A DNA stretch of 64,000 bases from Xenopus tropicalis. Lineage: Eukaryota; Chordata; Amphibia; Anura; Pipidae. The DNA lies in NCBI RefSeq assembly GCF_000004195.4, contig NC_030683.2, forward strand, positions 77,554,910 to 77,618,909, given 5' to 3'. The notes below the pieces were generated by a model. The model was given only the letters and a program-made list of their open reading frames with translations, made no database searches and was not told the DNA's origin. This document shows positions 1 to 64,000 of the stretch, piece after piece. The stretch's first letter is position 1. Each line of letters begins with the position of its first letter. The translations under genes were made by a program, and so were the position numbers.

Positions 1-1110
1 TAATTTGGTAGATTCTTTACTATCTGTGAGAAGCTCAACCCATAAGGATTCAGCCCCCTCTGTTACCCCCATCACTTCCTCTTTAATATTTGTTTCGGAG
101 GGACAGGGGCAATAGAAAAGGAGGAGGAGTGTGTCTGTTCGTTAAGCAGGAATTAAAAGCAATGTGTAACCCCCAATATTAACTGCCCAGTCATGCGACT
201 CGTTCAACCAAGTTTCAGCAACGCCAGTACCTCCAGCTCTCCCATTTTACCAGTCAGACTCCTTGCATTGGTAAACATACATTTAATACTGGTACCAGCG
301 TGAGAATGACCCATAAACAACATATGGTCCTCCCTGCCATTATCAGTATCCTGAAGCAAGTCTCCTCCCCCATTTTCCCTTACTGTGCCCACTACTTCAT
401 CTATCCTGTCTACCACAGAATTACCTGCTGCACCCCCCCCCCCCCACTCCTAGTTTAAAATCTCCTCCAACCCTCTAGCCATCTTTTCCCCCAAAGCAGC
501 TGCCCCATCATCATTGAGGTGCAGCCCATCCCTGGCAAAGAGCCTTAAGCCGATTGAGAAATCAGCCCAGTTCTCCAGAAACCCAAAGCCCTCCTCCCTG
601 CACCAATCTCTCAGCTCGCATTAATCTCCCTAAGCTCCCGCTGCCTTCTTAACGTTGCTCGTGGCACAGGTAATATCTCTGAGAGAATTACCTTGAAAGT
701 CCTCGCCCTCAACTTCGCACCTAGCTTTTAAAAATCGTTCTTGAGGGCTTCCCCCCCTTCTCTAACTTTGTCATTGGTACCTATGTGTACCAAGACCGCC
801 AGGTCTTCCCCAGCCCCTCCCATCAATTTGTCCACTCGTTCCACCACATGCCGAACCCTAGCACCAGGCAAGCAACACACAGTTCGGTATACAGGGTCTT
901 TGCGACAAATTACCCTATCCACCTTTCTAATAACTGAATCCCCTACAACTATAGCCTTCCTTCCCTTCCTAGCACTACTCCCCCCACCTGTATTAGAGGT
1001 GCCGGCTCCCAGGGTGCTCTGAGAGTCAGCCTGCTCCATACTTGCTAGCCTAGAGCTGTCTTCCCAAACATCTTCACCTAAAGTGGCAAATGTGTTGGTT
1101 TGTACAAGCT
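1..1110 (-). mobile_element. CR1-like LINE fragment: end of ORF1 (SGNH esterase domain) and start of ORF2
   Basis: Read on the minus strand, 1,039-728 gives a 103-codon frame with GDSVIR, CCLPGARVR and HIGTND. These match the blocks of the SGNH/GDSL esterase domain carried by ORF1 of CR1-type LINEs. Further along (about 541-470, after a frameshift) the frame reads RDGLHLNDDG, the expected D..H block, so all catalytic blocks are visible although the frame is broken. Downstream at about 300-204 a frame reads CMFTNARSLTGKMGELEVL, typical of the start of the ORF2 endonuclease. The element continues off the left edge. It is a dead copy: ORF1 is interrupted by frameshifts and stops between 728 and 480. 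A poly-C tract lies at about 432-445. Family assignment to CR1 rests on motif memory, not a search. Confidence 0.7.
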
Positions 1111-2136
1111 GTGAAGGACACAGAAATGAGCAGGGGTAGTATGCAGGAATTATGTTCTTGCTATTGCAAAAAGAAAAAACTCTCAGAAGGCCACGGTGAG
1201 ATACCTGTGCCAGATTTCTGCACCTTGAAATAGCGATTCAGCATGCTGAAAATCTCATTAAAGTTGGTTTTCATGTATCTACATCCAGCAGTCACTGTAT
1301 GATACTGAAGGGTTTTTCATTATCTTGTGGAACGAAGTCTAAAACAACTGAACTTTCAGATTTCTTGAAAATGTTTCACCACTCATCCCAGTGCCTTTTT
1401 CAGTACATCTGAGTGGTAGGGAATTCCCTGGCATTTAAAACCTTAGGCTAAGGACCCACAGAGCAGTTCAGTGGAAACCATTGTAGAGCAGTTAGTCGCC
1501 CATGATAGCAGAGATTTATTGCAGGCGACTGACTGTTGGGTCCGGACTGTGAATGACAGTCACAGACATCCAGTCACAATGGTTCCATTAAACATATTTA
1601 ATTCATTTCAAGAAAAGCCCAGGTGCTTTAGACTTAGCCTATGAAGATTTATCCAGATCATGATATACAGTATATAGTGGAAATATCTCCAACATTATCT
1701 TGGGGAACAAAGCATGCAGAGTTCCTTTCCAATTATTCAGGAATGCAAATCTGTACTATTTCTAGTTCTGTTTCTATATTCAAATCCCACCAATGATGCG
1801 TATGCTTGTAGGATTGGCGCTGTTGTTGCTAAGACGTCCAACAATACCTCCCATGTAGTTCCACTTTTAGCAATCAGGGAGTGGTTAAACAACAGGCTGT
1901 AATTTGAAAAGGAGAAAAGGGAAAACTAGTAGATAAAAAAATTCAGCAGAACTGAACTAAAGTAGCTGTTAACAAGGTCTCTTGGGAACAAGGTCTGCCA
2001 ATGCTACAACCAAAAATGCTCCTTAAAATACCAACACATAGGCCTGTAGTAAAAAAGCCCTATGTGTTAGAAAATAATTTCAGTAACAATCAATAATAAA
2101 ACAAACACAGCAAACTGTTTCTTATTATCTAAGAAA
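1111..2136. other. Intergenic DNA with no recognised gene
   Basis: AT-rich sequence between the CR1-like fragment and the probable 3' end of SRPRA. I see no coding exon, RNA gene or clear repeat boundary here. Confidence 0.4.
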
Positions 2137-2142
2137 TTTATT
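2137..2142 (-). terminator. Candidate distal polyadenylation signal of SRPRA
   Basis: TTTATT on the plus strand is AATAAA in the direction of SRPRA transcription, about 1.2 kb after the stop codon. A second AATAAA at 2,671-2,676 (about 680 bp after the stop) is an equally possible end. Without transcript data the choice is open. Confidence 0.3.
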
Positions 2143-3355
2143 CTCTTATAAATTATTTTAAGTTTTCATGGATTGCGATTCTTATATTGCACATGAGCTT
2201 AGGATGGTGCCACAAAACAATTAACCTAGGAAGAAACAAATGATGAAACCCATTTACTACCAGATGATCCTTCACTTGCATTGTAATGTGGAGTAAGCCT
2301 CCCGAACTTCACAGTGTAAAGCAGAAGTGTACCCTGTTTCTTAGAACTGTGTATTTTTCTTAAGGAGACTGTTTGTGTGCACAGAATATACTTTACTTAT
2401 TGGTCAGTTCAGCATTGTTAGCATGCCTTGTGGTTTCAAATGGTGATTCTCCTGCTATGACTAACAAAGCAGGCTTTTAAATAGGTGAAAAGATTAAATC
2501 CTGTCCACACATATAGTCTATGTAAAGAAAATACATCCTACCTGTAATAAGTTAGATTTGCCTTTAACCACAGCCAACTGGCCAGCACTTGCCAGCTCTA
2601 GGAGTGAAAATGTTGCAGATAGTCTGTCACTGACCTGACTGGCAGCAAGAAATAGTTTTTTGTTTTTTTTTTTATTTTAGGCAACTGTTACTTCAGCTTC
2701 CATCCTAGGCTTGTTGTACAATTAGGTTAAGCTCTTTTGGCTGAGAATAAAACTTTGTATTTTTTACAGTAATATACTGAATAATGAGGGGCAGCTTTAC
2801 TTAGCAGCAAAAATTGTGTGTCTATATTAGGGCGCATTGTCATTGGCTGACTGGCGTAGGCTAACACTGCTAATGAGACAGCACATCCTGAAACCATTAG
2901 AATGCAATAATGCATTGGGAGTAATGGGAGTTCTGCCGCTTACACCAGGCTTTCGGTCTATTGATGTGTTTGTGACTCAAGGACTGCACGGCAGCTTTGT
3001 GCATTGTATCAGATTGTGGACTAGGAAAGGAATCATAATTTTACATAAGATGCTATAAGCAGCATAAAAATGTATAGGTATGAAAGAATAACACTGAGAA
3101 GCAATCTTTTACAGAAGACTGAATTTCCTGGTGAAAAGGTAAATAGTCCAACTAGGGCACATTTAAAGCAGTTCAGGAAACTGGAAGCTGTTTTGCAATA
3201 GCAAATGCCTGTTCGATCAAAGCAAAACCATACACTAATGCCTTCTGGTAAAGTTTTATCTATCATAGTACAAGGGAAGCAAGGACAAGATCGAATGGGG
3301 ACCTCAGCAGCAGTTTGTGGGTTAAACACCCAGCAAGAGCAGAGACCAAACATCA

Positions 3356-18633
<15,278 letters not shown>

Positions 18634-19124
18634 CTTTCACTTTTCTGCGTAGCGACGCCACAGACACAGCTAGATGGTTCCCTTGCGACACGTCAGAGAT
18701 TCACCAGACTAAATGACATCACTTCCACCGAGTACAACGCAATGAGCTGGGAAGGATATCCCCGAAGGTTGACATCTTAGTACACCCACTGAAAGCTAAT
18801 CTGCCATCTTAGTACCCTTGCTCAATGCGCGCCCGCCCTAAAGGTACACCCTTCCGAAGCCATTTTTGTACACCTTCTAGATATGCGCTTTGTTCTTGTA
18901 TATTTATTACTAGATACGATCCTAAAACACGAAGCTGCTGAATACATGAATATAAATAGTCGACGCAATTTCAAAGCCAACCAGACAGTCCTGTAATTGT
19001 GTATGCAAGATTGAATCGAGTTCATCATAATTGGACGTGTGTGGTGTCTCAGGCTGATGACGTAATGTGAAAGTGATGCATTAAACAGCGAGTAGCGGCG
19101 CTGGGTGCCGAGTTGTTAGCTGCT
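18634..19124. promoter_or_regulatory. Divergent SRPRA/FOXRED1 promoter region
   Basis: Only 491 bp separate the two start codons. The region and both first exons are richer in CpG than the surrounding introns. Visible candidate sites: TGACGTAA at 19,058-19,065, one base off the ATF/CREB palindrome and 60 bp upstream of the FOXRED1 ATG; two GCCAT-containing YY1-like sites (GCCATCTTAGT near 18,802 and AAGCCATTTTTG near 18,859); and an ETS-like core CTTCCG near 18,851. There is no TATA box at a sensible position. The divergent pairing is also present in human. The function of individual sites is inference. Confidence 0.7.
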
Positions 19125-22100
19125 ATGTATGTGGGTAGGATGTTTGTCAGTTCATTGAAGTTTCCATGCCTCGGCATCGGAACATGGAAGGGGGCTCGCC
19201 TATTGAGACAGAGGTCGTTCGGTACCAGTGCCTGTGCCTTGAAACAAGATGATTTTATGAAAGGCAAGTTCTAAGCATTTCGCTATTCCTGAACCCAGAT
19301 TTGTCAAAAGGCAAGCCAATGTCAGGCTGTATGCTTATCACCTTCAACCCAATAAATAGCAAAGATAATCAGTCATAGATCGTTTAGAAATTGACTCTGT
19401 AAATTATATTGATTCGGAAAATGGAAATTAGCTGTGCAGTTTACGCTGTACATGTGCATTCTGGAGTTACATTTATTACAAATACAAAAGACTTCTCTAC
19501 GCCTCTCTCAAGCCTGCTGTGTTACCCTGCTTTTTATGTAGCCTTCTAGGCTTTAGTTTTCCCATAAAGCAAGCTGCTCTATCGGTAAGATCTCCTCAAA
19601 CCACCTGCCAAGCTGGAGATGTCTACATTATATTAGGTATCCTTGTGCAGTAAGCATACTCCTATACCTGCACCATGAGAAATAACCATTCTCAGAATGA
19701 AGGTACACAGATGCTTAACAGATTTATTTTTATTACAATATGCATGATAGATTTCCTTAAGGATAGGTTTAGAGGAGTTCTGCTGTAGATTGTAAGCTCT
19801 TTTGGGCAGGGCCCTCTTCACCTCTTGTATCGGTAACTGATTGCTTTATATGTTACTCTGTATGTCCAATGTATGTAGACCACTTATTGTACAGCGCTGT
19901 GGAATATGTTGGCGCTTTATAAATAAATGTTAATGTAATGTAATGTATGGTTAGTTGTTTTGTCTTTTAAGAGATTCATGCTTAAAGGAAATAGCTTACA
20001 CCTCAGTTACCATTTCTTTTTAAGCAGAATAGGAGACACATGACAGCTAGAAAGGTTGTTTTGCCTCTGTTGATATAAGAATGAATAATCCCTAATCCCT
20101 GCTTTATATATTTTGCATTAACAAAGTATGGCATATATGTAACCTACAAATCAATCCTAAAACATTCTTCCTCTGTAAAACCCACAGTTCCATGCAGCCT
20201 GACTGTAGAAGGGAACCTGCGGCGTCCCTGTTTACATGCGCAGCTTGGTGCTGCGCTTTAATGAAAATTAATTTCAGTATTGACACATTAAGAGCAACAG
20301 CATTTTAGGGGAAATGTAAAAAAATTGTAATAAGGTGCATGATTTTAGTTGGTCACTTTGTTTTGTCTTTCGCATCTCTCTAGAACTGGACAAGAACTTT
20401 GTACAGTTCCACAAGAAACTGATGGATAGTCTACCCACCAGTGACTGGAGTCCATTTACACCCATTGGAGACCTACCACCCGAGCGAGTTGATGTAGTCA
20501 TAGTTGGAGGTGGAGTGATGGGATGGTCTATTGCGTATTGGCTAAAACAGAAAGAAAACCGCAGGGGTGCTCTCAGAGTTGTGGTGGTGGAGAGGGATCC
20601 AACAGTAGGTTGCCAAGAAATAATGCATGTGTATTCTTTAATATCTGTGTAGAAGCTATAGACTATGTCATGTGCTGTAGGACAGTTTATATATTAGAGT
20701 TCTACTTTTAAGTATCATAATTAGGGATTCACTGAGTCCAGGATTCTGTATGGAATTGGCCAAGATTCGGCCGAATCCATGCTCCTGGCCGAACCAAATC
20801 AGAATCCTTAAAATCATGTGACATTTTCTCACATAAACATGGAAGTAGAATTTTTTTTGCCGCACGGGGCTATAGAGCATAACTCTTCCGTATCCTAATT
20901 TACATATGCAAATTAGGATTTGGTTCAGTATTCAGACGACTATGAAAATTGTGGATTTGGTGCATCCCTAATAATATATTGCCCATGTCAGAACATGCAA
21001 CAACAGCTACTGTGTAGTTCAGTTTTTTCTGTCACAATCATGCTTTAATTATATCTGTGGTCACCAACACTTCCTACCGTAAACTGATTTTATGAAGGGA
21101 TAGTTGCCTTGGTAAGTATCCCTAAGTTGTCGCTATTATAAAGAAGCTGGTGACATATTTGTGACACAATGCACATCCACTAAAAATTCAATTGCATTTA
21201 ATGGACTTAGGGTAGATAAATGGGAAACAGTAAATTAAGTTTTATGCAGTAAATGGCACTGGGCAGTACATTCACGGACAGCAGGCAACCTTGTGTTAGA
21301 ACAGACTCAAAGTTCATTACATGTGATTAAATAAAGACAACTGAGTAATCTATTAAATTATAAAGGTACGCACCAATGTGATGCTGTACTAGGGTTGGTG
21401 GTATATTTAGCAATAATTGGTTAATGTGAAAGCAAAGTTATGTTTGCCTGTTTGCGAAAGGGTATTGGACCATGTTACTAGTACAGATTGGCTGCCTCAT
21501 ATAGTAAAAAAGTCTTTAAAAATAACTAAACATCTTTTACTCCTGTGCCATAGCTATAGGTTACTTAAACCACCCCCCACAACAAAGTGTAATTAATAGC
21601 CAATATAACCTTACCATCATATTACATAATAATGATTTATGGTGTTGATCCGGTTTACATACAGTGGCATGAGCATGGTGATAAAACTCTTGTGTTCTGG
21701 AGTGCAGGGTTATTCTGCACTTACACTGGTAGTTGCTCAGGCTGCTTCAGGATCAAATCTAGCCTGGCACTTGCATAAAAGGGTGGTTTAGGCACAGAAG
21801 AATCCTTTTTGATTGTTGAGGCAATAACAAATAAGTCTGCAGTTTGTCAGGATCAGTATGACAATTTGACACATATTCTTGGGTTTTTCTTTGAAATTAC
21901 ACTAATATTTACTTAGTAGTACAGTAGATGTGTAACTGTCTCCTGAAAAAGTTGCTGGCATTTGCATGGATAAATTCATTTTAGATGACAAAACTCTAAA
22001 TTTCCCTGTGTGCCCAGTACCCTTAAGTGACAGAAATTAAAGGAAAAGGAAAGGCAAAGTCACCTGGGGATGCCAAAAAGTTAGGCACCACCAAGTGACT

Positions 22101-25100
22101 TTAATCGCTTACCTTCTACCCCGGGCTGGTGCCCCTGAGAGAACAGCACCAGCCTGGGGTACCTGTAGCGAGTGCTTCCTTCTTCCTGAACGATCGCGCG
22201 CACATGCGCAGTAGAGCGAAAAGCCGAACTTTGAACAGAGAAGTCGGCTTTTCACTCTACTGCGCACTCTCAATTGGCTGCAGCGCGAGTAGGAAACGCT
22301 CTTGACAGGTACCCCGGGCTGGTGCTGTTCTCTCCTAACAGGGGCACCAGCCCGCGATTTGTCACTTGGGGGTGCCTAACATTTTGGCACCCCCAAGTGA
22401 CTTAGCCTTTCCTTGTCCTTTAAGAGAACACTATTAAACTCAATATATTCTCTTTCAGATTTGTAATTAGTTTTTCCTCTTGTTCATTCGATTAAGCAAA
22501 TTAGAGCTATATGACCTAAAAGCAGTTTAAAGGACAACTAAAGGTAAAAAAAAATTAAAGCTGCAATTAATGGCAATCAGGTGGACATATACTTACTGTT
22601 AATGATTCATTCTAGTGTTCAGTAGTTTTTGCACAGTGCTCCTTCGTTTGCTAAAAAACTTTCTACCTGTAGTGCAATGCACAGAAAGCTTCTTATTCTT
22701 AATGAAACTTATTTTGGGCGCACGCATGCGCATTCCTTGCTTAAGGCGCCCCAAACATGCGCAGTAGCCAGCTTTCAGTCCTCTGCTGTATTGATGACGC
22801 TTGGGTCACATGACATTTCCGAGTGTTATCATTGACCTCTCTGCCCCTCCTGTCAGCTCACATCGCCAATCACACTTACGCTTCTGCTCAGGGCGTTACT
22901 ATAGCAACGCCCTGAACAGAAGCAACGCTGATTTTTCTCTTTAGTGTAAGAGAGCTGAGGTGCAGTTTAGGCTAGCGAGAGAGCGAGAGTGGGGTCACTA
23001 TGAGGAGCATGGGCAGTACGAAGTATAGGCAGGGGAAGTGACGTGGTCGCAAATAAAATGGCGGCCACGAACTCTGGAAAGAAGCCGATCTTCTATGCAT
23101 AAGTGCAATAATTATGTCGTTATATTTTAAAAAATAAAACAGTGTTTCAGGAGAGGGGGTTTCTTTCTTCTTTAATGTTGCTGAGACATACTTTGCTCTT
23201 TCCTCAGTATTCCCGTGCTTCTACAGTCCTGTCAGCTGGAGGCATACGTCAGCAGTTCTCCCGACCAGAAAATATCCATATGTCACTCTTCTCAGCCCAG
23301 TTTCTGCGAAATATCAATGTAAGGAGAATATTATAGTATCCTTTATACAGTGGTGTGAAAAACTATTTGCCCCCTTCCTGATTTCTTATTCTTTTGCATG
23401 TTTGTCACACTTTAATGTTTCTGCTCATCAAAAACCATTAACTATTAGTCAAAGATAACATAATTGAACACAAAATGCAGTTTTTAAATGAAGGTTTACA
23501 TTATTAAGGGAGAAAAAAAACTCCAAATCTACATGGCCATGTGTGAAAAAGTGATTGCCCCCCTTGTTAAAAAATAACTTAACTGTGGTTTATCAATTTC
23601 AATTTTCAATTTCAATATCAATTTCTGTAGTCACCCCCAGGCCTGATTACTGCCACACCTGTTTCAATCAAGAAATCACTTAAAGGAACAGTAACACAAA
23701 ATTTTCACTTTAAAGAGATCAATTCTAAATACTTTTTTAAAGCTATGTAACATTAAAAAAATGCAATATTGTAAATAGTTTTTTAATAAATTACATTGCC
23801 ACTGACTTACTGGACCAAGCTCAAAAGGCGATACGGCGATGGGGTAGACTTCCGGTTTAATCCGGAAGTTGATTGAGTGCATTCTTCAGAGTCCTTTTTG
23901 AAGTGATTTATAGGCTTCTACTGATCTGGCACAGAGAGGGTAAGGAGAGGGACAGGAGACGGACCTTTTCACCTCTTTCGCTGGGTCTGCGTGTCTGTTA
24001 CGAGGAGCGCTGCCTGAGCCTGCACTGGGAAAGGGAGGGGGTGTAGGGGGATAGGAACGGAAGCAGGCTGCGAGACTTGGGAGAGATGTGCTGCCTGAGC
24101 TCAATAAATCAATGGTAAAGTAATTTTTTTTAAAAAACCACATATACTATTGCAATCTTTGTATGCTATATTTGCTAATAAAAGTATGTATAAAGGATAT
24201 ATTGAATGTAAAAATTTTGTGTTAGATTTCCTTTAAATAGGAGCTACCTGACACAGAGAAGTAGCCCAAAAGCACCTCAAAAGCTAGACATCATGCCAAG
24301 ATCCAAAGAAATTCAGGAACAAATGAGAACAAAAGTAATTGAGATCTATCAGTCTGGTAAAGGTTATAAAGCCATTTCTAAAGCTTTGGGACTCCAGCGA
24401 ACCACAGTGAGAGCCATTATCCACAAATGGCAAAAACATGGAACAGTGGTGAACCTTCCCAGGAGTGGCCGGCCAAAATTACCCCAAGAGCGCAGAGACA
24501 ACTCATCCGAGAGGCCACAAAAGACCCCAGGACAACATCTAAAGAACTGCAGGCCTCACTTGCCTCAATTAAGGTCAGTGTTCACGACTCCACCATAAGA
24601 AAGAGACTGGGCAAAAACGGCCTGCATGGCAGATTTCCAAGGCGCAAACCACTTTTAAGCAAAAAGAACATTATGGCTCGTCTCAATTTTGCTAAAAAAC
24701 ATCTCAATGATTGCCAAGACTTTTGAGAAAATACCTTGTGGACCGACGAGACAAAAGTTGAACTTTTTGGAAGGTGCGTGTCCCGTTACATCTGGCGTAA
24801 AAGTAACACAGCATTTCAGAAAAAGAACATCATACCAACAGTAAAATATGGTGGTGGTAGTGTGATGGTCTGGGGTTGTTTTGCTGCTTCAGGACCTGGA
24901 AGGCTTGCTGTGATAGATGGAACCATGAATTCTACTGTCTACCAAAAAATCCTGAAGGAGAATGTCCGGCCATCTGTTCGTCAACTCAAGCTGAAGCGAT
25001 CTTGGGTGCTGCAGCAGGACAATGACCCAAAACACACCAGCAAATCCACCTCTGAATGTCTGAAGAAAAACAAAATGAAGACTTTGGAGTGGCCTAGTCA

Positions 25101-28100
25101 AAGTCCTGACCTGAATCCTATTGAGATGTTGTGGCATGACCTTAAAAAGGCGGTTCATGCTAGAAAACCCTCAAATAAAGCTGAATTACAACAATTCTGC
25201 AAAGATGAGTGGGCCAAAATTCCTCCAGAGCGCTGTAAAAGACTCGTTGCAAGTTATCGCAAACGCTTGATGGCAGTTATTGCTGCTAAGGGTGGCCCAA
25301 CCAGTTATTAGGTTCAGGGGGCAATTACTTTTTCACACAGGGCCATGTAGGTTTGGATTTTTTTTCTCCCTAAATAATAAAAACCCTCATTTAAAAACTG
25401 CATTTTGTGTTTACTTGTGTTATCTTTGACTAATAGTTACATGTGTTTGATGATCAGAAACATTTTGTGTGACAAACATGCAAAAGAATAAGAAATCAGG
25501 AAGGGGGCAAATAGTTTTTCACACCACTGTATATTGCTGACATATTCCACACTCCTTTGTAGAGATAATCATTTAGTGGCTGCTAGTGAAAAAAGAACAC
25601 ACTGTAGCCAATTATCTTATGTTTAGCTGGCTTATGTTTTGTTTGAGATTTATCTTTTCATCCTAATTCTCTAGAATAAAATTCTGTTTTAGAGTTGATG
25701 TCTAAGGCCAATAACACATCAGGTATTTCATTCGAGTGTAAAGATGGTGTAAAGGAGTCAGACCAAAAGCACCTTGTGCCATAGCCCTAAATAAATTGTT
25801 TTTGGTTTGCAGGAACATCTTGGTGTTGTCAATGAGGATCATATAGACATTCAGTTTAACCCATCGGGATACCTCTTTTTGGCCAGTGAAGAAGGTGCTA
25901 CTGTAATGGAGGAAAACTACAATGTCCAGAGGTAACTGCAGCATGGTTAATTTTAATTCCATACCTCTGTCTCTGGGTAGAGGAGTTGCAGAGGGTTATT
26001 TCCATGTTTTTTTTCTGGACTACACATATATGATCAATAACAGTGATAAGCAACATTGTAATTGTAAGAAAGCAAGATTAGGATTTTTTTTTTTTTTTGC
26101 CTCCCCCCCATAGAGAGTGTGGAGCCCAAGTAACACTTCTGTCACCACATCAGTTGAAGAAGAAGTTTCCCTGGGTCAATACAAATGGTGTGGCACTTGC
26201 TTCCTATGGTGGGTTCTCTCATTTCACAGAAATAACACTACAAACATTGATTCCGGACATGCGATATATAGATATAGAACCTGTTATCCAGAATGCTTGG
26301 GTTCTGGAGGTTTCCGGATAAGTGGTTTTTCCATAAATTGAATCGCATAACTTAGGTCTACCAAAATCATTTAAATATTAATCAAACCCAATTACTCAAA
26401 ATTGTTTAATTTTAAATTTGAATTATTTGATTAAAATGGAGTCTATGGGAGATGGCTTTCCGGTAATTTGTTCTAGATAACTGGTTTCTAAATAATTGAT
26501 GCCATACCTGTGTATTATTTGTCATAAATTTTAGATTTTAAAGGACAAGGAAAGAAATGATTGCTGTATTCACTGAAGTGTATTTAATTTACATTAGGCT
26601 TAGAAAATGAAGGTTGGTTTGACCCTTGGACGCTGCTCAATGCTTTCCGGAGAAAAGCTCTCTCTATGGGGGTTTACCATTGCCATGGGGAGGTAACAGG
26701 TACTTAGCTCCTTTTTTTTTCCTCTAGTTTAACTTCTAATTGTACAATCCTAGTAATATGTAGTTGTAGAATTATCTAGCATCTCTTTTCCCCAGGTGCA
26801 CATGGCATTTAGAGGGAGTGGGATACTTACAAAGTCTAAGTCTCCATATTACTACTAGGGCATACAAAATTTAAGTAAAGACCAGTATTGCCCCTAACAA
26901 CATATCTGGTCTATAATTGCAGATTTCAGCACCACTAAGCGTGAAATGATGACTGCAGATGGTGACCCTGTGACATTCAGTAGGATCGGACATGTTACTG
27001 TAAGTCCTGAGAACTCTGTTCAGACAACTGCTATAAATAGTAAGTTAGGCTGTTTGTGGGTAGGGTTTACTGCATTTTGTATTTAGTGTTGAAATAATGC
27101 TTAAGTTTTCCAATAAAAGAAATGGGGAACATTGAACTCAAAGAATGCAAATACTTACTAAAATTACACATAACCGTTTCCAGAGAGTGAAGTAGGGATC
27201 GGAGAGGGACAATTAATCCAGGTGGGACTTAAAAGTTTCAGGCCGGAGGGGATGCCCAGGAAATTGACATAACTGTCGGTAGAGGTCCTTAAACATGCTA
27301 TGAGGGATATCTCAACAACAAATTGTTTCAATTTTACATTTGTTCTTCTTGAATATTAACATTAATAACAAGAAAAGCTCAAGCTGCATCATTTCGTGTT
27401 TTGTGTTTTTGATTGTAGGTACTAATGCCAAATAGCCTAGAGAGCCAAAATGTAGAGTGTGCCCTAGTGATCAATGCAGCTGGTGCCTGGTCCTCAAATG
27501 TTGCTGAATTGGCTGGGATAGGTATCGGGCCATCAGATTCATTAGAATCGGTAAAGCTTCCTGTGGAGCCCAAAAAGAGGTAAAGGTTTTAATATAATGA
27601 GATTTCTCTGGCTCTGTGGCCACTCCAACTATTTGCCAGAACCCACTCAAAGAATTCACACATCCTATTCACAGCATTTTTTCTGATGCAGAACACTCTA
27701 AATGACCATTATTTATTAATAGCCTACATCGTGGCCCTTGGAGCTAGAAAGAAAGTCACTGTCAGCTGCTAATGGGAATGGATCTTTTCATATGTGTACA
27801 TTGTTACAACTCTTACCAATTAAAGCCACGTATTAATGTTAAATAGGTTTGGCATAAGGGAAGATGGTGTCCCCCAAAACAGTAAACCAAAACTGAGTTT
27901 ATAGCCATAATTTAACTTTGCTATCTTCTTTCTATGCCAGATATATATTTGTGGTTCACTGCCCTGATGGACCTGGACTGGACTGCCCATTGCTGATTGA
28001 CAGTTCAGGAGTCTATTTCAGGAGAGAAGGACTTGGAGGCAACTATATAGCAGGAAAATCCCCAACTGAGGTAAAAAGAATCACAGAAAAGTAAGGTGCT

Positions 28101-30527
28101 AGTATACAATTAATTTATATGGGGGTTACACTTGTAATCTTCCCACCAAGAGCAGTGACTATAATAGCTGCGTAACAGTAAATGTAGGAACGACTTGGAT
28201 ATTATAGAACAGTGGAACATATTGATTTACAGCTCAGTATCATGGCTGTAACTTCCCAGCATCTCAGGAGCCAACACCAATGTATAAGACAGAGCTCTAG
28301 GAACATGGTATGCTGCTGGGTGCCACCAGATATGCCCTGAGTTGATTACCTTGGACTACTCTACACTGCCAAAAGGAACTATGTAATTATAGGAAAAGAA
28401 TCTATGATCTGAAAACCTGTTATCCAGAGAGCTTCAAAACATGGCAGATATTTCCAGTTGTGTCCTATTTACATGGTTCTTAATTTGTGACTGATTAGTT
28501 TTTTTTTCTATGGAGATCCCAAGGGCAAGGACAACACCAGTGAAGTCCCCATCCTTGCGGAGTTTCAAGCCTGATTGATACATATCTGGTTGTATAAAGG
28601 AATAAAATAGTATGTTCACTGTTTTTTAAAAGTTTACCTTTTTAAAAAAAAAAAGTCCATATTCGACCTCTTGTTGATTTGAAAGGAAACATATTGGATA
28701 AATGGGAAAAAAACTAATTTTTTTAGGCAGTTATGAATATTATGTGGTGCTGTTTTCACTTTCAGCTAAAAATGAATCCTATCTATAAAAATGGCCCCTT
28801 TATTGGAGCTCCCTATAGATTCTATCAGTTCTCTGTCCCTGTTTCAAATGAAGGGTGGGCGTGTCCTAGCAGTCCCTGCCAGAAGCACAGCAGGAGGGGG
28901 TTAGCCAATCACAGCCTTGCAGTCGCACAAGCAAAGGAGTATGCACATTATGTTTTAGGTTTCAGTACCAGCCCAAGGCAACCACAGCCTTTTAGCAGTG
29001 AAGATCTGTGCCTCCAAAAATGCCCCCAGTAGCTCCCCAACTTCTTTTCTACCGATTTACAATACACGCTCTGTGATGCTGTCAGATACTAAGCTTAGGG
29101 ACTGACACACAGTATACTGTTCATACAGAATATAAAATGTCACAAAACAAGGCCAATCATTTTTTTTGTTTTCTCATTACATGGCAGCACTGAAACAACT
29201 GCAGTTAGCATCAGAATGTAATAATCGCCCCTGTAACATGAGCTTCCATGACAGGCAAATCAAATTTTATGCTTAATTTGAGACAACCACTAAGCTGCCC
29301 AGAGCACACTGAGCATGTGCATGTCACTGACACTACCTGAATACAAGACGGGGAGCTTGTATCCAGTTGGGGTTTTAGGGTTAAGTTCTCCTTCATGGAC
29401 CAGGCTAAGACCATGTCTAATTCAAGGTGAATTCTTCACAGTATAAAATCTCAAATGCATGCATAAAAAGCAGTTTATAAATGTATGGCCAGATCTGACT
29501 TAAGTTCTAGTTTTGCAGGAACAGAAGTGAAAGATAAAGAGCACTCACGGAATTCACTGTTGTGCTTTCTTAAATGCTTGTTAAGGAAGAAGAGCCAGAT
29601 ATAAGTAACATGGAAGTAGATTATGATTTCTTCCAACAGAAGGTGTGGCCATTACTGGCGCATAGAGTGCCAGCTTTTGAATCCCTAAAGGTAAGTCTTT
29701 GGTGATTTTAAGCATAATAAAACAACTGGCTAGTTATAGGACACAGAAAACATTTTTTTTTTTTAGTATTTTTTATTTTATAAACAATAGTTTTCTCCTT
29801 AACAATGGGATTAGGCACGCAAAGTTAGAATGATATGTTTAATCATAAATTCTTACTGCTTTTCCATGCCAGAAATAAGCATTTATTTGTTTGGAAAACA
29901 ATTGTAATTTCTGTTGGATTGGAGACCACAGTTCCAATTTCCAAGTATCTATCATCAATACTTTGTATGTATGGGAAGGGCAAGAATGGTTGACCTGAAA
30001 TTAACAGGGACCATGCCTTCATTGCTTTTTATTTTTTATCTTTATTTTGCATGTTTGACCAGCCTATGAATTTTAACCTTGCAAATGTGTACAATATAAA
30101 CTTTATAGCCCTTAATCTGTCTCTACAGTAATGGGTATATTTATCATGCCGTGTAAAAAGTGAAGTGAAACATTACCGGTAATTTATTGCCTTGCACTGA
30201 ACCAGTTTGTTGCTTACCTCCTTATGGACATATGGTTTTTTTTAATATTAAATATGTTTTCTTTTTTACAAGGTTAAAACAGCTTGGGCTGGATATTATG
30301 ATTACAATACCTACGATCAGAATGGGGTGGTGGGAATGCATCCACTTGTAAACAACTTATTCTTTGCCACTGGGTTCAGTGGCCATGGCTTGCAGCACTC
30401 GCCTGCTGTGGGACGCGCAGTGGCCGAGCTCATTGTGGATGGAAGCTTCCAGACTATTGATCTCAGCTCTTTTTCGTTCAGGCGTTTTGTCTCTGAGGAG
30501 CCTCTTTTGGAGCGGAACATAGTGTGA
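19125..30527 (+). CDS. foxred1: FOXRED1, mitochondrial FAD-dependent oxidoreductase, complete, 11 coding exons
   Basis: Assembly factor for mitochondrial complex I, a DAO-family FAD protein of the matrix and inner membrane. Coding exons: 19125-19263, 20384-20604, 23208-23318, 25813-25931, 26114-26208, 26598-26699, 26923-26999, 27419-27579, 27941-28070, 29586-29690, 30273-30527. Joined frames total 1,515 nt, 504 aa against about 486 in human. The N terminus is arginine/lysine-rich with few acids, as for a presequence. [11 protein letters not shown] (dinucleotide-binding GxGxxG at 88-93) is in exon 2; INAAGAW in exon 8; [10 protein letters not shown] near the C terminus. An alternative start is M6 at 19,140. 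Intron 1 uses a GC donor (AAAG/GCAAGT); the others are GT/AG. Exon 6 ends at the second of two possible donors (GTACTT) because the first (GTAACA) would break the frame. Intron 3 contains a Tc1/mariner element. It is convergent with the photolyase gene. Confidence 0.95.
19770..19945 (+). repeat. L2-like LINE/SINE 3' tail with TAATG repeats (FOXRED1 intron 1)
   Basis: Contains CCTCTTGTATCGGTAACTG, TTATTGTACAGCGCTGTGG and GGCGCTTTATAAATAAATG, followed by a TAATG-type simple tail. The same sequence occurs at 38,350-38,490. It resembles the 3' end of the L2-like LINE at 54,965-56,912 (AAGTGCCACAAGGGTACGCAGCGCTGTAC read on the other strand). Confidence 0.6.
20722..20969. mobile_element. hAT-like MITE (TAGGGATGCACC termini) in FOXRED1 intron 2
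   Basis: Begins TAGGGATTCACTGAGTCC and ends GGATTTGGTGCATCCCTA, giving inverted termini. GATTCGGCCGAATCC lies inside. No target duplication is clear, and there is no coding capacity. Confidence 0.55.
22038..22422. mobile_element. TTAA-flanked palindromic MITE in FOXRED1 intron 2
   Basis: TTAA borders both ends (ATTAAAGGAAAAGGAAAGG on the left, CTTTCCTTGTCCTTTAA on the right). The arms carry AAAGTCACCTGGGGATGCC against GGCACCCCCAAGTGACTT, and CCCCGGGCTGGTGCCCC against its inverted copy. The centre holds two inverted CGCGCACATGCGCAGTAG blocks. Same family as 4,383-4,790. Confidence 0.7.
23684..24232. mobile_element. TTAA-flanked MITE nested in the Tc1/mariner element
   Basis: TTAA lies at 23,680-23,683 and 24,233-24,236. 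Ends AGGAACAGTAACACAAAATT and AATTTTGTGTTAGATTTCCT are inverted. Removing it restores continuous Tc1 sequence with one TTAA. This fits piggyBac or Kolobok target choice; the superfamily is unresolved. Confidence 0.75.
24293..25314 (+). pseudogene. Tc1-type DD34E transposase, disrupted
   Basis: The N terminus [19 protein letters not shown] begins a paired-like helix-turn-helix DNA-binding region with a GRPK hook near 24,470. There the frame is lost by one base and continues in the next frame ([15 protein letters not shown]). A TGA at 24,724-24,726 interrupts just before the catalytic domain. The remainder is open from 24,736 to 25,311 and shows [11 protein letters not shown] (first D), LQQDNDPKH (second D) and [11 protein letters not shown] (E), with exactly 34 residues between the second D and the E. 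The two lesions make this copy inactive, but the catalytic residues are intact, implying a fairly young insertion. Confidence 0.88.
26271..26510. mobile_element. CAGGTATGGGACC-type MITE in FOXRED1 intron 5
   Basis: Shares CTGTTATCCAGAATGCTTGG, TTCCGGATAAGTGG, GTCTATGGGAGATGGC and terminal GCCATACCTG with the TA-flanked copy at 36,577-36,904. The left end is eroded. Confidence 0.6.
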
Positions 30528-30586
30528 GGTAATGACTACTTCAATTAAAGGACATGCCAACCCCAAAAAATATTTTTTTGCCTAAT

Positions 30587-30796
30587 AAGGGTGAAGACAC
30601 ATGGAGCTACTAGTAGCAGCTACTTGTTGTGGCTACTAAAATAGACAGTGCTGATCATTTACTGATAATTGTCTCTTTGTGTTGTAGCAGAGGCAATTCT
30701 CAGTATTGTCAGGGTATCTTCTGGGGTTTAGTAGCCGTGAAAAAGTAGCTGCTAGTAGTAGATCCATGTGTAGCTCCATGTGTCTTCACCCTAAAA
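30587..30796. mobile_element. Palindromic MITE with TAA target duplication, 3' of FOXRED1
   Basis: Left end GGGTGAAGACACATGGAGCT and right end AGCTCCATGTGTCTTCACCC are inverted. TAA precedes the left end and follows the right end, as for Harbinger-type insertion. It lies about 60 bp beyond the FOXRED1 stop and probably within its 3' UTR. Confidence 0.7.
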
Positions 30797-30983
30797 GAAC
30801 CAAATTCAAAGCAACTTTCCAATATGAATTTGTTACAAAGTTTTAGTTCTTTAAAAGTTATTAGTATATGTAATTGCTGTCAAAAGCAGCTTTTGCTTAA
30901 AGGGAAACTATACCCCCAAACAATGTAGGTCTCTAAAAATATATTGCATAAATAAGCTCATATGTAAAACCCTGCTTCATCTA

Positions 30984-30989
30984 AATAAA
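30984..30989 (+). terminator. Candidate polyadenylation signal of FOXRED1
   Basis: AATAAA about 455 bp after the stop, supplied by the outer TTAA MITE. An ATTAAA at 30,544-30,549 is only 17 bp after the stop. The real end is unknown. Confidence 0.3.
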
Positions 30990-32319
30990 CCATTTTCATA
31001 AAATATTCTTTTTTTACTAGTATGGGTAATCCTAAAAAGAAAATTGCCATTTTTAGAATTAAGGGCTGCCTCCTAGGATCAATAGGATTCACAGTGCACA
31101 CAAACAAGCCAAGGCCCACATACATGCTAAGTCGTATCAGCCAATTGATGGACAGAGTTCTGCTTTTTGCTTTCACACTACTTCGTGTTACAATTAGAGT
31201 TGCATTATTTCCTGTCAGGTGATCTCAACTTCTGTGGTGCCCAGGGCTGGAATTTCTCTAGCATACACAGTTGAGGGCCACTCCCCCTTTTTAAACTGCA
31301 CCCACTTCAAACCACACCCATGTTATCACAAGAGCTTTTAAGACCATGCCCACATTAACAGTAGTAGCGCAGAAATAACCCAAACGCTGGGTACTCACTG
31401 CTGGGATATCAACCATCATTTATAAGTGGAAGAATTATATCATGTCATATTAAGACAAACCCTTAAATCCATATGCCTCTTGCTCCCCTGTGGATAGCAC
31501 AGCAACCCCCAGCACATAATTACACACCTTAGGGACCATTTAATGGCTATTTCTCTTACAGGTGTCGGACACAGGGACCATGGGTATAGTATCTACCAGC
31601 AGGAGGCAGGACACTAGAATAGGAAGAAGCCCCTCCTCCCTGGTACTATACCCTCCGTCACTTCCTGAGTGAGCCAGTTTTTTCTAGTGTCCTCAGGAGA
31701 CAGGATCTCTCAATCATCCTCCATTGATTTTCTTCGCCCAGATTGAATCTGGCACCAGGGGTTGACCTACAGGGGCCTCACCAAGGGCTTCCTACACAGG
31801 CTCCCCCCTACGTGGGACTACGCACACTGGGGCCAGTAAGATTCCCTTGGAGTGGGCCAGTCAGAGATCCCTGCCTCTACCCATGAGCGCAGAAGCTGTC
31901 CAGTGCTGCATGTGCCAGAATCCAGGACATCCAGGTCAGCAACCTGCCCAGCCTCCCGGTCTCTTCTCTGCCTGTTCGCCTCCCTTGCGTTCCACCCTCC
32001 TTCGCGCCCATGACGTCATTGCGCGACCCCTGATCTTCGGGCGTTTCTCCTTCGCGCCATTTGGGCCCGCTCTCCATCCTGAACGGTGCTGCCTGGCGCA
32101 GTACCGCAATCTTTCACGGGGAAGGACTCAGCGCTACCTGTCTGAACGCGGTCACTCCGCCTGCCATCCGGGGACCACCAGTTCACACGGACAGAGAACG
32201 CAGGCAATACACAGGAAAGGAGGTACCTGCGCGGGGGGGGGCAGGCAAGCAGGGGGAGATCAGGCACAGGCCTAGGGCTGGTTAGGCAGGCTTTGGCCAT
32301 TATTCCTTCATTTGCTCTT

Positions 32320-33220
32320 CCTAGCAATCTAGCATGATCCTGACATGGGCACTGTATATTGGTTGGCACGGTACTCAGGTACAGTGCACAGCCTTGGTGT
32401 ACTTGAAACTGCACTTGGCACTGTTATTATGGCACTGTAATTATACAGCCTGACCATGCTTGGCTCTGTACTTGGCACTGAAATTTTTCAGCCTGACCAT
32501 GCCTGGCACAGTACTTGGCACTGTAATTATCCTGACCATGCTTGTCACAGCACTTGACACTGTACTGGCACTGTCATTATACAGCCTCACCATGCTTGGC
32601 ACTGTAATTATACAGCTTGACCATGCTTGTCACTGCACCTGGCACTGTAGTTATACAGCCTGACCATGCTTGGCACTGTAATTATACAGCCTGAACATGC
32701 TTGGCACTGTACTTTGCACTGTAATTATACAGCCTGACCATGCTTGTCACTGCACTTGGCACTGTAATTATACAGCCTGACCATGCTTGTCACTGCACTT
32801 GGCACTGTAATTATACAGCCTCGCCATGTTTGGCACTACCCTTGGTAATTGGCAGTGTTCTACACAGCCTTACCATACCTGGCACTGTACTTGGCACAGT
32901 ATCCACACAGCCTGGGCTTACTTGACTCTGTACTTGGCCTGATACTTGGCTCTGTACCTACTCAGCCCTGGCATACTTGGCACGGTACTGGCACTGTACT
33001 CGGTAATCTGTCACGGTACCCGGCAAGGTACATAACACGGTACCTAACGCAGTACTTCACTGCCTCGGCACTGTCCTGGCACTCCATCTTGGCACTGTGC
33101 TAGCACCGCCCTGCCATGCCAGTTGGCTCCAGGCTGGCACTACTCCGGCACCGTGCTGACACTACTCTCAGCAACTTGTTGCTATTAGGCATTGTATTTA
33201 CACTGTACTAGGCACTGTAC
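32320..33220. repeat. Minisatellite, ~31-bp units, inside the DIRS-like element
   Basis: Repeats of CTTGGCACTGTAATTATACA followed by GCCTGACCATG, clean between about 32,430 and 32,830, then degrading into GGCACTGTAC-type variants. Open frames here (ALYLALKF, LGTVIIL) are products of the repeat. Confidence 0.85.
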
Positions 33221-36200
33221 TGCCTATTCACCAGCACGGTATTACTACGCTACCGACCTCATACCGCATTGTGCTCATAATTCAAGGGATCTTCTACCTC
33301 CTCTCAGGTAAAATACCCAACACGCACCAAGTGTGGCAACGCCTTCCGTCAGACTGAAAAGAACCCCTGTTCTCTGCCTCTTCGACTCCTGGTCGAGGCT
33401 TCCTCCTAGATCAGGGATTACCCTAGCCTGCCACTTCTGAAAGTTCCGAGGGTGGCTCCAGCTCTGGTAACGGCGCAAGATGATCAAGCGCAGGCCTTCA
33501 CCTCCAGTACGGATTCCCCCCGTACGGGCTGCCCAGCTTCCACTGGCATACCAAGGGTCACCGCGCACCTGGATAAGTTATTGGACAGGCTGGGTCGAAC
33601 AGGTCCCAATGGGCTGAATTCTCAGTGCCAAATGTCCCATCTCCAGGAAGAGTTAGCGACATGGTCCTGCCTCTGAAAGGATCATTCATCAAGTGATGGA
33701 GAACTCTCCTCCGATGACCTTAGGGGTCAGAAGACCCCTCATTGCATCGGTCATCCCCTTAAAGTCATGGAATTCTCCCAGGATCCTTCCCACTCTCTCT
33801 TCAAGCGTAAGAAGAGGATACCTTCGGCATTCCATCCCACGAACAATTGGAATACCTCATATAATCTGAGCGGGATCATCAGATAATGACTTCAAGCCAA
33901 CCGACGTTTCCAACATTGTTATTCCTTCCCGCAGTACGGTTGGGGAAATAGTCCGTCACCCCCTCTGTGGCCTCAAATTCCAAGATCACACCTCTCCCAG
34001 GATTCCATGAACATGAGAATGGAGGAATTCCTTAGTTTCCAACACCGGGTTCCCAATAATAGCTGCAAAGAATCCCTTAAACCATCACAGGTGCTTAGCC
34101 GCACACGGCTCTCTCGGTAGCAGCCTGCCATCCACGTGGCTCCATCTATGGTCAGCCAACCTTCCTCTAGGAAGTCGCTCACCACCAGGTTACCCAGGGC
34201 AGGTTCTGGTCCGGACCAGAACTTGATAAGAAAACCTGACAAGTTACAAAAAAAAAAAATGGGCATTCTCCCTCCCCAACCTAAGACCAGGACTTCCCCT
34301 CGTCGGGGGCCTTCCTTCTCCCAAGGGCTCCAAGGCTTCCTATCCCAGAGATCATTCCTCACAAATTACCTCGGCTAGGCCCCGGTTTCTAACCGCTCCT
34401 AGTTCTCCTGGCAGGTAAACCACCAGCCAAACCCTCCGACAAGTCCTCCTCAGCAGGACTATCCCTCTGGGAAAGTCACAATCCTATAGGAGACAGACTC
34501 CATCCCTACAGGACAGTAAGCTAGTATCTTCGCAATACACTGTCTAGAACTCTTGTACAGTCCGCCAACCAGGTCCTTCATGTCCTGAACATCTTGGGAT
34601 CACCACAAACGACAGCATTCCTTGCCATCATCCAGGACTCATTGCTCCGAGGTGGGATAACACCAGTACCTCCAGGCCCAAGGTCCTGAGGTCCTTCTCC
34701 ACCTCTTCCCGGTTCCAGAGCAGGATGGACTCCTTCATTCAGTATTGGACCAGATACTCTCAGCTCCTTCTTCGCTCCCCAATGGAAATACGGCACCTAC
34801 GGTCCAGAAGCTCCTCCTCCAGATTACTGCCCTCCCCTTCGGACTAAATCTGACACTCGGCATGAGCCTCTCACACACTGTCTTGTTCGCACTTCATCCA
34901 TGCGTTCACTGGGTTCAGATGCAGTTCTATTCCCACAGTTTCCATCACACAGTCTCCCCTACGCGATCTGCAGTGGAACATCCTAGATCTGTGGAACTGC
35001 TGAAGTCTTTCCCAAGGATCTAGATCCTACCCAAAACGTGAGTTTCCCTCATGTGGTGCCTCGACTCATCTCATCAGTCAGGGGGTGGGTCCCCTTGAAC
35101 CACAATGGCGGCTCCTGCCTCGGACGCCAGCCTAAAGGGTTGAGGCCTAGTTCCGGACCAGCCTTGGCTCATGGGGCCTAGTCGCCTCGGAAACACGGCA
35201 CCCGATCCACATTCGGGAGATCTGGACAGCCTGCCTGGCTACCCTTCACCTCCTAGGAGATCAGGCCACTTAGTCCAGCCAGACTAAGTCTCACGATAAC
35301 CTGTCAAAATGAGCAAAGTGGAACGCGGAGTTGACAAACCTTCCAGGAAGTCAACTGAATTCTCAATTGGTCAAAACTACAGACTCAAGATCCACACAGC
35401 CAGTCAGCAACAATTGGATCCAGGAGATGGCCCCCAAGTTCCTAAGCGTCAGTACATGGTGGGCCGATGGGGTCTCCCAGAAGTGGACCGCATGTTTCCT
35501 CGTCTGAACCGCACGTTCCTCTATTCATGGCCAGGTATCGGAACCCCCTAGTCCTGATGGCAGTCCCCCGAACGGCCACGGGATCTGCATACTGCGTGCC
35601 TGCTCCTCCCTTTCCCTTCTGCCAGAGTCACTAGGAAAAACTGTGGGAGACATGCACAGTCATCCCAGTGGCCCCCTCCTTAGCCGGAGGGCCTCGTTCA
35701 CCGACGGTGCCTCTCAGCAAGTCAGATCCTGGCACCTTCCTCAGAACCCGACTTCTCATCTGTACTAAGATGGCGGCCCGGAAACCGGTACCCCAGGAAC
35801 CTACCACTGTGTTTGGAAATTCCCTAAGGACTGGTGCGACTCTTCTGGTCATTCGTCCAGGTTTCTCTCGTCTCGCGGATTATGTCCCTCATAGGGTTTC
35901 GACTTGGGTTTTCCCGGGGATCCCTTAAATCCCAAATCTGCTCTGCTTGCCTCCTTCAACAACGACTGGCTACTAACATAGCCATCCTTCTTCAAGGGGC
36001 CCCGCGGGTACCTCCTTCTGCGATCCCAATTCTCCCTGGGACCTTAATCTCGTTCTCCCATCTCCGCCTTTACCTAACCAAGAATTCCTCCCAACTTGTT
36101 TCCCAGATGGTTCCTCCTACACGGACATCTTCATTACGTCCTTGCCCCCAACCATCTTCTTCTAAGGAAGTGGCCTTACACTCCCTTCACCGGTTGGGGC

Positions 36201-36576
36201 TCGGAATCTCTAACCATTCCGGACCCAGCTCATACGTCAATCGGCCTCCCTCTTCACTTGCCGTCTGGGACCCAGACAGGTTCTCAGGCCATAAAAGCCA
36301 CAATATCTCGCCGGATTAGGGAAGTCATCCGCAGAACATACATTACCAGAGGGAAGTCACCGTCTCTCAGCATAAAGCTCATTCCACTAGGGGTTTTGGC
36401 ACCCTTTGGGCATTCAGGAACAAGGCCTAAGCCGACCAAGTCTGCATGGCCACTACGTGGTCCTCTATCCACTCCTTACCAAACCTCGTCAGGAAGTGAC
36501 GGGAGGTATAGTACCAGGGAGGAGGGGCTTCTTCCTCTTCTTCCTATTCTAGTGTCCTGCCTCCTGCTGGTAGATA

Positions 36577-36904
36577 CAGGTATCGGACCCCTTATCCGGA
36601 AACCCGTTATCCAGAAAGCTCCGAATTACGGAATGCCCGTCTCCCATAGACTCCATTTTAATCAAATAATTCAAAATTTTAAAACTGATTTCCTTTTTCT
36701 ATGTAGAAATAAAACAGAACCTTTTAATTGATCCCAACTAAGATATAATTAATCCTTATTGGATGCAAAACAATCCTATTTGGTTTAATTAATGTTTTAT
36801 TGATTTTTTAGTAGACTTAAGGTACTGAGATCCAAATTACGGAAAGACCCCTTATCCGGAATACCCTTGGTCCCGAGCATTCTGGATAATGGGTCCCATA
36901 CCTG
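36577..36904. mobile_element. TA-flanked MITE inserted in the right DIRS inverted repeat
   Basis: TA at 36,575-36,576 and 36,905-36,906 flanks CAGGTATCGGACCCC ... GGGTCCCATACCTG. Excising it with one TA restores GTAGATACTATACCC, exactly the sequence in the left DIRS repeat. Two further TTATCCGGA blocks lie inside. This copy proves the insertion order. Confidence 0.88.
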
Positions 36905-37422
36905 TACTATACCCATGGTCCCTGTGTCCCACAGACGTCCTAAGAGAAAAGGATTTAACGGTGAGTTATCACAAAATCTCCTTTTCCAACTGCTAACAAA
37001 CCCCTGCCAGGTTAATCTCCCACAGGCAGCATAGGGCAGGCAGAGTATGGCACACACAGGCAGTCCATAAAGGGACACAATGCTGCACTGCTCCTACAGT
37101 CTGTCTGTGATGTGAATTAATGAACAATGTGGATGATTACAGCCTGAGGTGTGAAAAAAACAGTGGATGAACAATGCAGGGATTAAAAGATGTGAACAGT
37201 ACATGGGATTACATGTTTATACAATACAGGGCAATTACAGCCTGAATCCGAGGTGTAAACCATGCAGGCGGCCAGTTAATCTCAGTATTGATTCAATTTA
37301 AAGTTTACACAAAGGTAAACCATCAAAGCAGCCAGACAGGTGGGGGGCCACACCCAGTGGGTCGTGAGCCACATGCAATATTTACTAGTACATATATTCC
37401 AGTTTGGCAAGATTCTTTAATA

Positions 37423-37608
37423 CAGTGGTTCTCAACCTGTGGGTCGGGACCCCTTTGGGGGTCGAACGACCCTTTCACAGGAGCCGCCTAAGACCATCGG
37501 AAAAAACATATTTCCGTTGGTCTTAGGAATAATTTCATGGTTGGGGGTCACCACAACATGAGGAACTGTATTAAAGGGTCGCAGCATTAGGAAGCTTGAG
37601 AACCACTG
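37423..37608. mobile_element. SPIN-like hAT MITE with perfect 8-bp target duplication
   Basis: Flanked by CTTTAATA at 37,415-37,422 and 37,609-37,616. Termini are CAGTGGTTCTCAACC and GCTTGAGAACCACTG. The interior has GGGTCGAACGACCCTTTCAC, a CATATTTCCGTTGGTCTTAG stem and GGTTGGGGGTCACCACAAC. It is longer and better preserved than the copy at 8,136-8,301. Confidence 0.88.
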
Positions 37609-37680
37609 CTTTAATAGGTCACTAAACATAATATAAACTGTTGGTTAAGTATTTATTCTTGGGGTACAGTTTTCCTTTAA

Positions 37681-39236
37681 GTCATGGTTTCATTTTTGCA
37701 ACTTTGTTTAAAAAAATCATGTCAGCTCCCACAAAGACAGGTCTGACACTGCTGGCTTGAATTACATTGTTTCAAAAGTCAGAGCCACCAGGGCAGAGAA
37801 ATGTGTAATGTGTATACTACAAAATTTATGTTTGCTTTTATTAGGCAAAAAATATTTTTTGGTTGACATGCTTTGTGCTTTAATAAATATCACAAATTTA
37901 ATCTTTGAAAACTCAAATTTGAATTTGCAGCTTTTGCCTTTAAAAACTTGAGTTGCGGTACAAACTTGAATTTGAATTCTGATAAATCTGCCCCATAATG
38001 TTCTTTGTTAGGGCTAAGCTAAAACTGAGCTTAAGCTCTTGCTAATGTTTGATTAACATTTTAATTGGTTAACTAGTAACGCAAGGTTAGTCCTGTAGTA
38101 AATTAACTGTTCTTGTGTGGTGCGAAGATCAGCAGCTTAGTATAGTTACCTTTTAAATGTTAATTTATTATGAAGGAGCATATGTAGGCGAAGGTGAAAT
38201 GAGTTTTATAAACGGACCTTCCTCCAATCTGTTAGCTCTTGCCATTATGACTGTTTAAGCACAATGGGCAATTGTGTGGCTTTGTTGGCAAAGAAAGTCC
38301 ATATTTGAGAGGCAGGTGATAGACTGTAGAGAATAACTTATCAGTTTCAATGGAAAGCTCTCTTCACCTCTTGTATCGGTTATTGATTGCTTTATGTTAC
38401 TCTGTATGTCCAATGTATGAAACCCACTTATTGTACAGCGCTGCGGAATATGTTGGCACTTTATAAATAACTGTTAATAATAATAATATTCTGGACCAAG
38501 GGGGTCAGGCATGTGTCTCTCGGAAACATAATGAGCATTTCAGAGCATCTAACCAACAACTCATGGGTTCACCCATAAGTGCCTGTTATTGCCATTAAAA
38601 TAGACAGACGGAGCAATTTTGAGCAATGTCACATGCCAACAATTTGCTCCTGAACCACCCATGGGCAATTTCCCTAAAAGAAAATATTAAATATTTTTAC
38701 ACTTACAGGTTTGCCCAGTATGATGTATAATATTATAATATTTCCTGGTGCTACTGGCCTATATTATCTCTGAAATTGCTTTTCCCTTTCTAGGCTCTGC
38801 ACTGCTGGTTTTGCTTTTTGGAAAAATGTAGCAGAAGGAAGCTGATTAAGAAATCTATAAGAAAGTATTCAAGGCATTTTTTGGAATTGGAGTTTTGTCT
38901 GGAGGAGAACTGGCATCTGCTACCCTTTTTCAATGATCAAAACTAGAGTTGCAGAAAGACAAATACTGCTTAAATATCAATATTACATTTACAAATACCT
39001 TTAAAACCACTGTAAATGTACAAATGTATATTGTTGAAAAATTGCATTTTTTCATTATGGATCCCCCTCCCTTTAGTAGTGTGTGTGCACAGGGCCATAG
39101 TACAGTCTCAAATGTCAACAGAAGATTGTCTAGAAGGTTATCATGTGGGCAGAACATTTTTTGGAGGAGGGACAAAACACTTTAAATCATGCTCTTGCGC
39201 ATTTAAAAGCATTCACCTAGCATGTGTGACAGTGTT
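37681..39236. other. Intergenic DNA, no recognised gene
   Basis: Apart from the L2-like tail at 38,350-38,490 I see no coding exon or bounded repeat between the outer MITE and the CTCGAGTATAAGCC repeat. Short frames here lack splice context and family resemblance. Confidence 0.4.
38350..38490 (+). repeat. L2-like LINE/SINE 3' tail with TAA simple repeat
   Basis: Contains CCTCTTGTATCGGTTATTG, TTATTGTACAGCGCTGCGG and GGCACTTTATAAATAACTG, then (TAA)n. A copy of the 19,770-19,945 sequence. Confidence 0.6.
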
Positions 39237-39545
39237 TTAAGAGATACCGTATATACTCGAGTATAAGCCGATTCGAATATAAGCCGAGGTACCTAATTTT
39301 ACCTAAGAAAACTGGAAAAGCCTAGGGTTATTTAATCATTAAATCAATTTCAGAGCATGATTATTGAGACTGACGCACGGGAGCCAATTTGATATATTTA
39401 ATTTTTCAGCAGCAGCCTATGAGCTGCAATGGTGCCTGAGCAGAAAGGTCTGGATAACTGCCCTCTCAGAACAATGGCATGGCACCCACCCAATGAGCAG
39501 CAAATCTTGATGGTGGTAATTGCTCAGTATATCATTGTCCTTTAG

Positions 39546-39575
39546 GGCACTGGCACATGGGAAGATTAGTGGCTG
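39546..39575. repeat. End fragment of the GGGCTCTGGCACACGG palindromic MITE
   Basis: GGGCACTGGCACATGGGAAG followed by ATTAGT matches the terminus of the element at 10,178-10,514. Only one end is visible, beside the EXOSC6-like fragment. Confidence 0.5.
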
Positions 39576-39639
39576 TACTAGTAGGATGAGGGAAAGCAAG
39601 GGGTGCAGAGCTGGTGTGCCCCACACTAATCCCCACATG

Positions 39640-40050
39640 CCCAAGCACTGACCTGATTAAGGGTTGGCAAGAGGCTCAGGTTCATGGTCCCCCCACTCCA
39701 TCCTCTTCATCATCATCATCCGGATCCAGCAGAAGCTCCCCACCAGGGCCGCGGCTTAGCCCACATCCGAGCGCCAGGTCAACCATCTCTATTCCAGCGT
39801 CGGCCAAAGCCAGAGAGGCACAGGACACGGCCCTAGGCAGCGCAGAGACGCGATCCTCCAGCACTAGGACCCACACTATCACCTCCGCTCGAGGGTAGCG
39901 ATCCAATCGCACGCCCGGTTCCAGGCTTTCCTGTAGCTGCAGCCCAGCCTGGTGGGGAGAGGGCCCGGCGGGGCAAGAACCAGACCAGGGTCCGCAGCAG
40001 GACAAAGGAGCCCAGCGCAGGTCACAGAGCAGACGGCCCCGGGTCTCTGC
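39640..40050 (-). pseudogene. exosc6: EXOSC6 (exosome subunit MTR3)-like gene fragment
   Basis: EXOSC6 is an RNase PH-fold subunit of the RNA exosome ring. The minus strand reads [16 protein letters not shown], then [53 protein letters not shown] and LLLDP, which follow, in order and with little gap, roughly residues 85-200 of the vertebrate protein as I recall it. A poly-G frameshift near 39,685 is followed in another frame by [15 protein letters not shown], matching the next strand of the protein. The first ~85 and last ~50 residues are missing. The fragment is conspicuously GC-rich against AT-rich flanks. Human EXOSC6 is a single-exon gene, so absence of introns does not separate a DNA capture from a retrocopy. 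No poly-A tail is evident. It is flanked by a dispersed repeat on both sides. Confidence 0.75.
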
Positions 40051-40364
40051 TCTATCCCATCCCGCGCTCCCGCGGCCCTCGAGTATAAGCTGAGGGTTAC
40101 ATTTTCAGCACATTTTGGGCTTTGAAAGCAGTGTGAAATAATCATAGCCTATTCTTGCGCAGTCCCACCCCCACCCCTGAAGACTGATAAATGGTAGAAT
40201 TCTCTCACCTTTTACCTGATTTAAAATAAAGCATCTGTAATGTCTGTATAGTGTACATAATTGCCTCTTGTAGTACCACCTCTCAGGACAGCAAAACTCT
40301 CCCAAAAGTTGCAATAGAGCACCTCGGTCTATAATTTAGAGATAAATAGCTGCATCATGATATT

Positions 40365-40370
40365 TTTATT
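40365..40370 (-). terminator. Candidate polyadenylation signal of the photolyase gene
   Basis: TTTATT (AATAAA on the minus strand) about 390 bp beyond the photolyase stop codon, at a reasonable distance for a short 3' UTR. Confidence 0.4.
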
Positions 40371-40760
40371 TGAAATATATATTCCCATAAGTTATGACAA
40401 ACAGACAGTGCAATGCCAGGAATGTAACAAAGGAAAGTCTTCTAAACAAAAGTGAGTGTTGCTGCATTAACTAACGGGCAACTGCTGCCATGAGGCAAAT
40501 TAAGATTATTGCCTCAAACAGCAGCAAGAAGCCACCCCTGGAATTTTGTCTATTCTAATGCAGAAAGTGCAGTTGTGTTGAAAAAATTAATTAATTCATA
40601 TGAATTTTATGATTTTTTTTGTTAGCATAACAAAACTGATTAAGCCATATTCTCTTTGTTTTTAATTGCTTGGTGACCAAGTGCTCTGTTAATAATCCTA
40701 AATTATTTGTAACATTCACCAGAAAGTCTTTAAATCATAGAAGCCCTTTTCCTCTGTAAA

Positions 40761-43700
40761 TCAGTCCTTTTTGGATTTGTTCTTCTTAAATAGCTCGGCC
40801 ACAGATGGTCCTCCAGCCACTTTCCTCTTAGCCCCTACAACACAAGAAAGACATGCACAACAGGAAAATGTGTCAGCAAATTAGATACTATAGTTTAAAT
40901 AGTAAGCTTCTTTAGGGTGATAGTTATAGCTAGGCTGCAAGAGATGGTATTATGCCATAAATCATTCACCCCTGGTTTTATGAACAGTGTCACAGATACA
41001 GTGATCTGAAAAAGATTACTACATATGTTACAGTGTATAATTTACAAAACATTACAGTAGAACCCCCATTTTACATTTTTTCAAGGGACCAGAAAAAACG
41101 GTATAAAATCAGGGAAATGTGTTATGCATTATATATCGCTGGAGCCACAGATAAATAATGTAAAGTGCAGATGACTGGTGTGGGGCCCAGTAGCTTTTAG
41201 TTAGGCCATTGTTATATGTGTGTAGGGAGTCAATTCATATTTATTAACTAAAATCCAACACAGAGGTATTTAATTTAAGCATGATGTGATTTGGGATATG
41301 CACTGTTTATATATCTGTAAATTCTTATACACAGAAAAGTAAATACAAATAATTTAAAAGATTTGTGTAGCACAACCTGTTCTTCAAGAAAGGGATGCCA
41401 TTACCATTTTTGCTACTCTGTCCTGAATCTTTGTCCACTTCCGCAGTAGATCCTGATCTCCTGGCATAAGCAGCCTTCATACGCTGAATATTTTGTTTGC
41501 TTGCTACATCATGTTCTACAATAGGTTTTGGGTAGTCTTTACCAATGATGCAGCCTGCCCTCTCTTGTAGGCTGCGAGGAGCTTTCCATGGTTCATAGAT
41601 ATACTCAGCTGGAAACTTCTTCAGAATTGGTAAATATTTCCTGGCAAGAAAAAAGTAAAAGCATTTGCACTGACCTAATTTAAGATAAATCATAAAAAAA
41701 AAATAAAGCCCAGCTGCAACTTGACTTAAATTATTACTGGACCAGAATGCTACACTTTGCAATACATAAATAACTCCTGCATTCTCATGTGCCACATCAT
41801 CATCCAATTCACGACCCTTTCTCTAAATATTTAAACAAGCCTTTATTAAGAGTCTTGTGTCAGTAAATGACAGACAAAAATACAAATTATGTAGAAATAG
41901 TATGAGATGAACCCTGTGGGATAAAATTTTTAATGTGTAAAAACCACGAAAAACACTTATAACCTTGCATATATAAATGCTGTTGAGGTCCTATAGAGGT
42001 CAATAGGAGTTGACTTAGGCAAAATGTAACAATCTTTATTTCATTTATGATTTTGAAAAATGTGGTTTTCATGTTCTTAGTTTTCAATTCGGATTGTTTA
42101 ATAAATGACTAGACTTTAAAATGTGTCTCCACCTAACGCATGAAGACGCGTTTCATGTATATGTATAAAAAACACATAAACGCTCTCGGTATTGTGAGTG
42201 TTTATTGGTGTATTTATATAGACCTTTCAGATAAAGCTTACTTAATTTTAACATTTATTCTCCTTTAAATATCATTTTAATAGGTGCTTCTCCTCAGTTT
42301 TAATTTAGTCAATTAAAATAGTCTTCACAGGACATTCTTTTCTCCATAATTTTATTTATGCAAATTACTTTTTATGAATATGGAGAAAACTGTTGTTATG
42401 AGTTAGACATTTACAGTTATCAGGAAATTATAGTATCTACTTAGGATATACTGTATTACAGCTTTCAATAATGTCCATCTCTGGTACAGAAAAAAAAAAA
42501 AAAACATGGGGGTGCTATAAAGATAGCGTAACTATCTCAAAGTCAGGTAGATAAATAAATAGTTCAACCCTATTTGCAACCGAGTTACTTTCTGAGATGC
42601 AGTCTTTGCAACTCGATAGATTTGGTCTTTTGACGCATAACACAGATGCCTAGGACTGCGTTGTTTTTGGATTATTGTAGAAAGGTCTGTATTGGCGCCC
42701 ACTGGTGGATCCTTTCCACTGTTTGGCACACGCGCATTTAGGTTTACTTTGCATGACCGGCCATCTTTTTAGTGGGTAAATGTGGACACACTTGCACATT
42801 GGATATTCTGAAGCATGCCCAGTACTATTTCTGCCCTATTGGCAATTTCCGTATACACACTCCAATTCGGCGTACTTGCGGCAGCTATTTATTAGGGATC
42901 CATCGGGATGGATTCGGGGGTGCATCCCAACTATTTATACATGATGACCTTTAGTGTTAGTTTGCAAGCTTGAAAGAAGTCCTTTACTGGACAAAACGGG
43001 TTGGTCTGAGCTATGCTTTGACATGTTCTAATGAGCGATTGTAATAGACTGAAATCTATAAGTGCAATATTTTATCTTTAAATAGATCATTTTAAACTTA
43101 CTACACCAGAGAGTGCACCCTTCCATCTGTTTTGCTTTATATATCTCCCTAGTATGTTATGTACAAGCTTCTGCCTCTCATGAGTCACTCAGTGACTGCT
43201 TCATCACCTGATAGAGGTATGGATATTATTAAACCATGAGGGATTGTCCCAATTTTACAATTATGTGTGTGCAGGCATCATTTTGAGTTTTATCATTAAA
43301 AACCAACCCCTTGATATACGCAATGTAAAAGCTATTTCTGTGAATACAGATATAATCATTGTTAAGTTTAAATTCAATTGCTTTATTGGTCTGGAATAGT
43401 AAGTATACACACTTGATATAATCACCATTTTTGTCTGTCTTCTTTCCAAAAGCTACTGGAGAGTATACACGAAAAAACTGGTGGAAGAAGGTGCTGGCAG
43501 ACAGCCATTGCCAGTTTCCTGCATTGAGTGACCAGTCTGCATCCAGGAGCAACTCCTCAAAGACCTAAATCAAAGGAACAACAATGTCAGACAGAAAAGG
43601 GAATTGTATCTTAAGATAAAACACCAAATGGAAAGCACAATGGTGCCTAAGCTGCTTTACTCTTTCTGGACTTAAAAAAAAACAAAACAATTTTGCTTTT

Positions 43701-46700
43701 ATAGTTTTTATTATTACGGGCAGAATCAGTTACTATCTGTATTTATATATTTTTATATTGTTACATGAATGCACAATTTCACAATGACATTTCATAGCAC
43801 ACGCGGATGGAACAAATACTGTAATGAATACAAAATAAATATACAAATTTACACCTCAGAATAGGACACAATGAATTACTCCAGTGCTGTCCAACTGGCG
43901 GCCTGCGACCCCCCTCTGTGTGGCCCCCCCACCTGTCTGGCTGCTTTGATGGCTTACCTTTGTGTAAATTTTAAATGGTATCAGTACTGAGATTAACTGG
44001 GCCCACCTTAGATTCAGGCTGGAATTGTATTGTTTGAAAATGTAATCACCTGTGTTGTTCACACCTTTTAATCCCTGCATTGCTCACCCCCTGCAGTGTT
44101 CACACCTCAGGCTGTAATTACCCACATTGTTCACACCTCAGCTGCATGTGCTGCCTGTGCAGGTAGGCAGGGCAGGGAGGGTAGGTATGGCACACACAGG
44201 TAGGGCAAGCAGAGTATGGCACACACAGGTAGGGCAGGCAGAGTATGGCACACACAGGCAGCATAGGGAAGGCATAATATGGCACACACACAGGCAGCAT
44301 AGGTCAGGCAGAGTATAGCACACACAGACAGGGCAGGCAGAGTATGGCACACACAGGCAGCATAGGGCAGGGAGGGTATGGCACACACAGGCAGCATAGG
44401 GCTGGGAGAGTATGGCACACATAGGCAGCATATGGCAGGTAGAGTAGGGCACACACAGGCAGGGTAGGGCAGGCAGCGTATGGCACACATGGGCAGGGTA
44501 GGGCAGGCAGAGTATGGCACACACAGGCAGGGTAGGGCAGGCAGAGTATGGCGCACACACAGGCAGCATAGGGCAGGGAGGGTGTGGCACAAACAGGTAA
44601 CAGGGCAGGCAAAGTGCTGCCTGTGTGTGCCATACTCTGCCTGCCCTATGATGCCTGTGGGAGGTGAACCTAGCAGGGGTTTATTCTGGGAGTTTGTCAG
44701 CAGTTGTCACCATTAAATGGTCCCTAAAATGTGTAATTATGTGATGGGGGTTGCTGTGCTATCCACGGGGGAGGTGGAGGCATATGGATTTAAGGGTATG
44801 TCTTAACATGACATAATATAATTCTTTCACATATGAATGACAGTTGATATCCCTGCAGTGAGGACCAAGCATTTGCGTTTTTGCTGCACTGCCACCATTG
44901 TGATAAAATGGGTGTGGTTTGAAGTGGGTGTGGCTTAAAGGGGGAGTGGTCAAATTGGCTTCCATTAGCAGCCCTCCACCATGTATTCTAGAGAAATTCC
45001 TGCCCTCGGCACCGCAGAAGTTGGACAGCACTGCACTACTTGAATAAAGCACTTATCTGATTCAGAATGCTCCAACCATCATCCTCCAACAAAAAACAGA
45101 CAGCTGCAGACTCTACTAAAAAAAAAATATATATATTCTAATCTAAATTATGAAACATCTATTTATTACTGAAACTTTTTACCAGCTACGATCAACCATT
45201 ACTGTAGGAATAAGTGAAGAGGAAAAATCTGAAGCAAAAAAAAAAATCTAGTGTAAGTTACCCGTCGCTGTTCAATATTGGATTCTCCATGAGTGAAGTT
45301 TTGGGCCATAAGATTTTATGTTAAAGGGATGCCAAGTAAAATTTTTGTTTTGATATTCAATCAGACCTTTTGTCCTTCTTCCCATGATATCCAGAGGTCC
45401 CCCCGTGTCAGGAAACAAGCAACAGCATGTCGAGCTAAGTGGTGGATCCATCCTTCAGTTCTTAGCTGTGTCATAATTGCATCTATGAATGGGTAACCCG
45501 TTCTACCCTGAGAGAGAAGAATCAAAAACAAAATCAGGGTCAGAGAAATTGCAGAATTTACTCTGATTCAAAGCCCAGTGTTAAACTTATGGCTGGTGTT
45601 CCTAACCTAAGGGTAGGGATGTAAAAATAAATCACAGTGATCAAATTGAATGCAAAGTGCATTTTAATAACAGAAGACATATTGAACTGAAGACTTCTGA
45701 AGGATTCCCTGAAAATTTTCCCCATGTATATAGAAAGTTACCAGGCTGTCAGTAACCGTCATTTAACAATTGACACATTTATCAATACGGATACCTGTGA
45801 ATTGTGTATTTCAAACCTGACTCCTAGATGTGCTCTAGATCGGTCTTGTCCAGATGGTTAAATCAACCAGCTGACAGATTTCGCTTGAGCTACAGCCAGT
45901 AATATTGGAATAATGAAAGCAGCATTAGAAAGAATCATTGCAGTAGATTTTTACCTGTGATTCTTGACTACCACCTATCTTATTATAATGTGCATCATCA
46001 GGGTCGGAGTGGTTCCAGGGGCCCTGCAGGTGCAATCAGCCGGGCGCGTTCTCTAACAACCACCCCCCCCCCCCTTAGGGGCCCCCCTAACCCCCTTCGC
46101 AGGGCCCCCACCCGAGTTCCTCCCCCGAGCGCATAAATTTGACGCGCCGGCAAGGGTCGGGATTTTTCCCGGCGTCCCAGTCCGACCCTGTGCATCATTA
46201 ATGAGTGAGCAAGAAATAAGTGCACCTGTCTCAAAGGAATTTAGACCATTTTGCAATAAAGCCATATTACCTCCAATTTGCCATGCAAATGTTTATACAT
46301 AGTTTGTTCTTGGTTTGCTTTGCTATATACTCCCCTACATTGTTGTTTAAAGGGGTATACTGCAATCCCTATAATATGATCACTATACAGTACCACACAG
46401 AAAGTTAATGATAAAATTGAGGGATATTGGCCTTGAACATAATTGTTCTTGGATAGAGAACTGGCTGAAGGAGAGTGGTGGTAAACAGCATTTTGTGTTG
46501 TTAGTATAGTACCGCAGGGGTCAGTCCTTGGTCCTTTGCTTTTTAGCTTGTTTATAAATGACCTGGAGGTGGGCATAGAAAGTACTGTTTCTATTTTTGC
46601 TGACAATACTAAATTGTGCAAAACTAGTTCCATGCAGGATGCTGCCACATTGCAGAGCTTCAGTATTGAAAAGTGCAAAGTTATGCACTTTGGTTGATAT

Positions 46701-49700
46701 AATATAAATTCTACTAAAGCTGGAGAGAGTGCAGAGATGTGCAACTAAACTGGTAAAGGGGATGGCAGATTTAAACTATGAGGTTAAACCGTCAAGGTTG
46801 GGGTTGTTTTCTCTGGAAAAAAAGGCGATTGCAAGGGGGACATGATTACTCTGTACAAGTACATTAGAGGGGTAGCGCACCAGAGGCCACCCCTTTAAAT
46901 AAGAGGAACTTTCAATTGAAGCACAGTCTTCAATTGGAGCACAATCCCTTTTATACTTAAAGGACGGTACCAACTGTACAACAGGCATTGCTCCTCCCAA
47001 ATAGTTTCTCTTGGAGTCACAGACTATCCATCTAAGAGGAAGGTAAAGCAAAAAGCTAAACATAATTGTTAAGAACTGCTGGGTCAACCTCTTTGCCCAC
47101 CAAGTCGGTGGCCAAATTGGGATAATTTTGACCATGCCAATGGTCAGATCAAATGCAAGGCCTGTGCAGACTATACAAATAGTGCGGAAGCAGTTCCTTT
47201 GCCCACTTATTGCTTTTCTTTGTTGGCAACAACAGTCTAAATAATTGAGAGAACTAAAACACCTGGCATGCTTGGTATATCCAAACCAGTCGGTCAATAA
47301 GATTTTCAGAATTTTAATATGTAATATGTGGGTATACTTTAGGCTTTAAAACTAGCATCCATATCCATACTTTTCTGTTACAATAATGTTACTCGAGCTT
47401 TCTTTGGTACAGGTACCAAAAGAGTAACATTACTGTAACAGAAAAGTATGGATATAGATTCTATATTCCAGAATGCTTGAGACCTGGGGTTTTTCTAAAA
47501 ATAGATCTTTGGATCACCATACCTTAAGTCTGATAAAAAATACTTTGAAACATTAACCCTTTAAGTGCCAGCCGAATTCGTCATTTCAGTTCCCCCCAGT
47601 GCCAGACGTTTTGTGAACATTCTGTGCTCTCTCAATGTAGGGGCTTTTATTGGGGGCAGGGTTAAGTTTAGGTAGGCAAACTATACATTGTTTTTTTCAG
47701 GAGAACCTGAGCTTTCCAAATCTACCTGAGTTTTTGTGTATTTCCACTTCTGGAACAAGATTTAGAGCTTGAAATACAAAAAAAAAAAAGAAAAAATGCA
47801 ATTTTTCATGATATAAGGATTTCTACCAGAAACACATTTTATTTTATGGACAAAAATTCAACTGATTTGGAAAGCCTCATGTCTCCCGAACGTGCCAATA
47901 CCTGATATGTATAGTTTTATTGAGATTTCTGACTTCTATAGATCAAAAACTCCCAGCAGTAAATTACTAAATTTTCAAAGCATTACAGCAGAATACGGCA
48001 CACTTTACATTCCAAAGCCAAAAATCCTGGAACATTAGGTTTACCCCAGGAAACCATACATTTTTGAAAACTACACATTCTGACGAATCCGAAATGGGTA
48101 ACTATGTCTTCCAACTCCTAAGTACCAAACGGCAATGCTTTACTGAATTTAGCATTTTCTATAAAAAATTATGAAAATTCTAAAAAATCACCTCAAATCT
48201 TCCATTTTCAAGCACCTTATCTCCCACATAACATTAGGTACGAAGAAAACACACCCTAAATATAAAAGCCAGGGGTCCACTGAACAGTTTGATGCCCATT
48301 GCGCATAGGAACACCAATGTATCTGGCATTTAGAGACCCCATAAGGAAGTTAGTGCATACAAATTGCCCAGGAGATCTCTTTAGCTACTGAAAATTCAAC
48401 ACGTTTACTGCATTTTCTGTGGGGTAAAAACCCAAAAAAATACATTGACCCCCCAAAACCATATAGTTTTGGAAAGTACACATTCGGGCGAATTCAAAAT
48501 TGGTACCCATGTCTTTCTACTCCAAACTACAGAGTCGCACTGCTTTCCCAAAATTGCTAGTTTTGGTGAAATACCTGAAAATCACATCAAATCTTCCACT
48601 TTCAAGCACCTTATCTCCCACATAACATTAGGTACCAAGAAAACACACCCTAAATATGAAAGCCAAGGATCCGCTGAACAGTTTGATGCCCATTGTGCAT
48701 AGGATCAGCACTGTATCTGGCATTTAGAGACCCCATAAGGACGTCAGTGCATAGAGATTGCCCCAGAGGTCTCTTTAGCTACTGAAAATTCAACACGTTT
48801 ACTGCATTTTCTGTGGGGTAAAAACACAAAAAAATACATTGACCCCCCAAAACCATATATTTTTGGAAAGTACACATTCGGGCGAATTCAAAATTGGTAC
48901 CCATGTCTTTCTACTCCAAACTACAGAGTCGCAGTGCTTTCCCAAAATTGCTAGTTTTGGTGAAATACCTGAAAAACACATCAAATCTTCCACTTTCAAG
49001 CACCTTATCTCCCACATAACATTAGCTACCAAGAAAACACACCCGAAATATGAAAGCCTAGGGTCCGCTGAACAGTTTGATGCCCATTGTGCATAGGATC
49101 AGCACTGTATCTGGCATTTAGAGACCCCATAAGTACGTCAGTGCATAGAGATTGCCCCAGAGGTCTCTTTAGCTACTGAAAATTCAACACGTTTACTGCA
49201 TTTTCTGTGGGGTAAAAACACAAAAAAATACATTGACCCCCCCAAAACCATATATTTTTGGAAAGTACACATTCGGGCGAATTCAAAATTGGTACCCATG
49301 TCTTTCTACTCCAAACTACAGAGTCGCAGTGCTTTCCCAAAATTGCTAGTTTTGGTGAAATACCTGAAAATCACATCAAATCTTCCACTTTCAAGCACCA
49401 TATCTCCCACATAACATTAGGTAACAAGAAAACACACCCTAAATATGAAAGCCTAGGGTCCGCTGAACAGTTTGATGCCCATTGTGCATAGGATCAGCAC
49501 TGTATCTGGCATTTAGAGACCCCATAAGGACGTCAGTGCATAGAGATTGCCCCAGAGGTCTCTTTTAGCTACTGAAAATTCAACACGATTACTGCATTTT
49601 CTGTGGGGTAAAAACACACAAAAATACATTGACCCCCCAAAACCATATATTTTTGGAAAGTACACATTCGGGCGAATTCAAAATTGGTACCCATGTCTTT

Positions 49701-52700
49701 CTACTCCAAACTACAGAGTCGCAGTGCTTTCCCAAAATTGCTAGTTTTGGTGAAATACCTGAAAATCACATCAAATCTTCCACTTTCAAGCACCATATCT
49801 CCCACATAACATTAGGTACCAAGAAAACACACCCTAAATATGAAAACCAAGGGTCCACTGAACAGTTTGATGCCCATTGTGCATAGGATCAGCACTGTAT
49901 CTGGCATTTAGAGACCCCAAAAGGAAGTTAGTGCATACAAAGTGTATACACTGCAATATAAGCTACCGGCATGTGCATTATGCGGCATAAGACCCCCTAA
50001 CAGTAAGGAGACCCTAGAAAACTATACATTTTCCGAAAGTACACAATCTGACAAAACAAAAATGGGTAAATACATCTTTCTACTGCAAACTACCAAACTA
50101 CAAAGCTATGCTAAACAGAACGATTTTTTTGACATTTCTGAAAATTGTCACAAAGCTTGCATTTTACCCCATTATGTACCCCCACATTTTGTACCGTATC
50201 AACATGAAACATTCTAAATATGAACACAAGGGGTCTACTGAACAGTTTGATGCCCTATATGCATAGATTTACCAAACTATGTGGGGTACAGGGGCACCCA
50301 AGTAAAAATAGTGCATATGAATTTTCACATAAGATGCTTCGGCTCATGCAGTTTTTGCACCCGGTATGTGTATTATGTGCCATACGACCACCTAACAGTA
50401 AGGAGACCCTAGAAAACCATATATTTTCCGAAAGTACACATTCTGACAAAACAAAAATGGGTAAATACATCTTTCTACTACAAACTACCAAACTACAAAG
50501 CTATGCTAAACAGAACGTTTTTTATGACATTTCTGAAAATTGTCACAAAGCTTGCATTTTACCCCATTATGTACCCCCACATTTTGTACCGTATCAACAT
50601 AAAACATTCTAAATATGAATGCCAGGGGTCTACTGAATAGTTTGATGCCCTATATGCATAGATTTACCAAACTATGTGGGGTACAGGGGCACCCAAGTAA
50701 AAATAGTGCATATGAATTTTCACATAAGATGCTTCGGCTCATGCAGTTTTTGCACCCGGTATGTGTATTATGTGCCATACGACCACCTAACAGTAAGGAG
50801 ACCCTAGAAAACCATATATTTTCCGAAAGTACACATTCTGACAAAACAAAAATGGGTAAATACATCTTTCTACTACAAACTACCAAACTACAAAGCTATG
50901 CTAAACAGAACGGTTTTTATGACATTTCTGAAAATTGTCACAAAGCTTGCATTTTACCCCATTATTTACCCCCACATTTTGTACCGTATCAACATAAAAC
51001 ATTCTAAATATGAATGCCAGGGGTCTACTGAACAGTTTGATGCCCTATATGCATAGATTTACCAAACTATGTGGGGTACAGGGGCACCCAAGTAAAAATA
51101 GTGCATATGAATTTTCACATAAGATGCTTCGGCTCATGCAGTTTTTGCACCCGGTATGTGTATTATGTGCCATACGACCACCTAACAGTAAGGAGACCCT
51201 AGAAAACCATATATTTTCCGAAAGTACACATTCTGACAAAACAAAAATGGGTAAATACATCTTTCTACTACAAACTACCAAACTACAAAGCTATGCTAAA
51301 CAGAACGGTTTTTATGACATTTCTGAAAATTGTCACAAAGCTTGCATTTTACCCCATTATTTACCCCCACATTTTGTACCGTATCAACATAAAACATTCT
51401 AAATATGAACGCCAGGGGTCTACTGAACAGTTTGATGCCCTATATGCATAGATTTACCAAACTATGTGGGATACAGGGGCACCCAAGTAAAAATAGTGCA
51501 TATGAATTTTCACATAAGATGCTTCGGCTCATGCAGTTTTTGCACCCGGTATGTGTATTATGTGCCATACGACCACCTAACAGTAAGGAGACCCTAGAAA
51601 ACCATATATTTTCCGAAAGTACACATTCTGACAAAACAAAAATGGGTAAATAAAACTTTCTACTGCAAACTACCAAACTACAAAGCTATGCTAAACAGAA
51701 CTGTTTTTGTGACATTTCTGAAAATCGTCACAAAGCTTGCATGTTGCCCCATTATGTACCCCACATTTAGTAACGTACCAACATAAAACACTCTAAGTAT
51801 GAACGCCACTAGTCTACTGAACAGTTTGATGCCCAATATGAATAGATTTACCAAACTATGTGGGGTACAGAGGATGCCAAATTGAAATACAGCAGACAAA
51901 ATGTCCATGTGCAAAGACAAGTAACAAAGAACAATGTAAAAAGCAATAACATTGATAAAGATAAAAAAAAAATCACTAAAATCATTTTTTTTTTTTTGCC
52001 TAATAATATCTGCGGGCAGAATAACAGTTTGAGTATTTTGGCTAGGGCAAATAAGTTTTACAGACAAAGTCAAGCAAACAACAACTATGCATAACTGAAA
52101 ATGCTATAAAATGGCTAAACATGCAGTAAAATACCCAAAAATCCACCAAAATCACAGAAAATGTAGTAGAAACACCAAAATAATACACAAAAGGTATTGC
52201 GCAGTGCGGTTAGCGAAAACACTATCCGCAATGGCAATAAAACATTTTTTTCAGGCAAGAATAAAAACGATGCGATTAGAAAAAAAAAAATAATTACAAA
52301 ATTACATAAGTGTGTAAGTGTGTGTGTACATGTGTGTAAAATGTGTTTTGTGTGCATGTGTGCGAGTGTGCAACCAAGTGTGAGTTTTCTCTAAGTGCTG
52401 TAAGTGATGAATGTTTGAAAACCTCCCAAAAATGCATGTGTGTGTGTGTAAGTGTGAGTATAAGTGTGTATTAGTGTAATAAATGTGTGATTGTGTGTTT
52501 GTGTGTGTATTTGCCACTTACTTGGGGTCTAGAAGATCAGGATCTGCAGGAGAAACTCGATCTGGCACAGCAGCATCAGCCCATGTGAGGGGGCGGGGCA
52601 GGAAGCAGGGGGGCCAGAGGGGGAAGCTGCGGAAGGGAGAGGAGCTGCACAGAAAGCCACGTGGATGGCAGGTAAGTCCCATGGGGCCCCTGGGTGATCG

Positions 52701-55700
52701 CTACCCAGGGGCCACTCGTTCCCCACCTCTGACTATTGTCTGGAGGCTGGGGAACGAGTGGGGAGCGAAGGAATGGCTTGAAAAGCCATTCCTCCGCTCC
52801 CAAAACCGGAAGTGCAGCAGGACGTAGAATCTACGTTCTGTGGCACTTTGGTCCTTTGATACACAGGACGTAGATTCTACGTCCTGTGGCACTAAAAAGG
52901 TTAAATAAAACCAATAGGGTTGTTTACCAACAAAATGGTACTGCATGGGAGAAGATTTGGAGCTTTTTGGATACCAGGTTTCCAGATAAGGAATCCCATA
53001 TCTGTAGATGAAATGCATTATAAAACTAAAAATGAGGTTGTAAAAAGTACTTACAATATTTGTAAATATGAACTCTCTTACATTAAAGGGTTGGTTCACC
53101 TTTAAGTTAACTTTTAGTATGTTATACAATTGCCTATCCTAAGCAACTTTCAATTGGTCTTTATTATTTTTTTTTATCTATTTGCCTTTTTCTTTTAACT
53201 CTTTGTAGCTTTCAAACAGGGATCACTGGCCCCAGGAGCCAACAAACCATTGCTCTGTGAGGCTGCAGTTTTATTGTTACTTTGTATTATTTGTTTATCT
53301 AATCAGCTTCTCTTCTATTAATTAACCATATTCTCATTCAAACTGCTCTCTAGTTGTTAAGGTAATTTGGACCCTAGCAACCAGATAACTGCTGAAAACG
53401 CCAAACTGCAGAGCTGCTGAACAAAAAATTAAATAACTAAAAAACTACAAATAAAAAATGAAGACCAATTGCAAACTGTTTTAGAATATTACTCTCTACA
53501 TCAGACTAAAAGTTACATCAAAGGGAACAACCCCTTTAAGTGCACAGTAGTAAAGCTATGAAAATAACGTTACAATTTTTTCTCAGTTACCAGGGGGCAG
53601 ACCCTGCAACTCTGTCTCCGGAAAAGAATATGGCCATAGGCCAGCCAAGTATACGTCCCCTGTAGCAAAAGCATGACTGGAGTCCATTAGATTACTGTGT
53701 TATTAGTAGGGACAACAAATAGAACCACACCAAGCCCCTAGGTAATCACAGATGCACAACACATGTAAAGTAATGACCAGGGTTTGGGGGGGGGAGGGTT
53801 AGAAGCATTGCTAAGGAAAATAGAATGAAGCATGCCGTTTTACTAGGATTTTAGTGAAGCGCCAATCTATCAAATCCAATTTTCTTATTACAAGAAAGTA
53901 TCCTTTAAAACACACAGAGGCACCTTTACCCTCCCCTACCAAACTCCTGTGTGAACCCAGTGGCTGCCATGTTTGCCTTTATATTTGATGTCATAACCTG
54001 CACAGCTCTGATCACCAATCAGCAGCAAGGACACTGTAGCTGTCCTGGCTTTTAATGTGCATGCCCCAGCTTAGCGATAAGAGCAGTAGAGTTTGACAAA
54101 ACTTGAAGTGTTAGTTCATTCTAAATTACCCTTTCGAAAAGAAGGGCCTGCATAATTTTTATAGCAGAAAAGAGGACCAAGAAAGAACAACGAGATGTAT
54201 CATTTTGAGTACACAAGTGGGAGAGATGAGTGATTATACACCAGGGGTGTGCAAACTACGGCCCGCTAGCCTTTTCAATCCGGCCCGCCGACTCCGGCCC
54301 TTGTGATTTCTGATGGTAGGCCTGAGCGTAACGCTGGCCCGGCCCGGGCCGCCTGTAAGTCAATATGGCCCCTGAGCCAAAAAGTTTGCCCACCCGTTTG
54401 CCTGTGGTATACCCAGTGTTGGATACTATTGTAAATAATAAGGATCAAATACTTAAAGGAGACGGAAAATCATTTTGGCATTTTACTGCCAATAGATTTG
54501 CCACATTAGTGCCACCTAGAATACTATATTTATTCAGCAGAAAGTTTTACTATACCTGAGTAAAGAGCCCTAGAAGCTCCCTCTGATAGCAGCTGCCATT
54601 TTAGCTTGGTCTTGGTAGCTTCCTGCTGCAGTTATAGCCGTTGGAAGCTCAGATCACACATTCCTAAGGGTGGGGAAAGCGAGTTCTTATGGGAGGTGTA
54701 GAGGGGAGCGACCTGAGCAAACTCAAGCCCCAAACCTGAAGGAGCCCTAAGAGAGAGGAAGTCTGATACCGAAGAACATGTTCCCAAAAAAGGAGAAAAG
54801 AAATCCTGTGTTTCTTTTGATAGAGGACTTAGCGCAGTGTTTCTGTGAGTGCTTATGGCTATATTTACATAGACCTTTCTGATAAAAGTTTACTTAGTTT
54901 TTACCTTTCCTTCTTGTTTAACTGACTGTTTTGCCTATCTGCTAAGTCTCTAATTGTCTACTTGCCACTGATGTATGTATGTATAACTTTATTTATAAAG
55001 TGCCACAAGGGTACGCAGCGCTGTACAATCTTACAATATACAAAATTACACACAGGGAGGACAAGTGTTAAATAAATACAATAAATAAGTATAAATACAC
55101 AGGGAGTAAGTGCTATGTGGTATGAGACACAGTAGGAAGGAGGTAGCCCTGTAGAGCTTACAATCTAAGTGGTTGGGTAACCATACAGGCACAAATCGGA
55201 AGGTAAGAGTGTGCTAGGTATGGGCATTTGCCTCTAAGTGCAGGACTAGGCAAAATAATGTTTTAGTGCTCCAGAAGGTAGCATCTGAGTTTTACCTTAA
55301 AGAGAGTAGGTGAGTGTTCCCTACGGAGGGATTCAGGGATAGAGTTCCAGAGGTAAGGAGCAGCGAGATAAAAAGGTTTAAGACGAGAAAGCGCAGTGGG
55401 TGTGGATGGTGTAAAAAGACGGAGGCTCTGAGAGGAGCAGAGGAGACAACCAGGAACGTGCAGAGAGACCAGTGAAGAAATGTAGTGAGGAGCAGAGGAG
55501 TGAAGGGCTTTGAATGTTAGAAGGATTTTGTATGCTATCCTTGGCTTAACAGGCAGCCACGCTAGAGAGCTTAAATGAGGCTGAGCAGGTTCCCTCTTAT
55601 GAGAGAGCAGGAGGATCCTGGCAGCAGAGTTTAAGGTTGATTGCGGGGGAGAGAGGTGGGAGTCTGGGAGGCCAGTTAGTAGGATATTGCAGTAATCTAA

Positions 55701-58700
55701 ACGGGAAAAGATAAGGGCATGGATTAGTGTTTTAGCTGTTCCTTGTGAAAGAAAGGGGCATATATGGGGCAATGCTGCGGAGGAAAAAGCTGCAGGTTTT
55801 TAATATGGTTAGAGAAGGAGAGGGGCTGGTCAAAGACGACCCCAAAGCAGCGTGCTGAATTAACAGGGTTAATGGTCATGCCGTCAGTAGTGATGGTGAA
55901 AGGAGGAGAAGGGCTAGGTTTGGGTGAGAAGACCATGAGCTCTGTTTTAGCTAGGTTAAGTTGGAGGTGGTGTTGGTTCATCCAGGAGGAGATAGGCAGG
56001 AGGCAGTAACAATCTGGGTTTGAACATCAGAGGTTAATGCAGGGGTGTCTAAATATTTCTGGATGTCATCTGCATATAAGTGATATTTAAGACCAAAAGA
56101 ATGTCACCTAAAGAGAGAGTGTACAGGGAGAACAGTAAAGGACCAAGCACAGAGCCCTGAGGCACCCCCACACTAAGGGTAGAAGATTTGTTAGCAAGAA
56201 CAACAGAGAAGGAGCAGTTAGAGAGATAGGGAGAGAACCAGGATGCAGCCTGATCCCGGATACCCAGAGAAGAGAGAATTTGCATAAGGACAGAATGGTC
56301 GACAGTATCAAAAGCAGAGGAAAGGTCCAGGAGAATGAGGACTGTGTCCTTTGGCCTTGGCAGTCTGGAGTTCATTTGCCACTCTACATAAGGCCGTCTC
56401 GGTGGAGTGCGCAGCCCGAAAACCAGACTGCATAGGGTCCAGCAGATTATGGGTACAGAGGAAGTTAGTGACACGGGAGAAGACAAACGTTCCAGGAGTT
56501 TAGAGGCTAGGGGCAGGAAGGAGATGGAACAGTAGTTAGAAAGGCAGGACGGGTCCATTGTAGACTTTTTAAGAATGGGGTTGACACAAGCTTGTTTGAA
56601 TAGAGAGGGAAAAGTACCAAAAGCCAGAGAGGAATTGAATATGTGGGTAAGAGCTGGAGTAAGAGCAAGGGCACACTGTTTTAGTAGCGATGAGGGCATA
56701 GGATCCAGTGAGCAGGTAGTAGGCAGAGATGAACAGAGAAGCTGAGAAACTTCAGACTCTGTTACAAGATCAAAGGAGCTGAATACGGAAGGAGGAGATT
56801 TGGGAAGGTTAAGATTACCGGTATTTGAAGGTTGGGAAAATTGTTTGCGGATAGAATCGACTTTGCTTTTAAAGAAGTCAGCAAAGTCTGCTTTGTGAAG
56901 TGACTCAGTCATTGATTTCAGCTTGAAAGTTTCTATTTATACATATTAACTAATATTACTGCCAAGGAAATCAATGTTTTCTGCTTTTTAGACAGTTTCT
57001 CATATAGAGTTTTTTTAATAATGTTTTAATGTACAGTGGCTTGCAAAAGTATTTGGCCCCCTTGAACTTTTCCACATTTTGTCACATTACAGCCACAAAC
57101 ATGAATCAATTTTATTGGAATTCCACGTGAAAGACCAATACAAAGTGGTGTACACGTGAGAAGTGGAACGAAAATCATACATGATTCCAAACATTTTTTA
57201 CAAATAAATAACTGCAAAGTGGGGTGTGCGTAATTATTTAGCCCCCTTTGGTGTGAGTGCAGTCAGTTGCCCATAGACATTGCCTGATGAGTGCTAATGA
57301 CTAAATAGAGTGCACCTGTGTAATCTAATGTCAGTACAAATACAGCTGCTCTGTGACGGCCTCAGAGGTTGTCTAAGAGAATATTGGGAGCAACAACACC
57401 ATGAAGTCCAAAGAACACGCCAGACAGGTCAGGGATAAAGTTAGAGAAATTTAAAGCAGGCTTAGGCTACAAAAAGATTTCCAAAGCCTTCAACATCCCA
57501 CGGAGCACTGTTCAAGCGATCATTCAGAAATGGAAGGAGTATGGCACAACTGTAAACCTACCAAGACAAGGCCGTCCACCTAAACTCACAGGCTGAACAA
57601 GGAGAGCGCTGATCAGAAATGCAGCCAAGAGGCCTATGGTGACTCTGGACGAGCTGCAGAGATCTACAGCTCAGGTGGGGGAATCTGTCCATAGGACAAC
57701 TATTAGTCGTGCACTGCACAAAGTTGGCCTTTATGGAAGAGTGGCAAGAAGAAAGCCATAGTTAACAGAAAACCATAAGTCCCGTTTGCAGTTTGCCACA
57801 AGCCATGTGGGGGACACAGCAAACATGTGGAAGAAGGTGCTCTGATCAGATGAGACCAAAATTGAACTTTTTGGCCAAAATGCAAAACGCTATGTGTGGC
57901 GGAAAACTAACACTGTACATCACTCTGAACACACCATCCCCACTGTCAAATATGGTGGTGGCAGCATCATGCTCTGGGGGTGCTTCTCTTCAGCAGGGAC
58001 AGGGAAGCTGGTCAGCGTTGATGGAAAGATGGATGGAACCAAATACAGGGCAATCTTGGAAGAAAACCTCTTGGAGTCTGCAAAAGACTTGAGACTGGGG
58101 CGGAGGTTCACCTTCCAGCAGGACAATGACCCTAAACATAAAGCCAGGTCAACAATGGAATGGTTTAAAACAAAACATATCCATGTGTTAGAATGGCCCA
58201 GTCAAAGTCTAGATCTAAATCCAATCGAGAATCTGTGGCAAGATCTGAAAACTGCTGTTCACAAACGCTGTCCATCTAATCTGACTGAGCTGGAGCTGTT
58301 TTGCAAAGAAGAATGGGCAAGGATTTCAGTCTGTAGATGTCCAAAGCTGGTAGAGACATACCCTAAAAGACTGGCAGCTGTAATTGCAGCAAAAGGTGGT
58401 TCTACAAAGTATTGACTCAGGGGGCTGAATAATTACGCACACCCCACTTTGCAGTTATTTATTTGTAAAAAATGTTTGGAATCATGTATGATTTTCGTTC
58501 CACTTCTCACGTGTACACCACTTTGTATTGGTCTTTCACGTGGAATTCCAATAAAATTGATTCTTGTTTGTGGCTGTAATGTGACAAAATGTGGAAAAGT
58601 TCAAGGGCGCCGAATACTTTTGCAAGCCACTGTATATTGATTGTTGAGTGATTAATTGAATTAGGTATTTTTATTTAGAGAATTAAATAATTTTAAGGTA

Positions 58701-61700
58701 AATTTTATTGAAATATACCGATTACAGAAAACACAGCATATTTTTATTTTAGTGTTGTTTTAACTTTACCCAGTTAGGTTTGTATTAGCTGCTACTGGTC
58801 CTTAACAATGTAGGGTCACTGTATTAATCCTCTTTGGGAATAGACTCTTCAAAAGAACCAGTGGAGAATAATGCCCTTTCTAAAAGATGGGCAGGCTAAA
58901 CTGCTTACTGAAACACAAGTAAACCCTCTGAAAATGTATAACGGTTTATGTCAACTTGTAGATTACAAATATTGACAAAATTCCACCAAATATAAATCTT
59001 TTCTAATTCTTAGCGGGCACTAAGAGGTTATAAATTGTTTTGGTTTTCTTAAAACCTTTTCCTTCATATTAAGCCATTCCATTTTCCATTATATGCACAT
59101 CAGAAATCTTAAATGACCAAGAGTCATCTGGGTTCCTATATGCAAGTGTTGCATTAGAAAGCTTTTTACAAGTGCAACATTGTGAAATGATCTTAACATA
59201 CCCAGGTCAGTGGCTATAGACACTAGAAAAGTAAAACACTAAATGCAGGGACAGCAAGCCCTGTACTTTATGCCAGTTGTAGCATGGCATCAAATTCAAT
59301 ATCCTGCCCTGTCCCAAAAATCCCCCACAAACAAGGGTTCTGAAGACTAAGTGCAGGGTCGCAGGGCCATTCATTACATAAATATAATTTTACATGGGGC
59401 AATGTATGTCGTTTATGCTTAGTTCTGACTTTTGTTCTTTCTACAGCCTCTAATGCTAGTATTGTAATTGTATCTCGTCAGGTTTTGTGCATCAGCAGAG
59501 CTTTAAATGCATTCCAGTTAAGTATTTTTGCCACAGAGAGAATTAAATATGAATACCTCACTCCAGGCCTGAAGGTGCTCTTTGTTGTTGCCCCAGTCAA
59601 CCTGAACACAAACGGTGTTTCCTTCCATCTTATTAAAGTTAGGAATTCCTACACCTGCCGTGTAAAAAAACTCACGCCACAGCAGCTGCCCATGAAGAGA
59701 CACTGGAGGGTCAGAATGTTTCTTCTAAAAACAAATGGAAATATAACAGTACATTAGTAAAATGTTCTACACTCCAGCTTTAAAGTCTTACTCCCAAAAA
59801 TTAAAATATTGCAAATTCCAAAATAAAATTCCAGCATAAAAAGCATACATTTGTATGATTGGCTTTTTTTGGTGCCTTATGTTTTCTAATACCTTCAATG
59901 GGTTATACAAAGTCTGAAGTGGTGTGAATTATGACATTTCTGCAGCCATGGTGTTAAATTATGTGTAACTAGAAAGAATAGAGTAGAGTTTTCAACAAGC
60001 AGCAACCAAGTGTCTCAGGTAAGCCACTTATAATAAGCCACCCAATGGTGGATGCGTAACATTTTTCAAATAGTTGAAAAAAAAAAAACAAAAAAACAAA
60101 ATGAATGATGACCAATTGCAAAATTGCTAGGAATAGGACATTCTATAACATACTAAAAGTTACTGCAAAGGTGACTCTCCCCTTTAACAAAATAGACCAA
60201 GTGGCTCTTTCTTTACTGCTAGCTGTTCTCTAATTAGCAAATAAACTATGGGCCCTATGGAATACAGATTGTAAGCTATACTGGTGAAGACTGATATGAA
60301 TGATAATCTCTGTAAAAGGTGTGCAGAATGTGTTGGTACTAAATAAACAGTAATAACAGTAATAATACCTAAACTACATAACAAGCTTGTGCATAAGCAA
60401 AAATTGTTCCTCTTCTGCCTAACAATTAGTTTAGCTTTCATTAAATAAACACACATGTTCTGCTAATATGGATAACATCTTGCTCACCCCCTGGTAAATT
60501 TCTGCTATTCTCCACCAAAAGGTCCGAGCAGAGAGGCAGCCAAATTTCACATATGGGCTCAAAACAGTAGTGCTGGGGGTCAGAGAGTTTGGCTCCGTCT
60601 CTGGCTTCTTGAAGTTGCACACCCAGGTCTGAAAAGTGAAGTAAATGTTTTACATATGCATTGCATTTAGCCATGGAGTTTAACATTTTTTAAAAAAAAA
60701 AAAATCCTTTTTATAACCAATAATAAAAAACCCTTTTGTACCGTTCATGCACATGACCTTATTGTTACATTGTGGAGGTGATTAGTAATGTGTTAAAGTT
60801 TGGTTCGAGTAATGTGGAGTTTAAGTACATAGAAGAGCACTAAGGGGTGCAAAGCATGCCTCTTAGTGCTCATTCAAGCATTATTTCTTCTCCTGCTCTA
60901 GATGTGCGCTACATGTTTGATCAAATACAAAATCTAGCCTAAGTTGCAGACAACAGAATCAAGGGGCACAGGCCAGAACTGTTCCTAAAAAGATTCTTTC
61001 CTGATTTCTATGGCATAGATTTATTACTAAATTACACTGTGTACTTTGCAAATAATTCACACTACCAGCTACAATTTTATTTTTGAACCAATAAATGTAT
61101 TTTTTTTAGTTGTAATATTGGTGTGTAGACAGCCATCTCAGGTTATTGTGTCTGTGCTTTAACCTAAAGCCAGCACTTCACAATGCAACTACTTTCAGAT
61201 AAGATATTGCATTTCCAACTTAACATCTAAAGAGTCATGGCTGGACTTGGGTGTTTTTCTACTGAGCACTACTCAGCATAGTGAGCAAGCTAGTACACTC
61301 GCTTATTATGGGATGCCCACACTGGAAGTGCAAAAGTCACCTAAAGCACAGCACCTATTTCTTAAAAAAGTGATAGCTTTACAGAACCCAGTAAAAAGTA
61401 TCCAGCATGATAATATACTTCTCGTGTGTTAGTTTAATTATTTGGGGCAAGCTCCAAATGGAAAAAATGAGTTTCACTTTACTGACCGTTCTCTTCATGT
61501 GGAGTTCCAGTCTGCTCAAAGCCTCACTCTCTCCTCCTGGATACAAGCGAGGTCCAAGTTTCAAAGAATCCTGGCCCAGCTCCTCTAATGTGGGCACACC
61601 ATATTTTTCATTGTATGAGGATTTCCATAAAGTACAGCAATCTGGAAAAAGCAGTGTTAAAGGACAATGAAAGGTTAATATAAATTAAAAGTAAGTCTAA

Positions 61701-63886
61701 AGGCATTCTTTTTAAGCACTTACTGCATATCTAAATTCCCAGATCCCCTGCTTGCTTCTCTGAGATATGGTGCTGGCAGCCTACAGCAGTGTGAAGACTA
61801 CAGTGACATCACTGAAACCTCTCTTCCCTTCCTGTAGGCTGCCAGCGGCAGCCTTCCTATTCTCTGAGCATGTGTGTAACTTGATCCTGTCTGCTGTTCT
61901 GAGCTACACATGCCCACCAGCTAATCAGAAGCGGATCTGGCAGAGGGGAGGGGGGGGAGGGAACGAAACACATGTGCAGTATGAAGCAAGGAGTGAAAGG
62001 AAGGGAGAATACCTTTTTAGAGATGGCTGCCTGTTCTAGAAAATGTGAAGTAAGTGTGACTGAGTAAATATTTGATTAGGTGAGCCAAAAGTGTGGCGTT
62101 TTTACTAAACAATAGGAGGAATATTGGGCAGTATGCTTTTTAAATTTTGACTTGCATTCTCCTTTAAACAAAACAACAAATACTGCTAGAATTCTACTTT
62201 CAAGGCTAAAATGAAGCAGTGAGTGTCAGCCTATCCTGCCAGGAGGCCAATATATTATTTGTACAGTTACAGAAAATTTCTAGAGAACAGAATATTCTCT
62301 CATTTTTGTTGATCTGCATTTTTAAATTGGAATGTTAATTATTGTTGAATGCTAAATCTGCCTTAGAACTGGGATGCTCACACTTTACCAACTTGGGATA
62401 TACATCACTTAATCTGTTGGGTGTATGACCTGGCACAGGAGGCTATTTCAGGTATTGTTTCACAATTTAAAAAAAATCAGGTGTTTTTAAGGCGCTTAAT
62501 CATATTTTGACATGCACGTATTCCGTTGGGATTATGTAATAAAGGTATTTAAACACAAAACTGCTAAAAATAGTTCTTTCCATAGTGCAGAGATTCACTG
62601 AAAAGCACAGGCATTTCGAGTTCCAGAATTCACTTCACAATAGATGACTCTGGGCCTACTGATTCTTGTGGTTTTGATTTTAATCTGTGGAATCAAAAAA
62701 CACATTTATTTTTGGAATTTCATATAGTGTTTATGCACCATTTTTAGTCCAACTGAATGAGCATGCCAAAAGGGGGGATTTTTTTCCTTTAAAGGAGAAG
62801 GAAAGGTAAAAACTAAGTAAGCTTCATCAGAAAGGTCTATGTAAATGAAGCCATGCATGCTCACAGAAAAGCAGTCCTCTATCAAAAGAAACACAGGATT
62901 TATTTTCTTCTTTTGTGTATACATGTTCTTCTGTGTCAGACTTCCTCCTCAGAAAAATCCTTTAGGGCACAGCACAAGTCTACTGAGTCTGCTCCTCTCT
63001 CCCCCACTCCATCCTCTCAACACTTCCCCCCTCCCAACTGTGCTGTGTAATCTGAGCTACCAGCAGCCATAGTTGTAGCATGAAAGCTAAAATGGCAGCT
63101 GCTATCTTAAATAAGCAGAGGGAGCTTCTAGGCTGTTTACTCAGGTATTGTAAAACTTTCTGGAGAACAAATATACAGTTCTAGCTTGCACTGTTGTGAT
63201 ATTTCCTTCTCCTATAAAATAAACTTGACAGTGGTATTGCAAGACCGTTTCCAACTTAAATTTTAGATTAACTTTGACTTGATTACCCTAGTCACAAAAC
63301 TAGTGGGCCTGAGAGATAAGCAATAAAAATAAGAAGACTGATACAAATTAATTATTTTGTTTTCCATGACCATCAACAACCTATCAATTCCAGGTTGGAA
63401 AGAAGAAAAATTGAAAAACCATAAAAAAAATAAAAAGCAAAGTTGCTTAGAATGGGTCTACATATAACATACTTAAAGTTGACTTAAAGGTGGACATCCC
63501 TAAATGAACAGCAGCCATTTCTGAAGCTATTGTATGGGAGGTACGCATAAGGGTGATCTAATAGAGTTTTTGAGGCCAGTTTTAAACTAATGTCATCTAC
63601 TATGCAGAACTGCCTTTTATACATCCTTGCCATCCAAGTACCATTAGTTAAGAAATTCTACTCAAGGCACATTATCAGCAGGTCACAATATTTTACTTAT
63701 GTGCTAAGGCTTCTCATAAAGATATGTAGGTAGCTTACAATGGGTTTCTCTATGCAATAAAAGGTACCTTTCATGTTCTCCTGAGTTGGCACCTGTACAG
63801 GGCGCTTTGGGGGACCCAACAAGGCTAATACAGTCTGGAAACGGACATAGGTCAAAGGGGGTTTTCCATTGTTTTCAGCTATTATC
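40761..63886 (-). CDS. cry5: (6-4) DNA photolyase, C-terminal eight coding exons; 5' part off the right edge
   Basis: Uses FAD and light to revert UV-induced (6-4) pyrimidine photoproducts in the nucleus. Coding exons (minus): 63886-63768, 61641-61487, 60628-60488, 59724-59557, 45507-45367, 43564-43413, 41640-41405, 40834-40761 (stop). Phases are consistent across all GT/AG junctions; 1,186 nt are present and about 140 N-terminal residues are missing. Diagnostic stretches: [35 protein letters not shown] and [16 protein letters not shown] (FAD-binding region), [16 protein letters not shown] (histidines required for (6-4) repair), [12 protein letters not shown] and [17 protein letters not shown]. 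The tail AKRKVAGG...KKNKSKKD is lysine-rich and could be a nuclear localisation signal. The family also includes cryptochromes, but the wording is closest to vertebrate (6-4) photolyase (zebrafish symbol cry5). The 14-kb intron 45,508-59,556 is packed with repeats. Confidence 0.93.
43882..45033. mobile_element. hAT-like element with internal minisatellite (photolyase intron)
   Basis: Starts CAGTGCTGTCCAACTGG and ends AGTTGGACAGCACTG, giving inverted termini with the CAGTG start of many hAT elements. Flanking 8-mers (AATTACTC and CACTACTT) agree at only five positions, so the target duplication is uncertain. It carries the minisatellite at 44,150-44,640 and no coding frame. A second, interrupted copy is at 31,221-37,377. 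Confidence 0.72.
44150..44640. repeat. Minisatellite, ~31-33 bp units (GGCAGAGTATGGCACACACA)
   Basis: About 14 imperfect copies of GGCAGGCAGAGTATGGCACA CACAGGCAG, with variants AGCATAGGG and GGTAGGG. It ends in an inverted copy near 44,612-44,650 (CTGCCTGTGTGTGCCATACT). Cysteine-rich minus-strand frames here are repeat translations. Confidence 0.9.
45999..46190. mobile_element. GC-rich hAT-type MITE with perfect 8-bp target duplication
   Basis: TGCATCAT at 45,991-45,998 and 46,191-46,198 flanks inverted termini CAGGGTCGGAGTGG and CCAGTCCGACCCTG. The 192-bp interior includes a poly-C run. It lies in the large photolyase intron. Confidence 0.85.
46440..46860 (+). mobile_element. CR1-like LINE ORF2 fragment (reverse transcriptase to C terminus)
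   Basis: The plus strand from about 46,509 reads [20 protein letters not shown] then [12 protein letters not shown], the reverse transcriptase palm motif with the usual ADD changed to ADN. Near 46,723-46,840 another frame reads [11 protein letters not shown] and [12 protein letters not shown], matching the C-terminal part of CR1-type ORF2. Stops and deletions make it dead. It sits in the photolyase intron, antisense to the gene. Confidence 0.75.
47362..47454. repeat. 33-bp hairpin arms with a nested inner hairpin
   Basis: The arms 47,362-47,394 and 47,422-47,454 are reverse complements with one mismatch (core GTTACAATAATGTTACTC against GAGTAACATTACTGTAAC). The 27-bp loop itself contains TTTGGTAC-AG-GTACCAAA. 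The right side runs into a remnant of the CAGGTATGGGACC MITE family. Confidence 0.8.
47990..51850. repeat. Tandem array of ~395-bp units in two related subfamilies
   Basis: Subfamily A: TACATTGACCCCCC-type landmarks at 48,441, 48,835, 49,229 and 49,625 (spacing 394, 394, 396), with a diverged unit ahead at about 48,045. Subfamily B: GGAGACCCTAGAAAAC landmarks at about 50,007, 50,402, 50,797, 51,192 and 51,587 (spacing 395). A and B units align to each other through GAAAGTACACATTC, CTTTCTACT.CAAACTAC and GAACAGTTTGATGCCC. The units at 50,615 and 51,010 are nearly identical while outer units diverge. Each unit has a ~130-codon frame ending in a stop, but 395 is not a multiple of three. Confidence 0.9.
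52300..52512. repeat. TGTG-rich low-complexity stretch
   Basis: Interspersed (TG)n and AAGTGTG words within the right part of the TTAA-flanked element. Confidence 0.8.
52769..52793. repeat. Perfect 11-bp stem hairpin
   Basis: AGGAATGGCTT-GAA-AAGCCATTCCT in the GC-rich right part of the TTAA-flanked element. Confidence 0.85.
53087..53535. mobile_element. TTAA-flanked MITE
   Basis: TTAA at 53,083-53,086 and 53,536-53,539. Ends AGGGTTGGTTCACCTTTAA and the inverse of AAAGGGAACAACCCCT match imperfectly, with TTAACTTTTAGTATG against ACTAAAAGTTACATC inside. Remnants of the same family lie near 60,100-60,185 and 63,395-63,500. Part of the cluster of TTAA elements in the photolyase intron. Confidence 0.75.
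54242..54399. mobile_element. hAT-like MITE (CAGGGGTGTGCAAAC termini)
   Basis: Begins CAGGGGTGTGCAAACTACGG and ends AAAGTTTGCCCACCCG, imperfect inverted ends, with GC-rich CGGCCCG repeats between. No coding. Confidence 0.6.
54457..54917. mobile_element. TTAA-flanked MITE
   Basis: TTAA at 54,453-54,456 and 54,918-54,921. The left end is AGGAGACGGAAAATCATT; the right end is ACCTTTCCTTCTTG. The interior is shared with 7,468-7,600 and, inverted, with 62,793-63,213. Confidence 0.7.
54965..56912 (-). mobile_element. L2-like LINE, 5'-truncated, with broken reverse transcriptase
   Basis: On the minus strand, 56,912-56,049 is a 287-codon frame with [39 protein letters not shown] and [20 protein letters not shown], the reverse transcriptase motifs of the CR1/L2 group. 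The YADD box region is lost to a frameshift near 56,060. The C-terminal part follows as separate frames at 55,981-55,724 ([11 protein letters not shown]) and 55,772-55,263 ([28 protein letters not shown]). The 3' end at about 54,965-55,020 has TATTTATAAAGTGCC-type sequence. It shares orientation with the photolyase gene. Confidence 0.85.
57034..58632 (+). mobile_element. Tc1/mariner transposon with ~215-bp near-identical inverted repeats
   Basis: TA-flanked. Termini CAGTGGCTTGCAAAAGTATT are followed by matching sequence to about 215 bp (for example AGAAGTGGAACGAAAATCAT at both ends in opposite orientation), with only a handful of differences. It encodes the transposase relic at 57,402-58,414 and lies antisense within the large photolyase intron. 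Confidence 0.9.
57402..58414 (+). pseudogene. Tc1-type DD34E transposase, disrupted
   Basis: [17 protein letters not shown] starts at 57,402; the frame is then lost near 57,452 and resumes with [19 protein letters not shown]. In-frame stops occur near 57,593, 57,760 and 57,843. From 57,894 to 58,412 the frame is open and shows [24 protein letters not shown] and [13 protein letters not shown] with 34 residues between the second D and the E; the first D lies in [10 protein letters not shown] just after the third stop. More decayed than the copy in FOXRED1 intron 3. Confidence 0.88.
61661..62163. mobile_element. TTAA-flanked MITE between photolyase exons
   Basis: TTAA at 61,657-61,660 and 62,164-62,167. 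Ends are AGGACAATGAAAGGTTAA and TTGCATTCTCCT. A pair of inverted GCTGGCAGCCTACAG/CTGTAGGCTGCCAGC blocks lies at about 61,771 and 61,832. It starts only 16 bp from the acceptor of the exon ending at 61,641. Confidence 0.7.
62793..63213. mobile_element. TTAA MITE, inverse relative of 54,457-54,917
   Basis: The left end is TTAA then AGGAGAAGGAAAGGTAAAA; the right end is TTTCCTTCTCCTATAA, where TTAA has mutated. The interior includes GGGAGCTTCTAGGCTGTTTAC, inverse of the 54,560 region. Confidence 0.65.
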
Positions 63887-64000
63887 CTATATTATAGAAA
63901 GTGCACTGCTTGACATTGAAAACAAACGAAAAAAACATACAATTCTTTTGCTGTTCTGTCCACAAGACATTACATAAATCAATAATAAATTCTTCAAAAC

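Follow-up and report, generated by a model that had tools for sequence, protein, structure and literature searches.

The window, by which we mean the whole 64-kb stretch of Xenopus tropicalis DNA that was analysed (G000:C7:77554910-77618909), includes exons of a cryptochrome gene and, about 640 bp past the last cryptochrome coding exon and in sense orientation, a transposable element bearing part of exosc6. The cryptochrome exon at 41382-41636 matches XENTR_v10018699 with 100% identity over 93% of an 85-aa query. A DAO-bearing exon is taken by us to be that of foxred1, and positions 50208-51402 hold a 395-bp unit present three times head-to-tail, with a 134-codon open frame in each. The features discussed below are, by window position:

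20320-20652: exon bearing the start of an FAD-dependent oxidoreductase (DAO; E 9.7e-9)
39245-39246: target-site TA at the left end of the element (assigned from the TA beside both inverted terminal repeats of other copies and from the empty-site comparison of copies L040 and L041, both given below)
39247-39269, plus strand: left inverted terminal repeat (TIR), CCGTATATACTCGAGTATAAGCC, which with the TA forms an exact 25-mer abundant genome-wide
39270-39397, plus strand: left arm of the transposon (multi-locus alignment and BLAST map)
39398-39411, plus strand: misplaced right-arm fragment TTAATTTTTCAGCA at the left cargo junction (AGGGTTAATTTTTCAGCA in copy L031), matching 40097-40110 (compared with the L031 and L049 sequences)
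39410-39573, minus strand: cargo, exosc6 intron 1 (parent positions ~2094 to 1933, 89% identity to the parent locus), with a MITE remnant at 39540-39573
39566-39652, minus strand: cargo, intron 1 adjoining exon 1 (parent 1648-1518), with ~44 bp of the parent absent
39653-40077, minus strand: cargo, 3' part of exosc6 exon 1 (parent 1517-1086), with the native donor CAG/GTC at its end
40078-40127, plus strand: right arm, first half of a subterminal palindrome (clear to 40119, BLAST end 40127; compared with copies L031, L046 and L049)
40764-40835, minus strand: last coding exon of cryptochrome XENTR_v10018699 (tblastn of P0039, 100% over 24 aa)

The original prediction, made from the sequence of the window, was that an EXOSC6-like segment on the minus strand lies within a dispersed repeat. 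Protein comparisons bear out the first part. One open frame is present on the minus strand at 39682-40104; its portion at 39682-40005 matches human EXOSC6 (PDB 2nn6_F residues 112-209) with an E value of 3.5e-22, and the whole frame matches Pfam RNase_PH (PF01138; E 1.8e-8, 35.3 bits with a cut-off of 25.5) and X. laevis MTR3 (82% identity, E 1.3e-59). The EXOSC6 match is real, so the objection that a protein search might return none falls away. Compared with the true X. tropicalis exosc6 gene, the window copy shows the single frame slip that had been proposed, 1 nt within a poly-G tract, as well as a 5-nt deletion near its start. The similarity to EXOSC6 resumes past the slip, and the parental frame contains no stop in 139 complete codons. 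The stretch is GC-rich as described, with values of 0.56-0.72 in 50-bp bins from 39650 to 40100 compared with 0.41 for the window overall. Repeat sequence in the same orientation was likewise found on both sides: the repeat (CTCGAGTATAAGCC/T; CTCGAGTATAAGC) is located at 39256-39271 and 40078-40093, on either side of the exosc6-like stretch.

The element at 39245 to about 40127 belongs to a non-autonomous type of TIR transposon that duplicates a TA target site, and this copy is damaged. It is larger than was proposed, with the cargo running from 39410 to 40077/40078. The TIR 25-mer including the TA has 2378 + 2407 = 4,785 exact occurrences in the genome, and its reversed control has 0. In an alignment of 20 loci, examined in part, and in the BLAST map, the left arm of the window copy lacks 20 bp and a further ~110-230 bp (the length depends on an AT repeat) present in other copies. 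At the right, the outermost ~27-35 bp including the TIR are missing, and no further match to the TIR core was found anywhere in the 64-kb window. The cargo includes the exon 1/intron 1 junction and carries internal deletions; its two intron pieces overlap by 8 bp, which is a repeat at the deletion point. The palindromic-MITE end noted 65 bp beyond the exosc6-like segment is real (39540-39573) and matches the ends of a MITE at 10173-10517, but it belongs to the cargo, because the same piece sits in exosc6 intron 1. That MITE of the window is a complete palindromic element with TTTAGGGCTCTGGCACACGGGGAGATTAGTCGCC ends, an end of this type is present in exosc6 intron 1 and hence in the cargo, and related pieces occur at 13671-14349.

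The true exosc6 locus was found on another contig, and comparison with it identified exon 1 and intron 1 as the parent of the cargo. Its features are:

C4:74927000-74930200 (L045): exosc6 locus, with exon 1 from position 867, the donor after 1517, intron 1, and exon 2 from 3024
G000:C4:74928085-74929093: captured genomic segment, end of exon 1 and start of intron 1, ~1,009 bp

The annotated exosc6 protein, P0016 (XENTR_v10011732), matches this locus at 100% over residues 1-62 and 159-212, and X. laevis MTR3 aligns unbroken to exon 1 across the stretch missing from P0016. The annotation lacks an exon 1 stretch that the genome encodes in frame and is probably a wrong gene model. The parental locus is unambiguous, lies elsewhere than the copies, and is not between these TIRs; no TIR was found in the 3.2 kb read around it. 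BLAST aligns the window cargo with parent positions 1648-1086 and 2113-1933, the intron match starting at ~2094 by inspection. The original capture spans at least 1086-2094, or 1,009 bp, of which 432 bp are exonic and 577 bp intronic.

A whole-genome search with the parent segment, in which repeat counts are lower bounds, gave 17 candidates, and all 17 when scored proved to be the parent and 16 element copies on contigs C1-C9, the window copy (L050) included. Repeating the protein search with longer candidates brought up no additional X. tropicalis copies. Both TIRs (recognised as a 24-mer with at most 5 errors) are present in 12 of the 16 copies, which measure 1,067-1,428 bp, and in 11 of these 12 a TA adjoins both TIRs, the sole exception being L031, with no TA past its right TIR. 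In L034, L036, L044 and L050 the right TIR was not recognisable. The donor CAG/GT is kept in 15 of the 16 copies (CTG in L031), and ~44 bp lying just after the donor of the present-day parent are absent from all 16, which represents either a gain in the parent or a loss in the founding copy. Related elements devoid of exosc6 also occur: none of the 16 retrieved (L047-L049 and L051-L063) shows a match to the parent cargo inside the element, and the one match, in L048, is outside it. The proposal that a mobile repeat had captured an exosc6 segment and multiplied apart from the true gene is thus upheld, and more strongly than it was put, with 16 copies and a parent on C4. We conclude, with a probability of about 0.95, that these copies constitute a Pack-TIR family, here designated Pack-exosc6, in which a TIR transposon received ~1,009 bp of exosc6 DNA, and that the window contains a damaged copy.

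The copies might instead be a young protein family maintained by selection. Twelve X. tropicalis UniRef entries containing the cargo (P0001-P0004, P0006, P0007, P0009, P0012, P0014, P0015, P0025, and P0026) are named as exoribonuclease-domain proteins, long open frames are present, and 12 of the 16 copies are free of stops in the aligned parental frame. However, the remaining 4 contain a stop in that frame, frame-changing gaps occur in 12 of the 16, and the copies encode no more than part of a single RNase PH-like domain. The substitutions private to the copies (i.e. common to less than 75% of them) comprise 73 nonsynonymous (N) and 36 synonymous (S) changes, 109 in total, distributed over the codon positions as 36/34/39. 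When the same changes were placed at random with base and CpG context kept, 75.4 +/- 4.8 N changes were expected (P 0.33 for as few) and 35.4 third-position changes compared with the 39 observed, so that, taken together, the private changes behave neutrally, in a test pooled over copies that is compatible with constraint on a single copy. The changes common to at least 75% of the copies include only 2 N and 10 S, versus 8.2 +/- 1.6 N expected (P 0.0004), a deficit consistent with purifying selection acting on the parent. A selected family is therefore very unlikely. The captured frame shows no constraint, and its openness in the window reflects youth, not function; of the two explanations first offered for the long frame, a recent event stands and residual constraint is unsupported. 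As for the 12 UniRef entries, 4 (P0001, P0002, P0009, and P0014) include translated transposon ends; 5 match retrieved copies with no less than 99% identity across 63-99% of the entry, 4 reach this identity over short stretches only, and 3 fall below that level and perhaps derive from other assembly versions. For annotation, it is of use that these 12 entries carry transposon-borne exosc6 fragments.

Ordinary segmental duplication of a region containing exosc6 and a transposon is still less probable as the source of the family, even though one pair did arise in this way. L040 (C1:104842284-104842985) and L041 (C1:104880088-104880792), 38 kb apart, share 2.8 kb including their flanks at 99%, and are one insertion doubled by segmental duplication. 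In the other 4 of the 5 pairs compared (L042/L043, L033/L034, L033/L035, and L032/L037), collinear similarity stops at the element; 3 of these 4 show a short non-collinear repeat match in the flanks, and L034 also lacks the right part of the element. For L042/L043, the similarity covers the whole element (1,297 bp at 97.2%, gaps counted). The 16-bp flanks differ among all 16 copies except the L040/L041 pair, and the 16 loci amount to 15 insertions with differing flanks. An empty site could also be found: joined with a single TA, the flanks of L040/L041 form an uninterrupted repeat and align without gaps over 170 bp, at 85.9%, to the MITE at window 10175-10344, the comparator being a paralogous MITE of the same family and not an orthologous locus.

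Human EXOSC6 consists of one exon, and the exon part of the cargo on its own would look identical to a retrocopy, whether inside or flanked by a repeat. However, the copies continue past the splice donor into intron 1 sequence (in the window as far as parent position ~2094), none of them matches exosc6 exon 2 when compared with the parent by BLAST, and 16 copies of related structure exist, 12 of them with both TIRs. Since the cargo holds an intron, it is not a retrocopy, an origin to which we give almost no weight; the lone retrocopy named as the contrary case in the original prediction likewise fails against an intron-bearing, element-bound segment in 16 places. Helitrons, which are reported to capture gene fragments in eukaryotes, a bat element among them (PMC4778049), are not known to have inverted terminal repeats or a target duplication. 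Rolling-circle capture of this type is equally implausible here given the inverted terminal repeats at both ends and the TA target duplication with an empty site.

In a FastTree tree of the exon and intron cargo, weakly supported at its base, L031, L044, L046, L036 and the window copy form deep branches, and the remaining 11 copies form a later group. A second exon piece of 37-45 bp is located upstream in 12 of the 16 copies. The right arm of 10 of the 11 later copies contains ~200 bp of another dispersed repeat, L034 being without that end. This extra sequence (L032:1986-2200) was considered as a second gene capture and rejected as a repeat, as 10 of its 17 candidates were copies of the element and 7 were other dispersed places. 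L046 keeps parent 1869-1106 in one piece. It could conceivably be a second, separate capture, as it retains a different part of the intron, but it has the same right junction and the same 44-bp absence as the other copies. We read it as an earlier branch, the loss of parent ~1649-1932 in the other copies being a later event or L046 having branched first.

The copies differ from the parent by 4.3-8.1% in the exon, by 3.5-9.2% in the first intron piece, and by 6.4-11.1% in the second (15 copies having the second), and the cargoes of L042 and L043 diverge by 0.3%. Eight residues at which X. tropicalis and X. laevis differ gave 114 readable states across the 16 copies: 111 are of the tropicalis type, none is of the laevis type, and 3 are neither. 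The tropicalis residues at sites 13, 20 and 48 are absent from X. laevis, Rhinophrynus and Hymenochirus and look derived; the capture therefore occurred after the tropicalis lineage had split off.

The junctions give some indication of how the capture may have happened. In the founder-type copy L031, the left arm is followed by a short filler, then by an 18-nt right-arm stretch (AGGGTTAATTTTTCAGCA; compare L049), and then by the exosc6 intron. The overlap between transposon and parent at this intron-side junction is 2 nt (CA); a 5-nt microhomology (CAGCA) was considered there and rejected by base count. At the exon-side junction, the exon ends in GCGGCCC and the right arm goes on with TCGAGTATAA, with an overlap of 1 nt (C). 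With microhomologies of just 2 and 1 nt, which alone are unremarkable, the case for template switching rests mainly on the misplaced right-arm fragment, its best sign. From these features we infer that i) during repair or replication, synthesis on a broken transposon copy may have switched template to exosc6 and later returned, ii) a piece of the transposon's own right arm would have been left behind at the intron-side junction, and iii) the chimera could then have been moved to the 16 loci by a transposase supplied in trans from an autonomous relative.

TA target duplications are a feature of the Tc1/mariner superfamily, and Pack-exosc6 has them; TA target sites occur in other superfamilies as well. 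No autonomous element or transposase was found; one longer TIR pair was read (L099, 1.8 kb), with no transposase-like frame. The interior of L099 (C1:15950400-15952270), which has the same TIRs, is a tandem array of a ~57-bp unit. Separately, the window contains DDE_3 transposase fragments at 24727-25311 and 57846-58415, to which no connection of the Pack-exosc6 ends was seen, and open frames resembling the N-terminal part of a DDE_3 transposase at 24212-24726, just before the first fragment.

As in Pack-TIRs, the cargo of Pack-exosc6 lies between both TIRs (12 of 16 copies), the parent is elsewhere, the origin is at the DNA level, and a TA duplication is present (11 of 12). Plant Pack-MULEs (PMC8277862) are likewise TIR elements that pick up gene pieces and multiply serially. 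Pack-exosc6 differs from them in superfamily, terminal repeats and target size, its own target being TA. At least 4,785 exact 25-mer ends belong to its TIR family, and the interiors are strongly different in the few family members read (L031, L047-L049, and L099). The family might even be a Pack-MULE-like capture engine in a vertebrate, with exosc6 one of many segments and the cargo, an exon with its splice donor, a possible mobile exon, but we regard this as rather doubtful.

In plants, there is ample documentation of gene capture by TIR transposons; in animals it is sparse, and multicopy cases there are rare. The survey of Tan et al. 2021 (PMC8277862) gives 370 Pack-TIRs from 100 animal genomes, of which 25 are in X. 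tropicalis, and four multicopy families, of which three are in this frog; one X. tropicalis case has three copies (CAPSL) and one has five. The view that such events are little described in amphibians is therefore only partly right. The filters described in that paper (a length ratio of 80-120% and a unique top BLAT hit) would probably miss Pack-exosc6, with its 16 similar copies and large internal deletions. Its main text does not name exosc6. Among the literature titles listed, none describes a Pack-exosc6 family, and the sole match to the TIR string is, by title, a Drosophila paper.

Among the closest systems for comparison is the CAPSL 5'UTR in hAT-N8_XT, as described in PMC8277862. In both, a gene fragment lies between DNA-transposon TIRs, several insertions have their own target duplications, the parent is at another locus, the cargo is GC-rich, and the frog species is the same. 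The CAPSL case differs in that its element is a hAT, whereas Pack-exosc6 has a TA target, and in its 3 copies (5 in the other frog case) as against 16 loci; moreover, the Pack-exosc6 cargo crosses an exon/intron junction and later underwent deletions and a partial duplication. Ssk-FB4 of Drosophila melanogaster (PMC8277862) is polymorphic, nearly whole-gene and reported to be under positive selection, whereas Pack-exosc6 is a fragment, neutral as a set, and 4-8% from the parent exon. With sixteen places in the genome, Pack-exosc6 is an unusually large animal example of a gene piece taken up by a cut-and-paste transposon. Its parent is known, its breakpoints are exact, both early and late subfamilies are present and one empty site is available, so that models of capture and spread can be tested on it. 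Pack-exosc6 is thus a multicopy Pack-TIR of a kind already known, and it ranks among the better animal examples for its copy number, its exon/intron cargo and its resolved history.
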